A stretch of 59,308 nucleotides of DNA from a virus, in IMG/VR virus record IMGVR_UViG_3300020472_000025, positions 1 through 59,308 of that record; one strand, 5' to 3'. Both the position numbers and the translations under genes were made by a program. The notes under the pieces were generated by a model. That model was not told the DNA's origin and ran no database searches. It saw nothing but the letters and a program-made list of their open reading frames with translations. Below are positions 1 through 59,308 of the stretch, piece after piece (the stretch's first letter is position 1; the number at the start of each line of letters is the position of its first letter).

Positions 1-639
1 TCTGAAGGAACTAACCTCTACTATACAGATGCTAGGGCAGACGCAAGAATTGCTGCTGCTGATACCGATGACCTATCAGAAGGATCAAGCAATCTTTACT
101 ACACAGATGCTAGAGCAGATGCAAGAATTGCTGCTGCTGACACTGGTGATCTAACAGAAGGATCAAATCTATACTACACAAACGCTCGTGCTGATGCTCG
201 TGTAGTTGCAGGTATCACTGGAAAACTTGATGCCTCTGCTGTTAGTGCTTTCGGTCTAACACTTGTTGATGATGCAGATGCTGCTGCTGCCAGATCCACA
301 TTAGGATTAGGCACTGCTGCTGTTGCTGCTACAGGTGACTTCGCTACTGCCGCACAGGGTACAACTGCTGACAATGCACTCGCTGCGTCTGCTGTAAGTA
401 CATTCGGTGGCACTCTAATTGATGACGCAGACGCTGCTACTGCAAGGACAACCCTTGGATTAGGAACTGCTGCTACCACTGCCTCCACTGCATATGCTAC
501 TGCTGCACAAGGTACTCAGTCAGGTACTAACGACACTGACATTGACGCAATTTACACTGAATTAAATGCTATTGGTAATGACGCTGGTGTTACAACCGTT
601 GCACATCTTAAGGCTGCACTCGCCGCTCTATCACGTTAA
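1..639 (+). CDS. Repeat-rich virion/fibre-like protein, C-terminal part
   Basis: Open in frame 1 from the window edge to TAA at 637-639, so the N-terminus is missing. Two repeat types are visible. Three copies of a roughly 25-residue unit (EGxNLYYTDARADARIAA) lie at residues 1-75. Two copies of a unit of about 43 residues (SAVSxFGxTLxDDADAAxAR...LGLGTAA) lie at about 81-182. YYTDARA repeats are typical of phage tail-fibre and other trimeric beta-rich virion proteins. Its place just before the neck genes fits a tail-fibre or baseplate-attached protein. The exact role cannot be read from this fragment. Confidence 0.75.
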   Translation, partial: SEGTNLYYTDARADARIAAADTDDLSEGSSNLYYTDARADARIAAADTGDLTEGSNLYYTNARADARVVAGITGKLDASAVSAFGLTLVDDADAAAARSTLGLGTAAVAATGDFATAAQGTTADNALAASAVSTFGGTLIDDADAATARTTLGLGTAATTASTAYATAAQGTQSGTNDTDIDAIYTELNAIGNDAGVTTVAHLKAALAALSR

Positions 640-643
640 TTAA

Positions 644-1444
644 ATGGCATCCCCAAACTCTAAAGCTACTCTTAAAGAATACTGCCTCCGTAGACTCGGC
701 AAACCAGTATTGGAAATTAATGTATCAGATGATCAAGTCGATGATGCAATCGACTATGGTGTTCAGAAGTTCCAACAGTTCCATTATGATGGTGCTGAGA
801 GAGTATATTTAAAACATTTGTTTACTGCTGATGAGATCACAGCAGGTAAAGCATCATCTAATAGTACAGGTGTGGATGGTACTACAATATGGGGTGAGCA
901 AACAAACTTCCTTTCTATACCAGATCACATACTATCAATAGAAGGTCTCTTTGCCTTTACGGATAAGGGTACTAGAAACATGTTTGATATTCGTTATCAA
1001 ATGAGACTTAATGACTTGTATGACTTTACGTCTACACAGTTCTATCATTACTATATGATTCAGACTCATCTACAAAGTATTGATTGGATACTTGAGGGTA
1101 TGAAACCTGTTAGGTATACCACTGTTAATAATAGACTGCATATAGATTTTGACTGGACAGAGGATTCACTAGAAGATCAATATATTGTTATTAAAGCATG
1201 GAGGGCACTGCAGCCTGATACTTGGACAGAGATCTATAACCAGATGTGGTTAAAGGATTATGTCTCAGCAAAGATTAAGAAGCAGTGGGGTCAGAACATG
1301 ACCAAATTCCAGAATGTACAAATGCCAGGTGGAGTCACTCTGAACGGAGAGATGATCTATAACGATGCTGTAGAAGAACTCAAAGTATTGGATGAGCAAC
1401 TACGTACAGAATGGGAAACCCCTCCACTAGACATGATAGGATAA
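644..1444 (+). CDS. 13: Neck protein gp13 (T4-like)
   Basis: 266 aa, starting 4 bp after the preceding stop. The N-terminal block (residues 9-30: LKEYCLRRLGKPVLEINV, then DDQVDDAIDY) is characteristic of cyanomyovirus gp13. In T4, gp13 and gp14 form the neck that closes the packaged head and accepts the tail. T4 gp13 is slightly longer (about 309 aa). The neighbours gp14, gp15, gp16 and gp17 follow in T4 order, which supports the call. Family assignment is from recalled family features and synteny. Confidence 0.88.
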   Translation: MASPNSKATLKEYCLRRLGKPVLEINVSDDQVDDAIDYGVQKFQQFHYDGAERVYLKHLFTADEITAGKASSNSTGVDGTTIWGEQTNFLSIPDHILSIEGLFAFTDKGTRNMFDIRYQMRLNDLYDFTSTQFYHYYMIQTHLQSIDWILEGMKPVRYTTVNNRLHIDFDWTEDSLEDQYIVIKAWRALQPDTWTEIYNQMWLKDYVSAKIKKQWGQNMTKFQNVQMPGGVTLNGEMIYNDAVEELKVLDEQLRTEWETPPLDMIG

Positions 1445-1445
1445 T

Positions 1446-2321
1446 ATGGCAACTAATACGTATTTTTCACAAGGAACTGTTGGTGAACAAGGTCTTACTC
1501 AAGATCTAGTTGACGAGCAGATTAAGATGTTTGGAAAGGATGTTTACTACATACCTAGAACATTAGTAAAGGAGGATGGAGTTTTTGGAGAAGACACACT
1601 ATCCAAATTCGTCGGTGCCTTTCAGGTGGAAGTATATATTGAGGATGCTGGTGGTTTTAGGGGTGATGGCGATATTTTCTCTAAATTTGGAGTCAGAATT
1701 CAGGACCAAGTTACCTTTGTTATATCAAAACGTAGATTCACAGCAGCAGTAGATGATAATGCTACGTTAATAGTAGAAGGTAGACCAAATGAAGGTGATC
1801 TAATTCATCTTCCATTAGCTAATAAGACATTTGAGATACAATTCGTAGAGCATGAAGTACCATTCTATCCTTTGGGATCGACATACGTATGGGGACTTCG
1901 CTGTGAGTTGTTCGAATACAGCGACGAGGACATCGATACTGGTGTTGCTGCTGTAGATGCTATCGAAGCCAACTTTGCCAATGCTATTACTGTCAACCTA
2001 GTTGCAGGTGGTACTGGTACGTACACAGTTGGAGAGACTATCACTGGTGGTACCTCTAATGTGTCTGCTGAGGTTAAGTCCTTTGACGCTGGAAATAACC
2101 AATTACAGGTTTATAACCGTACAGGCATCTTTACCGTCCCTGAGACGCTCACAGGACAGTCTAGCGGTGCTGCATGGACTACTGCTACATATAATACCCT
2201 AAATAATGTTAATAGTGAATTTGATGCTAATGCTACGTTCGAAACGCAAGCAGATGGTATCTTAGACTTTACCCAAGGTAATCCCTTTGGTGAGTTTGGA
2301 AACAAAGGAAGTAGTATCTAA
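1446..2321 (+). CDS. 14: Neck protein gp14 (T4-like)
   Basis: 291 aa, 1 bp after gp13. The N-terminus (YFSQGTVGEQGLTQDLVDEQ) and the following KMFGKDVYYIPRTLV block are typical of cyanophage gp14, partner of gp13 in the head-tail neck. T4 gp14 is about 256 aa. The extra length is near the C-terminus: residues about 178-250 form a Gly/Thr-rich module (VGETITGGTSNVSAEV...VPETLTGQSSGA) that resembles a module inside gp18. The stop overlaps the gp15 start by 1 bp. Confidence 0.87.
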   Translation: MATNTYFSQGTVGEQGLTQDLVDEQIKMFGKDVYYIPRTLVKEDGVFGEDTLSKFVGAFQVEVYIEDAGGFRGDGDIFSKFGVRIQDQVTFVISKRRFTAAVDDNATLIVEGRPNEGDLIHLPLANKTFEIQFVEHEVPFYPLGSTYVWGLRCELFEYSDEDIDTGVAAVDAIEANFANAITVNLVAGGTGTYTVGETITGGTSNVSAEVKSFDAGNNQLQVYNRTGIFTVPETLTGQSSGAAWTTATYNTLNNVNSEFDANATFETQADGILDFTQGNPFGEFGNKGSSI

Positions 2322-3358
2322 TGTTAGGAACATATTCTTATCACGAAATTATTAAAAAGACAGTAGTCGGATTCGGCACACTGTTTAATAATATTGAGCT
2401 TCGTCGTACTGCAGGAGCTAAGACTGAGGTGATGAAAGTACCTCTTGCTTATGGTCCTAAGCAGAAGTTCCTTGCTAGGTTAAGGCAATTAGGTGATCTT
2501 AGTACAAAGGATCAAGTACAGATCACACTACCAAGAATTTCATTTGAGATAGTTGGTATCTCATATGATGCAACCCGAAAGGTTTCTCCCACTCAGTACA
2601 TAAGAAAGACTAGTGGTAGTACAACCAGTAAGGGTTTCATGCCAATACCATATAATGTATCTTTTGAGTTGGCAATCCTCGCTAAGAATCAGGATGATTC
2701 ACTTCAGATTCTTGAGCAAATCCTCCCATTTTTCCAACCAAGTTTTAGTATAACAATGAACTTGGTACCTTCTCTGGGGGAGAAGAAGGACTATCCCATC
2801 ACACTGACTAACGTAGCATACGATGATCAGTATGAAGGTGATTATGATACACGTAGGACTCTGATCTATACTTTACAGTTTGTTGCTAAGACATATCTGT
2901 ACGGTCCTGTTCAGTCTACCGACGCTGTTATCAAGAAGGCAATCGTCGATTACTCTACGGAAGCAGTTGCTACTGCACCAAGAGAAGTCAGATACACTGC
3001 TACACCAGCATCACTTGTTGATAGAGATGCTAACGCTATCACAACTCTTTCTGCTGCAATGGATATCAATGATGGTATTATCTCCATCACTGATGCTAAT
3101 GCTGCTATCGTTGGAGATGAGATACAAATTGGTACCGAAGTGATGCATATCACTAGAGTAGTAGGAAGTACATGGCACGTCAATCGTGGATGGAACAACA
3201 GCACTATTGCTGGACATGCTATTAGTAGCAATATCCTCAAGATAGATGCTGATGATCATGCACTGGTTGAGGTTGGTGATGACTTCGGATTTAATGAACT
3301 ATACGCTGAATTTTCTGATGGCAAGTCAAGGAACCCAACAACAGGAGCAGACGAGTAA
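2321..3358 (+). CDS. 15: Tail sheath terminator/stabiliser gp15
   Basis: 345 aa against about 272 in T4. The core matches T4 gp15 in pattern: a FxNIxLRR start (residues 22-29), VPLAYGPKQKFLAR, LPRISFEIVGISYDATRK and the QILEQILPFFQPSFSITM block. gp15 caps the tail tube and sheath and joins the tail to the neck. The C-terminal roughly 100 residues are an addition not present in T4. They hold a beta-rich module (about 239-310) with the pattern VGDEIQIGTE...HVNRGW...GHA that recurs twice in gp18. The gp16 start lies inside this gene. Confidence 0.9.
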   Translation: MLGTYSYHEIIKKTVVGFGTLFNNIELRRTAGAKTEVMKVPLAYGPKQKFLARLRQLGDLSTKDQVQITLPRISFEIVGISYDATRKVSPTQYIRKTSGSTTSKGFMPIPYNVSFELAILAKNQDDSLQILEQILPFFQPSFSITMNLVPSLGEKKDYPITLTNVAYDDQYEGDYDTRRTLIYTLQFVAKTYLYGPVQSTDAVIKKAIVDYSTEAVATAPREVRYTATPASLVDRDANAITTLSAAMDINDGIISITDANAAIVGDEIQIGTEVMHITRVVGSTWHVNRGWNNSTIAGHAISSNILKIDADDHALVEVGDDFGFNELYAEFSDGKSRNPTTGADE

Positions 3359-3770
3359 GTTTGATGGTATAGAGGATGCTCTCGATGTAGAGACTTCTAT
3401 TATACCCGAAGGGGGTTGTGCCCCTAGGAAAGAACAACTTGCTAACATAACTGGTCCAACAGAACAACTCAAGAAAGATTATGATTACACTCGTGGTAAT
3501 CTATATTCTCTCATTGAGAAGGGACAGGAAGCTGTCGATGGTATCCTAGAGCTAGCGCAGGAATCAGATCAACCCAGAGCATATGAAGTTGCTGGACAGT
3601 TGATTAAACACGTAGGAGATGTAGCAGATAAACTTGCTGATCTGCATAAGAAAGTTAACGAGATAGAAAATCCCAAGGGAAGTAAGACTACAGAGGTTAC
3701 AAACAACACTATGTTTGTTGGTAGCACTGCAGATCTCGCTAAGTTTCTAAAACAAAAGCAAGATAAATAA
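3318..3770 (+). CDS. 16: Small terminase subunit gp16
   Basis: 150 aa from ATG 3318 (MASQGTQQQEQ). Earlier in-frame ATGs would read through gp15 and look like shadow sequence. The segment KKDYDYTRGNLYSLIEKGQEA followed by long helices, and the end VGSTADLAKFLKQ, fit T4 gp16. That protein forms an oligomeric ring which recognises DNA and regulates gp17 during packaging. It overlaps gp15 by 41 bp, and the large terminase comes 5 kb later, separated by an accessory island. The final codons contain GATAAATAA, a weak late-promoter-like box for the next gene. Confidence 0.87.
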   Translation: MASQGTQQQEQTSKFDGIEDALDVETSIIPEGGCAPRKEQLANITGPTEQLKKDYDYTRGNLYSLIEKGQEAVDGILELAQESDQPRAYEVAGQLIKHVGDVADKLADLHKKVNEIENPKGSKTTEVTNNTMFVGSTADLAKFLKQKQDK

Positions 3771-3795
3771 CATATAGGTATAGGAAGCATTAGTA

Positions 3796-4338
3796 ATGTC
3801 AGTATTAAACGTTTTAGATACGCAAACCGTAAGTGCATCGGGTACTGCGTATATCACAGTGAAAACGGGAGTAATTAGAGTATTAGCAACTGCTGCATCC
3901 AGCATCCAAGTTGGGGCAGGTCCTGCTATAACCCTCGCTGCTGGTGTTCCTGAATTAATTTCGGTAGGTAAACCGAAAACGGCAAAGATTGCTGCTGCAA
4001 CCGATGCTAATCCTACAGTCCTTACTTTAGAAGGATACTCAAATGGTGGTCGTCACACGTTTACTGCTGAGGACACTATAACCACATCTAATGGTGGAGA
4101 CACTGCATTTGTAGCAGCATTTGTTACTGCTGGTAGTGCTGGTAAGAAAGCTGCTTCCGTTACTGCTACTACTATTACTACTGACCTCGATGCTTCTGGT
4201 GCTTCTGCTGACTACGCTTTATCTGAAGCGGATGTAATTGCTGGCACTATTCCTTTGGTACAAAGAACTGCATTACTGACTGCAGGTTCTGGTTCAGGTG
4301 GTGTCGTTGTCGAACAAGTACAAATTGTTGGAGGTTAG
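3796..4338 (+). CDS. Hypothetical Ala/Thr-rich virion-like protein
   Basis: 180 aa, no signal peptide or membrane segment seen. Composition is rich in Ala, Thr, Gly and Val with short beta-prone stretches (GTAYITVKTGVIRVLAT, AITLAAGVPELISVG), like the small beta-sandwich proteins of cyanophage virions. It lies between gp16 and a Lys-rich gene, and a weak GATAAATAA box ends 26 bp upstream. No family is recognised. A structural role is inferred from composition and position only. Confidence 0.6.
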   Translation: MSVLNVLDTQTVSASGTAYITVKTGVIRVLATAASSIQVGAGPAITLAAGVPELISVGKPKTAKIAAATDANPTVLTLEGYSNGGRHTFTAEDTITTSNGGDTAFVAAFVTAGSAGKKAASVTATTITTDLDASGASADYALSEADVIAGTIPLVQRTALLTAGSGSGGVVVEQVQIVGG

Positions 4339-4339
4339 T

Positions 4340-6205
4340 ATGACTGACGTTAACGAAGCTAAGGTAGATACTGGTACTCCAGAAGAGAAAGAAAAGACAA
4401 GAAACGTACGTAAGTTTGGTGTCAGTCACAATGTGGCTGGTCATGGTAAACTAAGACGTGCACTCCACAGGTCAGACCGTGGACATAAGAAAATTAAAGG
4501 TGATAAGCCACAACTAGAACAAGAAGGAGTGATCGCTCTTGTTAAAAAAGGGAAGGCAAAACATGATGAAGCCGTTGAGAAAAAGAAAGTCAAGCAGAGG
4601 AAAGCCGTTCCTTATGCTGCTTTGGCACAGAGTTACAACCCCAAGGGTGAGACTATCTCTGAGGAAGAGTACGATAGAATTAAGGATCGTCGTCTTGAGC
4701 GAGGTGGAAGTGCTGATGGGGGTGATGATTACAAGTCTTCGTCATATAAGTCATCTAAGAAGTATGATCCGAAGGCGGCGAAGAAGGCTTCAGATCAGGC
4801 ACTTGCGAATGTCAGGGCAGCAATTATTGCACAGCATGGTCCAGGTGCAATCGCAAAATCCAGAAAAGAAGAATGGGAAGCAGCAGCGTTAGAAGTTGCT
4901 GTTGATTACTTCTATGAAGAAGGTATCAATGAAGAAGGATTAGACCTCATTATAGAAGAGGTTGGTCTAGAAGATTTTGTAGAGTATATACTTGATCCAC
5001 CTCCAGAATATTTGGAAGAGGAAAGGTCTGCTAGAAAGGCATCAGCGAGTGCTCCTTCATATGAGAAGGTAAAGGCAAAGGTAGATGCTGGTGACGCTGC
5101 TAGAAAGAAATCAGGCAAAGGTGAGTATGCTAAGACTGCTGCTGCCAAGAGGAACTATGGTGATGAAGACAATACCAATTACGATGAGAAGAAACCTGCT
5201 GCTAAAAAGAAAGCAGCACCTAAGGCAAAACCAAAAGCTAAGCCAAAGGTCGTTGAGATTAGAAAGAAAGTTGAGAAGTCAGTGCCTAAGGCAAAGAAAG
5301 AGCAACCTAAAAAGAAACCTGAGAAGAAAGGTCTTTATAGTAAACTCAAGGATACTGTCAAGAAAGGTGTTGACCGCCATAAGGAAGCTACTGGAAAACT
5401 CAAGAAGAGATATGTTACTGCACGTGCCAAAGGTAAAGTTCCAGAGAAACGTGCCAAGGAGTTTGCCAAGGGTGTCAAGTCTGGCGTTAAGACTGCTGTC
5501 AAGTTCGCTAAGGACGTTAAAAAAGTAGTTGGTGAGGAAGTGGTACCTGAGGGATACGATGCTAGAGTCGATATCACATCTATCGAACCTATAGAAGAAG
5601 GTTTAGCATCTGCTTTAATTAAGACTGCTGTAAAAGTATATCAAAATAAGAAGAAAAAGTCCGAGAATACAGATGAGAAGAAGGATGTCAATGAAAAGAT
5701 GACCTTCAGTAGATTCATCGATGAGGGCAACAAGACTGTCAGACAATACACAAAGTCCAAAACTCAAGTCACAGGGCACATCTCTGCTGACAGGGGGGAT
5801 TCCGAAAAAAAGAACCGAGCCTCTAGAAAAAATCTAGAGAAGGATCTCAAGAAGCATGGGATCGGTCACTCAAAAGGTAAGGGCAAGTATAAGTATGACA
5901 GTGGTGAAACTGGCACAGAAGTTTCCTATCAGACTTCTAAATCGAGTAAAATGTCTAAACGTCGTTTTGGGAAAGTGATGCGTCGTCTAGGACGCAAGCA
6001 CGGTCAAGAATCCGTGATAACAAAAGATAAGGACAAACCAGCACGTTTACATGACACCGAGGCTAAGAAGCCTGGGAAGTCTATTAACATAGGTAAGTCC
6101 AAACCTGGTTCCCACCCTAAAGGGGAGGGAGAAACTTCTGGTACTAAAGTCAGAAGTGGTAAACTACCCAAAAAGACAAGCAAAGGAGCATATCACTATG
6201 GCTGA
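4340..6205 (+). CDS. Large, very basic Lys-rich protein; possible internal head/DNA-binding protein
   Basis: 621 aa from ATG 4340, chosen because GGAGG at 4330-4334 precedes it and the previous stop is at 4336-4338. Residues about 60-300 mix acidic helices (EEGLDLIIEEVGLEDF) with Lys/Ala stretches. Residues 285-400 are histone-H1-like: AAKKKAAPKAKPKAKPK. The last 140 residues (RKNLEKDLKKHGIGHSKGKG...RLGRKHGQESVI) form a compact basic domain. The charge pattern suggests DNA or capsid-interior binding, like the basic protein at 55435-56796. No enzymatic motif is seen. Confidence 0.65.
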   Translation: MTDVNEAKVDTGTPEEKEKTRNVRKFGVSHNVAGHGKLRRALHRSDRGHKKIKGDKPQLEQEGVIALVKKGKAKHDEAVEKKKVKQRKAVPYAALAQSYNPKGETISEEEYDRIKDRRLERGGSADGGDDYKSSSYKSSKKYDPKAAKKASDQALANVRAAIIAQHGPGAIAKSRKEEWEAAALEVAVDYFYEEGINEEGLDLIIEEVGLEDFVEYILDPPPEYLEEERSARKASASAPSYEKVKAKVDAGDAARKKSGKGEYAKTAAAKRNYGDEDNTNYDEKKPAAKKKAAPKAKPKAKPKVVEIRKKVEKSVPKAKKEQPKKKPEKKGLYSKLKDTVKKGVDRHKEATGKLKKRYVTARAKGKVPEKRAKEFAKGVKSGVKTAVKFAKDVKKVVGEEVVPEGYDARVDITSIEPIEEGLASALIKTAVKVYQNKKKKSENTDEKKDVNEKMTFSRFIDEGNKTVRQYTKSKTQVTGHISADRGDSEKKNRASRKNLEKDLKKHGIGHSKGKGKYKYDSGETGTEVSYQTSKSSKMSKRRFGKVMRRLGRKHGQESVITKDKDKPARLHDTEAKKPGKSINIGKSKPGSHPKGEGETSGTKVRSGKLPKKTSKGAYHYG

Positions 6206-6359
6206 GCACAGGCTCGATAAAAATGGATACGGAGTTTGGTACTGTGTACATTGTGGACTTACTGCACCACAAGGACATTGGAAACCAAAGTCATGGACAG
6301 AGAAGCACGAAAAGAATTGTGCAATGAACCCAGTTAACGGATATAAAGCCCCTGCATAG
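6198..6359 (+). CDS. Small zinc-finger-like protein
   Basis: 53 aa from ATG 6198, with AAAGGAG at 6182-6188. It overlaps the previous gene by 8 bp. CVHCG (residues 13-17) is followed by HxxxxC near HEKNC, so two Cys, one or two His and a final Cys could bind one zinc ion (C-x2-C...H-x4-C). Such small Zn-ribbon proteins are common in T4-like phages and can bind nucleic acid or host polymerase. The function here is unknown. Confidence 0.6.
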   Translation: MAEHRLDKNGYGVWYCVHCGLTAPQGHWKPKSWTEKHEKNCAMNPVNGYKAPA

Positions 6360-6361
6360 AT

Positions 6362-6493
6362 ATGAAATCACTTAGAACATTTTTTAACGAAGAGCACAAC
6401 TGTCCTCCTGGAAAAAAATATTGTCCTAAGTGTCAGATGTGTGTCACCGAGACATGTGCTGAGAAAAAAATGAGGAAAGAAGAAAATAAGTAG
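6362..6493 (+). CDS. Cys-rich micro-ORF (43 aa)
   Basis: ATG 6362 to TAG 6491-6493. The middle, NCPPGKKYCPKCQMCVTETC, holds five cysteines in 19 residues, a spacing that suits a metal site or disulfide knot. The tail is EKKMRKEENK. It starts 2 bp after the preceding Zn-finger-like gene, so the two may be co-translated. No family is recognised. The strong Cys clustering and tight packing support real coding. Confidence 0.5.
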   Translation: MKSLRTFFNEEHNCPPGKKYCPKCQMCVTETCAEKKMRKEENK

Positions 6494-6526
6494 TTATTGC
6501 AATTGATTTGCGTTCTCAATAAGGGG

Positions 6527-6555
6527 TTGTTTTTTCGCAATAGATGCTATATAGT
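6527..6555 (+). promoter_or_regulatory. sigma70-like promoter before petF
   Basis: TTGTTT at 6527-6532, a 17-bp spacer, then TATAGT at 6550-6555 inside TGCTATATAGTATAG. It lies in the 83-bp gap before petF with no competing ORF. The TGC just before the TATA run also makes it an extended -10. The likely start point is 15-20 bp before the petF ATG region, leaving a short leader. Confidence 0.55.
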
Positions 6556-6576
6556 ATAGAGGTTCTGGAGAACTAA

Positions 6577-6873
6577 ATGGCATCCTATCAAGTAACTGTA
6601 AAAGACGCAGCAGGAACAGAGAGCACTTTCGAGTGTGCATCTGATGAATATATTTTAGACCGAGCGGAGGAAGAAGGTGCTGATGCTCCTTACTCTTGTC
6701 GTGCTGGAGCATGTAGTACATGTGCTGGTAAGATCGTTTCAGGTACAGTAAATCAAGAAGATCAATCTTTCTTAGATGAAGAACAACTAGAAGCAGGATT
6801 CGTTCTAACTTGCGTTGCGTATCCAACCTCTGACTGTGTTATCGAACTCGGACAAGAAGAACATTTATATTGA
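6577..6873 (+). CDS. petF: Plant-type [2Fe-2S] ferredoxin
   Basis: 98 aa. The iron-sulfur ligands are Cys41, Cys46 and Cys49 in [12 protein letters not shown], plus Cys79 in VLTCVAYP, exactly the plant/cyanobacterial type, and the full length is normal (about 97 aa). It carries single electrons from photosystem I to reductases. It has its own promoter at 6527-6555 and a GGAG ribosome site at about 6567. Two genes on lies pcyA, an enzyme that takes its electrons from ferredoxin, so phage ferredoxin may supply phage or host bilin reductase during infection. That link is inference. Confidence 0.96.
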
Positions 6874-6922
6874 TTTCTGGGATAAATACCTATACAATTA
6901 GCGAGCCCTCGGCCTAAAAATC

Positions 6923-7105
6923 GTGTCTCATTATACAGTGTCCTATATGGACCAGACAAGGCATCACCAAGAGATCTGCGAGTACGCAGAGGATGCCTAT
7001 TCAGCAAGAAATCAAGCATGTGCGGATGTTTCCTATCTAAAGGAGCATCCGCATTCTATTGATTGCATTCTTAAAGAAAATTCTCTATTCTCTGCAATAT
7101 TATGA
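6923..7105 (+). CDS. Conserved small cyanophage protein
   Basis: 60 aa from GTG 6923 (SHYTVSYMDQTRHHQEICEYAEDAYSARN begins after the start). An internal ATG 8 codons in is an alternative. The pattern of a short beta strand followed by an AxxAY-SARNQACxDVxYLxEHP helix is typical of a short family seen repeatedly in cyanomyoviruses. A GATAAATAC box at 6891-6899 could be a weak late promoter. Its stop overlaps the petE start (ATGA). Function unknown. Confidence 0.6.
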   Translation: MSHYTVSYMDQTRHHQEICEYAEDAYSARNQACADVSYLKEHPHSIDCILKENSLFSAIL

Positions 7106-7461
7106 AACATGAAATCATGTGGTGGATGAGTCGTATCACAGTGATGCTTACTTCATTAGCACTATCTTTCACATTAGCAGCACAAGCTTATGCTGCTGAT
7201 ATCCAAATGGGTTCAGGTGGTAACCTGATCTTCGAACCAAATGAGGTGTCAATCTCAGTTGGTGATACTGTAACCTTCACTAATGGTGATCTACCTCCTC
7301 ATAATATGCAGGTAGCAGATCATCCAGAACTATCACATGGTGATCTAGCATTCGTTGCTGGTGAGAGTTTCGATGTTACTTTCCCTGAGGCAGGTGACTA
7401 CGAGATTCAGTGTGATCCCCATGCTGGGGCTGGAATGAAGGGAGTAATCCATGTGTCGTAG
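7102..7461 (+). CDS. petE: Plastocyanin, type-1 copper protein
   Basis: 119 aa. Residues 1-31 are a signal peptide with a hydrophobic core (VMLTSLALSFTLAAQA) and an AYA|AD cleavage site, directing it to the thylakoid lumen or periplasm. Copper ligands are His67 (PPHNM), Cys104, His107 and Met112 (CDPHAGAGMKG), the standard plastocyanin set. It carries electrons from cytochrome b6f to photosystem I. The start overlaps the previous stop (ATGA). An internal ATG at codon 9 (MSRITVM) would also give a normal signal peptide. Its last 86 bp are overlapped antisense by the pcyA frame. Confidence 0.96.
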   Translation: MKHEIMWWMSRITVMLTSLALSFTLAAQAYAADIQMGSGGNLIFEPNEVSISVGDTVTFTNGDLPPHNMQVADHPELSHGDLAFVAGESFDVTFPEAGDYEIQCDPHAGAGMKGVIHVS

Positions 7462-8125
7462 GTTTATCAAATAGAATGTTGTAGATGTATTCCATTGCCC
7501 ATTCTTTATTAAACCAACTCGACAGTGCTGCAATAGTCTTCTTATTCTTTCTTTGTTGATGAGAATAATGACATTGGTCATCCATCCTTAGCATGGACTG
7601 TACCCAATCGTCATCTTTTTTAGTAGACTTTACCCAGTTGCAGAAGATATCCAGGTAACCTGTTAGTATTTTAATATACTCCTCTACCTCATCTTCATCT
7701 CTGATTCTAACGAACTTAAAGCAAGGGGAAAATATCTCATCACCCCATAGTGGTAGGGGTCTCTTTTCTTTAAATCTGTATGAATTACTGACTGGTACTA
7801 TCTTATCGTATATCGCTTCAGTTCCCCTTACAGGAGAGACATCAACAATAGCAGCAGTAATAACTGTTTTAGTAGCAACTATATCGCATCCGAAGATAGG
7901 AATATTATACTCAAAGTCTGGGAAGAATACACAGTGAAGTACATCTAGTCCTTTAACTTCAGAAGTCTCTACATGAATCTTTCTGAGACCTGTGGACTTC
8001 CACATCTCATTCTTTATCCATCCTGCCTCAAATTCTATTAGTTCGCAGTCACATTTTATAGGTTCCAAACCATCTAATGTCTCTGCTCTTTTAATAATTT
8101 CATTAGCAATTCGCTGTACTAACAT
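7376..8125 (-). CDS. pcyA: Phycocyanobilin:ferredoxin oxidoreductase
   Basis: 249 aa, on the minus strand in a region otherwise on the plus strand. It matches PcyA through GLRKIHVE, GLDVLHCVFFP, IFGCDIVA, WGDEIFSPC and HYSHQQRKNKKT. The residues equivalent to the catalytic Glu76, His88 and Asp105 of Synechocystis PcyA are present (Glu53, His64, Asp81). PcyA reduces biliverdin IXalpha to phycocyanobilin in two two-electron steps using ferredoxin. The usual C-terminus is near NILFD. A 29-residue tail follows, read antisense through the end of petE, with no obvious domain. The start codon sits 1 bp from that of the divergent gene at 8127. Confidence 0.95.
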   Translation of the reverse strand: MLVQRIANEIIKRAETLDGLEPIKCDCELIEFEAGWIKNEMWKSTGLRKIHVETSEVKGLDVLHCVFFPDFEYNIPIFGCDIVATKTVITAAIVDVSPVRGTEAIYDKIVPVSNSYRFKEKRPLPLWGDEIFSPCFKFVRIRDEDEVEEYIKILTGYLDIFCNWVKSTKKDDDWVQSMLRMDDQCHYSHQQRKNKKTIAALSSWFNKEWAMEYIYNILFDKPTTHGLLPSFQPQHGDHTESRSHLPQGK

Positions 8126-8126
8126 A

Positions 8127-8279
8127 ATGATAGTCTGGTCAATAATATGGATGGTTGTGATACTACTTATAGGAGTATCAGTTTCTCTTGTCTATATATT
8201 TAAGTACGACGATTGGTATCCCAATGGGCAAGATGACACCACCGTCACGGAAGAGTTGTTACAACTTCAGGGTGACTGA
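8127..8279 (+). CDS. Small single-pass membrane protein
   Basis: 50 aa from ATG 8127. Residues 2-23 are a hydrophobic segment (IVWSIIWMVVILLIGVSVSL), followed by a polar acidic tail (YDDWYPNGQDDTTVTEE). No ribosome site can lie in the 1-bp gap to pcyA, so signals for both genes must sit inside the opposite gene. It overlaps the nuclease frame downstream. Function unknown. Confidence 0.5.
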   Translation: MIVWSIIWMVVILLIGVSVSLVYIFKYDDWYPNGQDDTTVTEELLQLQGD

Positions 8280-8760
8280 GATAGTAAAAGTAGTTGATGG
8301 AGATACCATTGACGTAGTAATAGATTTAGGATTCGATATCTATAAGCACGAACGTGTTCGTATAGCTGGTATCGACACACCTGAGAAGCGAACACGAGAT
8401 CTAGAAGAAAAGGCACTAGGAATAGATGCTACTAACTGGATGAAATCTACCTTAGAGGATACTATTAATGGGGACCATGAACTTACTATACGCACTGAAC
8501 TCAAAGGCGGTATGGGTAAGTACGGCCGTCTACTTGGCTGGTTATATGTTGGTGATGATGAGACATCACTTAATGAACAGATGATTGCCGAAGGGTATGC
8601 ATGGGAATACGATGGTGGTACTAAACAAAAGAACTTCTCAGAGTTACGTGAGATACGTAGGTCATTGGGTACATTAGTCGAAGAACCCGAAGAAGGAGAT
8701 CCATTGCCTGAAGTAGGGCATGGCACAACAACATCAAGTATGGCAGGTTTATATGACTAA
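8224..8760 (+). CDS. Staphylococcal-nuclease-like (SNase) endonuclease
   Basis: 178 aa from ATG 8224; ATG 8233 and GTG 8272 are possible alternatives. It shows the SNase/thermonuclease signature: VVDGDTIDVVIDLG (first calcium-binding Asp), RVRIAGIDTPE (Arg, Asp and Glu of the active site) and GKYGRLLGWLY (second active-site Arg). These enzymes cut DNA and RNA near the 5' phosphate with calcium. No signal peptide is visible, so it should act in the host cytoplasm, perhaps in nucleotide recycling. The C-terminal 35 residues are acidic and low in complexity. Confidence 0.85.
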   Translation: MGKMTPPSRKSCYNFRVTEIVKVVDGDTIDVVIDLGFDIYKHERVRIAGIDTPEKRTRDLEEKALGIDATNWMKSTLEDTINGDHELTIRTELKGGMGKYGRLLGWLYVGDDETSLNEQMIAEGYAWEYDGGTKQKNFSELREIRRSLGTLVEEPEEGDPLPEVGHGTTTSSMAGLYD

Positions 8761-8965
8761 AATACCATTCGCAGTAGTCTCATTCTTAGCAGTCCAATTG
8801 GGCGGTGCTATATGGTGGGGTGCTGGTATAGATGCCAAGGTAAAACTTATAGAAGAGAATAGGAGATACATCCAAGAGGTTGTAATCCCTTCCTATGAAA
8901 TCAGTGACAACTGGAACAACCCACACTACAATAACTGGCTAAAGGCTGGTGGATGGAAAGATTAA
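8753..8965 (+). CDS. Small inner-membrane protein, N-terminal anchor
   Basis: 70 aa from ATG 8753, which overlaps the nuclease stop. An earlier ATG (8720) would give an unlike N-terminus. MTKIPFAVVSFLAVQLGGAIWW is a single membrane anchor of a type common in cyanomyoviruses near gp17. It is followed by a charged helix (IDAKVKLIEENRRYIQEVV) and a Trp/Asn-rich tail. It ends exactly at the start of a lipoprotein gene (TAATG). That arrangement recalls inner/outer membrane spanin pairs, though the protein is short for one. Confidence 0.65.
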   Translation: MTKIPFAVVSFLAVQLGGAIWWGAGIDAKVKLIEENRRYIQEVVIPSYEISDNWNNPHYNNWLKAGGWKD

Positions 8966-9144
8966 TGAAGAAACTAAGTTTAATACTACTAGCACCACTA
9001 TTAGTAGGATGCGATCCTTCAGGTGGTATGGGTAGTATCGACTGGTCTTGGCCAGGTGTCCCAGATGAATACGAATGTGATCAGGTAACAGATCCTGCAT
9101 CATGGTGTGCAACAGGTGAACATCCTAATCTATGTGATTGCTAA
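8965..9144 (+). CDS. Small predicted lipoprotein
   Basis: 59 aa from ATG 8965. MKKLSLILLAPLLVGC is a clear lipoprotein signal with lipobox LVGC, so the mature protein would be lipid-anchored through Cys16. The 44-residue mature part has four more cysteines (YECDQ, SWCAT, NLCDC). Asp follows the lipidated Cys, which in many Gram-negative bacteria favours inner-membrane retention and weakens an outer-membrane spanin idea. Its TAATG stop overlaps the gp17 start. Confidence 0.7.
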   Translation: MKKLSLILLAPLLVGCDPSGGMGSIDWSWPGVPDEYECDQVTDPASWCATGEHPNLCDC

Positions 9145-10817
9145 TGGCGGTTAAGGAAGACGTTTATCTAGGTAACCCGAACCTCAAGAAGGCTAACGTT
9201 GCCACAAACTTCACACCTAAACAGGTGCAGGAGTTTATAAAGTGCAGCCAAGATCCTGTATATTTTATCAAAACATATATTAGAATCGTTTCACTAGATA
9301 AAGGTCTTATACCATTTGATCTGTATGATTTCCAAGAGGATATGGTACAGAAGTTTCATGATGATAGATTTAATATAGCAAAGTTACCACGACAGTCTGG
9401 TAAGTCAACTGTTGTTACCTCGTATCTGTTGTGGTATGTGTTGTTTAATGATAACGTTAACGTAGCAATCCTTGCTAACAAGGCAGCAACTGCTAGGGAG
9501 ATGCTTGGGAGGTTACAACTTTCCTATGAAAACTTACCTAAGTGGATGCAACAAGGTATTGTAGGGTGGAACAAAGGAAGTTTGGAGTTAGAGAACGGAT
9601 CTAAAATCCTTGCTGCTTCTACTTCTGCTAGTGCTGTTCGAGGTATGTCATTTAACGTTATATTCTTAGACGAATTTGCGTTCATTCCGAATCATATTGC
9701 TGATCAGTTCTTTAGTTCTGTTTATCCTACTATATCTTCTGGTAAATCTACTAAGGTTATAATCATATCTACCCCTCACGGGATGAATATGTTCTACAAA
9801 CTCTGGCATGATGCTGAGAGAGGTAAGAACGAATACACTACAACAGAAGTTCATTGGTCTCAGGTTCCTGGCAGAGATGCTGTATGGAAAGAACAGACCA
9901 TTGCCAACACGTCTGAAGAACAGTTCCGAGTTGAGTTCGAATGCGAATTCCTAGGATCTGTTGATACATTGATCTCAGCATCTAAACTGAGGACACTGAC
10001 ATATGAAGACCCACTCACTTCTAATAAAGGACTCGATGTTTATATACAACCAGAGCCTGATCATCAGTATACTATATGTGTTGACGTAGCAAGAGGTATA
10101 ACTAAGGATTATTCTGCATTTGTAGTTGTAGATACTAGTACTATTCCATATGTGGTAGTAGCAAAGTATAGAAATAATACAGTTAAACCATTACTCTTCC
10201 CTAATATAATAGAGGAAGTTGCTAAAGCATACAATCATGCTTATACATTAATTGAGGTCAATGATATTGGTGGACAGGTTGCTGACATCTTACAGTTTGA
10301 TCTTGAGTATGATAATCTTCTCATGTCTGCTATGAGAGGTAGAGCAGGTCAAGTTATAGGACAAGGATTCTCTGGTACTAAGGTGCAGTTGGGAGTTAAG
10401 ATGTCCACTACAGTTAAGAAGACTGGATGTTCTAACCTTAAACAGTTGTTAGAAGATGATAAATTATTATTACATGACTATGACATTATATCAGAACTTA
10501 CGACGTTCATTCAGAAGGGACAGGCATGGGAAGCAGAGGAAGGTTGTAATGATGACCTTGCTATGTGTCTCGTTATTTTCAGCTGGTTGGCTACTTCCGA
10601 TTATTTTAAAGAGCTCCACGACTCTGATGTAAGAGCAAGGATGTACAAAGAACAGAGGGAAGGTATCGAACAAGATATGGCACCATTTGGATTTGTAGAT
10701 GATGGTCTTGGAAATGAGACTGAGGTTATTGATGGTGAACTCTGGCAAACAGAGAATGATGGTGGTAAAATGGATGAATATGGAAACCGTTCTTATATGT
10801 GGGAATACTTATCATGA
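9144..10817 (+). CDS. 17: Large terminase subunit gp17
   Basis: 557 aa from ATG 9144, two codons after a TTG. Motor domain: Walker A LPRQSGKST (81-89), Walker B NVIFLDEF with Asp176-Glu177, and coupling motif IISTP. Nuclease domain: acidic residues in CVDVARG, EVNDIGG and GCNDDLAM. It packages DNA into the prohead using ATP and cuts headful ends. Length is slightly under T4 gp17 (610). No intein or intron interrupts it. It sits 5.4 kb from gp16, unlike T4 where they adjoin. Confidence 0.96.
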   Translation: MAVKEDVYLGNPNLKKANVATNFTPKQVQEFIKCSQDPVYFIKTYIRIVSLDKGLIPFDLYDFQEDMVQKFHDDRFNIAKLPRQSGKSTVVTSYLLWYVLFNDNVNVAILANKAATAREMLGRLQLSYENLPKWMQQGIVGWNKGSLELENGSKILAASTSASAVRGMSFNVIFLDEFAFIPNHIADQFFSSVYPTISSGKSTKVIIISTPHGMNMFYKLWHDAERGKNEYTTTEVHWSQVPGRDAVWKEQTIANTSEEQFRVEFECEFLGSVDTLISASKLRTLTYEDPLTSNKGLDVYIQPEPDHQYTICVDVARGITKDYSAFVVVDTSTIPYVVVAKYRNNTVKPLLFPNIIEEVAKAYNHAYTLIEVNDIGGQVADILQFDLEYDNLLMSAMRGRAGQVIGQGFSGTKVQLGVKMSTTVKKTGCSNLKQLLEDDKLLLHDYDIISELTTFIQKGQAWEAEEGCNDDLAMCLVIFSWLATSDYFKELHDSDVRARMYKEQREGIEQDMAPFGFVDDGLGNETEVIDGELWQTENDGGKMDEYGNRSYMWEYLS

Positions 10818-11404
10818 CAAACAATCAGACTAATTCGTGGGGAATGGCAGCAGAATTATTAGAGGATGCTAAATCTCCTTTTTTACGTGGTATAAAGAAA
10901 ACTACATTGGTAGACTACGTACGAAAGTATGCACACAAGACAGGAGATTTTACCTTATCGTCAGGACTATCCACTAGACACTATATTAATATGAAACCTA
11001 TCATCCTGACAGGTACAGGATTGGGTTTGATATCTGAGATGATATTAGAACTAATAGATACACACTGTGTAGCAGGACTCACCTTAGGTGCTGACCCTCT
11101 AGTCAGTGGTGTTGCTATGAAGGGTGGTATTGCTGGTTTAATTATACGTAAGGAACCTAAGGGTCATGGTACTCAGTCCCAGATAGAAGGACCATTACCA
11201 CCATTAGGTACCAAGATAACAGTATTAGAAGATGTATCCACAACTGGCGAGTCTGCACTGAAAGCAGTAAAGGTGTTACGTGATAACGATTTTGTTGTAG
11301 ATACTGTTGTTAGTGTAGTAGATAGAGAAGGTGGTGCAAAACAATTAATGGAAGATAATGGAATAACTCTTAAGAGTTTATGTTACTTGAGTGAATTTGT
11401 ATGA
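10814..11404 (+). CDS. pyrE: Orotate phosphoribosyltransferase-like
   Basis: 196 aa from ATG 10814, overlapping the gp17 stop (ATGA). It has the type-I PRTase PRPP loop ITVLEDVSTTGES (residues 135-147), FTLSSGLSTRHYINMK near the N-terminus, and the flexible catalytic-loop region KEPKGHGTQSQIEG. OPRT joins orotate and PRPP to give OMP in pyrimidine synthesis. A phage copy would push nucleotide supply toward DNA synthesis. Its position directly behind the terminase in a late cluster is odd for a metabolic gene. Confidence 0.88.
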   Translation: MTNNQTNSWGMAAELLEDAKSPFLRGIKKTTLVDYVRKYAHKTGDFTLSSGLSTRHYINMKPIILTGTGLGLISEMILELIDTHCVAGLTLGADPLVSGVAMKGGIAGLIIRKEPKGHGTQSQIEGPLPPLGTKITVLEDVSTTGESALKAVKVLRDNDFVVDTVVSVVDREGGAKQLMEDNGITLKSLCYLSEFV

Positions 11405-11643
11405 AGGAAGCATTTCAGAATATAGGAGAACAATTAGAATTAGAACATCTTCTACTAGTTGATAGAAGGTGTAGAACTTGTGGTCAAACTAAGAACCTAC
11501 TGGCAGATTTTTACATGACACATAAGGACAGAGGACCGTTTCCTTCTGCTTATGCATATGAGTGTAAAGTTTGCACAGTGAAGAGAGTTATACGGTCTAG
11601 AAATAGAGACACAGCAGCACCAGAACTGTACCCTGACTGGTAG
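11401..11643 (+). CDS. Small Zn-ribbon protein
   Basis: 80 aa, starting inside the pyrE stop (ATGA). Two CxxC pairs are present, CRTC (about 24-27) and CKVC (about 55-58), separated by an ADFYxxHKDRGP region, followed by a basic helix KRVIRSRNR. This resembles the N-terminal zinc module of endonuclease-VII-like proteins, but no HNH/catalytic part follows, so nuclease activity is not supported. It is the last gene before a late promoter. Confidence 0.65.
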   Translation: MKEAFQNIGEQLELEHLLLVDRRCRTCGQTKNLLADFYMTHKDRGPFPSAYAYECKVCTVKRVIRSRNRDTAAPELYPDW

Positions 11644-11678
11644 TTCACGCTGGGCTTCCCCCGTGGAAAGTATGCTAT

Positions 11679-11687
11679 CTATAAATA
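11679..11687 (+). promoter_or_regulatory. T4-type late promoter before gp18
   Basis: CTATAAATA, matching the T4 late consensus TATAAATA read by gp55-bearing polymerase. It lies 40 bp upstream of the gp18 ATG in an 84-bp non-coding gap. Confidence 0.7.
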
Positions 11688-11727
11688 ATCATAGCATCCC
11701 AGTAATTGACTTCAGGAGTATAACCAG

Positions 11728-14502
11728 ATGGCATCCACGCAAGTTTCACCAGGTGTTGTTGTCCTAGAAAGGGACCTAACGAATACCATTAACGCAACCA
11801 TAGATAACGTTGCTGCAATCGTAGGTGCTTTCGAGAAAGGACCAGTAGAAGAAGTAGTCACTGTCTCCAGTGAGCGAGAACTTCTAGACATCTTTGGCAA
11901 ACCAAACGACTATAACTACGAGTATTGGTTCAGTGTAGCTCAGTTCCTCCTTTATGGTGGTTCTGTTAAGGTAGTTCGTGCAGATAGCACAGCACTTAAG
12001 AACTCTATCGACGCTGTAACTTTTACAGATACAACTTTCAGTGCAACAGATACCACTCTTACGGTAACATCTGCCACTGATTTCGACGTTAATGATTATC
12101 TGAAGATCGATGCTGAGATTATAAAGGTTACTGCTATATCTGGTTTAGATATAACTGTTCTTCGTGGTCAACTGTCTACTGCTGCTGTATCACACAGTGC
12201 TTCCACTCAGATCACTTTGATCGAAGAAGCAGGTACACAGAGTACGATCAATGAGGGTGCTACCTTTAACGATTCAGACGTAACTCTGACTGTAACTTCT
12301 GCTGCATCACTTGGTGTACAGAACAACAGTTACATCATTGTTGACTCTGAAATTCTCCAAGTTACTAGTATCTCTACCAACGACCTCACAGTTACTCGTG
12401 GTGTTCTTGGTACAACTGCTGCTGCACATACTGACGGTACTACTGTTAAGTTGCTCACAGTTACTACTAACAAGACAACTATTAATGAGCAAACCTCATC
12501 AGGTTTGACTCCTCCATTGATCAAGAACCTTACTCAATACGAATCAAACGTTGAGACAGGTGCTAACCAGTGGAAATGGGCAGGACGTTCACCAGGAATT
12601 TACGGTAACTCCTTACGTGTTGTAATGACTGACGCAGGTCCTGATCAGGTTCTTAACCTTGCTGGTCCTACATCTGGTGCTGAGTGGGAATTCACTTCTG
12701 GACTTGATGTTAATGTCAGTGCTACTAACACATACTCACAAGTCTTTAACTATTCACTAGTCGTTACTTTAACCGCAGGTTCTAGTTTGATTGGTGAGTT
12801 CGAAGCAGATAACTTTATCACTGCAAACTCTGGTAACGTTACTGGACGTGTTGTTGCTTATGATAAGAACCTGCGTAAGATCGAATTAATTATTGATGAC
12901 ACCTCTGCTGATTACTTAGAAGTTGGTGACACAATTACAGAACTAGCAAACAGTGCTGGATCTCCTGGATCTGCAACTGGTGACCAAGCAGAAGTCTCTA
13001 ACATTGTACGTCGCTTAGAAGTTGCACACAATGAGGGTTCGACTGACTTTGTTGTTAACCAGTCTATTGGTGATGACAATGCTGCTTCAGTACAAATCAC
13101 TTCAGTTGAGGAAGAGTACGTAACTCGTTACTACGGTCCTAACCAGAAGTGGGGAAGCGTTGCTGGTCGTCCTGGAACTTCCGAATATGCTAAACAGCGT
13201 GGTGGATACAATGACCTCATGCACGTACTTGTGCTTGATGGTGACGGTGGAATCACTGGTGTTCCTGGATCTGTTCTAGAAAAATTCCTTGATGTTTCTA
13301 AGGCAAGAGATGCTAAGTCTCCTCAAGGTGCTAACATCTATTATAAGGATGTTATTAAGCTCAACTCTAACTATCTCTTCTGGGGTTCACACGAAGCAGC
13401 AACTGTCTTCGATGTTAATACAGGCGCAACTGGAGACATAGGTGGAGAAGCAGCTAACAGAAAGTTTGACTTACTTAAGAATAACTATGCTATCTTAAGT
13501 TCGGATGACCCTTCAGGTGCTAACCCACAGGCAATTCCACTTCTTTATACTAAGAACTCTGCTACCCTGAAGTATAGCCTCAGAGGTGGTGTAGATGGTT
13601 ACACCGTAGCAAGAGACAAGTTGTTTGACTCATACGATTTATTCAGTGACCCTGAAACAGAGGAAGTAGATTACATCCTCCAAGGTCCATCGATGAGCAA
13701 CTTCACTGACAGTGTTGCAAAAGCACAGAAGATGCTAGACATCGCTGCTATCCGTAAGGATTGCATGGCATTTGTTTCACCTCCTCGTGACCGTGTTATC
13801 GGAGTCCCTTCGACAAATGAAATTGTTGATCGTGTCATTGAGTTCTTTAAAGTTCTATCCAGTACATCTTATGGTGTATTTGATAACAACTACAAGTATG
13901 TTTACGATAAGTACAGCGACAAGTATCGCTACCTCCCATGTAACCCTGATGTTGCTGGATTGACACTGAGTTGTGCTCTAAACCAAGAGCCTTGGTTCTC
14001 TCCTGCTGGATTTGCAAGAGGTCAGGTAAGAAATGCTATTAAATTAGCATATTCTCCACTTAAGGATCACAGAGACAGACTATATTCTGCTCGTGTGAAC
14101 CCAATCGTAGCATTCCCTGGGCAAGGTAATGTACTCTTCGGAGATAAGACTGCCCTCGGACTCGCTAGTGCATTCGATAGAATCAACGTTCGTCGTTTGT
14201 TCCTAGTTATTGAGAAAGCAATTGCGACTGCTGCTAAGTCACAACTCTTCGAACTCAACGACGAGTTTACTCGTACTGGGTTTAAGAATATCGTAGATCC
14301 ATATCTACGTGGTGTTCAGGCACGTCGTGGTGTTGTAGATTATCTTGTTGTTTGTGATAGCAGCAACAACCCGCCTGATGCAATTGATCGTGGTGAATTT
14401 TTCGCAGAGATATTTGTGAAGCCTACAAGGTCTATCAACTTCATAACTCTGCAGTTCACAGCTACTAGAACTGGTGCGTCGTTCGCCGAAATAGTTGGCT
14501 AA
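11728..14502 (+). CDS. 18: Tail sheath protein gp18
   Basis: 924 aa, much longer than T4 gp18 (659). N-terminal sheath signature STQVSPGVVVLERDLTN, and C-terminal sheath core from about residue 700 (SFSPAGFARGQVRNA-like region, VNPIVAFPGQGNVLFGDKT, RLFLVIEKAI, and the end FITLQFTATRTG). The insertion near residues 100-250 holds two copies of a beta module (about 104-165 and 173-245; DYLKIDAEIIKVT...LRGQ...SHS). Another module at about 345-415 resembles the one in gp14. The sheath contracts to drive the tube through the envelope. A late promoter lies just upstream. Confidence 0.95.
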   Translation: MASTQVSPGVVVLERDLTNTINATIDNVAAIVGAFEKGPVEEVVTVSSERELLDIFGKPNDYNYEYWFSVAQFLLYGGSVKVVRADSTALKNSIDAVTFTDTTFSATDTTLTVTSATDFDVNDYLKIDAEIIKVTAISGLDITVLRGQLSTAAVSHSASTQITLIEEAGTQSTINEGATFNDSDVTLTVTSAASLGVQNNSYIIVDSEILQVTSISTNDLTVTRGVLGTTAAAHTDGTTVKLLTVTTNKTTINEQTSSGLTPPLIKNLTQYESNVETGANQWKWAGRSPGIYGNSLRVVMTDAGPDQVLNLAGPTSGAEWEFTSGLDVNVSATNTYSQVFNYSLVVTLTAGSSLIGEFEADNFITANSGNVTGRVVAYDKNLRKIELIIDDTSADYLEVGDTITELANSAGSPGSATGDQAEVSNIVRRLEVAHNEGSTDFVVNQSIGDDNAASVQITSVEEEYVTRYYGPNQKWGSVAGRPGTSEYAKQRGGYNDLMHVLVLDGDGGITGVPGSVLEKFLDVSKARDAKSPQGANIYYKDVIKLNSNYLFWGSHEAATVFDVNTGATGDIGGEAANRKFDLLKNNYAILSSDDPSGANPQAIPLLYTKNSATLKYSLRGGVDGYTVARDKLFDSYDLFSDPETEEVDYILQGPSMSNFTDSVAKAQKMLDIAAIRKDCMAFVSPPRDRVIGVPSTNEIVDRVIEFFKVLSSTSYGVFDNNYKYVYDKYSDKYRYLPCNPDVAGLTLSCALNQEPWFSPAGFARGQVRNAIKLAYSPLKDHRDRLYSARVNPIVAFPGQGNVLFGDKTALGLASAFDRINVRRLFLVIEKAIATAAKSQLFELNDEFTRTGFKNIVDPYLRGVQARRGVVDYLVVCDSSNNPPDAIDRGEFFAEIFVKPTRSINFITLQFTATRTGASFAEIVG

Positions 14503-14550
14503 TCTAATTCTATGATTCCCGTTTCACGTATTAATTAAGGAGTATTTTAA

Positions 14551-15243
14551 ATGGCAGACATTAACCAATCGACCACTGTCCCTAAGGGACAGGTGGATGG
14601 AAAGATTATAAGATCGTCAATTGATGATTTTAGAAGTCATATCCAAGAACTAGCCCGCCCCAATATTTTTGAGGTGGAGATTGAGTTCCCCACCCTTATA
14701 GAAGGTGCTACAGATGCCAGCGCAAACAATCGTAACGATGCTAAAGCCGTTGCTGCTGGAGAACCACAAATAGAGAACGCAAAAGCGAAGGAGATTTCTA
14801 GTTTCCTTGTTAAAGCAGCAAATTTACCTGCTTCTAACATAGGTGTTATCGAAGTTCCTTTCAGAGGTCGTGTTTTAAAAATTTCTGGAGACAGAACATA
14901 CGAACCATGGCAGGTTACTGTACTCAATGATGAGGCATTCCGTCTACGTCGTAAGTTCGAAGCTTGGTCACGTGCAATCCAACAATTGCAGACTAACCTA
15001 TCCAGTGCTAGTAACATCCTGTCCTATCAGTCAACTGCTAGAGTCCTACAGCAAAATCGTCAAGGTAAGTTTGCTGCTGGTTACAGATTCCAAGGAATTT
15101 GGCCATCAACAGTTTCCGCTATCGACCTTGCATGGGATACTAATGATACTCCTGAGGAGTACACAGTTGAGTTCCAAGTACAATACTGGGAGCCATGTGA
15201 TGACACAGATACCCCAGGTGCTAAGTCTCGTCTGGATACATAG
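14551..15243 (+). CDS. 19: Tail tube protein gp19
   Basis: 230 aa with AAGGAG at 14537-14542. The central part has the tube-protein pattern: FLVKAANLPASNIGVIEVPFRGRVLKISGDRTYEPW followed by VLNDEAFRLRRKFEAW (listed as separate motifs). gp19 stacks as hexamers to form the inner tail tube. It is longer than T4 gp19 (163 aa), with extra sequence at residues 30-75, common in cyanophage relatives. It sits between sheath and portal genes as in T4. Confidence 0.92.
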   Translation: MADINQSTTVPKGQVDGKIIRSSIDDFRSHIQELARPNIFEVEIEFPTLIEGATDASANNRNDAKAVAAGEPQIENAKAKEISSFLVKAANLPASNIGVIEVPFRGRVLKISGDRTYEPWQVTVLNDEAFRLRRKFEAWSRAIQQLQTNLSSASNILSYQSTARVLQQNRQGKFAAGYRFQGIWPSTVSAIDLAWDTNDTPEEYTVEFQVQYWEPCDDTDTPGAKSRLDT

Positions 15244-15254
15244 TTTTAAAACTA

Positions 15255-15263
15255 TCATAAATA
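15255..15263 (+). promoter_or_regulatory. Late-promoter-like box before gp20
   Basis: TCATAAATA in the 51-bp gap between gp19 and gp20, one base off TATAAATA, 31 bp before the portal start codon. Confidence 0.45.
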
Positions 15264-15294
15264 ACTTTGATAGGACAAAACTGAAACGGGAATA

Positions 15295-16908
15295 ATGTCT
15301 CAATTATTTGGTTATTCATTAGACAGGAAGAAGGGGAAGGTTAACGCCCCTTCTTTCGTGCGTAAAGAATCTGACGATGCAGCGTCACCAATTGCTGCTG
15401 GTGGATACTTTGGGCAGTATGTTGAGATGGGTGACGCTGCTAATAAAGCAAGCGAGGCAGATTTAGTTGGTAGATATCGTGAAATGTCTCTGCACCCAGA
15501 GGCAGACTCTGCAATTAATGATGTAGTTAACGAAGCGATAGCAGGAGATCTCAACGATCACCCTGTAGATATAGACCTTCAGAACATGAAGGTATCTCAA
15601 ACACTTAAGAATAGAATAAGAGAAGAGTTTGAGAACGTATTAATTCTTTTAGACTTCGATAAGAAGGCATATGATATCTTTCGTAGATGGTACATCGACG
15701 GAAGACTTTTTTATCATAAGATGATTAACGTTGACAATCCCTCTGAAGGTATTACAGAACTGAGGTATATTGATCCACGTAAGATCAAGAAGGTTATAGA
15801 ATTTGATAAGCCGAAAGATCGGCAAGTGCAAATAACTGACCCTGAAGTGTCAACGTTGATCCCTAAGTCGGTAGAATATTACATTTATTCACCAAAAGGA
15901 CTAAAAGGGTATGAGAATAATGGAATAAGAATAGCACCTGATGCTGTTACATATGCTCACTCAGGGCAATTGGACATGCAGAGGAACTATGTTCTCTCTC
16001 ATTTGCACAAAGCGATTAAGGCAATTAATCAACTTAGGATGATTGAGGATAGTCTGGTAATCTATAGACTATCAAGAGCACCTGAGCGTAGAATATTTTA
16101 CATCGATGTAGGTAACTTACCTAAGCAGAAGGCGGAACAATACCTCCGTGAGGTCATGTCTCGCTATAGGAATAAGTTAGTATATAATGCTGACACTGGT
16201 GAGATTCGTGATGACAAGAAGTTCATGTCCATGTTGGAAGACTTCTGGTTACCACGTAGAGAAGGTGGTAGAGGTACTGAAATCACTACACTTCCAGGTG
16301 GTCAGAACTTAGGTGAGTTGGAAGACGTTAAATATTTCCAGAAGAAATTATATCGTTCACTGAATGTACCTGAGTCCCGTTTGGAATCAGAGAGTTCATT
16401 TAACGTTGGTAGATCTGCGGAGATTACAAGAGACGAAGTTAAGTTCCAGAAGTTCATTGTTAGACTTCGTAAGAAGTTTACTGATCTTTTTGATGACCTA
16501 CTCAAAACTCAATTAGTACTTAAGGGTGTACTTAGTTTAGAAGAGTGGGATGATCTGAAGGAACACATCCAATACAACTTCATTGCTGACAACTACTTCT
16601 CTGAGATGAAAGAGAAGGAAGTAATGAATGAGAGGATGGCACTTCTCGCTCAAATGGATCCATTTGTAGGTAAATACTTCAGTTTGGAGTACTTACGTCG
16701 CTATATACTTAAGCAGACTGATGCTGAATTCGGTGATATCGATGAACAAATGGCATCAGAAGTCGAAGCGGGAATGGCAATACCTCCCGTAGAGATGCAG
16801 AAATTGGAGTTAGCCCAGATGGAACTGGCGGCAACACCGCCCGAACCTGAACCAGTAGAAGAGGAACCACAGATGGAACCTAAAGACTACAAAAAGGGAG
16901 AAATCTAA
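15295..16908 (+). CDS. 20: Portal vertex protein gp20
   Basis: 537 aa, close to T4 gp20 (524). Diagnostic regions: LVGRYREMSLHPEADSAIND near residue 55, RWYIDGRLFYHKM, DPRKIKKV, the RAPERRIFYIDVGNLPKQKAE block, and SRLESESSFNVGRSAEITRDE. It forms the dodecameric ring through which DNA enters and leaves, and it nucleates head assembly. The acidic C-terminus (EPVEEEPQMEPKD) is typical. The next gene starts 24 bp later. Confidence 0.96.
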   Translation: MSQLFGYSLDRKKGKVNAPSFVRKESDDAASPIAAGGYFGQYVEMGDAANKASEADLVGRYREMSLHPEADSAINDVVNEAIAGDLNDHPVDIDLQNMKVSQTLKNRIREEFENVLILLDFDKKAYDIFRRWYIDGRLFYHKMINVDNPSEGITELRYIDPRKIKKVIEFDKPKDRQVQITDPEVSTLIPKSVEYYIYSPKGLKGYENNGIRIAPDAVTYAHSGQLDMQRNYVLSHLHKAIKAINQLRMIEDSLVIYRLSRAPERRIFYIDVGNLPKQKAEQYLREVMSRYRNKLVYNADTGEIRDDKKFMSMLEDFWLPRREGGRGTEITTLPGGQNLGELEDVKYFQKKLYRSLNVPESRLESESSFNVGRSAEITRDEVKFQKFIVRLRKKFTDLFDDLLKTQLVLKGVLSLEEWDDLKEHIQYNFIADNYFSEMKEKEVMNERMALLAQMDPFVGKYFSLEYLRRYILKQTDAEFGDIDEQMASEVEAGMAIPPVEMQKLELAQMELAATPPEPEPVEEEPQMEPKDYKKGEI

Positions 16909-16932
16909 ATAGTATTATACGAATTCTAAATC

Positions 16933-17184
16933 ATGCCATCAGAACCAGCACTTGACATCGTTAATTCCGTATTCGCAGGTCAAAAAGATCTGTCAGATTA
17001 CGTTGATAGTCGTATGAAAGAACTAGCCGTCGATAGTATAGAGACACTTAAGAAAGACATAGGTAATGCTATGTTCGCTCCTACTCCTGACGAGCCAGAA
17101 GCAGAAACTTCCACTGAGGAAGAACCTGAAACCGCCGTAGCAACTGCAGAACCAGAGGAAACATCAAATGAAACTGATCACTGA
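16933..17184 (+). CDS. 67: Prohead core protein, gp67-like
   Basis: 83 aa: a short helical N-terminus (ALDIVNSVFAGQKDLSDYVD) and a very acidic tail (residues 53-83, rich in Glu, Thr, Ala). T4 gp67 has the same size, charge plan and position between gp20 and gp21, and is a prohead core component degraded by gp21. Sequence identity is too low to be certain, so the call rests on position and composition. It overlaps gp21 by 17 bp. Confidence 0.7.
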   Translation: MPSEPALDIVNSVFAGQKDLSDYVDSRMKELAVDSIETLKKDIGNAMFAPTPDEPEAETSTEEEPETAVATAEPEETSNETDH

Positions 17185-17812
17185 AGAAATTCATGATACT
17201 AAAGTCATCACTGAAGGTAAAGGATCTAAAAGGAGAACCTTTATTGAGGGTGTGTTCTTGCAAGGAGCTATAAAGAATCGTAATGGACGTATGTATCCAC
17301 TGCAAACTCTTAATAAAGAGGTGCAGAAGTACAACGAAAATTACATTAAAAAAGGTCGTGCGATGGGAGAACTAGGACACCCTGATGGTCCTACTATCAA
17401 TCTAGACCGTGTGTCACACCTCATTACTTCTCTTAAGCAAGAGGGTAATAACTACGTAGGTAAGGCACGTATATTAGACACTCCTATGGGACGTGTCGCT
17501 AAAGAATTACTCGATGAAGGCATTAAGCTCGGCGTGTCTTCACGGGGTCTCGGTTCGATTAAAGAAGAGAACGGAGTAAAGGTAGTAATGGATGACTTCA
17601 TTCTTGCTACTGCTGCTGATATTGTTGCTGACCCATCTGCACCTGATGCTTTCGTAAATGGAATCATGGAAGGTAAGGAATGGATCTGGAATAATGGAGG
17701 CATATCTGAACAACGACTTGACTCAATTAAGTCAAGAATTGACTCAGCATCACGGACTCAAATTGCAGAAAGAAAGGTTTCCGCATTTAATGAGTTCTTG
17801 CAAAGTTTATAA
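17168..17812 (+). CDS. 21: Prohead core protease gp21
   Basis: 214 aa, near T4 gp21 (212). The family triad region shows GELGHPDGP with the likely catalytic His, and IKLGVSSRGLG with the catalytic Ser, as in herpes-type assemblin-fold prohead proteases. It digests the scaffold and clips gp23 and other head proteins at (L/I)-x-E sites. Candidate sites are visible in gp23 (LNE|A) and in several downstream ORFs. It follows the gp67-like gene with overlap and precedes the scaffold. Confidence 0.94.
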   Translation: MKLITEEIHDTKVITEGKGSKRRTFIEGVFLQGAIKNRNGRMYPLQTLNKEVQKYNENYIKKGRAMGELGHPDGPTINLDRVSHLITSLKQEGNNYVGKARILDTPMGRVAKELLDEGIKLGVSSRGLGSIKEENGVKVVMDDFILATAADIVADPSAPDAFVNGIMEGKEWIWNNGGISEQRLDSIKSRIDSASRTQIAERKVSAFNEFLQSL

Positions 17813-17814
17813 GT

Positions 17815-17822
17815 TATAAATA
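17815..17822 (+). promoter_or_regulatory. T4-type late promoter before gp22
   Basis: TATAAATA, a perfect match to the T4 late consensus, directly after the gp21 stop and 40 bp before the gp22 ATG. It would allow scaffold and capsid to be made at a higher level than the protease. Confidence 0.7.
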
Positions 17823-17861
17823 ATTAGAGCAAATCACCTGTTTATACGAGGAGACAACGAA

Positions 17862-18917
17862 ATGTCTGAAGCTATTGAGAACCTGGATGAAAACCAAGTG
17901 ACGGCGAACGCCAACGCTGGTGACAAAGCCCAGAAAAAACTAGAGAATGACGGTAGTCGTCTCGGCGGTGCACAAGATCTTGGTGGACCTACACCATTTA
18001 ACAGTAAACCCACTGATGATTCCAACAAGTATAAGACTGGTGGTGGACCAACCGCAGTACCCCCTAAGACAAAACCATCTGATGCATCTGCACAGAAGGC
18101 AGAGTTCTCTGGTAAGGGTGATGTAAAAGCAGGTCATGAACCTGAAGGAGAGGTGATTGCTGAAACCGAAGCTCCAGAAGAAGAAAATGTAGAAAAGATC
18201 GAGATCGATCTATCTGCTGACGTTGCTGCTCTAACAGAAGGAGAGGATCTCTCTGAAGAGTTTAAAGAGAAAGCAAAGACAATCTTCGAAGCAGCAGTTG
18301 TTTCCAAGATAAACGAAGAACTAGAGCGTATGCATACTGATTATGCTAAGGTTCTAGAAGAAGAAATCGAGACTGTTAAATCCGATCTTGCAGAGAAGGT
18401 TGACGAGACTCTTGCCTACCACGTATCGAAGTGGGTTAAGGACAATGAGATCGCAATTGAGCACGGAATTAAAACTGAAATGGCAGAGAGTGTCATGGCA
18501 GGTCTCAAACAAGTTTTTGTCGAGAATTTCATTGATCTTCCCGACGAGAAAGTTGACTTAGTTGATGAAATGACTGAGCAACTCGATACTATGGAGAAAA
18601 AACTCAACGAACAGATCGAAGAAAACGTTGGTCTCTCAAAAGAGGTCGGCGGCTATATTAAGAATGGGATTGTGAGCGAGCTGAGTGAGGGATTAAGTCT
18701 CTCTCAGAAAGAGAAACTGCAATCACTTGCAGAAGCTGTTGAGTTTGAGAATGAGGAGCAGTTTAGAGAGAAAGTTGCAACACTACGTGAGTCATACTTC
18801 TCTACCGCCCCAGCCACTAAAACTGTGACTGAGGATGTACAAGTAGAAGCACAAGCAAATGTAGGTTCAGCTATGGAAGGGTACGTAAGTGCTCTGTCTC
18901 GCTGGTCCAGTAAGTGA
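17862..18917 (+). CDS. 22: Prohead scaffolding protein gp22
   Basis: 351 aa with AGGAGA at 17849-17854. Residues 1-100 are low-complexity Gly/Pro/Lys-rich. Residues 105-310 are acidic, heptad-rich helices (LERMHTDYAKVLEEEIETVKSD region), as expected of an elongated scaffold. T4 gp22 is 269 aa, so the N-terminal extension accounts for most of the added length. It is assembled inside the prohead and removed by gp21. The position between gp21 and gp23 is diagnostic. Confidence 0.92.
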   Translation: MSEAIENLDENQVTANANAGDKAQKKLENDGSRLGGAQDLGGPTPFNSKPTDDSNKYKTGGGPTAVPPKTKPSDASAQKAEFSGKGDVKAGHEPEGEVIAETEAPEEENVEKIEIDLSADVAALTEGEDLSEEFKEKAKTIFEAAVVSKINEELERMHTDYAKVLEEEIETVKSDLAEKVDETLAYHVSKWVKDNEIAIEHGIKTEMAESVMAGLKQVFVENFIDLPDEKVDLVDEMTEQLDTMEKKLNEQIEENVGLSKEVGGYIKNGIVSELSEGLSLSQKEKLQSLAEAVEFENEEQFREKVATLRESYFSTAPATKTVTEDVQVEAQANVGSAMEGYVSALSRWSSK

Positions 18918-18956
18918 TAATAGTAAACCTAATTTCCTAGAAAAAAATTTAACGCA

Positions 18957-20306
18957 ATGTTTAATTCAGAATCATTGCAGGAAAAGTGGGAACCCATTCT
19001 AGAGCATTCCGAGATCGATGGGATCAAGGACAAGTATAGAAAGGCCGTTACCTCCGTCCTGTTAGAAAACCAAGAAAGATTCCTCAGGGAGGAGGCTGGC
19101 GTTCTTAACGAAGCCGCTCCTACTATGAGCGCAGGTACTGCTGGATTCAGTGGTTCCTCCACCGCTACAGGTCCTGTTGCTGGTTTCGACCCAGTTTTGA
19201 TTAGTCTAATCAGACGCTCAATGCCTAAGCTTATTGCTTATGACATTGCTGGTGTTCAGCCTATGACTGGTCCTACTGGTTTGATCTTCGCAATGAGATC
19301 ACGCTACGGTACAACACGTACAGGTACTTCCAACGAAGCATTCTTTAACGAAGCAGATACAGAGTTCTCAGCAGAGAACGCTGCAAGCGACCTAGGTAGA
19401 ACTGCACAAGCAGGATCTAACCCAGGACTTCTTAACGCTTCTGGAACCTATAACACTTCAGACGGCATGCCAACGGCAGAGGCTGAAGCATTAGGTGATG
19501 CTGCTGGAAACCAGTTCGCTGAAATGAACTTCAGCATTGAGAAGGTAACAGTGACCGCTAAGTCACGTGCCCTCAAAGCTGAGTACAGTTTAGAATTGGC
19601 TCAAGACCTTAAGGCAGTTCACGGACTAGACGCTGAGTCTGAACTCGCAAACATCCTCTCAACAGAGGTTCTTGCTGAGATCAACCGTGAAGTAGTTAGA
19701 ACTGTTTACAAGATCGCACGTCCAGGCGCACAGAACAACACAGCAACCGCTGGTATCTTTGACCTAGACGTTGACTCCAATGGTAGATGGTCAGTTGAGA
19801 AGTTTAAGGGTCTACTCTTTAACATCGAACGAGACATGAACGCAATCGGGCATGAAACTCGTCGTGGAAAGGGTAACATCTTGATCTGCTCTGCCGACGT
19901 TGCTTCTGCACTATCAATGGCTGGCGTTCTTGATTACACTCCTGCTCTTGCTGGTAACAGCAACTTGCTCCCAGATGACAACAGCAGCACACTTGCTGGA
20001 ACTCTGAACGGACGCATCAAGGTCTATGTTGACCCTTACTCTGCTAACGTAAGTGATCGTCACTTCTACGTTGCTGGATACAAAGGTTCTTCTGCCTATG
20101 ACGCTGGACTGTTTTACTGCCCATACGTTCCACTACAGATGGTTCGTGCCGTTGGTCAGGACACCTTCCAACCAAAAATTGGCTTTAAGACTCGTTATGG
20201 CATGGTTGCCAACCCATTCGCTGAGGGAACTGCTCAGGGAAGTGGTGCTCTTACTGCTAATGCAAACCGTTATTACAGACGTACTCTTGTTGACAACCTT
20301 ATGTAA
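18957..20306 (+). CDS. 23: Major capsid protein gp23
   Basis: 449 aa (T4: 521). The N-terminal 52 residues are a removable delta region ending VLNE|AAPTMSAG, a fit to the gp21 (L/I)-x-E site. Mature capsid starts there, followed by FDPVLISLIRRSMPKLIAYD and GVQPMTGPTGLIFAMRSRYG, the usual cyanophage gp23 blocks. The end MVANPFAEG is also typical. No good Shine-Dalgarno precedes the ATG (only A-rich sequence), which is odd for so abundant a protein. A strong terminator follows 22 bp after the stop. Confidence 0.97.
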   Translation: MFNSESLQEKWEPILEHSEIDGIKDKYRKAVTSVLLENQERFLREEAGVLNEAAPTMSAGTAGFSGSSTATGPVAGFDPVLISLIRRSMPKLIAYDIAGVQPMTGPTGLIFAMRSRYGTTRTGTSNEAFFNEADTEFSAENAASDLGRTAQAGSNPGLLNASGTYNTSDGMPTAEAEALGDAAGNQFAEMNFSIEKVTVTAKSRALKAEYSLELAQDLKAVHGLDAESELANILSTEVLAEINREVVRTVYKIARPGAQNNTATAGIFDLDVDSNGRWSVEKFKGLLFNIERDMNAIGHETRRGKGNILICSADVASALSMAGVLDYTPALAGNSNLLPDDNSSTLAGTLNGRIKVYVDPYSANVSDRHFYVAGYKGSSAYDAGLFYCPYVPLQMVRAVGQDTFQPKIGFKTRYGMVANPFAEGTAQGSGALTANANRYYRRTLVDNLM

Positions 20307-20328
20307 GGTTATGCTCATACAAGCATTT

Positions 20329-20355
20329 AAAGAGACCCCTGCGGGGGTCTTTTTT
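20329..20355 (+). terminator. Rho-independent terminator after gp23
   Basis: Stem AGACCCC/GGGGTCT with TGCG loop and six T's. It closes the head operon. It is followed within 12 bp by TGCTATACTATAAATA, so transcription restarts at once. Confidence 0.9.
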
Positions 20356-20358
20356 ATG

Positions 20359-20374
20359 TGCTATACTATAAATA
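20359..20374 (+). promoter_or_regulatory. Combined extended -10 and late box
   Basis: TGCTATAC (extended -10 of host sigma type) overlaps CTATAAATA at 20366-20374 (T4 late type), immediately after the gp23 terminator. It would drive the small-gene cluster at 20.4-21.5 kb both early and late. Confidence 0.55.
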
Positions 20375-20398
20375 CTAGGTATCACATAGGTACTAGCC

Positions 20399-20563
20399 AT
20401 GAACGGCAGACTGGACAAGGTTACAATGACCCACAAGCTCATGCGACTCAAGAATGAGTTGGAAGACAAATGTCAAAGAAATGAGATGGGAGAATGGGAG
20501 TGTATAGGAGCAGACAGGTACCTAAATAAGACACTAGAGATCCTAGACGAGTACTATATGTAA
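20399..20563 (+). CDS. Small conserved cyanophage protein (54 aa)
   Basis: ATG 20399, TAA 20561-20563. A charged helix (TMTHKLMRLKNELEDKC) is followed by MGEWECIGADRYLNKTLEILDEYY. Short proteins ending in a YLNKTLEIL helix are recalled as common in cyanomyoviruses. It is the first gene after the promoter at 20359-20374. Function unknown. Confidence 0.55.
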   Translation: MNGRLDKVTMTHKLMRLKNELEDKCQRNEMGEWECIGADRYLNKTLEILDEYYM

Positions 20564-20572
20564 TGAGACATC

Positions 20573-20890
20573 ATGACACCGATAGACAACGTTTACACCA
20601 AGAAGGAGGTAGACGCTCTTATTGACGCAGCTGTTGCCGAAGCACGGGCAATAGATGAAGCATCAATGGCAGAGCACAATTTTAAGGCGACTATTATTAG
20701 TATGATTCTCGGATTCATCTGTCTGGCATTATTTGTAGATGGTTTATTAAGAATTTTAGGTATTATCCCACCCTTTATGGACTTGGATGTAAACGTAATA
20801 GACAATATTGTAGAAGAAGTTAGTCAAAGAGTGGAGAGTGATGTCATTCCTTTGGTTAAGCAAGGAGCTAAATATATACCAAGGATATGA
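20573..20890 (+). CDS. Membrane protein with C-terminal amphipathic tail
   Basis: 105 aa. A polar N-terminus (YTKKEVDALIDAAVAEARA) leads to a membrane segment at about residues 42-66 (ISMILGFICLALFVDGLLRILGII), then a helix with IDNIVEEVSQRV. It begins a run of three adjoining small membrane genes. No family function is recognised. A role in lysis timing or host-membrane change is possible but unsupported. Confidence 0.6.
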   Translation: MTPIDNVYTKKEVDALIDAAVAEARAIDEASMAEHNFKATIISMILGFICLALFVDGLLRILGIIPPFMDLDVNVIDNIVEEVSQRVESDVIPLVKQGAKYIPRI

Positions 20891-20997
20891 TTGATACTTC
20901 ACCCGATTCTATTAGGACAATTGCCATAATTGTATTGGGTATAGTGTGGTTTTATCTCTTTAACCAGTGGTTAAGAGAACCAAAAGATGATGATTAA
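20887..20997 (+). CDS. Membrane micro-protein (36 aa)
   Basis: ATG 20887 overlaps the previous stop (ATGA). One hydrophobic segment, IAIIVLGIVWFYLFNQWL, is flanked by short charged ends. It is too short for a known family. The stop/start overlap on both sides supports translation as part of the cluster. Confidence 0.45.
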   Translation: MIDTSPDSIRTIAIIVLGIVWFYLFNQWLREPKDDD

Positions 20998-21322
20998 CTT
21001 TCTATTTGTAGCAACCTCACTGTACCTACTAGTGCAAGCTTTTAGGTTAATGGCTGGTGCATGGAATCTTAATACACCTGAGGTTGATCCCACTAAACCT
21101 GTAGTTACTAAGAAAACTATCACTAAACCTGTTCATCCAGAGATGGTTGATGTTAAACCAGGTGATGAGTTGATGGGTGTTACGTTTGCTAAGATCCCAC
21201 CACCCACTAGTGACCCATTACATGAGTCATTACGTAAAAGAATTACAGAACTAACCCCAGATCCATGGATTGATGAAGAAGATGATGATGACGGTGGAGC
21301 ACCTGTACCAGCAAGGAGATAA
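20990..21322 (+). CDS. Membrane-anchored Pro/acidic protein
   Basis: 110 aa from the second of two adjacent ATGs (20987/20990). An N-terminal anchor (FLFVATSLYLLVQAFRLMAG) is followed by a Thr/Lys/Pro-rich stretch and a strongly acidic tail (IDEEDDDDGG). It overlaps the preceding micro-ORF by 8 bp. No recognised family. Confidence 0.5.
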   Translation: MINFLFVATSLYLLVQAFRLMAGAWNLNTPEVDPTKPVVTKKTITKPVHPEMVDVKPGDELMGVTFAKIPPPTSDPLHESLRKRITELTPDPWIDEEDDDDGGAPVPARR

Positions 21323-21325
21323 ATA

Positions 21326-21478
21326 ATGTTAACTAAAGATGATCGATGTAGAATTAGCATCATAGCCTGTAAGGTTCGCCTTAACAGAGATGTTACTCTT
21401 AAAGATATGTTATGGGCAACAGAACTCTGTGAAGTGAGTGAGCAAGCACAGGGTATATGGGATAGGACAGTTCTATGA
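21326..21478 (+). CDS. Small hypothetical protein (50 aa)
   Basis: ATG 21326 with AAGGAGA at 21313-21319. Basic helical N-terminus with two Cys (CRISIIACKVRLNRD), then LKDMLWATELCEVSEQAQG. Its stop overlaps the following tail gene start (ATGA). The good ribosome site supports it. Confidence 0.5.
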   Translation: MLTKDDRCRISIIACKVRLNRDVTLKDMLWATELCEVSEQAQGIWDRTVL

Positions 21479-22083
21479 CCAGTAGTTACGAAGAAGGTGG
21501 ACAAAAAGCGACTAGTTGGAATAGTCAGATAGAGAATAGGAATTTCCTGTCACCTATCGGATTTAGATTTGTCTTGGCAGATTTTCCAAAGATCGCTTAC
21601 TTCTCACAGTCTGCAAATATTCCTGGTATTGGTGTTAATACTGTAGAACAACCCACTATGTTGGGTAGACCTATACCATGGGATTCACATGGTCTTAATT
21701 ATGAACCATTTAATTTAAACTTCTTAGTTGATGAGAACCTAGAGAACTATCTTATACTACACAACTGGATCAGAGGTTTGGGTATAGGTGAAGACTTCAT
21801 AGAACGAACAGAATTAGAAGCAACATCTCTAGAGTCAAGACCTCTATCAGGACATGGTAGGATAGTAAATCCACGTGCTGATGGATCTCTTGCTATACTA
21901 AACAGCAATTTCCAAACAAATTTCTGGGTAACATTTAAAGATATGTTCCCAGTGTCCCTTAACGCATTGGAATTTAGTGCTACAATAGATGGTACAGAGT
22001 ATGCTATGGCACAAGCATCATTTAGATACACCAGCTATAACATAACTGACACATACAATAAGCGACGTAAGCAATTAGAATGA
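21475..22083 (+). CDS. Tail protein in the gp3 position, tube-like fold
   Basis: 202 aa. The order gp23 - this gene - uvsY - uvsW is the usual cyanomyovirus arrangement, where the gene is named gp3, tail completion/sheath stabiliser. The sequence itself reads like a tail-tube protein: NFLSPIGFRFVLADFPKIAY, SANIPGIGVNTVEQPTMLGR, FNLNFLVDENLENYLILHNW. So it may be a tube-end protein built on the gp19 fold. The gp3 name rests on position. Confidence 0.7.
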   Translation: MTSSYEEGGQKATSWNSQIENRNFLSPIGFRFVLADFPKIAYFSQSANIPGIGVNTVEQPTMLGRPIPWDSHGLNYEPFNLNFLVDENLENYLILHNWIRGLGIGEDFIERTELEATSLESRPLSGHGRIVNPRADGSLAILNSNFQTNFWVTFKDMFPVSLNALEFSATIDGTEYAMAQASFRYTSYNITDTYNKRRKQLE

Positions 22084-22502
22084 ATCTTGATGAAATTCGT
22101 GATATGTGGAGGGAGGACTGTAAGATTGACCAGAACGACCTCGACACTGAAAATTTTAAAGTCACCGTTATCCATGAGAAATATTTAAACATCTGGTCTC
22201 AATTCAGACTGATGCTTTCTGATGCAGAAGCACGGTGTAGAAGAACTTATAAAGAAAAATTTGAGTATTACTCTGGGAAAGCACCCGCTCAAGTATACAA
22301 AGAAAAACCCTTTAACCTTAAGGTACTAAAAGGAGATCTTACTACGTATATCTGGGCAGATGAAGAGTACCTTAGAAGTAAGCAGAAAATAGACTACCTA
22401 GAAACTTGTATAAATTATTTGGAGAACATTCTTAAGCAGTGCTCCAATAGGGGTTTCCAAATAAAGAACGTTATCGAACTTAAAAAGTATGCAGAGTATT
22501 GA
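22080..22502 (+). CDS. uvsY: Recombination mediator UvsY
   Basis: 140 aa (T4: 137). It follows the T4 UvsY pattern: short N-terminal helix, YLNIWSQFRLMLSDAEAR, an EKFEYYSGKA motif, and the C-terminal helix NYLENILKQCSNRGFQIKN. UvsY loads UvsX recombinase onto gp32-covered single-stranded DNA. It overlaps the preceding stop (ATGA), and uvsW follows 2 bp after its stop. Confidence 0.93.
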   Translation: MNLDEIRDMWREDCKIDQNDLDTENFKVTVIHEKYLNIWSQFRLMLSDAEARCRRTYKEKFEYYSGKAPAQVYKEKPFNLKVLKGDLTTYIWADEEYLRSKQKIDYLETCINYLENILKQCSNRGFQIKNVIELKKYAEY

Positions 22503-22504
22503 CG

Positions 22505-23965
22505 ATGACGGTTATCAAGAAGAAGAACGAAGTTTATCTTAAGGTAACCACAGAACCTCATGTACATAAGGAACTGAGTGAGCACTTCATGTTTGATGTG
22601 CCAGGTGCTAAGTACATGCCAGCGTATCAAAAGTTTAAATGGGACGGAAAGATCAGACTATATTCTCCTGGAACAGGTGAAATATATGCTGGTCTTTTTG
22701 ATTATGTTGCTGACTTTTTAGAAAAGAAAGGATATGAATACAGTATAGAGGAAAGTGATTATGGAAAACCAACCGATACCGAATCTATCATATCACCTGA
22801 GGCTGTCACGGGCTATGTGCGAACTCTGGGACTACCATTTAAACCAAGAGACTACCAGTTACGAGCAATTTATCAAGCACTTAGGTATAATAGGAAGGTT
22901 CTATTATCACCCACAGGATCGGGAAAATCCCTGATAATATATGCTATAGTGAGGTGGCATCTGGATGGTTGGTATAGGAATTGTTTAATTATAGTACCTA
23001 CTGTCTCTCTTGTAGAGCAGATGCATAAAGATTTTAAAACATATGGATGGGATTCAGATGATGTACATAAAATCACCGCTGGTTCAGAAAAGTATGTTAA
23101 TCATTCAGTCGTTATTAGTACTTGGCAGAGCATTTATAAGGAACCCCGTAAGTTCTTTAAACGTTTTAGTGTCATTATCGGGGATGAAGCACATCTTTAT
23201 AAAGCGAAGTCACTCGCAGGCATCCTCACAAAATGCCACGATGCCAAATACAGAATTGGATTGACTGGCACATTAGATGGGATGGAGTCTCATCAGTTAG
23301 TGTTGGAAGGTTTGTTTGGTAGAGTGAATAAAGTTACCAAGACAGTAGAACTCATGAAAAAAGGACACCTAACACCACTGAAGGTGTGTGTCCTACTATT
23401 AAAGCATGGTTTTGTACCGTTTGATGACTACCAACAAGAGATGGACTACCTAGTTTCCCATCCAAAACGTAATAATTTAATAATTAATTTAGCATCTGAC
23501 CTCCGTGGCAACACTCTGATCCTTTTTAACTATATCGAGAAGCACGGAGATCCTTTATGGGACTTGCTAAATAGTAAAGTGAAAGACAATCGAAAGATTT
23601 TCTATATTCATGGCGGTGTAGATGCAATGGAGCGTGAAGAAGCACGTCTCATCTGTGAGAAAGAAAAGGATGCTATCATTCTTGCTTCTTATGGTACATT
23701 CTCTACAGGTATTAACATAAAAAACCTACACAATGTGATATTTGCTTCTCCTAGTAAGTCTAGGGTAAGAAATCTTCAGAGTATTGGTAGGGTTCTGAGA
23801 AAGGGTGATAACAAAGCACAAGCGGTACTATATGATATCGCTGACCACTGTGCTAGAGGTTCGAAAAGTAATTATACACTTCGTCATTTGTCTGCAAGGA
23901 TTAAAATATACGAAGAAGAGAACTTTAATTATGAAATCAAAGAAGTTAAGTTAAAACATGATTAA
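22505..23965 (+). CDS. uvsW: DNA/RNA helicase UvsW
   Basis: 486 aa from ATG 22505. SF2 helicase motifs: Walker A SPTGSGKS (135-142), DEAH box in IIGDEAHLYKAKS, TGTLDG motif III region, and QSIGRVLRKGDN motif VI. UvsW unwinds R-loops, D-loops and branched DNA and moves T4 replication from origin-driven to recombination-driven. Length is close to T4 (about 500). Overlaps the following gene by 8 bp. Confidence 0.95.
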   Translation: MTVIKKKNEVYLKVTTEPHVHKELSEHFMFDVPGAKYMPAYQKFKWDGKIRLYSPGTGEIYAGLFDYVADFLEKKGYEYSIEESDYGKPTDTESIISPEAVTGYVRTLGLPFKPRDYQLRAIYQALRYNRKVLLSPTGSGKSLIIYAIVRWHLDGWYRNCLIIVPTVSLVEQMHKDFKTYGWDSDDVHKITAGSEKYVNHSVVISTWQSIYKEPRKFFKRFSVIIGDEAHLYKAKSLAGILTKCHDAKYRIGLTGTLDGMESHQLVLEGLFGRVNKVTKTVELMKKGHLTPLKVCVLLLKHGFVPFDDYQQEMDYLVSHPKRNNLIINLASDLRGNTLILFNYIEKHGDPLWDLLNSKVKDNRKIFYIHGGVDAMEREEARLICEKEKDAIILASYGTFSTGINIKNLHNVIFASPSKSRVRNLQSIGRVLRKGDNKAQAVLYDIADHCARGSKSNYTLRHLSARIKIYEEENFNYEIKEVKLKHD

Positions 23966-24410
23966 TTACATACGTCACGATGAACAGTTCTTTGGAACAC
24001 TTAAACTGTCTACTGGGGAAGAAGTCCTCGGTGAACTTCTAGTGTCTCAATGTCCTGAAACTCAGGATGATATGATTTTTATTCAGCATCCCGCTAAAAC
24101 TAAAGTCATTGAGATGGATGAAGCTGGCGAACACAAGGTCGCCGTCGGGTTTATGAAATGGATGAACTTTAGTGATGAAGAATTTTATGTTATAGATGAG
24201 GACGCTGTTGTAAGTATTGCTCCCATGAGTAAGGAAGCGATTAGAATGTATAGTAGATGGGTTAAGAAAGAAATATTACATGAGCCAGAAGTAGAACGAG
24301 GTCAAGTTCCTATTACTCCTAGTATGGGACTGATTGCTAAGGTCGAAGATGCTAGAAAGCATCTAGAGAAGATGTACAAAGAAGAGCCAGAGCGTCCCTC
24401 CAACCCTTAA
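23958..24410 (+). CDS. Sm-like (LSm-fold) cyanophage protein 1
   Basis: 150 aa. The first 75 residues show the Sm-type start FFGTLKLSTGEEVLGELLV, then IFIQHPAKTKVIEM and a MKWMNFSDEEFYVIDEDAVVSI core (three motifs). This resembles small Sm-like proteins of cyanophage origin, one of which has a published crystal structure. A long helical tail follows. A second Sm-like gene lies at 44335. Role unknown; oligomeric RNA or protein binding is the family expectation. Confidence 0.6.
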   Translation: MINYIRHDEQFFGTLKLSTGEEVLGELLVSQCPETQDDMIFIQHPAKTKVIEMDEAGEHKVAVGFMKWMNFSDEEFYVIDEDAVVSIAPMSKEAIRMYSRWVKKEILHEPEVERGQVPITPSMGLIAKVEDARKHLEKMYKEEPERPSNP

Positions 24411-24431
24411 CAGTGTTGATCATAATTAATT

Positions 24432-24485
24432 CTTGACGGGTTGTCAAGCCCCCTTGATTTTTTGACTGTCTTCGTGTAATATAAT
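24432..24485 (+). promoter_or_regulatory. Hairpin plus promoter before gp55
   Basis: CTTGAC/GTCAAG (6-bp stem, GGGTT loop) at 24432-24448 is followed by TTGATT at 24454-24459, a 17-bp spacer and TAATAT at 24477-24482; an overlapping TATAAT lies at 24480-24485. The 93-bp gap thus holds a possible weak terminator and a fresh promoter for the gp55-gp47-gp46 operon. Confidence 0.5.
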
Positions 24486-24503
24486 GTTAACCGTGAAAAC
24501 AAT

Positions 24504-24995
24504 ATGACTGTACTTATGCCACGGAAATCCACCAAGAAAAAAGAACATTACGTGGACAATAAGAAGTTCCTTCACGAGCTGATTATATACCGTAATAAGA
24601 TCGCACAAGCTGCTGAGGCAGGCGATCCCAAACCTCGTGTAACGAATTACATCGGGGAATGTTTTCTAAAGATAGCAACTCATTTATCCTATCGTCCTAA
24701 CTTTATAAATTATATGTATCGTGAAGATATGATAGGGGATGGAATCGAGAATTGCATCCAATACATACACAATTTTGATCCAGAGAAATCCTCCAATCCG
24801 TTTGCATACTTTACCCAAATAGTCTACTACGCTTATCTAAGGAGAATTGCCAAGGAGAAGCGTCAGCAAGCAATCAGGGAAAAAATATTAGAGAGAAAGG
24901 GGTTCGAAGAGGTTTTCCACTCAGATACTAATGATAATCATTCCGATATGAACTACATTAAATCTAGAGTAGAAAGTAACACCCGCTATGGCTAA
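24504..24995 (+). CDS. 55: Late-transcription sigma factor gp55
   Basis: 163 aa (T4: 185). Recognised by YVDNKKFLHELIIYRNKI, the sigma-2-like helices DMIGDGIENCIQYIHNFDPEKS and NPFAYFTQIVYYAYLRRI, which correspond to the region that binds RNA polymerase and reads TATAAATA. It should direct host RNA polymerase to the late boxes in this window. ATG 24516 (MPRKST) is an alternative start. The next small gene starts inside its last codons. Confidence 0.92.
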   Translation: MTVLMPRKSTKKKEHYVDNKKFLHELIIYRNKIAQAAEAGDPKPRVTNYIGECFLKIATHLSYRPNFINYMYREDMIGDGIENCIQYIHNFDPEKSSNPFAYFTQIVYYAYLRRIAKEKRQQAIREKILERKGFEEVFHSDTNDNHSDMNYIKSRVESNTRYG

Positions 24996-25164
24996 AAAAG
25001 AAGTTCATCGCAACTTCACAATCGAGCAGTGCTCAAAAGGATTGTGGAGGAGTTTTGACCTGGATGGGAATCCAGTGCTCAGTTCTCTAACCAAAGACCA
25101 TTTAATAATGATAACATCATGGAAACTAAATCGAGACGAGACAGAAGGATTACTCTCCTCGTAG
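24988..25164 (+). CDS. Small hypothetical protein (58 aa)
   Basis: ATG 24988 overlaps the gp55 end by 8 bp. Residues 10-40 (FTIEQCSKGLWRSFDLDGNP) have no recognised match. It overlaps the next small gene by 46 bp. Position between gp55 and gp47 is often filled with such mini-genes in cyanophages. Confidence 0.5.
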   Translation: MAKKEVHRNFTIEQCSKGLWRSFDLDGNPVLSSLTKDHLIMITSWKLNRDETEGLLSS

Positions 25165-25289
25165 AGGAGCTACGTGTACTGACAGAAGGTGAAGTGGCAC
25201 ACTCGACAACTCTCGATTCTCGTGGTAGAATGTCCAAGAAGATCGTTGTAGAGTATGACATCCAGCAAAAAGATACTGCTGATAACTGA
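25119..25289 (+). CDS. Small conserved cyanophage protein (56 aa)
   Basis: ATG 25119. RRDRRITLLVEELRVLTEGE and STTLDSRGRMSKKIVVEYDI form a helix followed by a beta hairpin. I recall similar short proteins before gp47 in other cyanomyoviruses. It overlaps gp47 by 35 bp. Function unknown. Confidence 0.55.
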   Translation: METKSRRDRRITLLVEELRVLTEGEVAHSTTLDSRGRMSKKIVVEYDIQQKDTADN

Positions 25290-26295
25290 TCAGCATTTCG
25301 GTGTTCGCAATGATAGTCAGTACTATGTGTCAAAATATCGTACCTTTTATGAAGGTACAGTTTTGCCGTACATAGATAAAAATAAGATTGACACTATAAT
25401 ATGTCTAGGTGATACTTTCGATAGACGTAAGTATGTCAATTTCCATTCACTAGATGCAGCAAAGGAAATGTGGTTTGATCCTCTACAGGAGAGGGGAGTC
25501 CACATGTATATGCTCATCGGCAATCATGACATATACTATAAGAATACTCTTAGAGTTAATTCCCCAGAGCTACTCCTATCAGAGTACTCGAACATTGATG
25601 TGGTATCTAGTCCACGGGAATTACATATTGGTGGGTGCGATTTTCTTCTTCTACCTTGGATATGTGACGAGAACCGAGCAGAATCTACAAAGAGCATCAC
25701 TGAAAGTACTGCAAGCATCTGTCTTGGGCATCTTGAGCTTAACGGTTTTGAGGCTGTTCCTGGACATACCATGGAGCACGGAGATGACCCAAACATATTC
25801 GATAAATTTCAGTTAGTATGTACTGGACACTTCCATATGAGAAGTCGGAAGAAGAACATACAGTATTTGGGTAACCCGTACCAACTATATTGGAATGATT
25901 ACGGTCAGGAAAGAGGGTTCCATGTAATAAATACTAGTAGTAAGAGGTTATCTTTTATTAAGAATCCTAACAGGATGTTCCATAAGATCATCTATAAGGA
26001 TGCTGAGACTTCTAAGATCAATTATAATGAGTTGGAAGGTTGTTATGTGAAGTTGATCGTTGAGACTAAGGAGGATCAAGTTCTATTCGACAAGACCCTC
26101 AAGAAGATCAATGAATCTAATGTTGCTGATCTTAAAATTATAGAAGATCAGTTCGTATATCTGGAAGACATTGATGATTCTATAGAGTCTGAAGACACTC
26201 TTGCTATACTACAGAAATGTGTTAGTGAAATTGATAATAAAGATGAGATATTTGCTGTATTAAAGTCATTGTATGTGGAGGCTCTCAGAATATAA
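25255..26295 (+). CDS. 47: Recombination nuclease subunit gp47 (Mre11-like)
   Basis: 346 aa (T4: 339). Metallophosphoesterase motifs in order: LITDQHFG (Asp, His), CLGDTFDRR (GD), IGNHDIYY (GNHD), GHLEL and TGHFHM (C-terminal His ligands). With gp46 it resects DNA ends to begin recombination and helps degrade host DNA. It ends 1 bp into the next small gene, and gp46 follows. Confidence 0.95.
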   Translation: MTSSKKILLITDQHFGVRNDSQYYVSKYRTFYEGTVLPYIDKNKIDTIICLGDTFDRRKYVNFHSLDAAKEMWFDPLQERGVHMYMLIGNHDIYYKNTLRVNSPELLLSEYSNIDVVSSPRELHIGGCDFLLLPWICDENRAESTKSITESTASICLGHLELNGFEAVPGHTMEHGDDPNIFDKFQLVCTGHFHMRSRKKNIQYLGNPYQLYWNDYGQERGFHVINTSSKRLSFIKNPNRMFHKIIYKDAETSKINYNELEGCYVKLIVETKEDQVLFDKTLKKINESNVADLKIIEDQFVYLEDIDDSIESEDTLAILQKCVSEIDNKDEIFAVLKSLYVEALRI

Positions 26296-26561
26296 TGTTT
26301 GTTCTGGTTGACAAAAACTCAGGAGGGGTGTATGCTGTCAGGGATGATGGCTTAAAGGAACGTGTTGTACAAATTTTCTCAGAATCGGATGATGCTGAGA
26401 GATATTATGGGCATTTGATTGCCAATGATTACAAACGCCAACTTAAAGTAATGGAGATAGAAGAGGGTGATGTTAAACGTAACTGCAACCAATTCGGATA
26501 CCATTACTCAATCATCCAACCTGATGACATAGTGTTTCCACCGATACATGATAACCTTTGA
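26295..26561 (+). CDS. Small conserved protein between gp47 and gp46
   Basis: 88 aa. FVLVDKNSGGVYAVRDDGLKE is a beta hairpin that opens an alpha/beta fold. ESDDAERYYGHLIANDY and a C-terminal IIQPDDIVFPP follow. This gene occurs at the same place in many cyanomyoviruses. T4 also has small ORFs between 47 and 46. Function unknown. Confidence 0.6.
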   Translation: MFVLVDKNSGGVYAVRDDGLKERVVQIFSESDDAERYYGHLIANDYKRQLKVMEIEEGDVKRNCNQFGYHYSIIQPDDIVFPPIHDNL

Positions 26562-28266
26562 GAAGATCCGTTGGAAGAATTTTCTGTCAACAGGACAGCA
26601 GTTCACTGAGTTAAACTTAAACGATTCCAGCAGCACCCTTATTATTGGATCTAATGGCGCAGGGAAGTCTACCATACTAGACGCTCTGTGCTTTGTGCTG
26701 TTTAATAAACCTTTTAGGAAAGTCAGTAAGAGTCAGTTGATCAATAGTGTCAATGAAAAGGATACTCTAGTTGAGGTTGAGTTCCTTGTGGGAACTGTTA
26801 AATATAAAGTAGTAAGAGGAATGAAACCAAATGTATTTGAGATCTATAGGAATACTGAACTCGTTGACCAAGATGCTGCCCAGAAGGACTACCAAAAGTT
26901 CCTCGAACAATCAGTACTCAAACTCAACTACAAGTCCTTTACACAAGTCGTCATCCTCGGATCATCCACATTTATCCCATTCATGCAACTCGGAGCAAGT
27001 CACAGGAGAGAAGTTATCGAAGATATACTGGACATCCAGATCTTCTCCCAAATGAATTTCCTCCTAAAGGAAAGAGTTAGAGATATTAAAGAAGAACAAC
27101 GGCAGTGTGAATATGAATTAGAAATAGCACTGCAAAAGGTCAACATGCAGAGGAAAAACATAGAGAATCTGGAGAAGGTTGATCAAGAGCACACTGCTAT
27201 TGCTCAGGATAAGTTTAAAGACAATGAAGATAGGGTTAAGGAGATCAAACTTAAGGTTAAGTCCCTTGATAAGGAGATATCTGAGATCACTCCTAGAATA
27301 TTACTGTTGGATAGGTCTATAGAGAAGCATGAGAAGTATAAAGTCATGCGAACTAAGTTGCATTCCAAGAAAGAGAATGCTACTAAAGATATTAAATTTT
27401 TTGAGGAGAATGATACCTGTCCTGTATGTACTCAGACCATAGATTCTGACCTAAAAACAGAGAAAATAGGGTCATTATCCAGTAAGGTGGATGAGTTTAA
27501 GGTAGCACACAGTCAGATCACTGAACATATACATACAATCTCAGATGAGGTCAGGGAACTGAGAGCACAGGCCGAAGTTGTGAACGGATATAGGTATGAA
27601 ATACAGGCATTAACCAAGGAGGAGGTGAAACTTCTCAAGGAGAACACCAGCATCATGACTGGTATGGGTAGTGACAGTACTAGTTTGGAGTCAGAGAGAC
27701 AGGATTTGGTACGATTTGAGCACAAATTGGGTGAAAAGGAGGAATTTTGTGCCAATGTGAACAAGCAGGGTGACAATCTAAAAACTGTCACCACTTTGTT
27801 GCGAGACGGTGGGATCAAGACTAAGATAGTATCGAAGTTTATCCCCATAATTAACCAAAAAATCAATAAATACCTCACAAGTATGGATTTCTACGTGAAT
27901 TTCACGTTGGATGAAAACTTTAACGAGAAGATACTATCTAGATTCAGAGATGATTTCTCTTATGCATCCTTTTCAGAGGGTGAAAAGCAGAAAATTGATC
28001 TAGCACTACTGTTTACATGGCGAGAGATCGCTAAGATGAAGAACAGTGCAAGTACCAACCTCCTAATACTTGATGAAGTTTTTGATTCTTCCTTAGATCA
28101 GGGTAGTACTGATGAACTAATGAAGATATTGAGGGGTTTAGGTAAAGATGCTAACCTTTTTGTCATCTCTCACAAGGGTGATATACTATTAGACAAATTT
28201 GACAGGCTAGTATCCTTCGAAAAACAATCTGACTTCTCTCTAATGAAGATCCATGACGACACCTAA
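26548..28266 (+). CDS. 46: Recombination ATPase subunit gp46 (Rad50-like)
   Basis: 572 aa (T4: 560). Walker A GSNGAGKST (34-42), a zinc-hook CPVC at about 290-293 between two coiled-coil arms, ABC signature FSEGEKQKIDLALLF, and Walker B NLLILDEVFDSSLD. It partners gp47 in end resection. The head domains are interrupted by coiled coil exactly as in SMC/Rad50 proteins. The next ORF overlaps its end. Confidence 0.96.
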   Translation: MITFEKIRWKNFLSTGQQFTELNLNDSSSTLIIGSNGAGKSTILDALCFVLFNKPFRKVSKSQLINSVNEKDTLVEVEFLVGTVKYKVVRGMKPNVFEIYRNTELVDQDAAQKDYQKFLEQSVLKLNYKSFTQVVILGSSTFIPFMQLGASHRREVIEDILDIQIFSQMNFLLKERVRDIKEEQRQCEYELEIALQKVNMQRKNIENLEKVDQEHTAIAQDKFKDNEDRVKEIKLKVKSLDKEISEITPRILLLDRSIEKHEKYKVMRTKLHSKKENATKDIKFFEENDTCPVCTQTIDSDLKTEKIGSLSSKVDEFKVAHSQITEHIHTISDEVRELRAQAEVVNGYRYEIQALTKEEVKLLKENTSIMTGMGSDSTSLESERQDLVRFEHKLGEKEEFCANVNKQGDNLKTVTTLLRDGGIKTKIVSKFIPIINQKINKYLTSMDFYVNFTLDENFNEKILSRFRDDFSYASFSEGEKQKIDLALLFTWREIAKMKNSASTNLLILDEVFDSSLDQGSTDELMKILRGLGKDANLFVISHKGDILLDKFDRLVSFEKQSDFSLMKIHDDT

Positions 28267-28513
28267 CTGGCAACACAATTCGGGGAAGCCACCGAAGCGA
28301 AAACTTAAACCACAAGCACTCCGAAGTGCAAGAGAAAGGCGTAGACAGTTGATAAAGTGTCTACTAAAGACCTCCGATCCTCGTCGGGGGTCTTATAATG
28401 TGTACATACATACGAAATCACATGAGTACAGACATCAAAGGAACCCTAGCAAAACTACTTGCCACAGAGAACCTGTTGGTAGAGCACAAGAATGTGGAGA
28501 CAGCATCCTTTGA
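28253..28513 (+). CDS. Small basic ORF read across a terminator
   Basis: 86-aa frame. The first half (PPKRKLKPQALRSARERRRQ) is strongly basic and resembles small cyanophage proteins following gp46. The second half is encoded by the terminator hairpin and the start of the next gene and is poor in typical features. The real product may be only the first half; if so the stop position is odd. Nucleic-acid binding is plausible from charge only. Confidence 0.4.
   Translation: MTTPNWQHNSGKPPKRKLKPQALRSARERRRQLIKCLLKTSDPRRGSYNVYIHTKSHEYRHQRNPSKTTCHREPVGRAQECGDSIL
28367..28399 (+). terminator. Hairpin directly abutting a TATAAT box
   Basis: An 11-bp stem (AAGACCTCCGA paired with TCGGGGGTCTT, one G-U) with a 6-base loop, then TATAAT at 28394-28399 with no T-run between. 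The hairpin covers the -35 region. It may act as terminator or transcript-end block for gp46 and as promoter upstream for the VWA gene. Confidence 0.6.
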
Positions 28514-30548
28514 TGTAGCAAAACGTGTTCTGACCCTTCCAATGTGGGAAGCAAGTAATACTGTATACAACATGCTCGTGGGTCACGAGGTTGGTCATGC
28601 CCTATACACACCAGAAGAGGGTCTAGAAGACCTCCCATGCCCCAAAGCGTTCATAAACGTTACAGAGGACGTACGTATAGAGAAGTTGATGAAGAGAAAG
28701 TTTCCTGGTTTAGGTAAGGACTTCTATCAAGGTTACCAGCAACTCAATGACAGAGACTTTTTCTCCATTGAGAACAGAAATTTGTGGAAATTATCATTAA
28801 TAGATCGTATCAACCTTCATTATAAGGTTGGTGCATATGCAGTGATGCCATTTACTGACGCTGAGGTGCCTCTCAGAGACGCTGTAGAGGGTACAGAGAC
28901 ATTCCAAGATGCAATTGACGCAGCAATAGATATATTTCGCTTTATGAAGGAAGAAATTGAGAAACAGAAGGAACAAGTGAAGGCACAGGGAACAGAAGAG
29001 ATTCCAGGTTCTTCAGGTGATCAGGGTGAAGGTGAAGAGGAGACAGAAGATGATAATGATACTGATGAATATGATAAGGATCCAGATGGAGGGGTTTATG
29101 ATGAACCACCACGTCCAGAAGAGGACATTGCTGATGATTTCCAAGATGAAATGGATTATTTGTCACCTGAGGAGCAACTTAAGACTGTAGAGACTCAAGA
29201 ATGCTTTAACGGTAATATGGAGAACCTAAAAGCAAGAGGTGCTAGAGAGGTTACCTATGTTAATCTTCCAGCAGTACCTCTAGACACTATTGTTGTTGAT
29301 AACAAGATCATCTGGGACAAGGCAGAGCAGTGGTGGAACGATAATGAAGAAGATTTTAACGAGATAGACCTAAAGTTTAATGAATTCTGCAAAAGAACTA
29401 AGAAAGATGTTAATTATCTTGTAAAAGAGTTCGAATGTAGGAAAGCAGCAAGTACTTACGCACGTACATCTTCTTCTAAGACTGGTGTCATTGATACAAG
29501 TAAGTTACACAACTATAAAATCGCTGAAGATATCTTTAAAAGGGTCACTAAGACAACAGATGGCAAGAATCATGGTCTTATCTTCCTTCTTGACTGGTCT
29601 GGGTCTATGTCAAGAGAAATATCTGATACAGTCTATCAGTTAATCAACTTATGTCAGTTCTGTAAGAAAGTTGACATCCCATTTGATGTATATACTTTCA
29701 CTGCTGATGGTGGATACTACTGTTCTCAAGAGGAACCATGGGATTACCCTGAGTTGGATCATAAACAAGGAGAACTATGGATAGAGGATCGTTTTAGACT
29801 TTGCAACCTTTTAACTAGTAAAGGTAATAAGCAGGACTTCCAAAGACAGTGCCGTAACCTCTATCGTGTTGCATACTATTATGAGGGTTACTATTATGGC
29901 ATCTATGGTGAGGTTAAAGCTGTACCTAGACCACCACATTTCTTAGGACTAGGTGGAACACCACTGAATGAGGGTCTAGTTTGTGTAAATGAATTGATTC
30001 CACAGTGGAAAGCAGCACATAACGTAGAGAAGACACATCTTGTAGTCCTCACTGATGGTGAAGCAAACTGTATGGGGTATGGTCATGAGAGAACCAACTA
30101 TGTGGATCGTGTTTACTGCAATGCAATAGGATGGGGTACATGTATTCGTGATAGAAAGACTGGTCGTTATTATTCAGACATTAAGAACGGTAATGTTTCC
30201 TTAACTCAGACACTTATTCGTATCATTAGGGATCATAATCCTGGTACTAGTGTCTTAGGGTTCAGAATCTGTCAACCAAGAAATCTTTCTATGTTCTTAA
30301 GGATGAATGATATCTGGAGTACTGAGAAGTACAAGAGAGAGTGGTCTAAGAATAAGTCTGTGGTTATTACAGACACTTCATACAATGAATTGTATGTTAT
30401 TCAGTCAAATGATAGCAGTGAGGAGGTCTCTATGGAGGTCAAGGAGGATGCTACTAAGGGTCAGATTCGTACTGCCTTTAAGAAAGCACTAAAGAAGAAG
30501 GTTAACAACCGTCGCATCCTTGCTACCTTCGCAGGACAGATTGCATAG
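28422..30548 (+). CDS. VWA-domain protein with HExxH motif (CobT/MoxR-partner type)
   Basis: 708 aa from ATG 28422 (MSTDIKGTLAKLL); ATG 28398 would sit on the -10 box. HEVGH at residues 55-59 plus NVTEDVRIE about 25 residues later look like a gluzincin-type zinc site. Residues 190-240 are a very acidic linker. A VWA domain with MIDAS motif LLDWSGSMS lies at about 388-396 and a VVLTDGEAN near 545. The following gene is a MoxR/CobS-type AAA+ ATPase, so the two form a MoxR-VWA pair that may remodel or insert metal into a client. The client is unknown. Confidence 0.8.
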   Translation: MSTDIKGTLAKLLATENLLVEHKNVETASFDVAKRVLTLPMWEASNTVYNMLVGHEVGHALYTPEEGLEDLPCPKAFINVTEDVRIEKLMKRKFPGLGKDFYQGYQQLNDRDFFSIENRNLWKLSLIDRINLHYKVGAYAVMPFTDAEVPLRDAVEGTETFQDAIDAAIDIFRFMKEEIEKQKEQVKAQGTEEIPGSSGDQGEGEEETEDDNDTDEYDKDPDGGVYDEPPRPEEDIADDFQDEMDYLSPEEQLKTVETQECFNGNMENLKARGAREVTYVNLPAVPLDTIVVDNKIIWDKAEQWWNDNEEDFNEIDLKFNEFCKRTKKDVNYLVKEFECRKAASTYARTSSSKTGVIDTSKLHNYKIAEDIFKRVTKTTDGKNHGLIFLLDWSGSMSREISDTVYQLINLCQFCKKVDIPFDVYTFTADGGYYCSQEEPWDYPELDHKQGELWIEDRFRLCNLLTSKGNKQDFQRQCRNLYRVAYYYEGYYYGIYGEVKAVPRPPHFLGLGGTPLNEGLVCVNELIPQWKAAHNVEKTHLVVLTDGEANCMGYGHERTNYVDRVYCNAIGWGTCIRDRKTGRYYSDIKNGNVSLTQTLIRIIRDHNPGTSVLGFRICQPRNLSMFLRMNDIWSTEKYKREWSKNKSVVITDTSYNELYVIQSNDSSEEVSMEVKEDATKGQIRTAFKKALKKKVNNRRILATFAGQIA

Positions 30549-30556
30549 TGTCCACT

Positions 30557-30590
30557 GGGGGTACACAACCCCCCTTCTATGCCCTATAAT
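30557..30590 (+). promoter_or_regulatory. GC hairpin followed by TATAAT before cobS
   Basis: GGGGG (30557-30561), 7-base loop, CCCCCC (30569-30574), then TTCTATGCCC and TATAAT at 30585-30590. It is the same hairpin-then-promoter plan as at 28367. The cobS ATG is 26 bp downstream. Confidence 0.55.
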
Positions 30591-30615
30591 AAACACATAC
30601 AAACAAAAGAAACAC

Positions 30616-31725
30616 ATGCCATTCGAACCAGTACCAGTCACATCCGATGATCTTGTAGCATTCTTATCAGAGAGACACGGTGAAGAGGTACAGACACCAG
30701 CATTGAGGGAAGCAGCAGCACACTATAACTGCTCCTATGCTACAGTTAAGAAAAGACTTCAGAAGTATAATGTGGGTAAAGGTAAATGGAATCTTACCGT
30801 TACTGAAGCATTAGAAAGAAATTTCCAGCAACCAGCAGTATCACCAGCAGTGGAGATTAAGAACTTGGTACCTGATGTAGACTCTAACTACGTACCTTTT
30901 GGTAACTTTAGTGACCTTAAGAAGATCATTAAGTCAAAGGTTTTCTATCCAGTATTCATCACTGGTTTATCAGGTAACGGTAAGACCTTTGGTGTAGAGC
31001 AAGCATGTGCTAATCTAAAGAGAGAATTGATTAGAGTTAATATTACTGTAGAGACTGATGAGGATGACTTGATCGGTGGGTTCAGGCTTGCAAATGGTGA
31101 CACTGTATGGCATAATGGTCCTGTGATTGAGGCACTCCAGCGTGGTGCAGTCTTGTTATTGGATGAGTTAGACCTCGCTAGTAATAAGATCCTTTGCTTA
31201 CAATCCATTTTGGAGGGAAAAGGTGTCTTTCTTAAGAAGACTGGTCAGCAGGTGTATCCTGCTCCTGGATTCACAGTGGTTGCAACTGCAAACACTAAGG
31301 GTAAAGGATCTGATGACGGGCGTTTCGTCGGAACAAACGTGCTTAATGAAGCATTCTTAGAGAGATTCCCTCTCACATTTGAGCAGGAGTACCCTTCACC
31401 AGTGGTGGAGAAGAAACTTCTCAACAATTACTGTTCCGAGTTGGACTGTTGTGACGATGAGTACATTACTAACCTATGTACATGGGCAGAAATCATCCGT
31501 AAAACCTTCGCTGAAGGTGGAGTGGATGAAGTTATAAGTACTCGTCGTCTAGTCCATGTGATACGTGCTTTTGCTATCTTTGGTGATAGACTTAAGGCAA
31601 TCAAGGTATGCTTAAATCGTTTCGATGATGAAACAAAAGAGTCATTCCTAGAACTTTACACCAAAATTGATGCTAAAGTGGATGTATCCGATGCAGAACT
31701 ATTGCAGGAATTAAATGAAGTATAG
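30616..31725 (+). CDS. cobS: CobS/MoxR-type AAA+ ATPase
   Basis: 369 aa from ATG 30616; earlier in-frame codons run over the hairpin. An N-terminal helix-turn-like part (LREAAAHYNCSYATVKKRL) precedes the AAA+ domain: Walker A GLSGNGKT (117-124), Walker B VLLLDELDL, sensor 1 TVVATANT, and Arg finger FLERFPLTF. cobS is a cyanomyovirus hallmark, usually linked to cobalt insertion in cobalamin synthesis. The adjacent VWA gene supports a CobS-CobT-like or MoxR-VWA chaperone. Cobaltochelatase function is family-based, not shown here. Confidence 0.88.
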   Translation: MPFEPVPVTSDDLVAFLSERHGEEVQTPALREAAAHYNCSYATVKKRLQKYNVGKGKWNLTVTEALERNFQQPAVSPAVEIKNLVPDVDSNYVPFGNFSDLKKIIKSKVFYPVFITGLSGNGKTFGVEQACANLKRELIRVNITVETDEDDLIGGFRLANGDTVWHNGPVIEALQRGAVLLLDELDLASNKILCLQSILEGKGVFLKKTGQQVYPAPGFTVVATANTKGKGSDDGRFVGTNVLNEAFLERFPLTFEQEYPSPVVEKKLLNNYCSELDCCDDEYITNLCTWAEIIRKTFAEGGVDEVISTRRLVHVIRAFAIFGDRLKAIKVCLNRFDDETKESFLELYTKIDAKVDVSDAELLQELNEV

Positions 31726-32029
31726 AGAAGACGATACGATCAAAGTGGTGGAGGATTATATTTCCTCCACTTACCGATCACACTACTCCAATGAGGAGAA
31801 GGGGGTGCAGACTCTGGACTTACTGGAATCAATCGGTACTGCCGAACAATTCTGTCAGTCAAACATCATTAAGTATGCATCCAGATATAAGAAGAAGAGT
31901 CAGCATAAAAGTGACGTGCTAAAAATCATACACTATGCTATACTGTTATACTACTTCTCTGGTACCTCTTATCCCAATGACAAACCAGAGCAAATTGGAA
32001 CACCCCCATCCCTAATGGACTACGAATGA
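31715..32029 (+). CDS. Small helical protein, DUF3310-like
   Basis: 104 aa overlapping cobS by 11 bp. The core VQTLDLLESIGTAEQFC then NIIKYASRYKKKS and KIIHYAILLYYF follows the DUF3310 pattern (IEPxDxI...NxIKYxxRYKxK...KaxxYL). That family is found in many phages near nucleotide and replication genes, with no proven activity. The stop overlaps gp45 (ATGA). Confidence 0.65.
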   Translation: MKYREDDTIKVVEDYISSTYRSHYSNEEKGVQTLDLLESIGTAEQFCQSNIIKYASRYKKKSQHKSDVLKIIHYAILLYYFSGTSYPNDKPEQIGTPPSLMDYE

Positions 32030-32754
32030 TTATGAAATTTACTGAGTATGAGATGGAAGTGTTGAGATCTTTTAACCAGATCAACCCTTCTATCATTTTT
32101 AATCCAGGGCATAAGGTAGCGACGATTAGTAACAACAAGAACATTCTTGCCAGTGCTAATTTTAAGCAGGTATCGTTTCCTAAGCAAGCACCTATCTATG
32201 ATCTATCTAATCTGATCAGCAGTATTAATATACTTGCTACAGATGACAAACCAGACATTAATTTTGGTGATAATCTTGTTACATTGGAACAGAAACGTAG
32301 TAAGATTAAGTATTACTATGCTGAACCACGCATGGTAACAACACCACCTGAAACTATTCAGGATTTGGGTGCTCCTGTAGTCTCTACAGTACTACAACAC
32401 TCACAATTGTTACAGATAGAACGTGCTGCTAGTACCTATCAACTCCCAGATATATGTTTTACTGGTGAGAAGGGTGTACTCACTGCTGTTGTGACTGATA
32501 AGCGTAACTCATCTTCCAATTCACTTGAGATTGAGTTAGGTAAGGCCGAAAATGACTTCTGTTTCTGTATGAAGATAGAGAATCTCTCTGTCATTAACCT
32601 CAGGGGTGGTCAATATACACCATGTTCTGCATATGATTTGGATATCTATGCTGCAAAGGTTGCTAGGTTTACAGGTGTTATAACAAAGGGTGCAGAAGAT
32701 TACGTCAGTTCTTTAGAGTATCTCATTGCACTGGAGCCTGATAGTGAGTATTGA
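32026..32754 (+). CDS. 45: Sliding clamp gp45
   Basis: 242 aa (T4: 228). The pattern fits T4 gp45: an opening helix ending NQINPSIIFNPGHKV, PIYDLSNLISSINIL, PPETIQDLG, and a final EYLIALEPDSEY matching T4 VVALEADS. It encircles DNA, tethers gp43 polymerase, and in T4 also activates late transcription with gp55. The start overlaps the previous stop. The methyltransferase gene starts inside its last codons. Confidence 0.92.
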   Translation: MIMKFTEYEMEVLRSFNQINPSIIFNPGHKVATISNNKNILASANFKQVSFPKQAPIYDLSNLISSINILATDDKPDINFGDNLVTLEQKRSKIKYYYAEPRMVTTPPETIQDLGAPVVSTVLQHSQLLQIERAASTYQLPDICFTGEKGVLTAVVTDKRNSSSNSLEIELGKAENDFCFCMKIENLSVINLRGGQYTPCSAYDLDIYAAKVARFTGVITKGAEDYVSSLEYLIALEPDSEY

Positions 32755-33634
32755 TTCAGTTTTAGTAGGTGACTGTCGAGAGACGCTCAAAACTATAACT
32801 GAGAGACCACGTATGTGCGTCACCTCACCACCTTATTATGGTCTCAGAAACTATGGAGATGAAGAGGATCAGATAGGTCAAGAGAATACTCCTGAGGAGT
32901 ATATAGAACAGTTGGTACAGGTGTTTAGGGAGGTTCGAAATGTGCTTGCAGATGACGGAACTCTTTGGGTTAATATTGGGGATAGTTACTATAATTACAG
33001 GCCAGGTAGAGGACAAGGACTGGTTAAACAAACAGTCTCAAATACAAAGCAAGATCTACCAGATGTGTGTCCTCGTAGAGGAAATAAACTACCAGGACTC
33101 AAAGAAAAAGACCTTATAGGTATCCCATGGATGCTTGCCTTTGCACTACGTGCAGACGGTTGGTATCTACGTCAGGATATTATTTGGCACAAACCTAATC
33201 CCATGCCAGAGAGTGTACGTGATCGTTGCACTAAGTCACATGAATACATCTTTCTTTTAAGTAAGAACAAGAAGTATTTCTATGACAATGAAGCGATAAA
33301 GGAACCTGCTAAGGACTGGGGTACTAGGAAGAGAGATAATGGTAAGTATCACAATCCAGGCACAGGTTTACAACCTCATAGTGGTCTTACAAAGAGTTAT
33401 CCTACTAAGAATAAGAGATCTGTCTGGAGTGTCACTAACAAACCTAGCAAAGTTAAGAGACACTATGCTGTATACCCACCAGACCTCATAGAACCATGTA
33501 TTAAAGCAGGTTCTGAGGAAGGTGACATAGTATTGGATCCATTCATGGGTTCAGGTACTACTGCTAGGGTTGCAAATTCACTCAATAGGCATTATATTGG
33601 GTGTGAACTACATGAGGGGTATGTAAATGGATGA
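32744..33634 (+). CDS. DNA methyltransferase, TSPPY type
   Basis: 296 aa from GTG 32744, chosen because GGAG at 32732-32735 precedes it; a TTG at 32726 is the other option. Catalytic motif IV TSPPYYGLRNYG (about 26-37) comes first and SAM-binding motif I DPFMGSGTT (about 265-273) last, the beta-class order. TSPPY is seen in N4-cytosine and some N6-adenine enzymes. It modifies phage DNA, likely against host nucleases. It is inserted between clamp and clamp loader genes; no restriction partner is present. Confidence 0.88.
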   Translation: MSIDSVLVGDCRETLKTITERPRMCVTSPPYYGLRNYGDEEDQIGQENTPEEYIEQLVQVFREVRNVLADDGTLWVNIGDSYYNYRPGRGQGLVKQTVSNTKQDLPDVCPRRGNKLPGLKEKDLIGIPWMLAFALRADGWYLRQDIIWHKPNPMPESVRDRCTKSHEYIFLLSKNKKYFYDNEAIKEPAKDWGTRKRDNGKYHNPGTGLQPHSGLTKSYPTKNKRSVWSVTNKPSKVKRHYAVYPPDLIEPCIKAGSEEGDIVLDPFMGSGTTARVANSLNRHYIGCELHEGYVNG

Positions 33635-34568
33635 CTTCTTATGGGTGGAAAAGTATAGACCTGAGAAGGTAGATGATTGTATCCTACCTGAAGAAACCAA
33701 GAAGATGTTTAAGGGGTTTCTTGCTCAAGGTGAGATACCAAACCTTCTTCTGACTGGTCCTGCAGGTATTGGAAAGACAACCATTGCTAAATCATTATGT
33801 TATGAATTAGGGGCAGACTATTATGTCATTAATGGATCAGATGAGGGAAGGTTTCTTGATACAGTTCGGAATCGTGCCAAGAGTTTTGCGTCTACAGTAT
33901 CTCTCACAAGCAAGTCGAAACATAAAGTCCTCATCATCGATGAAGCAGACAATACCACTCCCGACGTACAACTCCTTCTTAGAGCGAGTATTGAGGAGTT
34001 CTCCAAAAACTGCAGATTCATTTTTACCTGCAATTACAAGAACAAAATCATCGAACCACTCCACTCAAGATGTTCAGTAGTTGATTTTCATGTTAAAGGT
34101 AAAGAGAAAGCACAACTAGCGACTCTATTCTTTAAGAGAGTACATACTATCCTTGCAGAAGAGAACGTTAAGTTTGAGATGAAGGTAGTTGCAGAGGTTG
34201 TACAGAGACATTTCCCTGACTTCAGACGTACTCTTAATGAGTTGCAGAGGTATGCTTCAGGTGGACAGATTGATGTAGGTATACTGGCACAGGTTACAGA
34301 TGTTAACATCACATCTCTTGTTGGTTATCTGAAGAACAGAGAGTTCACTAACATGAAGAAGTGGGTGACGAGTAACATGGATACAGAACCTCATGTTATC
34401 ATGAGAAAGGTCTATGATAACTTGTATAACTATCTTGTACCCAAGAGTATACCAGAAGCAGTCTTAGTCATAGGAGAGTATCAATATAAGTCTTCGTTTG
34501 TGATGGATCAAGAGATCAATTTGGTTGCGTTCTTGACAGAATTAATGATGAGGTGTGAGTTTAAATGA
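33627..34568 (+). CDS. 44: Clamp loader large subunit gp44
   Basis: 313 aa (T4: 319). AAA+ motifs: LWVEKYRPEKVDD (RFC-box start), Walker A GPAGIGKTT (44-52), Walker B LIIDEAD, sensor 1 FTCNYKNK, and SRC Arg finger in LHSRCSV. With gp62 it opens gp45 and loads it at primer ends. It overlaps the methyltransferase by 8 bp and the oxygenase start by 4 bp. Confidence 0.96.
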   Translation: MDDFLWVEKYRPEKVDDCILPEETKKMFKGFLAQGEIPNLLLTGPAGIGKTTIAKSLCYELGADYYVINGSDEGRFLDTVRNRAKSFASTVSLTSKSKHKVLIIDEADNTTPDVQLLLRASIEEFSKNCRFIFTCNYKNKIIEPLHSRCSVVDFHVKGKEKAQLATLFFKRVHTILAEENVKFEMKVVAEVVQRHFPDFRRTLNELQRYASGGQIDVGILAQVTDVNITSLVGYLKNREFTNMKKWVTSNMDTEPHVIMRKVYDNLYNYLVPKSIPEAVLVIGEYQYKSSFVMDQEINLVAFLTELMMRCEFK

Positions 34569-35200
34569 GCGAACCACATAAAAAGATTCACCAATTATTT
34601 CCAGTACCAGTCTGGGAGTATAGGTTAGATGAGAGAGATATGTGGATGTCTGAGCAGGCATTGGAGTACTGTAAGACATTAGAGATGCAGATGTATAACT
34701 TCCCTGCTGGTGTACGTACCAGTAGAGGTGACATCCATAAGGAACCAGAGATGGAACCCCTTATGGGATTTTTTGCTGATGTTTTGGATGAGATTAGATG
34801 TGCTCAAGCACTACAGTGCCATGAGTTAAAGATATCATTGTCATGGGCAAACCTTGCACCTAAGGGTAGTAACACAGGACATCCTATACATCGTCACAAC
34901 TACTCATATCTTAGTGGTGTATACTATTTTACAAAGGGTGCACCTACTACCTTCTGGGATCCATTAAACATTCGTAATGAAGATACTCTAGAGATCATTA
35001 GGGATCATATTAATCCTACTCAGGAGATAATAGAGGCAGAACCTGGTAAACTATTGGTATTTCCAGGTTGGTTAAAGCATCAAAGTGGTCCTCATAATGG
35101 TAAAGAGGATCGTTGGTCTATGAGTTTTAATTCTTTACCTAATGGTCCTGTCAATGCAGGTCCACAGGGTGTACCAATGGCGAACTTAACAGTCAATTAA
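34565..35200 (+). CDS. 2-oxoglutarate/Fe(II) oxygenase-like protein
   Basis: 211 aa. FPVPVWEYRL start, TGHPIHRHNYSYLSGVYYF (His and Asn/His of a metal site), PGKLLVFPGWLKHQSGPH (distal His) and RWSMSFN (Arg for 2-oxoglutarate). This is the pattern of the TIGR02466-type putative oxygenases common in cyanophages. Note that the usual HxD reads as HRHN, so metal binding may differ. Placement between gp44 and dam suggests nucleic-acid or protein modification, but the substrate is unknown. Confidence 0.75.
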   Translation: MSEPHKKIHQLFPVPVWEYRLDERDMWMSEQALEYCKTLEMQMYNFPAGVRTSRGDIHKEPEMEPLMGFFADVLDEIRCAQALQCHELKISLSWANLAPKGSNTGHPIHRHNYSYLSGVYYFTKGAPTTFWDPLNIRNEDTLEIIRDHINPTQEIIEAEPGKLLVFPGWLKHQSGPHNGKEDRWSMSFNSLPNGPVNAGPQGVPMANLTVN

Positions 35201-35202
35201 TT

Positions 35203-36045
35203 ATGAAACTAGTGAAGACTCCACTGCGTTATCCTGGAGGTAAATCCAGAGCAGTAAAACAATTATATAATTGGTTTCCATCTGATGTGCATGAGTACAG
35301 GGAACCATTTATAGGTGGTGCTTCTATGGCACTATACTTCTCACAACTACACCCAGATATACCTGTGTGGGTTAATGATAAGTACACATATTTGTACAAT
35401 TTTTGGGTTCAGTTACAGGAGAGAGGTAATGAATTATCTGATGCATGTTATAAGGTCAAGACAGACCACCCAGATGATGACACTGCTAGAGAACTCTTTG
35501 ATAAGACTAAGAAAGATATCGAACACGCAGAACCTTTTGATCAAGCTGTTCTTTTTTGGGTTCTTAATAAGTGTAGCTATAGCGGGTTGACTGAGAACTC
35601 ATCGTTTTCACCTGCTGCATCACGTCAGAACTTTACATTGCGTGGTGCTGCTAAGTTAAAGAACTATCCTGACATAATTAAGAACTGGCGTATCACTAAT
35701 GAAGATTATGAGGTAGTGATGAGTGATACTGGTGGTGATAATGTTTTTTGTTTCTTAGATCCACCATATAAGATCAAGTCATTCCTTTATGGTACTAAAG
35801 CAGACCTGCATAAGAACTTTGATCACCCAACCTTTAAAGATATCTGTTCTGTATGCCCACATAAGTGGTTGCTAACATATAATGTTGATCCTGACATCGA
35901 ACAGGCATTTTCGTTGTATAATCAGAGGTACTTTAGACTTACCTATGGTATGCAACACCGTGCTAATAACGTGAAGGATGAATTACTCATCTCTAACTAC
36001 GAAATTAACCCTGTAAACCCCCTTGAGAAGGTGTTATATGCCTGA
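35203..36045 (+). CDS. dam: DNA adenine methyltransferase, Dam family
   Basis: 280 aa. Alpha-class order: PLRYPGGKS (motif X), EPFIGGASM (motif I, SAM binding) and FLDPPYK (DPPY, motif IV, about residue 185). The expected product is N6-methyladenine, usually at GATC. It starts 2 bp after the oxygenase gene and overlaps gp62 by 8 bp. GATC is frequent in this window, so if active it would modify phage DNA heavily. It is the second methyltransferase in the clamp-loader operon. Confidence 0.93.
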   Translation: MKLVKTPLRYPGGKSRAVKQLYNWFPSDVHEYREPFIGGASMALYFSQLHPDIPVWVNDKYTYLYNFWVQLQERGNELSDACYKVKTDHPDDDTARELFDKTKKDIEHAEPFDQAVLFWVLNKCSYSGLTENSSFSPAASRQNFTLRGAAKLKNYPDIIKNWRITNEDYEVVMSDTGGDNVFCFLDPPYKIKSFLYGTKADLHKNFDHPTFKDICSVCPHKWLLTYNVDPDIEQAFSLYNQRYFRLTYGMQHRANNVKDELLISNYEINPVNPLEKVLYA

Positions 36046-36430
36046 TTATGAGTACCCTCTGAAGGATTATCTTAATGGTATTAATCTGAAGCAAGGAGAC
36101 TTGGAATCGGATGAACGTGCCATGAAGAAGTATCCAAAATTCGTGGTCAATAAGTTATTGGCCGAACATATTGACTGTATAATGCATGTCAATGAGATGA
36201 ATCGTTACTATAACATAGATAACCTCCTGCAATATCAGTATTTTCTATATAGTATTAGGAAATCAAAGAGATTTTCTCCTTGGAATAAGAAATCTACCGA
36301 CAGCGATTTGGAATTGGTCAAACAATTTTATGGTTATAGTAATGAGAAAGCAAAGGTAGCACTCTCTCTACTATCAAAAGAAAAGCTAGACGTAATAAAA
36401 GCGAAACTTGATACTGGAGGAAGGAGATGA
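36038..36430 (+). CDS. 62: Clamp loader small subunit gp62
   Basis: 130 aa from ATG 36038 (MPDYEYPLKDYLNGIN); the longer frame starts from a TTG inside dam. Shorter than T4 gp62 (187) but typical for cyanophages. Features: YPLKDYLNGI, FVVNKLLAEHIDCIMHVNEMN, FSPWNKK and a final KLDVIKAKLDTGG helix. It completes the gp44/gp62 loader. RegA follows with an ATGA overlap, as in T4. Confidence 0.88.
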   Translation: MPDYEYPLKDYLNGINLKQGDLESDERAMKKYPKFVVNKLLAEHIDCIMHVNEMNRYYNIDNLLQYQYFLYSIRKSKRFSPWNKKSTDSDLELVKQFYGYSNEKAKVALSLLSKEKLDVIKAKLDTGGRR

Positions 36431-36852
36431 GTGACGAGATCAGTTGGTCTCAGGATATGATGCTGGAGGTTACACTAAAAGAACCAGACGATTTTCTGAA
36501 GATTAGAGAAACCCTTACACGGATTGGTGTAGCCTCTCGAAAAGAGAGAAAACTATATCAGTCGTGTCATATTCTACACAAGAAGGGTAAGTATTACATA
36601 GTCCATTTTAAGGAACTGTTTGCACTGGATGGAAAACCTGCTAACATAACTAAGAATGACATAGAGAGACGCAACAGAATCGCTAAGCTACTATTCGATT
36701 GGGGTCTTGTAGAGATACAAGAAGACCTTCTATCAAATGATGGGTGTGCACCACTCAATCAGATAAAGGTACTATCCTATAAGGATAAGAGCGAGTGGAT
36801 ATTAGAATCAAAGTACAACATAGGGAAGAAGAAAGTTATCACTGAAACATAA
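36427..36852 (+). CDS. regA: Translational repressor RegA
   Basis: 141 aa (T4: 122). Near-direct match to the T4 pattern: MLEVTLKEPDDFLKIRETLTRIG, KLYQSCHILHKKGKYYIVHF, FALDGKP, and WILESKYNIG near the end (each shorter than 20 when read as motifs). RegA binds near start codons of early mRNAs, including gp45 and gp44 in T4, and shuts off their translation. Targets here cannot be read directly. Confidence 0.95.
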   Translation: MSDEISWSQDMMLEVTLKEPDDFLKIRETLTRIGVASRKERKLYQSCHILHKKGKYYIVHFKELFALDGKPANITKNDIERRNRIAKLLFDWGLVEIQEDLLSNDGCAPLNQIKVLSYKDKSEWILESKYNIGKKKVITET

Positions 36853-38303
36853 TGAAATTTTTGGGATTGAGGATCGAAGATCACGATTCCAATATCACCT
36901 ATACTGATGGTACTAAGGTACGATATTGTGCAACCGAAAGACTCTTCGGCATTAAACATCATGGATACGATAACACTTGGCAATGGCAGGATGTGCTAGA
37001 CTCTTGGGGTGTCAATGCAGATGAGTTAGATGCTCTTGCAATTATCTCAGATCAGATAACCTTTGAGGATGGTGAAACCTATCGTGAATTGGACATGGGG
37101 TTCCCATGTAGGACGTTCGCAGTAGACCATCACTATTGTCATGCTCTGAGTCTTTGGCCACTAGGAGAAGTCCCTTACACAAATTACATCTATGACGGTT
37201 TTGGAAATAATGATCGTAGCTATTCCCTTATTCTTGGGAATAAGATTGGCTGTAGCCACAGTGTACTTACTACTGGGTCTATCGGAGTCGAAATGGCGAA
37301 GGTCGGAAGAGCACTCGGAATCGAAGCAGACCCACACGGATTAGATTTAGCAGGTAAGATCATGGGTCTTGCTGCATATGGACTTGTAGACGAAGAATAT
37401 TATCATAAGATATCACACAGTCATCTAACTGATATCAAGAAGATATGGAACTATGATTCTTGGGATCGTAAGTGGGATAATGACTTTGATATTAACTGGT
37501 TACGAACAGTACATGAGTATACTGGTGATCAACTAGCACTGTATATGAATCATCCTGTAGGTGGTGATGATGTCATAGGATATAGTGGTGGTATAGCACA
37601 GAACTGTGTGTTTAATGGTAAGATATTGAGTGGTGATAAGAAGATAATGATCCCACCTCATGCTAATGACTGTGGTCTGACCCTAGGTGCTGTAGAATTT
37701 TTGAGACAACACTACCATGAGGAACCATTTAGTAATGAAGGGTTCCCATTCTGGCAGGATGATGAAGGTACTGAAGAGGTGAGTGATCAGGTTATATTAG
37801 AGACTGCTGAGGCACTTGCTGATGGTGATATAGTTGCATGGTATCAGGGACATGGTGAGATAGGACCTAGAGCATTAGGTAACAGGTCTATCCTTATGAA
37901 CCCACGTCTACCTGATGCTAAGGACACACTTAATAGGAAGGTAAAACATAGAGAACACTTCCGTCCTTTTGGTGGTTCAGTTCTATTAGAGGATGTTGAT
38001 AAGCATTTTGAGTGGACTGGTGCATGTCCTTATATGAATGTGTCTGTACCAGTAAAGGATGATGGACTGAAAGCAATCACTCATATAGATGGGTCGTCTA
38101 GAATACAGACAGTAGATGGTGATGGATCATATGCTAGACTCCTTAGGAAGTATAAAGAGATAACAGGTGATGGTGTACTACTTAACACCAGTTTAAATGT
38201 CGGTGGTAAACCTATTGCTGGTCATAAGTGGGAAGCTAAAGAGATGTTCTCTAAGAGGGGTATAGATGTACTAGTTATTGGGGATGATATTTTGTCTAAA
38301 TAG
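36852..38303 (+). CDS. Carbamoyltransferase, NodU/CmcH family
   Basis: 483 aa; its start overlaps the regA stop (TAATG). The N-terminal domain (about 1-280) is ASKHA-like, with DHHYCHALSLWPLG metal-binding His residues and YDGFGNNDRSYS. The C-terminal YrdC-like part has YQGHGEIGPRALGNRSIL and FRPFGGSVL. Family members move a carbamoyl group from carbamoyl phosphate to a hydroxyl or sugar. Phage copies are common in cyanomyoviruses with unknown acceptor; a DNA-base or polysaccharide target is speculation. Confidence 0.88.
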   Translation: MKFLGLRIEDHDSNITYTDGTKVRYCATERLFGIKHHGYDNTWQWQDVLDSWGVNADELDALAIISDQITFEDGETYRELDMGFPCRTFAVDHHYCHALSLWPLGEVPYTNYIYDGFGNNDRSYSLILGNKIGCSHSVLTTGSIGVEMAKVGRALGIEADPHGLDLAGKIMGLAAYGLVDEEYYHKISHSHLTDIKKIWNYDSWDRKWDNDFDINWLRTVHEYTGDQLALYMNHPVGGDDVIGYSGGIAQNCVFNGKILSGDKKIMIPPHANDCGLTLGAVEFLRQHYHEEPFSNEGFPFWQDDEGTEEVSDQVILETAEALADGDIVAWYQGHGEIGPRALGNRSILMNPRLPDAKDTLNRKVKHREHFRPFGGSVLLEDVDKHFEWTGACPYMNVSVPVKDDGLKAITHIDGSSRIQTVDGDGSYARLLRKYKEITGDGVLLNTSLNVGGKPIAGHKWEAKEMFSKRGIDVLVIGDDILSK

Positions 38304-38321
38304 CCCAGTTACTCTGGTTAC

Positions 38322-38792
38322 ATGTCCGAAGAAGAAATTAAAGAAGAAGTAGTAGAAGAACCCAAAGAAGAAAAGAAAAAAGGTTTCTTTGGTAAAGTGA
38401 AATCTGCTATCGTTCCCGATGCTGACGAACAGGCAGCAATCATCAGTACAATGGTCAGAATTACTGTCCTTGCCTGGTCTGGGGGAATATTGACTCTTAA
38501 TTATGTGGCGATTCCAGGTGTACCGCAACAAAAAATAGATCCGACTTTTATAGCTTCAGTTTTTACTGGAGTTTTAGCTAGCTTTGGGATTCAGACAGCA
38601 TCTAAGAAGGGTGATGGCACCATGAAGATGGATAAGAATGGTAATCCTGCTGGTGGACCACCACCTGTCACTGCTAGTGATATAGAAGCAATCATAGCGA
38701 AAGCTGGACCTACTCAAACTATTCGTATTGAGCAAGCACCTCTTAAAATAGTTGGTGTCTCAACCGAAGATGAAAAACCTTACAAACTATAG
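38322..38792 (+). CDS. Membrane protein with charged N-terminus; possible holin-like
   Basis: 156 aa. Residues 1-25 are Glu/Lys-rich (EEEIKEEVVEEPKEEKKKG). Two hydrophobic stretches follow, about 42-66 (MVRITVLAWSGGILTLNYVA) and about 74-92 (FIASVFTGVLASFGIQTA). The C-terminal 60 residues are soluble. Two membrane spans with this size could fit a holin, but no lysin lies nearby and there is no family match. It is equally likely to be a virion-associated membrane protein. Confidence 0.55.
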   Translation: MSEEEIKEEVVEEPKEEKKKGFFGKVKSAIVPDADEQAAIISTMVRITVLAWSGGILTLNYVAIPGVPQQKIDPTFIASVFTGVLASFGIQTASKKGDGTMKMDKNGNPAGGPPPVTASDIEAIIAKAGPTQTIRIEQAPLKIVGVSTEDEKPYKL

Positions 38793-38796
38793 AATC

Positions 38797-39015
38797 ATGC
38801 AAAAAATTGTTAACGTACTAGCACTAGTATCTTTCGTAGGTATAGTTGGTGTAGTGGGAGCTGGAGGATATGTTTTCCTTCAGAAGGATGCTATCATTAA
38901 AGATGTAACAGAGTCCGTATTGGGTGATGTGCTTGGTGATATGCCAGCGATCCCAGAAGTACCTGCTACAACAGGTGGAGTTGCACCACCAGCAGGACTT
39001 GCTATTCCTAAGTAG
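38797..39015 (+). CDS. Small membrane-anchored Pro-rich protein
   Basis: 72 aa from ATG 38797. A single N-terminal anchor (VLALVSFVGIVGVVGAGGYVF) is followed by a helix and a Pro/Ala/Gly tail (PATTGGVAPPAGLAIPK). It lies between two other conserved membrane/virion genes. Function unknown. Confidence 0.6.
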   Translation: MQKIVNVLALVSFVGIVGVVGAGGYVFLQKDAIIKDVTESVLGDVLGDMPAIPEVPATTGGVAPPAGLAIPK

Positions 39016-39032
39016 TGGACATACAGGAGATT

Positions 39033-39833
39033 ATGGTTAGGATGCGAGAGATTCAGAATCCTCGCATCAATATCATAGACAATACTACTATTACTACGAG
39101 TACTATCCCAAACACTCAGGTATCTGAAATAAGAAATCAGGATATCCAAAATGTTAATACTGGGGATATTAGAACTTATGAGATTAGGGATCCTGTTGTG
39201 TATGGTTTGACTGTACCTGTCACTGTGAGTGCAGGTAAACCTATTGTTAACATACCTGGTTGTGTTAAAGCACACAAGGATGGGGGCAGTAAGAATAAGA
39301 ACCTCGTAGACGATGACCCTAAGGGTGTAATGACGTACTGTGATGGGCAGTCACCATCATTTAATTCTATGGATTATAATGCTGATGAGTTAGTAATTAA
39401 GCAGGAAAAATACGAACCAAACCTCAAGATACCACCACCTGAGGTTCCAGAACCACCTGAGGTTCCACCGATAGAATGCTATGATCCACAGATCAAAGAC
39501 CCTGTAACGGGTCAGTGTATTGATAAACCTACACAGAATACCGAACAAAAGGATGATGGTCCTTCGTTCGCAGAACAATATTTACCTGAGATGAGTACGG
39601 TTACCACTACTGCAGCGATAGCAGTGGTCGCTACCTCATCAGCATTACTTGCTAAACCATTAGCAGATCTATTACTTAAGGTCATTAAACCTGCAGTCAA
39701 GCAGGCAATGACCAAAATCCAAAGACTACTGGGTAAGAATCCATATAAGCCATCAAAGAGTGAGATACAAGCTAACGCATACAGAGAGAAGAAAGGACTG
39801 CTACCACTAAAACCTCAGAAAAAGAAGAAGTAG
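39033..39833 (+). CDS. Conserved cyanophage virion-like protein with C-terminal membrane segment
   Basis: 266 aa from ATG 39033, which has AGGAG at 39024-39028; GTG 39015 is an alternative. N-terminal Asn/Ile/Thr-rich beta region, a VPVTVSAGKPIVNIPGCVKAH block, a Pro-rich hinge (PPPEVPEPPEVPP), a Cys pair (ECYDPQ, GQCIDK), then a hydrophobic segment at about 198-222 and a basic tail ending KKKK. It belongs to a type found in most cyanomyoviruses. Its role is not known. Confidence 0.65.
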   Translation: MVRMREIQNPRINIIDNTTITTSTIPNTQVSEIRNQDIQNVNTGDIRTYEIRDPVVYGLTVPVTVSAGKPIVNIPGCVKAHKDGGSKNKNLVDDDPKGVMTYCDGQSPSFNSMDYNADELVIKQEKYEPNLKIPPPEVPEPPEVPPIECYDPQIKDPVTGQCIDKPTQNTEQKDDGPSFAEQYLPEMSTVTTTAAIAVVATSSALLAKPLADLLLKVIKPAVKQAMTKIQRLLGKNPYKPSKSEIQANAYREKKGLLPLKPQKKKK

Positions 39834-39878
39834 GCATAAATTTTTGTGTATATGTATCAGCGTATACGGACCTAACTT

Positions 39879-39887
39879 GTATAAATA
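39879..39887 (+). promoter_or_regulatory. T4-type late promoter
   Basis: GTATAAATA in the 130-bp gap at 39834-39963. A small hairpin (CCTC/GAGG, 39929-39945 region) and a strong AAAGGAGG ribosome site (about 39951-39957) follow before the 52-aa ORF. Confidence 0.65.
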
Positions 39888-39963
39888 ATGGTAGAATTGG
39901 GACAACCAAGATGCATCCAAACCTCTAAATTATGAGGTCCACGTTGAGTAAAGGAGGAACCAA

Positions 39964-40122
39964 ATGTACAGTCATCTATCATCAAATCAATTGGCAGAAT
40001 GGAATCACAACATTGAGCAGACACCAATAGAAGACCCTATAGACGAATACTTTGAGTGCTTGATTGAGTGTGATGATAGTCAGTCCAGTTGTCGAAGACT
40101 CTGCGGAGATCTTCTAAAGTAA
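39964..40122 (+). CDS. Small acidic Cys-containing protein (52 aa)
   Basis: ATG 39964 after a strong AAAGGAGG. YSHLSSNQLAEWNHNIEQ helix, then FECLIECDDSQSSCRRLCG with four cysteines in a CX3C...CX3C pattern, suggestive of a disulfide-held helical hairpin. I recall it as a recurring short cyanophage gene. It forms its own transcription unit: late promoter upstream, terminator 18 bp downstream. Confidence 0.7.
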   Translation: MYSHLSSNQLAEWNHNIEQTPIEDPIDEYFECLIECDDSQSSCRRLCGDLLK

Positions 40123-40140
40123 AATTCATTCATTTGCTTC

Positions 40141-40168
40141 GTCCCTCCTTGAGAGGGACTTTTTATTT
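40141..40168 (+). terminator. Rho-independent terminator
   Basis: GTCCCTC (40141-40147), CTTGA-type 5-base loop, GAGGGAC (40153-40159), then TTTTTATTTT. Ends the unit of the 52-aa protein. Confidence 0.88.
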
Positions 40169-40197
40169 TGCTAAATAGATTAGTTTGTCCAAAAATA

Positions 40198-40995
40198 ATG
40201 ACAGCCCTAATTGATCCAAAAGAATATTCCGACGTGGTTGACCTATTGAGGTCATTTTTTTTGTCTAAAAATTTCCTTGAGGTTCATACCCAAAATCGTT
40301 TAAGTATTCTTGCTGCTTGTGAAGACCCAGAAACCGTAGCAACCTATAATTACAATGGTCAAGTATGGCCACTGCCACAGACAGGTCAGATGTGGTTAGA
40401 ATATGAATTACTATCCAACCCCAAAGCAGAGGGGTTTTTCTGTGTCTCAACGTCATACAGGGCAGAACCAGATCCTGTACCAGGAAGACATGAAGTTATC
40501 TTCCCCATGTTTGAGTTCGAGATGAAGGGTGGTGTTAAAGAACTCGAAGATATGGAGAAAGAATTGTGTGAATGGTTAGGTATACCATTAGACCAAGTGA
40601 ATGTTAAGACCTATAAGGATTGGGGTGACAAGTTTAATGCAAAAGAACTTGACCACGATCATGAGAAAAAGATTCGTCGAGGTATGATTACTGAGTTCCC
40701 TGAATGGACATCACCTTTCTGGAACATGGCAAGAAATTCTGACGATACCAGTAAGAAGATTGATGTTATCTTAGGTGGTAAAGAAACTATCGGTAGTGCT
40801 GAAAGGAGTACCGACAAGGATCAGATGAGAGAGACCTTCTATACTATATCAGATGGTAAGTATGCTCAACTTATTATTGATCTGTTTGGTAAGGAAAGAG
40901 TAGAGAAAGAACTAGAAGAGTTTCTTGAGTTCGACTTCTTCCCTAGGAGTGGAGGAGGTATAGGTATACAGCGTCTTATATCAGCCCTTAAGTAG
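40198..40995 (+). CDS. Class-II aminoacyl-tRNA-synthetase-like catalytic domain
   Basis: 265 aa from ATG 40198. Motif 1-like SFFLSKNFLEVHTQNRLSI, motif 2 STSYRAEPDPVPGRHEV...FEFEM, and motif 3 SGGGIGIQRLISAL at the C-terminus. These fit the Asp/Asn/Lys subclass of class-II synthetases. There is no N-terminal OB-fold, so no anticodon-binding domain; AsnRS is normally about 460 aa. It could be an asparagine-synthetase-like paralogue (AsnRS-related) or an EpmA-like modifier as well as a tRNA ligase. A tRNA with Asn anticodon starts 8 bp after its stop. Confidence 0.82.
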   Translation: MTALIDPKEYSDVVDLLRSFFLSKNFLEVHTQNRLSILAACEDPETVATYNYNGQVWPLPQTGQMWLEYELLSNPKAEGFFCVSTSYRAEPDPVPGRHEVIFPMFEFEMKGGVKELEDMEKELCEWLGIPLDQVNVKTYKDWGDKFNAKELDHDHEKKIRRGMITEFPEWTSPFWNMARNSDDTSKKIDVILGGKETIGSAERSTDKDQMRETFYTISDGKYAQLIIDLFGKERVEKELEEFLEFDFFPRSGGGIGIQRLISALK

Positions 40996-41003
40996 GGCTT
41001 CTA

Positions 41004-41093
41004 TGTGAGGTGACGAAACTGGTAAACGTGGCAAGCTGTTTCCTTGCTGTTCTGTTTTGGCGGGACTTGGTGGTTCGACTCCACCCCTCACAG
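41004..41093 (+). tRNA. tRNA with GTT (Asn) anticodon and long variable arm
   Basis: Cloverleaf: acceptor TGTGAGG/CCTCACA (7 bp), D stem ACG/CGT with an 11-base loop AAACTGGTAAA, anticodon stem GCAAG/CTTGC with loop CTGTTTC, T arm GGTGG-TTCGACT-CCACC, discriminator G at 41093. The anticodon at 41038-41040 is GTT (Asn). The 21-base variable region folds as GTTCTG/CGGGAC, a 6-bp arm typical of Leu/Ser/Tyr tRNAs, not Asn. The D arm looks Leu-like, but G73 fits Asn or Ser. Position 37 is T, where a purine is normal. CCA is not encoded. The stop codon of the convergent gene abuts the 3' end. Confidence 0.8.
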
Positions 41094-41990
41094 TTATTTG
41101 TCTACAACAGCTGGATTAGATATTGAGATTGGTTCGAATACGAAGTCTTCATTAGGACCTATGGTTTCTCTCTTGATGAGTGTTGCCTTTCCTTTATCAT
41201 CATACTCAAAGACTGATACCTCTGTTGCTGATGTCTTTACTCGTACTGTCTTATTTTTAATGGTTTGATTACCATCTCCATCAATCTCATAGGTTGTTAC
41301 TTCATCCTTATTGTCGTTAGCAGTTACCTGTGGGATACTATGTGAGTGATTTGGTAGTCCGTTCTGTGGTAAAGTAACCACAACGTCAGCACAAACACTA
41401 GCATATGGTGACTTCGGATGGAACTTTATACCAGATTGCATAAGTTCACCACAATTTTTGAGACGAGCTATCTCAAAGTCTAGTCTTTTGTTGGCAAGTA
41501 TTTGATTTTGTAGTGCTGTCTGTGTATTATATGCTCTCTTACAACCGTTCTGTAGTTGTCTATCTAAAGGTATTGATACCGTTGCACTTATACCTAAATT
41601 AAAATTCAGGTTGTCCTTCTGTCCAGTCCTAGTAGGAATGTAGTAGAGGATCTGACCTGGATCATCTGGGATCCCATCGTCATCATTGTCTGCATTGTTG
41701 TAGACAGGATCATCATAGTAATATTCCTTAGGATTCTGATGCGATAACGCATGTGTCACGAACGGTGTGATATTGAGGGTAGGCCCCTGACACGAGATCC
41801 CATTGCCATATGTGTTTGTAATATATGGACCTTGTAATACTTGTATTGCCTGGTTGGTGACTGAGCCCGAACTATTAGCTATCGGATTGGCAGTCGCACT
41901 AACACCTCCTACGTCTGCTGCATAGGTAGGTGAACATGTTAACGCTGCAATTACTGGGAGAAGATACTTGTTGTATCTGTTACGCTTGTT
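41094..41990 (-). CDS. Secreted cyanophage protein, no canonical start codon
   Basis: Minus strand, stop at 41094-41096. The mature part begins after a signal peptide (NKYLLPVIAALTCSPTYA|ADVGG). It contains SGSVTNQAIQVLQGPYITN, an Asn/Asp-rich stretch, LGISATVSIPLDRQLQNGC and Cys residues (ISCQG, NCGEL, SVCAD). The frame is open up to ATG 42245, but that part is antisense-like Arg/His-rich shadow of the upstream gene. Between there and the signal peptide no ATG, GTG or TTG occurs in frame. The start given (about 41990) is only where the basic n-region begins. Confidence 0.6.
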   Translation of the reverse strand, partial: NKRNRYNKYLLPVIAALTCSPTYAADVGGVSATANPIANSSGSVTNQAIQVLQGPYITNTYGNGISCQGPTLNITPFVTHALSHQNPKEYYYDDPVYNNADNDDDGIPDDPGQILYYIPTRTGQKDNLNFNLGISATVSIPLDRQLQNGCKRAYNTQTALQNQILANKRLDFEIARLKNCGELMQSGIKFHPKSPYASVCADVVVTLPQNGLPNHSHSIPQVTANDNKDEVTTYEIDGDGNQTIKNKTVRVKTSATEVSVFEYDDKGKATLIKRETIGPNEDFVFEPISISNPAVVDK

Positions 41991-42421
41991 ACGTTGGTGG
42001 TACGTTGGATTATCGTCTGATTGGATATACCTGGTCCCATATATGTAGTCGTTAGTTGGAATGCCGCTCCTGGAGTCGTTATTGTGTAGTCTCCTAGGGT
42101 GGATAGATCCAGTTGAGATGTTGTCTGGGGCGTTGTGTCTGTGGCTGAACCAAGTACGTCTACTGTACCCGCTGTTACGTTTGCGTCGGGTAATAGACTT
42201 GATCCATTGTGTGAAATTCCTGTGCCCGTTACTGAATATTGCCATCCTGTATTATAGTCAATAGAATTAATCGTCTCAGTCACTGTCGAGGTTGTCTCGG
42301 TGTGGCTCGTCATTGAGCCTTGGGTGAAGTTGGGGACCACGGGGACCGCCATCGCAGGTACAACACTTACAAGTGCAGTACCCACAGCAGTCACATATAG
42401 GGCAATCGTTTTCTTCATCAC
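41951..42421 (-). CDS. Secreted Thr/Ser-rich protein
   Basis: 156 aa on the minus strand. Signal peptide MMKKTIALYVTAVGTALVS with cleavage near AMA|VP, then a Thr/Ser-rich beta-prone protein (SHTETTSTVTETINSID, LDLSTLGDYTITTPG). No Cys. Its 3' end overlaps the signal-peptide region of the next gene by about 40 bp in the -1 frame. It is one of three consecutive exported proteins read away from hsp20. Confidence 0.7.
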   Translation of the reverse strand: MMKKTIALYVTAVGTALVSVVPAMAVPVVPNFTQGSMTSHTETTSTVTETINSIDYNTGWQYSVTGTGISHNGSSLLPDANVTAGTVDVLGSATDTTPQTTSQLDLSTLGDYTITTPGAAFQLTTTYMGPGISNQTIIQRTTNVTSVTDTTSIFSQ

Positions 42422-42430
42422 TATATATCA

Positions 42431-42952
42431 CTATCTTACGGTGAGTTCAGATACGAATTGCGTTGTTAATGTAGTACCTGCACCACCAGCAGAAGGAGCA
42501 GCATCACCAGTAGCAAATCCGTGAGCACTGGTAACGTTACCAGCTAGGTCTCCAGCAGATCCAGCAGCAGTAGAATACTGATTAGAGTATGCAGCAACAG
42601 CACCAGTAGAAGGTGCAGAACCTATAGCGTCCCCTGTAGTCAGACTAGTTGTGTAGCTGAATGCATTTCCAGCAGTCGTTTGTGTGGCATCTGGCACTAC
42701 AAACGTAGCAACGCCTGTATTACTTACAGCAGATATACCGCCAAGACTTGCACCAGCAGATCCACCAGACGGTGTTACTGTTGTTGTGACATTATTTCCT
42801 GATATACTAAACGTATTTCCAGATCTGGTAACAGATGTCGCAGCTGCGTCCACAGTTAACGCAGAACTTGTAGTCATACGGTGGTGTATATCGGCTCTTG
42901 CAACAGAGCCACTCATCAAAATCATACCGAAAAGCAAGAATACTTTTCTCAT
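42431..42952 (-). CDS. Secreted Ala/Gly/Thr-rich protein
   Basis: 173 aa on the minus strand, first gene of the divergent cluster. Signal peptide MRKVFLLFGMILMSGSVARA|DIHH. The rest is low-complexity beta-rich (SSALTVDAAATSVTRSGNTF, TTGDAIGSAPSTGAVAAYSN) and ends GQFVSELTVR-like (TTQFVSELTVR). Related signal-peptide proteins sit beside hsp20 in many cyanomyoviruses. Whether they go to the virion or the host envelope is unknown. Confidence 0.72.
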   Translation of the reverse strand: MRKVFLLFGMILMSGSVARADIHHRMTTSSALTVDAAATSVTRSGNTFSISGNNVTTTVTPSGGSAGASLGGISAVSNTGVATFVVPDATQTTAGNAFSYTTSLTTGDAIGSAPSTGAVAAYSNQYSTAAGSAGDLAGNVTSAHGFATGDAAPSAGGAGTTLTTQFVSELTVR

Positions 42953-43044
42953 GTGTTTATACCTAGGTGATTCTATTTAGCTGATTGAGACATGTTACAA
43001 ATGTACTATTCGGAAAGCACTACCCCTAGTATCAGGCCGATATG

Positions 43045-43078
43045 CTATAAATATATGTGGTTGCCTTCGGGGACCACA
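43045..43078 (+). promoter_or_regulatory. Late promoter and 5' UTR hairpin before hsp20
   Basis: CTATAAATA at 43045-43053 (also TGCTATAAA, an extended -10 form), then a hairpin at 43056-43078: TGTGGT/ACCACA with a TTCG tetraloop and one bulge. The hairpin would lie near the 5' end of the hsp20 mRNA, 33 bp ahead of the ATG, where it could stabilise the message. Confidence 0.6.
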
Positions 43079-43110
43079 CAAACAAACTCGCTTAGTAAAG
43101 GAGCATACCA

Positions 43111-43539
43111 ATGGGAAACCTAACACGTTATCGTGCGACAGATCTTCCACAGCTAATGGAAAAGATCAACAAGTATGGCATAGGATTAGATACATACTTT
43201 GATTCTTTCTTTAGTCAAGATCAATCGACAAACTACCCACCCTACAATTTGATTCATCTTAGTAATCATGAATCACGTTTGGAGGTCGCACTAGCAGGAT
43301 TTAAAAAGGATGAAGTCAAAGTGTATACCGAGTATGGTAAACTCTTTGTAGAAGGTAAGGTAGAAGAGAAAGAAGAACCAGAGTATGCTTACAGGGGACT
43401 CTCTAAGAGGAACTTCAGTAGGTCATGGCAACTCTCTGAGGATGTAGAGATCAAGCATGTTGATTTCGAAGATGGACTACTGAATGTCTTACTTGGTAAG
43501 ATAGTTCCTGAGCACCATGCAAGAAAAGACTATATGTGA
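43111..43539 (+). CDS. hsp20: Small heat-shock protein Hsp20
   Basis: 142 aa with AAAGGAG at about 43097. The alpha-crystallin domain spans about residues 45-130: PPYNLIHLSNHESRLEVALAG opens it, with LFVEGKVEEKEE and YRGLSKRNFSRSWQL following, and a GLLNVLL C-terminal strand. It holds unfolding proteins as an ATP-independent chaperone, presumably during late particle assembly. hsp20 is a cyanomyovirus core gene. No IxI tail is visible, which is unusual for host sHSPs. Confidence 0.93.
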   Translation: MGNLTRYRATDLPQLMEKINKYGIGLDTYFDSFFSQDQSTNYPPYNLIHLSNHESRLEVALAGFKKDEVKVYTEYGKLFVEGKVEEKEEPEYAYRGLSKRNFSRSWQLSEDVEIKHVDFEDGLLNVLLGKIVPEHHARKDYM

Positions 43540-43569
43540 TAGTATACATATAGTAACTACATATCCAGA

Positions 43570-43770
43570 GTGAAGTTCGAAGATTATTACAAAGAATTTT
43601 GTGAGGTTTTTGGTCATCCACTCTGGATGCTGCCAATGATGTGTATAGGATTCTTCCTTATGGTAGAAGTTATGCATACCAAATACCATATGGATGGTAC
43701 ACAGGATGCACATGGATTCTGTGGCAGGCAGGAATGGGTAAAAGAATTAATGGAGGAGGATGACTACTGA
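43570..43770 (+). CDS. Small membrane protein
   Basis: 66 aa from GTG 43570. Central hydrophobic stretch (PLWMLPMMCIGFFLMVEVM) flanked by acidic ends; His and Cys residues follow (TKYHMDGTQDAHGFCG). It overlaps the next gene by 11 bp. No recognised function. Confidence 0.5.
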   Translation: MKFEDYYKEFCEVFGHPLWMLPMMCIGFFLMVEVMHTKYHMDGTQDAHGFCGRQEWVKELMEEDDY

Positions 43771-44083
43771 ATCACAATTTACAGAAGTACCTGGTACTGA
43801 CGTATCAGATACTGCACCAGGACTAATTCCAGAATCATTTCCAGGAGGTGATCCACTATCAGAGATTCATCAGCATTTGCACGATCTAAATCAAAAGGTA
43901 GATCATTTATTAAAGTCAAGGGTGGAACTTCTATCTAAGATAGACCATCTACTTGAGCATGCACATCAACCATTGGAGGGTCACATAACCCTTCATCCAC
44001 CTGCTAAGGTGCCATCAGGGGAAGATGTATGGGACGGTGATCCTAACTGTGAAGATTGTATACCAGATCCCGATCTGATATAG
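43760..44083 (+). CDS. Hypothetical acidic protein with His-rich helix
   Basis: 107 aa with GGAGGAGG just before the ATG. Residues 33-70 form an amphipathic helix with regularly placed Leu/His (LSEIHQHLHDLNQKVDHLL), likely a short coiled coil. A CEDC motif near the end could bind metal. A terminator follows 22 bp after the stop. Confidence 0.6.
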   Translation: MTTESQFTEVPGTDVSDTAPGLIPESFPGGDPLSEIHQHLHDLNQKVDHLLKSRVELLSKIDHLLEHAHQPLEGHITLHPPAKVPSGEDVWDGDPNCEDCIPDPDLI

Positions 44084-44105
44084 AGCCTATATAAAACACA
44101 ACCGA

Positions 44106-44127
44106 AGAGACCTCAGGGTCTCTTTTT
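44106..44127 (+). terminator. Rho-independent terminator
   Basis: AGAGACC/GGTCTCT stem with a TCAG loop and TTTTT, closing the hsp20 unit before the gp43 operon. Confidence 0.88.
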
Positions 44128-44141
44128 GTTTGGAGACAAAA

Positions 44142-44384
44142 ATGAATATGTATGTTAATCTATGTCCAGCATACACTGAGAAGAGTGAGACTCTTACAGT
44201 GGACATTCCACCTGATCAGATGGATGAGTTTATGCAATATGTCCACATTCTATCTGAAGAGAAGAACATTAATGCCCGTCGAGCATTCACAGATTTAATT
44301 AAAGAATCGTACTACACACTAATGGAGAAAGATTATGAGCGTAAAGGTCGTAAGAATGCAAAACGGAGAGGACGTAATCGCTGA
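44142..44384 (+). CDS. Small hypothetical protein with basic tail
   Basis: 80 aa from ATG 44142 (TGGAGA at 44131-44136). N-terminal beta strand, acidic helix (DQMDEFMQYVHILSEEKN), then a strongly basic end KGRKNAKRRGRNR. It overlaps the following Sm-like gene by 50 bp. Role unknown. Confidence 0.55.
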   Translation: MNMYVNLCPAYTEKSETLTVDIPPDQMDEFMQYVHILSEEKNINARRAFTDLIKESYYTLMEKDYERKGRKNAKRRGRNR

Positions 44385-44709
44385 CGTTAAGGAGATGCGT
44401 CAGAGTGAGGAAGGTCCTGCTATGGCATATAAATTGGAATTTCCATATGCTTTAACTATCAAACCTAATGGAACGTTACTGTTGGAACAAGAACAGTCAC
44501 TTGATTTAGATGAGATTGACATAGAGTTTCAGACATATGTTCCATTGTCAAAGCACTCTTATATATTCATACCGATACCATCAGTGGCACTTATATATGA
44601 ACCACATGATAACCTCTTATCAAAGTACAACGAACTGTTAGAATCCAATGCTCAAACTAATACTACTGAAGACGAACTGCCAATTACACCTGTTGGGACA
44701 GCTGACTGA
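44335..44709 (+). CDS. Sm-like (LSm-fold) cyanophage protein 2
   Basis: 124 aa. Classic Sm1-like opening VKVVRMQNGEDVIADVKEM and a second strand group KLEFPYALTIKPNG, then IDIEFQTYVPLSKHSYIFIP and VALIYEP. It matches the general form of the Sm-like cyanophage protein whose structure has been solved. Directly upstream of DNA polymerase; a paralogous fold is encoded at 23958. It could act in RNA or protein binding; no ligand is evident. Confidence 0.65.
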   Translation: MSVKVVRMQNGEDVIADVKEMRQSEEGPAMAYKLEFPYALTIKPNGTLLLEQEQSLDLDEIDIEFQTYVPLSKHSYIFIPIPSVALIYEPHDNLLSKYNELLESNAQTNTTEDELPITPVGTAD

Positions 44710-44893
44710 GTTGGATGAAGAACCTAGTCTTCTCATAGAGAAATGTATGAAGGTGAATGATGATGGTTCATTAGAACCATACCCTAAGCATACAGACCAG
44801 AGAGATTTGTTCTTGACATCTGACCTACTCTTTACTATAATGGATCCATCTGCTACTATTGCAGATGCTTACAAGAAAGCGACTGGAGGTTGA
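44648..44893 (+). CDS. Small conserved protein before DNA polymerase
   Basis: Up to 81 aa; TTG 44693 or 44711 may be the true start because the conserved part begins LTELDEEPSLLIEKCM. DLFLTSDLLFTIMDPSATI follows. I recall the same short protein before gp43 in other cyanomyoviruses. It overlaps the Sm-like gene and gp43 (TGATG). Confidence 0.6.
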   Translation: MLKLILLKTNCQLHLLGQLTELDEEPSLLIEKCMKVNDDGSLEPYPKHTDQRDLFLTSDLLFTIMDPSATIADAYKKATGG

Positions 44894-47385
44894 TGGATTT
44901 TTATACGGACGTTCTTCTCCTTGGCGATGATATACTCTATAGAGGGTATGAAGGCCAAGAACCTGTCCAGTACAGGGAGAAGGTTCGACCTACCTTATAT
45001 TTTGTACCAGAGGATCAATCCAAAAAGTCAAAGTATAAGACTCTAGATGGACGTTATGCACACCCTAAGAAGTTCGATGGAGCTAGGGATGCTCGTAGTT
45101 TCATTGAGAAGTATGAGCATGTTGATGGTCTAGAGGTACATGGGTACGAACGGTTCGTGTATCAGTACATTGCTGAGAGATTCCCTGACGAGATCCGTTT
45201 TGATATGGATGCGATGAAGATCTTTACGATTGACATCGAAGTTGGATGTGATAATGGGTTCCCCTCTGTTGAGGAGTGCCGTGAGGAGGTGCTATGCATC
45301 ACCATGAAGGATGTTGTCTCCAAGAAAATTGTTACTTGGGGTAGCAGGGAATTTAATGCTCCCGATAACGTAGAGTATCGGGTCTTTTGGACGGAGCAGG
45401 AGTTGTTACAGGACTTCCATACGTGGTGGGTCAATAATACTCCCGATGTCATTACAGGTTGGAACTGTAATTTATATGACATCCCGTACATCTGTCGTCG
45501 CATGGAGCGGGTGCTAGGTGAGAAGTGGAAGAAGTCCCTCTCACCATGGAATAGAGTAGTAGATAGAGAGTTAGTCATTAGGGGTCGTAAGCAACTGGCA
45601 TATCAAATTGCTGGTGTTACGATCCTTGACTATCTTGATCTCTATCAGAAGTTTACTTATTCAGCACAAGCATCCTATCGACTTGATCATATTGCTAATG
45701 TGGAACTAGGACAACAGAAACTAGATCACAGTGAGTATGAGAACTTTAAAGCATTCTATACAAACGATTGGCAGAAGTTTGTAGAGTATAATATACTTGA
45801 CGTGGAACTTGTTGACCGTTTGGAAGACAAGATGAAACTAATTGAGTTAGCATTAACCTTATCTTATGACGCTAAGGTTAATCTGTCTGATGTTTATAGT
45901 CAGGTACGTATGTGGGACACTCTCATATATAATGACTTGACGAAGAGAAACATTGTTGTTCCACCAAAGATAAGTAGTAAAAAAGATGACCAGTATGCAG
46001 GAGCTTATGTTAAAGAACCTACACCAGGCATGTATGAATGGGTTGCGAGTTTTGATCTTAACTCCCTGTATCCTCATCTCATCATGCAGTACAACATCTC
46101 CCCAGAAACCCTCGTTGATAGAAGACATCCAACAGCCAGTGTTGATGGATTGCTTAGTAGAGAAGTCGGGATTACTGGAGATTACGCCGTGTGTGCCAAT
46201 GGAGCACAATACCGCAAGGACATCCACGGATTCCTCCCAGAAATGATGCAACGGATCTACGAAGACCGTACGATCTATAAGAAAAAGATGCTTAAGGCTA
46301 AGCAAGACTATGAGCACACCCCCACAACAGAACTCCAAAAGGACATTGCTAGATATAATAATATCCAGATGGCCAGAAAGATCCAACTTAACTCTGCCTA
46401 TGGTGCAATCGGTAACCAGTACTTCAGGTATTACAATCTTGCGAACGCTGAAGCCATCACCTTGTCAGGACAAGTCTCAATCCGATGGATAGAGAATAAA
46501 ATAAACCAGTACATGAATAAGGTACTTAAAACTGAGGAACATGATTATGTTATTGCTTCTGATACCGATTCCATTTATTTGCATATGGGTCCTTTGGTTA
46601 AAGCTGTATTCGAGGGCAGAGAGAAAAGCAGTGAGAGCACTCTTAGGTTCCTTAAAAAGGTGTGTGATGTGGAACTTGATAAGTATATCCAAAATTCTTA
46701 CCAAGAACTGGCTACCTATGTAAATGCTTATGATCAGAAGATGATCATGGCACGAGAGAATATTGCTGATAAGGGTATCTGGACTGCAAAGAAGAGGTAC
46801 ATCCTTAATGTATGGAATAGTGAGGGTGTTCAGTATGAGAAACCCAAACTAAAGATGATGGGTATAGAAGCAGTTAAGTCTTCTACACCTATGCCTTGTC
46901 GTTCAGCAATTAAAGAGACACTAGATCTTGTCATGACTGGTACTGAGGATCAGGTTCAGACATATGTGTCTACGTTTAGGAAGAAATTTGAGACACTACC
47001 GTTTGAGGACATAGCATTCCCACGTAGTTGTAACAATATACAAAAGTTCTCTTCCAGCAAAGACATCTATGGTAAGGGGTGTCCCATTCATGTACGTGGG
47101 TCACTATTATATAATTTTTATGTTAAGAAACATAAGATAGCACATAAGTTTCCACTCATTCAGGAGGGTGAGAAAATTAAGTACATGTATTTGAGAAAAC
47201 CAAATCGTATAGGAGAGAATGTCATCTCGTTCTTCCAAACTTTACCAAAAGAGTTTGAGCTTGACGGATCGATAGATTATGACTTACAATTTGAGAAGAG
47301 TTTTCTTGCACCAATCAAGGTTATCCTTGATGCTATAGGTTGGTCCCCTGAGAAACGTGTATCACTGGAGCATATTTTTGGATGA
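44893..47385 (+). CDS. 43: DNA polymerase gp43 (family B)
   Basis: 830 aa from ATG 44893 (T4: 898). 3'-5' exonuclease motif FTIDIEVG at about 111-118, with [13 protein letters not shown] as ExoIII. Polymerase motif [11 protein letters not shown] near 386, motif [15 protein letters not shown], and motif [11 protein letters not shown] near 555. The C-terminal SLEHIFG matches the clamp-binding tail type. The gene is continuous, with no intron, intein or split. Confidence 0.97.
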
Positions 47386-48401
47386 CAAATTCTTTTTTTG
47401 CAGACATCGCCAAGGAGATAGGTAATGAGTACGCTGGCGTTGTTTCTGATGGTGTTGCTGCTGGCGACACAAGTAATTTTATCGATACGGGTAGCTACCT
47501 CTTTAACGCTATTGTATCAGGAAGCATCTTTGGAGGTGTTCCAGGGAATAAGATCACAGCTATTGCAGGTGAGTCAAGTACTGGCAAAACATTTTTCTGC
47601 CTTGGTATGGTACAGCATTTTCTCCAATCTCATCCTGATGCTAATGTTGTTTATTTTGAGTCTGAAAGTGCTATATCTAAGGACATGATAGAGAGTCGGG
47701 GTATAGACTCTAGTCGTATGTTCTTATGTCCTGTTACTACAGTACAAGATTTCAGACAGCAAGCAATTAAGGCAGTAGATATACATTTATCCTATAAGAA
47801 AGAGGATCGTAAACCAGTAATGTTTGTACTGGATTCTCTTGGTATGTTGTCCACCACTAAGGAGGTACAGGACACACAGGATGGTAAGGATACTAGAGAT
47901 ATGACCAGAGCACAGGTTGTTAAGTCTATATTCAGGGTGCTGACACTCAAACTAGGTAAGGCAAACATCCCTATGATTGTAACCAACCATACTTATGATG
48001 TGGTGGGTGCTTATGTGCCAATGAAAGAAATGGGTGGTGGTAGTGGACTAAAGTATGCTGCTAGTACTATAATATACTTATCCAAATCCAAGGAGAAGGA
48101 TGGTACGGATGTCGTAGGCAACCTTATCAAGTGTGAGACTAAGAAGTCTCGATTCACCAAGGAAAATTCTAAAGTGCAGGTACGATTATTTTATGACGAA
48201 CGAGGTCTTGACAAGTATTACGGACTACTGGAACTGGGTGAGAGACATGGAGTCTTTGAGCGAGTCGGTAATCGCTATAAGATGGGTGGCTCTAATCTAT
48301 ATCCTAAGTCTATTCTGGCAGAACCAGAAAAACATTTTACTCCAGAAGTAATGCAAGCATTAGATGAAGTAGCAGCGAAGGAGTTCTCTTATGGTAGTTA
48401 G
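47382..48401 (+). CDS. uvsX: RecA-like recombinase UvsX
   Basis: 339 aa, overlapping gp43 by 4 bp (T4 UvsX: 391). Walker [10 protein letters not shown] (about 63-71), Walker [11 protein letters not shown], and the DNA-binding loop region SGLKYAAST. It forms filaments for strand exchange and recombination-dependent replication. A shorter C-terminus than T4 is usual in cyanophages. Partners UvsY, UvsW, gp46 and gp47 are all present. Confidence 0.96.
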
Positions 48402-48960
48402 TTTAAAGGATTTTGTTAAGGTATATCCTGGTGCCTTAGACACTAACCTGTGTCGTAACATCATTGATCTTGCATCTAAATCTGAACCAGAAAGATGGGA
48501 ACAGAAGGGTCGTCCACAGTGGAACATGTGGAACCTAACTATGATGGCAGAGGAAGAAAAGATAGAGGAATGGCAGAAGGTACATAACCAATTGGTTACT
48601 GCTATCAAGTCTACTGCTGAACAGTACATGACTGATGTACAGTGTAGAGACTATTGGCCACCTCAGAATGCATTAGAACAGATAAGACTAAAGCATTACG
48701 AATCAGAAAAGAATGATCGTTATGACTGGCATGTTGATGTGGGTAACCATGATAGTGCTAGACGTTTCCTTGCTATGTTCTTCTATCTGAATGATGTAGA
48801 CAAGGGTGGGCAGACCTACTTTAATAACATTAATTACAAAGTGAAAGCAAAGGAAGGATCTGTGCTATGCTTTCCACCTACATGGATGTTCCCTCACGAG
48901 GGGAAAGCACCCTTGTCAGGTGACAAGTGGATCGTAGGAACCTATCTACATTATCTCTAA
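48391..48960 (+). CDS. 2OG-Fe(II) oxygenase, prolyl-4-hydroxylase type
   Basis: 189 aa. Iron ligands appear complete: HVD in [10 protein letters not shown] (about 114-116) and distal His in FPHEGKAP (about 168); a Lys in SGDKW may hold 2-oxoglutarate. [19 protein letters not shown] is the usual double-stranded beta-helix core. T4-like cyanophages often carry several such enzymes. Lying between uvsX and gp41, the target may be DNA, RNA or a ribosomal/host protein; not resolvable here. Confidence 0.85.
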
Positions 48961-50330
48961 TGCAAAAGATCGAGGAGATTACCCTAAGTAAACTTATCCT
49001 AGATGAGAATTACTGTAGGAAGACTCTACCTTTTATTCAGGAGGAGTACTTTGAGTCTATACATCACAGAACTATCTTCGATACAGTCAAGTTGTATGTT
49101 CAGGAGTATAATGCTATTCCAGAATCTACTGCTATTAAGATTGAGGTAGAGAAGAGAAGAGATCTCAGTGAAGAGATCATGCAGGAGATCGATGATTTTC
49201 TTAATGATAAGTTAGATCATGATCAGTATAATGAAGAGTGGTTGTTAGATACCACAGAGAAGTGGTGTAAAGAACGTGCTATCTATCTGGCATTGATGGA
49301 TAGTATTAAGATTGCTGACGGTCAGGATAAGACTCGTACCAAAGATGCCATACCACATATTATGTCAGAAGCATTAGGTACATGCTTTGATGAGACTGTT
49401 GGTCATGATTACATAAAGGATGCTGAAGAACGTTATGACTTCTATCACACGGTTGAGGACAAGACCCCGTTCGACTTGGAATATTTTAACAAGATTACGA
49501 AGGGTGGACTACCTAATAAGACTCTTAATATCGCTCTTGCTGGTACAGGTGTTGGTAAGTCTTTGTTTATGTGTCACTGTGCTAGTGCCTCCCTCCTCAG
49601 GGGACGTAATGTATTGTATATTACTCTTGAGATGGCTGAAGAAAAGATTGCAGAGAGAATTGATGCCAACCTCCTGAATCTACCCATCCAACAACTGTCT
49701 GATCCTCTGTTTAGTAAAGCAGATTTTCGTAAGAAGATAGACAAGTTAAATAAGAAGACCCAAGGTCGTTTGGTTATCAAGGAGTACCCAACTGCATCGG
49801 CACACGTCGGTCACTTTAAAGCACTCCTGAATGAGTTAGCAATGAAGAAAGGATTTAGTCCTGATATAATCTTCATAGACTATCTCAACATATGCTCATC
49901 CTCTCGCTACAAGAACTCAATTGTTAATTCATACACGTTCGTTAAAGCTATTGCTGAAGAACTTAGGGGACTGGCTGTCGAAGCAAACGTCCCGATTGTT
50001 AGTGCTACTCAAACTACTCGTTCTGGTTACGGTTCTAGCGATGTTGACCTTACCGACACATCTGAGTCTTTCGGACTCCCTGCTACTGCTGACCTTATGT
50101 TCGCTCTCATATCTACTGAGGAGTTGGAAGCGATAAATCAAATAATGGTGAAGCAGTTAAAGAATAGATACAATGATCCTACAGTTCATAAGAGATTTTG
50201 TATAGGTATTGACAGAGCGAAGATGAGGCTGTATGATTGTGAACAGGCAACACTCGCTGATCCTGGCAAAGAGGAAGAGGTCGTAGAGATCAAACCCAGT
50301 AAAAACAAATTCGATTCCTTTAAGGTATGA
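48960..50330 (+). CDS. 41: Replicative helicase gp41 (DnaB type)
   Basis: 456 aa from ATG 48960 (T4: 475). N-terminal helical domain, then the RecA-type motor: Walker A AGTGVGKSLF (about 194-203), YITLEMAEEKI, Walker B DIIFIDYLN, and SATQTTRSGY. It unwinds the fork ahead of gp43 with primase gp61, which is not in this window. Starts within the preceding stop (TAATG). Confidence 0.95.
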   Translation: MQKIEEITLSKLILDENYCRKTLPFIQEEYFESIHHRTIFDTVKLYVQEYNAIPESTAIKIEVEKRRDLSEEIMQEIDDFLNDKLDHDQYNEEWLLDTTEKWCKERAIYLALMDSIKIADGQDKTRTKDAIPHIMSEALGTCFDETVGHDYIKDAEERYDFYHTVEDKTPFDLEYFNKITKGGLPNKTLNIALAGTGVGKSLFMCHCASASLLRGRNVLYITLEMAEEKIAERIDANLLNLPIQQLSDPLFSKADFRKKIDKLNKKTQGRLVIKEYPTASAHVGHFKALLNELAMKKGFSPDIIFIDYLNICSSSRYKNSIVNSYTFVKAIAEELRGLAVEANVPIVSATQTTRSGYGSSDVDLTDTSESFGLPATADLMFALISTEELEAINQIMVKQLKNRYNDPTVHKRFCIGIDRAKMRLYDCEQATLADPGKEEEVVEIKPSKNKFDSFKV

Positions 50331-51004
50331 CTAAGAAAGCAAGAAATCCAAATCAACAACCATTAGGTTCTGCTAATGTGAATTTTGATCCAGCATCTAC
50401 AGACAATGTAACTAAGATTGCTGAGGACTTTAATGATAAGGTTCAGGATCAGAAGGATGAGATGAAGGAGGGTGCTGAGAAGATCAAAGATGATACTCCC
50501 ACCACTCCAGAAGAACTCATCAATAAGAAAGGGTTCTCTGCATGGCAGGCAGCAGAGAAGGTTAAGGCAAAGAGAAGGGAAGAACATGATCAGAAGAAGT
50601 TCCAGATAGATCTGGATAAGTACATGCACTTCTGTGACATGACGTGCTCAGAACCTAGTAAGGATAGAGCACAGTATCTTGATCGTCTTAATCAATTATA
50701 TGATCAGGGATGTAATGTATCTCTTTTAGATACTGCATCACAAGGATTGACTGCTGAAGCAGGTGAGTTCTGTGAGATCGTTAAGAAGATTAAGTATCAA
50801 GGTAAACCATATAATGATGCTAACAGAGAACATCTAGTTAAAGAGTTGGGTGATATACTATGGTATGCATCCCAAGCAGCTAGAGCATTGGACATCCGAT
50901 TGGATGAAGTGTTCTATGCTAACACCCTCAAGCTTGCTTCTAGATATCCTAGTGGTGAGTTTAATATTGAGGACTCTGAAAACCGCAAACCTGGTGACAT
51001 CTAA
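50327..51004 (+). CDS. mazG: MazG-like nucleotide pyrophosphohydrolase
   Basis: 225 aa. The C-terminal domain (about 135-215) has the all-alpha NTP-PPase acidic pattern AEAGEFCEIVKK...VKELGDILWYASQAA. A roughly 130-residue N-terminal region with Lys-rich helices is added. MazG enzymes hydrolyse dNTPs or the alarmone ppGpp-type nucleotides; cyanophage MazG is thought to tune host metabolism or favour dGTP/dCTP breakdown. Substrate here is unproven. Confidence 0.75.
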   Translation: MTKKARNPNQQPLGSANVNFDPASTDNVTKIAEDFNDKVQDQKDEMKEGAEKIKDDTPTTPEELINKKGFSAWQAAEKVKAKRREEHDQKKFQIDLDKYMHFCDMTCSEPSKDRAQYLDRLNQLYDQGCNVSLLDTASQGLTAEAGEFCEIVKKIKYQGKPYNDANREHLVKELGDILWYASQAARALDIRLDEVFYANTLKLASRYPSGEFNIEDSENRKPGDI

Positions 51005-51090
51005 TGCATCTTATTCTACCTATCATCTGCATTTTTCTTATCTGTTTGGTGATAGTTTACTCCGTTATACAAAAGTACAATCCACATTGA
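51004..51090 (+). CDS. Membrane micro-peptide (28 aa)
   Basis: ATG 51004 in the mazG stop (TAATG). One hydrophobic run LILPIICIFLICLVIVYSVI and a short polar end. The next gene starts 1 bp after its stop. Very short, supported by overlap and by hydrophobic composition only. Confidence 0.35.
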   Translation: MHLILPIICIFLICLVIVYSVIQKYNPH

Positions 51091-51091
51091 C

Positions 51092-51289
51092 ATGACATTA
51101 TCAAATTCAGTAGAATATTCTCTAAGAGAAGCACAAGACGCACTTCGTAATGCTCTAGCATTTTCAGCACGTAGTGAGAAACCATATGTTAGTAAGCACA
51201 TTGCTGATATGCTTTCTAACATTGAGAACCTCTGTGACATCACAGATCTTTTAGACAAGGTGGAGGAAGCACGTGAACTTACCGATTAA
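51092..51289 (+). CDS. Small helical protein (65 aa)
   Basis: VEYSLREAQDALRNALAFSARSE and HIADMLSNIENLCDI form two helices. Short proteins of this kind follow gp41 and mazG in many cyanomyoviruses. Overlaps the next ORF by 17 bp. Function unknown. Confidence 0.55.
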   Translation: MTLSNSVEYSLREAQDALRNALAFSARSEKPYVSKHIADMLSNIENLCDITDLLDKVEEARELTD

Positions 51290-51413
51290 CGATGACGAAT
51301 TGGATGTTATCGTTAGACAACTCTGGAAGTCACGTAAGAATGCAGGAGAACCAGCGGTTGCTCCATTGTATGAGAAGATCAAAGAGTTTCGAGATGCTAA
51401 CAAAGGGGGTTGA
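51273..51413 (+). CDS. Small hypothetical protein (46 aa)
   Basis: GTG 51273 with GGAGG at about 51262-51266, a good ribosome site. LDVIVRQLWKSRKNAG and PLYEKIKEFRDANKGG helices. The last codons and stop lie inside the terminator/promoter that follows. No recognised family. Confidence 0.5.
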   Translation: MNLPINDDELDVIVRQLWKSRKNAGEPAVAPLYEKIKEFRDANKGG

Positions 51414-51437
51414 CACCCTCTTTTTTTATGCTATAGT
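51402..51437 (+). promoter_or_regulatory. Terminator with a near-consensus promoter nested in it
   Basis: Terminator: AAGGGGGT/ACCCTCTT stem (TGAC loop) with a T-run to 51427. Promoter: TTGACA at 51410-51415 (inside the hairpin), 16-bp spacer, TATAGT at 51432-51437 preceded by TGC. It is the best sigma70-type promoter in the window and points into a region with no gene. Confidence 0.8.
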
Positions 51438-51443
51438 ATATCT

Positions 51444-51688
51444 GTTGAGCGCACAACATAGGGAGTGACTGAATAATCTTTCTGGCATATAGCTGGATAA
51501 GGTGATACGATACAGGTGGTGCTGCTTCTTCGGAAGAACCGACCAACCAGTCGGATCGTAGGCAGAGGTGATCTTACTAACTGTAGTAATGCCCTCCTCT
51601 TATTGGTAATACAGCAATCCAATCTCCCACACACTAACACAATTAACTCTGCAGACTAAATAGAGGGGTAACACCCTCTATTTTTTAT
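51444..51688 (+). ncRNA. Predicted structured non-coding RNA (about 245 nt)
   Basis: No credible ORF on either strand. It is bounded by a near-consensus promoter (51410-51437) and a perfect terminator (51661-51686). It holds several hairpins: TGTTG/CAACA (51443-51458), CTTC-TTCG-GAAG (51525-51536), CCGAC/GTCGG (51539-51554), TTACTA/TAGTAA (51574-51589) closed outside by GGCA/TGCC, and ATTGG/CCAAT (51602-51623). GGGAG near 51460 could pair with CTCCC near 51624. It is not a recognisable tRNA, and I do not recognise it as a known riboswitch. Function unknown. Confidence 0.65.
51661..51686 (+). terminator. Rho-independent terminator of the ncRNA unit
   Basis: TAGAGGG (51661-51667), 6-base loop, CCCTCTA (51674-51680), then TTTTTT. 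Outer AAA/TTT pairs extend the stem to 10 bp. The next start codon follows the last T directly. Confidence 0.9.
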
Positions 51689-53033
51689 GGCCTTAGAGTA
51701 TTCTGAAATAATGATGGCAGGTGCTATGTTCTCTACAACTGCAGAGTTAAAAGCAGCCACGAATACAGAAGATGATCTGATAGAATGGGTTGCCAAAATT
51801 GCTAAGACAGTTAACGTGCCTGCTAATGTAGCATTTGGATCTAAGAAGAGTGAGTGGGTAAACTATCTGAAGCAAGATGTAAAGAGTCTTACACCAAAGA
51901 AAAGAGGTGATCTTTTAAAGAATGGATTACAAGGGATCTCTGCTGCCATAGCAGTTAAAAAATGGTTGCAGCATGATCATAAAGAAGGTGCAGATACCAT
52001 TGCCACTAAGGTGTTCATGACAGGTAATGTATGGCCTAGAGAGGTGAAGAAATTTAGGATAAGTGCGTATGGATTTGATGATTATAACTCTTCTGATGTT
52101 ATTGTAAAGACTGGAGATAAAAAATATTTTGGAGTCTCTCTGAAGAAGAAACCCAAGTCAAACTCAGCAGATCCTACTCTTATTAATAAAGCATTCACTA
52201 GTCTTATTAATGGTGATGGTCCTGGTGGTATATTTAAGGAAGCACGAAGAGAATTGGATGAGAGAAGGACAGGATACTTTGCTGCAAGGGTAAAGGATGC
52301 AGTACAACATGGTATTCTTAACCTTGAGGATGAGGAGGGTAAAGATCAATCTGAAATTATGACTGACAAAGAGTTGTTTAAGGGTAACACTCGTAAGCAA
52401 CTCTTTGCTCATAGACCAAAGGCACAACAATTTAAGTACCCTTATATTGATGCTAAAGGTAATCATATAGAAGGTTATTCTACTGAACCTACCTCATGTT
52501 CACTACCTGACATGAAGTCCTTTGTTAATAATGACTTAAAGAGAAAGGATAATAAATTATGGGAGAAGTTTAGGGAGACTGTTATTGGATTTGGTGAGAC
52601 CTTTGCTGATCAGTTAATCAATTTGGTATTAAAGGTTAAACTACAAGATGATCTTGCTGCTAATAAGAAACTACATGAACATAAGTTTGCTTTTGGTTTG
52701 ATAACTGGTATTGGTACAGCCTCTAAGCTGCCTAAGAAGGATGAATATAAACTTGAGCTTGGTCAGGGTAAATATATTGATCAACATACTATATTATGTG
52801 GTCTGCAGAAACTTGATGGTAATAAGAAAAAATATGAGATAGAGTTAGACTTAGATGCTACTGACAAAGCAGATGCTGCTAAGATATTCTTTACAGTATC
52901 AAAGGCAGACACACCTATTCTATCCTTAGAGTTGAGATACAAGGGTAAATTTACCCCACAACCTCAGTTCTTTGCTAACATTACACCCGAATTTAGAACG
53001 ATAATGACTAAAGAGTGCTTGGTACACGATTAA
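51687..53033 (+). CDS. Conserved cyanophage protein with nuclease-like motif
   Basis: 448 aa. The ATG abuts the terminator, with no ribosome site; ATG 51711 is an alternative. Residues about 135-155 read SSDVIVKTGDKKYFGVSLKKK, an Asp then S-x-K spacing like the PD-(D/E)XK core of restriction-type nucleases. Two other conserved-looking blocks are AFGSKKSEWVNYLKQ and FAFGLITGIGTASKLPKK. It begins a block that continues with a ligase-like gene. Nuclease activity is a motif-based guess. Confidence 0.6.
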   Translation: MALEYSEIMMAGAMFSTTAELKAATNTEDDLIEWVAKIAKTVNVPANVAFGSKKSEWVNYLKQDVKSLTPKKRGDLLKNGLQGISAAIAVKKWLQHDHKEGADTIATKVFMTGNVWPREVKKFRISAYGFDDYNSSDVIVKTGDKKYFGVSLKKKPKSNSADPTLINKAFTSLINGDGPGGIFKEARRELDERRTGYFAARVKDAVQHGILNLEDEEGKDQSEIMTDKELFKGNTRKQLFAHRPKAQQFKYPYIDAKGNHIEGYSTEPTSCSLPDMKSFVNNDLKRKDNKLWEKFRETVIGFGETFADQLINLVLKVKLQDDLAANKKLHEHKFAFGLITGIGTASKLPKKDEYKLELGQGKYIDQHTILCGLQKLDGNKKKYEIELDLDATDKADAAKIFFTVSKADTPILSLELRYKGKFTPQPQFFANITPEFRTIMTKECLVHD

Positions 53034-53069
53034 AAGTGTCCACTCAGTCACCCATTCAGACCCTCCTCT

Positions 53070-53077
53070 GCTATAAT
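53070..53077 (+). promoter_or_regulatory. Extended -10 promoter
   Basis: TGCTATAAT (TGn plus perfect TATAAT at 53072-53077) in the 106-bp gap before the ligase-like gene; no good -35 box, as expected of extended -10 promoters. Confidence 0.55.
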
Positions 53078-53139
53078 ATGTGTATAAGGGATGAATCGAT
53101 GACGTGCTTGCACCGATGGGTAATTCTCCCTTAACTATT

Positions 53140-54336
53140 ATGGCAAAAAACACTCACTTAGAACACCTAGAAGACGACATTTTTAACAGTGGTCCTGCTG
53201 GTGTCACCAACTCAATCAATTTCCTGAAGTCACTGAGAGATATGCTGTCTACAGGTAGTGGTGGTAGTAAAGTTAAGGTCACTACCAAATGGGATGGTGC
53301 TCCTGCTATTATATGTGGTAAGAATCCAGAGGACGGTAGGTTCTTTGTTGGCACTAAGAGTGTGTTTAATAAGGTTAATCCCAAGATAGTATACACTGAA
53401 GCAGATGCAGATAGATTGTATCCTGGTGAGACTGTTGGGGATATCCTTAAAAATTGTTTAAAACATCTATCCACTCTACCTATTGATGGTGTGGTGCAGG
53501 GTGATTTGTTATATCAGGAGAAACCTCCGACCATTATAAATGAAGGCAAGAAAGTCTTTTCATTCAGACCTAATACTATTACATATACTATTGAGGTTAA
53601 GAGTGAGTTAGGTAAGAAGGTAAGTCTTAGTAAGATGGGTATAGTATTTCACACTGAGTATAGTGGTAGGACTATGGCAGAACTAACAGCAGGTTTTGGT
53701 GCTGATGTAAGTAAATTACAGGGTAAACCAGATATTGCAGTGTTCTCCTCAGAGTTTACTAATGTGGGTGGTGCTGCTAACCTATCACTGGTCGAGAAAG
53801 CAAATGTAACTAGGATCATAACTGCTGCTAAACAGAACTTTGATAAGGGTGAATTCTTTGTTAAGAGTGTCCAAGGTGTAGGTAAAGGACCGTTTACATT
53901 ACCTGCATTGTTTAAGGTATACTTTAACCAAGTAGTAAGAGCTGGTACTGTACCTAATGCTAATACAATGTCAAAACAATTCTGTGCTTTCGTTTTTGAG
54001 AAGCATACGAAGGAGATGGACAAGAAGAAGACTCTAAAATCTAAAGGAGAATGGATGAACCGACGTAATGAAGCTGTTAAATACCTAAATACTAACAGAT
54101 CTTCTATGAACTCAGCACTTGATGGCTTTAAAAACCTGATGGACGCTAAGGTTATGATCATAAATAAATTAACACAGATAAAAAGTGTTGGCACTTTCAT
54201 CGAAGATGAAAATGGATTCCGTGCTACTAAACCAGAAGGATTTGTAGCAATAAAAGACGGAGCAGCACTGAAACTTGTCGATAGACTGGAGTTTTCCAGA
54301 GCAAACTTCACCGTTGCAAAAGACTGGGGTAAATGA
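53140..54336 (+). CDS. Ligase-like covalent nucleotidyltransferase
   Basis: 398 aa from ATG 53140. Ligase-superfamily motifs: TTKWDGAPAIICG with KxDG (Lys50 as likely nucleotide-accepting residue), IDGVVQGDLLY (motif III-like), EGFVAIKDG (motif IV) and ALKLVDR (motif V). RNA and DNA ligases and capping enzymes share these. It is not similar to T4 DNA ligase gp30 or Rnl1 as far as I can see. It is followed by an HxGH nucleotidylyltransferase with a 4-bp overlap, so the two may act together. Confidence 0.65.
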   Translation: MAKNTHLEHLEDDIFNSGPAGVTNSINFLKSLRDMLSTGSGGSKVKVTTKWDGAPAIICGKNPEDGRFFVGTKSVFNKVNPKIVYTEADADRLYPGETVGDILKNCLKHLSTLPIDGVVQGDLLYQEKPPTIINEGKKVFSFRPNTITYTIEVKSELGKKVSLSKMGIVFHTEYSGRTMAELTAGFGADVSKLQGKPDIAVFSSEFTNVGGAANLSLVEKANVTRIITAAKQNFDKGEFFVKSVQGVGKGPFTLPALFKVYFNQVVRAGTVPNANTMSKQFCAFVFEKHTKEMDKKKTLKSKGEWMNRRNEAVKYLNTNRSSMNSALDGFKNLMDAKVMIINKLTQIKSVGTFIEDENGFRATKPEGFVAIKDGAALKLVDRLEFSRANFTVAKDWGK

Positions 54337-55400
54337 TTAGATTTCATACATTCATAACCGAAGCCACTACTGCTAAGAAGAAACCTGCGGGTACTACTAA
54401 GGCAGAGAAGATGGCAGACGACAAGCACGTTGCTATCACATTCGGTAGGTTTAACCCACCTCATGCTGGTCATGGTAAACTGATGGACGCAGTGAAGACT
54501 GCTTCAGGAGATTCTGGTAACTATAGAATCTATCCTTCACGTACACAAGATCATAAGAAGAACCCTCTACATCCTGAAGATAAGATCAAGCACATGCGTA
54601 GCATGTTTAAGCATCATAAGGGTGCGATCCAAAATTCAGAGCAGCATAGAAATATATTTGATATACTACGTGACCTTAATGATGAAGGTCATGAGCACGT
54701 CACCATGGTAGTTGGTGATGATAGAGTAAAAGAATTTGAGAAACTTACTGGCAAATATAACGGTGTACACTATGACTTTAAGAGTATTAATATAAAGTCA
54801 GCAGGTAAGAGAGATGCAAATTCCGAGGATCCAGTAGAGAAACTAAGTGCTAGTGGACAGAGGAAGCATGCTTCGGGTGATGACCATGATAACTTCCATG
54901 CTGGTGTGCCTAAAGGGTATGGTAAGAAATCATCCAGAGAGTTGATGGATCTGGTTAAAACAGGTATGACACCTCCTAAGAAGGAGAAGAAGTCTAAGAA
55001 GAAGACTAATGAGTCATGGTTGTTTGCACCTAAACTACACATCGAAGAATTTAGAACACATTATATCGAAGACAGTATCTTTAGTGAAGGTACATTAGTT
55101 GAGCACGATGACACAGGTCTACGTGGTCATGTAGTGCATCGTGGTACTAACTATGTTGTCTTTAGGAATGATGATGGAGAGGAGTTTAAAGCTTGGTTAC
55201 ATCATGTAACTGAGGTGACAGATGCTAGTAAGAAGAGGGATGATCAGTCCAATTTCTCTGCTGATGATGGTAGTGGAAATGATTGGAAGATTGGAACTGA
55301 TAAATATCGTCAGGCAGTTCAGGACATGACTCCTGGACAAGGCACAACTAAATTCGGGGTTAAGTTCTCCGACTTCAGAAAACAAACAGCACCTAAATAA
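54333..55400 (+). CDS. HxGH-type nucleotidylyltransferase
   Basis: 355 aa. GRFNPPHAGHGKLM (residues 38-51) is the nucleotide-binding HxGH motif of NMN-adenylyl/cytidylyl transferases. MVVGDDRVKEF and INIKSAGKRD complete a Rossmann-like domain to about residue 170. A Lys-rich linker follows, then a small beta-barrel-like end (FSEGTLVEHDDTGLRGHVV, YVVFRNDDGEEFKAW). The N-terminus HTFITE|ATTAKKK has a possible gp21 cleavage site, hinting at packaging in the head. Substrate unknown. Confidence 0.75.
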   Translation: MIRFHTFITEATTAKKKPAGTTKAEKMADDKHVAITFGRFNPPHAGHGKLMDAVKTASGDSGNYRIYPSRTQDHKKNPLHPEDKIKHMRSMFKHHKGAIQNSEQHRNIFDILRDLNDEGHEHVTMVVGDDRVKEFEKLTGKYNGVHYDFKSINIKSAGKRDANSEDPVEKLSASGQRKHASGDDHDNFHAGVPKGYGKKSSRELMDLVKTGMTPPKKEKKSKKKTNESWLFAPKLHIEEFRTHYIEDSIFSEGTLVEHDDTGLRGHVVHRGTNYVVFRNDDGEEFKAWLHHVTEVTDASKKRDDQSNFSADDGSGNDWKIGTDKYRQAVQDMTPGQGTTKFGVKFSDFRKQTAPK

Positions 55401-55434
55401 TAGAACGCACTTATTCCCTCCAGGAAAAAAGACT

Positions 55435-56796
55435 ATGTTAGACATTAAGATATCTGCAGAGTTGATGGGGTATTCCCTTGACGAGCAGATGACAATCATG
55501 AAATGTGTAGAGGAAGGCTCTACTCATGACAGTAAGAGATTCCAAGAAACCATTGAGAAGATCACTGTCCTTGTAGACGCATCACCAATTCTTGAGGTTT
55601 TTGAGGGGTATGCAGGTTTCCCTATCGAGAAGGCACTGATTGATAAAAATAAGGGTAGAGCACCTGATGATCGTAATATAGGTAGGGTCATTACACAGGG
55701 TGGTCTCTCACTAGTAGTCACAGGTCGTAAGGCTGATGGACGTTACAACGTTGTAGGTAAGAAAGGAGAGAAGACTGCAAAGCATGCAGAAGATCTAGGT
55801 CTCCAAGTTAAGGAGTCTATTGATATTGAGGATCTTCATCAGTCTATGTTAGAAGCAATGACTGTTACTAATGCTGATAAGAAAGGAAATACTCCAGCGT
55901 GGCAGAACTATAAGAAAGGACTGAAGAATAAGCAAGGTAAGCCAGTGTATAAGGCTGCTGATCATGTTAAGAATGAGGAGTATACTGTTACCAACGCTGA
56001 TAAGAAAGGTAACACTCCTGCATATCAGGCATACAAAGCAGGTAAGAAGAATGCCAAGACAGGCAAACCTCTATACAAGGCTGCTTCCCACATGAAGGAA
56101 GAACAAACTATTGATGACTTTATTTTAGAGTTCATTGATTTAGATGATGATGGAATAGATACCTTAAGTTTTGAGGAACTAGAACAGGTATGTATCGAAG
56201 CATTAGAAGAACTCGAAGGAGATCTTCTTAACGAAGCACTCGAAGCAATAGATGGTATATCACTTCTTACTGAAGCACCATCTAAGCACTCAGCAAATCC
56301 TAATATTGCTGTGCAAGCACCACAGAAGGAGAAACCAGGTAGAGATGCAGGTAAACTTGCGAGAGCAAAGTTATCTAAGCCACAAGCTTCTCGTAAAGAG
56401 AAGGTTAAGGCAGCACTTAAGTCTGCTGGTTCAGCAATCAAGAAGGGTGTGAAGGCTACTGCTAGAGGTGTGGGTAAAGCTGCAGGTCATGCTGCTAACG
56501 CTGCTGAGAAAGGTGCTAGTGCAGTTGGTAAGGTTGCCAAGGAAGTTGGAAAGGGATACTCTGATACTCGTAAGGGTAGATCAGATGAGGGTTCCAGTAC
56601 AACTGATGCTAAGGCACCAGATGAGAGCAGGGGTGGATCGGATAGACCACGCTTGCGTGATAAGATAAAGCGTGGTATAAAGAAAGTCGTTGGTAAGGCT
56701 GCTCGTGCCGTCTCCAGAGGATCAAGGAATGTCGCTAGGAGATTAGGTGAAGAGAAGTATAACTGGCGATCTCAATTGGAGGTCAACAAAGAATGA
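55435..56796 (+). CDS. Basic, histone-H1-like C-terminal protein with tandem repeats
   Basis: 453 aa with AGGAAA before the ATG. The N-terminus (1-125) is globular and mixed. Residues about 143-222 hold two 40-residue repeats (TVTNADKKGNTPAxQxYKxG...GKPxYKAAxH; 55861-56103). An acidic stretch (LDDDGIDTLSFEELEQ) ends LLTE|APSKHSAN, a candidate gp21 site. The last 150 residues are Ala/Lys/Gly-rich (AAGHAANAAEKGASAVGK), like histone H1. If cut there, a basic DNA-binding peptide would be freed in the head. Confidence 0.65.
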   Translation: MLDIKISAELMGYSLDEQMTIMKCVEEGSTHDSKRFQETIEKITVLVDASPILEVFEGYAGFPIEKALIDKNKGRAPDDRNIGRVITQGGLSLVVTGRKADGRYNVVGKKGEKTAKHAEDLGLQVKESIDIEDLHQSMLEAMTVTNADKKGNTPAWQNYKKGLKNKQGKPVYKAADHVKNEEYTVTNADKKGNTPAYQAYKAGKKNAKTGKPLYKAASHMKEEQTIDDFILEFIDLDDDGIDTLSFEELEQVCIEALEELEGDLLNEALEAIDGISLLTEAPSKHSANPNIAVQAPQKEKPGRDAGKLARAKLSKPQASRKEKVKAALKSAGSAIKKGVKATARGVGKAAGHAANAAEKGASAVGKVAKEVGKGYSDTRKGRSDEGSSTTDAKAPDESRGGSDRPRLRDKIKRGIKKVVGKAARAVSRGSRNVARRLGEEKYNWRSQLEVNKE

Positions 56797-57272
56797 CTAC
56801 TACATCACGATTCCAAGCTAACAAAAACGACGAAGGCGATAAGAATTCGCAAGGCGTTGGTAAGCTGAAGAAAAAGGTGGTAAAAGGTATCACCGTCAAT
56901 CCCAAGAAGGAAGATCTTATGTCAGAGAAATTAGATCCCGTCGGCAAGGAAGATGCTGACCTTGATAACGATGGGAAAAAGAATGACAAGAACGATAGGT
57001 ACTTGCGTTATAGAAGAAAGGTACGTTCATCTGTCATCAAAACACAAAAAGAAGCATTAGAATCATTACGTAATAAGGAACTTGTAGAGGAAGAAGAGGT
57101 AGTAAATGAGGTTGCTGTTACAGCAGTCGCTACTCCTGCTGCTGTTGGTTCTACATCACACAGCAATGTTAAGAAAGGTTCTGGTACTGATGATGCTAAG
57201 AAGAGAATGAAGCAGAAACTTCTTGCTCAGACCGCTGAGTATGACAAGAAGCGGAAGGAAGCACGTGGTTGA
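56793..57272 (+). CDS. Basic protein with EF-hand-like loop
   Basis: 159 aa overlapping the previous stop (ATGA). Residues 44-66 contain EDADLDNDGKKNDKNDRYL, a DxDxDG-type calcium-binding loop of a kind seen in cyanophage structural proteins. Long charged helices follow and an Ala/Val segment near 105-120. Charge and location suggest a virion-interior protein. Confidence 0.6.
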   Translation: MTTTSRFQANKNDEGDKNSQGVGKLKKKVVKGITVNPKKEDLMSEKLDPVGKEDADLDNDGKKNDKNDRYLRYRRKVRSSVIKTQKEALESLRNKELVEEEEVVNEVAVTAVATPAAVGSTSHSNVKKGSGTDDAKKRMKQKLLAQTAEYDKKRKEARG

Positions 57273-57280
57273 GGTAGGTC

Positions 57281-57523
57281 ATGAACCTAATAGAATACGA
57301 CAACGATGCTGCTGCCGATAAGATAGCACGGTACAAGAAAGAAAAAGAAACTCGCAAAGAATACCTCTACAAGTCCAAGCATGGACCTAAGAGGTACAAA
57401 GAGTTTATGAAGAAGGATGCTGATGCTGCTGCAAAAGGCACTCCTAAGAACCCCAAAGGGGTTAAAGCTCTCCACAAAGGTAAGTGGGGGTATATGAAGA
57501 ATAGGAAATTTACTCCTGATTGA
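57281..57523 (+). CDS. Small basic protein
   Basis: 80 aa, 8 bp after the previous gene with GAGGTAGG upstream. Rich in Lys/Tyr: YKKEKETRKEYLYKSKHG and GTPKNPKGVKALHKGKWGY. pI must be high. It ends the basic-protein run at 54.3-57.5 kb. No recognised domain. Confidence 0.55.
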   Translation: MNLIEYDNDAAADKIARYKKEKETRKEYLYKSKHGPKRYKEFMKKDADAAAKGTPKNPKGVKALHKGKWGYMKNRKFTPD

Positions 57524-57547
57524 TGCTATATAGAGTACTATACTCTA
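57524..57547 (+). promoter_or_regulatory. Extended -10 box overlapping a palindrome
   Basis: TGCTATATA at 57524-57532 runs into TAGAGT-ACTAT-ACTCTA (57531-57547), a perfect 6-bp inverted repeat that could be an operator. TATACT inside it is a second -10. The next ATG is 8 bp on. Confidence 0.4.
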
Positions 57548-57554
57548 ATTGATC

Positions 57555-57743
57555 ATGGTTAACTTTTTAATGCCTATTGCCATTAGTATTATTAACAAGG
57601 CAGTAGATAGGATCCCAGAGGATCTAGACTCAGTAATTAAAGACTTCTTAATTAAACTACTTAAGAAAGCAGCAGCTAAGACTGGAAACAAAGTGGATGA
57701 TGAACTAGTCATCGCTCTCCAGAAAGCACTGCTAGAGTCTTGA
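57555..57743 (+). CDS. Small helical protein (62 aa)
   Basis: From ATG 57555. A hydrophobic amphipathic start (VNFLMPIAISIINKAVDRI) and Lys/Ala helices (DFLIKLLKKAAAKTG). Could attach to membranes. Own upstream promoter-like region; late promoter directly after. Confidence 0.5.
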   Translation: MVNFLMPIAISIINKAVDRIPEDLDSVIKDFLIKLLKKAAAKTGNKVDDELVIALQKALLES

Positions 57744-57746
57744 TAT

Positions 57747-57754
57747 TATAAATA
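57747..57754 (+). promoter_or_regulatory. T4-type late promoter
   Basis: TATAAATA, perfect consensus, 36 bp before the Ig-like virion gene, with GAGGAGA at 57778-57784 as its ribosome site. Confidence 0.7.
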
Positions 57755-57790
57755 AAATATAGGAATACTCACTGTCCAGAGGAGAACACA

Positions 57791-58624
57791 ATGTCTGTCG
57801 TAGGAAAACTTGACTCAGCAGCGTTTAGCAATACTATTGGTGTCACAAATGGTGACGCAACCGTATCTAAAAATGCTGGTGATACTGTAGTTGTAGGTGA
57901 CGTGCTTGACATCAGTGGCGTAAGCTACATTGTCAAACAAGTAACCAGCACCACTGCAATCGAACTGCATAAGAATTATGCAGGATCAACCGCAACCGTT
58001 GCTGCTGCGGCAGTGCTACGAAGAACTCCACCTAAAGCAGTTGCAGAGTATGTAATTGTTGGTGGCGATAGTAATTCCTATGATTTAGTTTTTGTAGACA
58101 CAACTGAGGACAGCATTGCGTCTAACAAGAGTCGTGGTATTTCTGGACCTGGTTGGTGGCAGTATAGAACATATACTTCACACAACGGTGACGAAAAGCA
58201 TAAGGCAGAGTGTTTAGTACCTATGAAGGTTGCTGCTGGTACTTCTGGAGACTTTGGTGACGATACCCTCGCTGCTGATGTACTTGAGACAATCACAGTT
58301 GGTACACAACCTGCTAACTCCACCTCATCTTCTGGTGCTGGAACATTCGTTGCTGCATTTACAGTCGATCAGTCTGGTACTAAGCAGTACAAGTGGCAGA
58401 GACAGACAGCTACCGCTACTACTCGTTGGGTAGACATCGTTGGTGGTGCTAATGGTCTTGACACTGGTATCACATATGCAGACTTCACTACAGCAACACT
58501 TGCTTACAGTGGACTTGCTGGTGATACATTAGATGGTTACAAGTATCGCTGTGTGCTTAACACAAGCAAGGGTGCTGAAACTAAGAGAACAAACGGAGCT
58601 GCCACACTTACATTCGGTAGCTAA
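57791..58624 (+). CDS. Virion protein with C-terminal Ig-like domain
   Basis: 277 aa behind a perfect late promoter. Residues 1-165 form a beta-rich part (NTIGVTNGDATVSKNAGDTV, GPGWWQYRTYTSHNGDEKHK). Residues about 180-277 look like an immunoglobulin-type domain: AAFTVDQSGTKQYKWQRQTA with the core Trp, and DTLDGYKYRCVLNTS with the Tyr-x-Cys of the F strand. T4 Hoc and many phage decoration proteins use such domains. Surface decoration of the head or tail is a reasonable but unproven role. Confidence 0.7.
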   Translation: MSVVGKLDSAAFSNTIGVTNGDATVSKNAGDTVVVGDVLDISGVSYIVKQVTSTTAIELHKNYAGSTATVAAAAVLRRTPPKAVAEYVIVGGDSNSYDLVFVDTTEDSIASNKSRGISGPGWWQYRTYTSHNGDEKHKAECLVPMKVAAGTSGDFGDDTLAADVLETITVGTQPANSTSSSGAGTFVAAFTVDQSGTKQYKWQRQTATATTRWVDIVGGANGLDTGITYADFTTATLAYSGLAGDTLDGYKYRCVLNTSKGAETKRTNGAATLTFGS

Positions 58625-58641
58625 ACTGAACCTTTTATATA

Positions 58642-59007
58642 ATGTATTTTGATGAGTTAACAGAACACAATCATGTTCTCTTTGCAATAAAGCACTACGA
58701 AAACCCTCACTCGGTAACCGTAGATGACTTTATGGAAGATATGAAGAAGTTCAAATACCTTAAGAGATTATTCAAGAGGTATTTGAACTCTAATGTTCTT
58801 AGAACTAATTTAATATTAAATCATCTAATCATATTGTTTAATGTATTTGGTGAGGGTACCACACCTCTACTCATGTATAAACTTGAGAGAGAATACTGGT
58901 CTATCCTAAAGACATTTCTCATATATCTAAATCGTTACGACGGTTATGGTGTTCTTGAGGATGTTGATATTGACGATGATGTAAAAGATATCCTAAACGA
59001 ATTGTGA
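58642..59007 (+). CDS. Conserved helical cyanophage protein
   Basis: 121 aa. Mostly helical with FDELTEHNHVLFAIKHYENP at the start, KKFKYLKRLFKRYLNS, and LMYKLEREYWSILKTFLIYL. I recall it as widespread near structural genes of T4-like marine phages, without assigned function. Its stop overlaps the next GTG start (GTGA). Confidence 0.65.
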   Translation: MYFDELTEHNHVLFAIKHYENPHSVTVDDFMEDMKKFKYLKRLFKRYLNSNVLRTNLILNHLIILFNVFGEGTTPLLMYKLEREYWSILKTFLIYLNRYDGYGVLEDVDIDDDVKDILNEL

Positions 59008-59308
59008 TTAACGAAGACGCACCAACAATGAGCGCAGGTACAGGAGGATTCAGTGGATCTTCTAATGCCAGTGGTCCTGTGGCGGGTTTTGATCCTATGT
59101 TAGGTTCCAATAAGGAAAAGAAACCTAAACTGCAAAGAAGGAAACCGAAGAAGCGTAAGTATACAGTAAAGGAAGACGTTTATAGTAAAGAGAAAGACCA
59201 AAGTAAAAGTCATTACTTACCATATCTAATATGTTATGATGATGCACAGGAGTATGTGCTCTATGGTAAGTCAGAAGCAGAAATTAAAGTACAGTTGAGA
59301 AAGATATA
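59004..59308 (+). CDS. Partial ORF carrying a copy of the gp23 maturation-site segment
   Basis: GTG 59004, open to the window edge (101 codons seen). Residues 1-33 copy gp23 residues 49-81 with 27 of 33 identical, starting V-I-N-E|D-A-P-T-M-S-A-G in place of V-L-N-E|A-A-P-T-M-S-A-G. The capsid-matching part ends at FDPML. The rest is unrelated: a Lys/Arg stretch (KPKLQRRKPKKRK) and a small domain (SHYLPYLICYDDAQEYVLYG). It may be a minor head protein cut by gp21 or bound where mature gp23 N-termini bind. The C-terminus is missing. Confidence 0.65.
   Translation, partial: MINEDAPTMSAGTGGFSGSSNASGPVAGFDPMLGSNKEKKPKLQRRKPKKRKYTVKEDVYSKEKDQSKSHYLPYLICYDDAQEYVLYGKSEAEIKVQLRKI

What the first reader, a model, noticed from the sequence alone, without database searches (positions are those of the whole stretch)
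59004..59308. ORF fused to a copy of the major capsid protein's cleavage-site segment
The first 33 residues of this ORF match gp23 residues 49-81 (19101-19199) at 27 of 33 positions, spanning the predicted gp21 cut (INE|D versus LNE|A) and the first 29 mature residues. After that the two proteins share nothing. Such precise reuse suggests a tag for gp21 processing, scaffold exchange or docking to the capsid lattice, joined to a basic small domain. Codons differ at many third positions, so this is an old copy under selection rather than a recent duplication.
Basis: partly seen in the sequence, partly recalled or inferred. Interest (0 to 1): 0.82.

Follow-up and report, generated by a model that had tools for sequence, protein, structure and literature searches.

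The report
Capsid-protein N-fist copy on gp61.1-like protein
A small, uncharacterised protein found throughout T4-like viruses, including phage T4 itself, carries a copy of the exact piece of the virus's own shell protein that locks shell subunits together, which suggests a conserved helper that plugs into the shell during head maturation.

Summary
Residues 1-33 of the 59004 ORF match gp23 residues 49-81 at 27/33 positions; shuffles reach 11/33. The ORF is cut by the contig end; relatives run 125-290 aa (PHROG_696, T4-GC 426, "major head protein" in RefSeq). The copied stretch is not a generic tag. It is the gp21 cut site plus the whole N-fist of the major capsid protein, the 25-residue element that in T4 (66-91) clasps four gp23 subunits after expansion. 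Each tested genome holds it at two places at most. Synonymous sites are saturated (214 shared codons of 476 identical residues; 211 expected), so it is an old copy kept by selection. In many lineages its sequence follows that phage's own gp23 fist, with exceptions. The same arrangement exists outside cyanophages: T4 gp61.1, a conserved ORF of unknown function beside primase gene 61, as here, reads MKTFKEFIKE|DMVAGD...TSGAV...KKKK, a canonical capsid-targeting sequence, a gp21-type site, then a copy of T4's own N-fist. One cyanophage member (S-SCSM1 orf97, 61 aa) is labelled a virion protein in a record whose labels follow mass spectrometry. Most likely a prohead-packaged N-fist mimic that docks into gp23 fist pockets. 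Docking is inferred, not shown.

The parts
59004..59308 (+). gp61.1-like N-fist-copy protein (PHROG_696 / T4-GC 426), truncated by the contig end; full length about 135 aa
59004..59015 (+). MINE: predicted prohead-protease (gp21) propeptide; cut inferred after E4 (INE|D), equivalent to gp23 LNE|A
   Evidence: sequence; T4 gp23 cleavage at E65 aligned; cleavage inferred
59016..59102 (+). copy of the gp23 N-fist (DAPTMSAGTGGFSGSSNASGPVAGFDPML)
59103..59213 (+). basic linker (net charge about +10 in the L006 homologue), predicted disordered
59214..59308 (+). start of the C-terminal beta-beta-alpha-beta-alpha domain (cut off; pLDDT about 90 in full-length L006)
18957..20306 (+). gp23 major capsid protein
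   Evidence: Pfam PF07068 E 1.8e-144
19101..19199 (+). matching segment of gp23: last 4 propeptide residues, cut site, N-fist
58642..59007 (+). DUF7207 protein (PF23837, T4-GC 198), conserved upstream neighbour
57791..58624 (+). PHROG_613 'head protein'; its S-SZBM1 equivalent (SZBM1_136) was found in virions
57747..57754 (+). TATAAATA late-promoter-like motif 44 nt upstream of the PHROG_613 gene; weak evidence (6 in window, 4 expected)

Best explanation
The ORF encodes the cyanophage counterpart of T4 gp61.1. It is a small head-associated protein whose mature N-terminus is a copy of its own phage's gp23* N-fist, followed by a basic stretch and, here, a small folded domain. Proposed mechanism: (1) the protein enters the prohead core, by a capsid-targeting sequence in T4 and some members; (2) gp21 cuts at (I/L/V)xE, or in some members the Met already sits at the fist, so the fist becomes the N-terminus inside the prohead, where gp23* N-termini also lie; (3) during expansion it orders like a gp23 fist and docks in fist-binding sites between capsomers, most plausibly those lacking a fist partner, such as next to vertices or the portal; (4) it thereby anchors its basic part to the shell, strengthening special sites or tethering DNA. 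Shown: sequence identity, family, locus, ancient copy under selection, tracking of own gp23 in many lineages, T4 architecture, and a virion label for one member. Inferred: targeting, cleavage, docking site, function.
For: 27/33 match. The copied boundaries coincide with the N-fist: T4 residues 66-91, straight after the E65 cut. Two places at most per genome. Codon sharing at identical residues equals chance over 26 phages (214/476 vs 211.4 +/- 10.6), so protein identity is selected, not recent conversion. The tag tracks own gp23: P-HM2 has TNVGPINTQTT in both, P-HM1-like L146 has NTPTT in both, P-SSM4 has QTTGYT in both; partial Mantel r=0.47, P=0.0002, controlling gp23 body and DUF7207; class-level matrix with T4-type phages (trace 1373 vs permutation maximum 1174). 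T4 gp61.1 next to gene 61: N-terminal 10 aa match the IPII/IPIII propeptide at 7/10, then IKE|D, then a fist copy (score 82 vs shuffle maximum 39). S-SCSM1 orf97, tag plus basic tail only, labelled virion protein in a record where MS-detected proteins carry that label. The tag persists while C-terminal parts differ.
Against: In S-SM1, S-CAM22, P-SSM7 and MbCM1 the gp23 fist is QTTGYT-type while the tag keeps the GTGGFSG form, and MA10 also ranks poorly. A few relatives carry a different N-terminus on the same C-terminal domain (S-SZBM1, S-WAM1, S-H38), and P-SSM2 and Melnitz lack it. The S-SZBM1 protein, with the alternative N-terminus, was not listed among 30 virion proteins. No structure shows an extra fist. 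Homology of the cyanophage and T4 genes rests on locus, architecture and fist; convergent copying is possible. No exact TATAAATA was found in the 5 kb around T4 61.1.
Confidence: 0.5

Rival explanations
1. The segment is a prohead entry and processing signal: scaffold or gp21 recognises the gp23-like stretch, and the protein is an ordinary internal or ejected head protein whose working part is the basic C-terminus.
For: T4 gp61.1 starts with a capsid-targeting sequence; S-B43-type members carry an N-terminal helix and VNE|E before the tag; INE|D fits the site; T4 internal proteins are small and basic (PMC9026906).
Against: In T4 the targeting signal is the propeptide, which is not what was copied from gp23; the mature, post-cleavage part was. 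S-SM1, S-TIM4, P-HM2 and S-SCSM1 types have no obvious cut site yet keep the fist. A processing signal would not need to follow own gp23 variants.
Confidence: 0.2
2. A non-virion regulator: the fist mimic competes with gp23 N-termini (or binds their chaperone or partner) in the cell or prohead to time expansion, and is not kept in the finished head.
For: Mimicry of a mobile assembly element is a natural competitor; the gene lies by replication genes; not listed in S-SZBM1 virions.
Against: The shortest member, S-SCSM1 orf97, carries the virion label; T4 gp61.1 has a capsid-targeting sequence.
Confidence: 0.15
3. Old duplication retained without a gp23-related role: the glycine/serine-rich stretch is just a flexible N-terminal spacer.
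For: Low-complexity make-up in cyanophages; some relatives replace it with another sequence.
Against: Protein identity kept despite saturated synonymous sites; NVGPINTxTT and GDxGxNxxNI..TSGAV types are not generic spacers yet match their own class of gp23.
Confidence: 0.08

Closest known systems
T4 gp61.1 (NP_049649; PHROG_1823/2086; T4-GC 1491)
   Same: Gene just before primase gene 61; gp21-type site; copy of own gp23 N-fist; charged, lysine-containing tail; unknown function (PMC1524935 lists it as conserved with no function identified)
   Different: T4 version is 54 aa with a 10-aa capsid-targeting sequence and a fist of a different sequence class; filed in another PHROG, and T4-GC 1491 is labelled 'non-cyanophages only'
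PHROG_696 / T4-GC 426 'major head protein' of cyanophages
   Same: The window ORF is a direct member (E 2.8e-30)
   Different: Nothing; but the name is misleading, inherited from the gp23-like N-terminus
T4 internal proteins IPI, IPII, IPIII
   Same: Small, gp21 site near the N-terminus; T4 gp61.1 shares their targeting peptide
   Different: No N-fist copy is apparent in the start of their mature parts as read here; window ORF has only MINE before the cut
gp23* N-fist
   Same: Sequence and position after the cut
   Different: Here detached from the HK97-fold capsid protein

Membership tests
PHROG_696 (T4-GC 426) | profile match | tested here: met
   E 2.8e-30, residues 2-101
PHROG_696 (T4-GC 426) | locus between DUF7207 and T4-GC 201/primase | tested here: met
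   DUF7207 directly upstream in the window; downstream part read in P-RSM6, P-TIM40 and other relatives because the contig ends
T4 gp61.1 | position next to gene 61 primase | tested here: met
   T4, Bp7, Abraxas, Aes508 and cyanophages, with one or two genes between in some
T4 gp61.1 | gp23 N-fist copy after an xE cut site | tested here: met
T4 gp61.1 | 10-aa capsid-targeting sequence MKTFKEFIKE-like | tested here: not met
   window protein begins MINE|D; S-B43-type members have an N-terminal helix of different sequence
T4 gp61.1 | profile match to PHROG_1823/2086 | tested here: not met
   window ORF matches only PHROG_696; gp61.1 proteins match 1823/2086
T4 internal proteins (CTS class) | CTS and cleavage by gp21 | not testable with these tools
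   needs proteomics or an in vitro assay
Major capsid protein gp23 | HK97-fold body (PF07068) | tested here: not met
   no Pfam hit; AF2 shows a small beta-beta-alpha-beta-alpha domain

The most novel reading that the evidence does not exclude
gp61.1 and its cyanophage counterparts form a class of capsid cofactors conserved across the T4 superfamily: packaged, protease-activated mimics of the major capsid protein's N-fist that fill fist sites in the shell and co-evolve with gp23.
Probability: 0.4. Interest if true: 0.85.

Novelty: new variant of a known kind. Interest (0 to 1): 0.72.

Why it matters
T4 is the model for large phage heads, and gp61.1 is one of its conserved genes without function. 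Recognising a capsid-targeting sequence plus an N-fist copy gives it a concrete, testable role in head maturation. It unites families filed separately as cyanophage-only and non-cyanophage-only. It would also show molecular mimicry of a capsid locking element by a separate protein, and explains why pipelines misname these genes as major capsid proteins.

Tried and rejected
Recent gene conversion: rejected, synonymous sites are random. Common linker in many proteins: rejected, two places at most per genome. A misread gp23 fragment: rejected, no capsid fold and a conserved separate locus. Naming the C-terminal domain: no Pfam, PDB-sequence or confident PDB-fold match; BFVD returned mainly its own family. 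Another source for the alternative N-terminus (APTNSVGTGAETALPP...): found nowhere else in the tested genomes. Late promoter: TATAAATA not enriched in the window. Literature on gp61.1: one 2006 paper lists it as conserved without function, otherwise only genome tables; subscription papers, supplements and preprints could not be searched. gp24: the gp23 query found no second capsid paralogue in these cyanophage genomes, but a divergent one is not excluded.

Full report
What was checked. The 59004 ORF begins with GTG, overlaps the end of a DUF7207 gene and runs off the 3' end of a 59,308-base linear virus record. Its first 33 residues match gp23 residues 49-81 at 27 positions; the next best window segment scores 10 and shuffled segments at most 11.

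Family. The protein belongs to PHROG_696, called 'major head protein', and T4-GC 426. RefSeq copies that name although the Gp23 Pfam model does not match it. Members lie between DUF7207 and a small gene followed by gene 61 primase and nrdA in most cyanophages examined. tblastn finds the query in 327 phage records, and many more members were read from IMG/VR.

What the segment is. Aligned with T4 gp23, the copied stretch starts four residues before the gp21 cut (T4 LTE|A, here LNE|A) and ends where the capsid fold begins. In T4 this is the N-fist, residues 66-91, which contacts four subunits, becomes ordered at the outer surface on expansion, and is disordered in the five subunits facing the portal (PMC9958956; PMC7136217). 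So the copy is the cut site plus the whole N-fist. AlphaFold2 leaves this part disordered and folds only the C-terminal beta-beta-alpha-beta-alpha domain with confidence.

Age and selection. In 26 phages with both genes, 476 aligned identical residues share 214 codons, against 211.4 +/- 10.6 expected from codon usage. The copies are old and kept alike at protein level.

Co-variation. Among 27 genomes the fist-like segment occurs at two places at most, gp23 and this protein. P-HM2 has TNVGPINTQTT in both proteins; its relative in L146/G009 has TNVGPINTPTT in both; P-SSM4 has QTTGYT in both; S-B43 shares SGGF..SPAAGPTAG. The distance correlation survives control for gp23 body and DUF7207 (r=0.47, P=0.0002, n=23). 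Mantel permutations do not fully remove shared ancestry, so the P value is indicative. Exceptions are real: S-SM1, S-CAM22, P-SSM7 and MbCM1 keep an older-looking tag while their gp23 fist differs. The fist is among the more variable parts of gp23 (0.52 identity vs 0.73 for the body).

Modularity. The tag is followed by unrelated parts: the beta-beta-alpha-beta-alpha domain (window type), a DGR-K-AR helical part (P-HM2 and S-B43 types), only a basic tail (S-SCSM1, 61 aa) or a PHROG_727 part (MA10). Conversely a few relatives of the window type carry another N-terminus, APTNSVGTGAETALPP.... Many members have an (I/L/V)xE site just before the fist; others start at the fist with Met, so in each case the fist can be at or near the mature N-terminus.

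Beyond cyanophages. The T4 gp23 fist has a second place in hundreds of T4-like genomes (2009 places in 1453 records). In Bp7, Abraxas, Aes508 and T4 it is gene 61.1, beside primase gene 61. T4 gp61.1 is MKTFKEFIKE|DMVAGDSGGNPENISIGTTSGAVVNKGPEQIPKKKKEESKEKEE. Its first ten residues match the IPII/IPIII capsid-targeting sequence MKTYQEFIAE at 7 of 10, and IPI's first ten at 7 of 10; the rest aligns with gp23's fist (score 82, best of 5000 shuffles 39). The only PDB sequence hits of gp61.1 are T4 gp23 entries, best at residues 58-94. gp61.1 occurs in about 1400 records and was listed in 2006 as conserved with no function identified (PMC1524935). Equating the cyanophage gene with gp61.1 rests on locus, architecture and fist copy; profile families differ, so it is a counterpart rather than a proven orthologue.

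Virion evidence. In S-SCSM1, whose paper reports 45 proteins found by mass spectrometry, the record marks gp21, gp22, gp23, tail tube and others as virion proteins, and also orf97, the minimal tag-plus-basic-tail member. In S-SZBM1, whose member has the alternative N-terminus, it is not among 30 detected proteins, while its neighbours 136, 139 and 140 are.

Mechanism. The best reading is a prohead-packaged mimic of the N-fist. In T4 the targeting peptide brings it into the core; gp21 cutting exposes the fist inside the prohead; on expansion it can order in fist pockets as gp23's own fists do. Pockets without a fist partner, next to vertices or the portal, are the most plausible sites, and the basic part would then be anchored at the shell. 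Packaging, cleavage and docking are inferred. The main rivals are a pure targeting/processing role and a transient regulator of expansion.

Verdict. Real, conserved and unexplained; known as gene families but not, in the literature that could be searched, as an N-fist copy. The T4 gene makes the idea directly testable.

Noticed in passing
window 55435-56796: The encoded protein holds two imperfect copies of VTNADKKGNTPAxQxYKxGxKNxxxGKPxYKAAxHxKxEE, an internal direct repeat.
   Followed up: no
window 57747-57754 and five other places: All six exact TATAAATA motifs of the window lie on the + strand; two sit 44-47 nt before gp22 and the PHROG_613 gene. The number itself is not enriched (6 vs 4 expected).
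   Followed up: partly
L075, L080-L085; S-SZBM1, S-WAM1, S-H38: The same C-terminal domain carries another N-terminus (INEDAPTNSVGTGAETALPPSHEPPG) instead of the gp23 fist copy; its source was not found in the tested genomes.
   Followed up: partly
L333 (Acinetobacter phage Abraxas gp61.1): Here the fist copy is near the C-terminus after a domain of about 105 aa, behind LFE|D; the Methylophilales phage Melnitz has a protein (L101:2861-3472) that by eye resembles that N-terminal domain, next to DUF7207, with no fist detected.
   Followed up: no
S-SCSM1 genes 89-97 (L345): Nearly the whole block before gene 61 is labelled virion protein, suggesting a head or virion gene cluster inside the replication region.
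   Followed up: no
phage records in RefSeq and GenBank: Many of these small proteins are annotated as major head or major capsid protein only because of the fist copy.
   Followed up: yes
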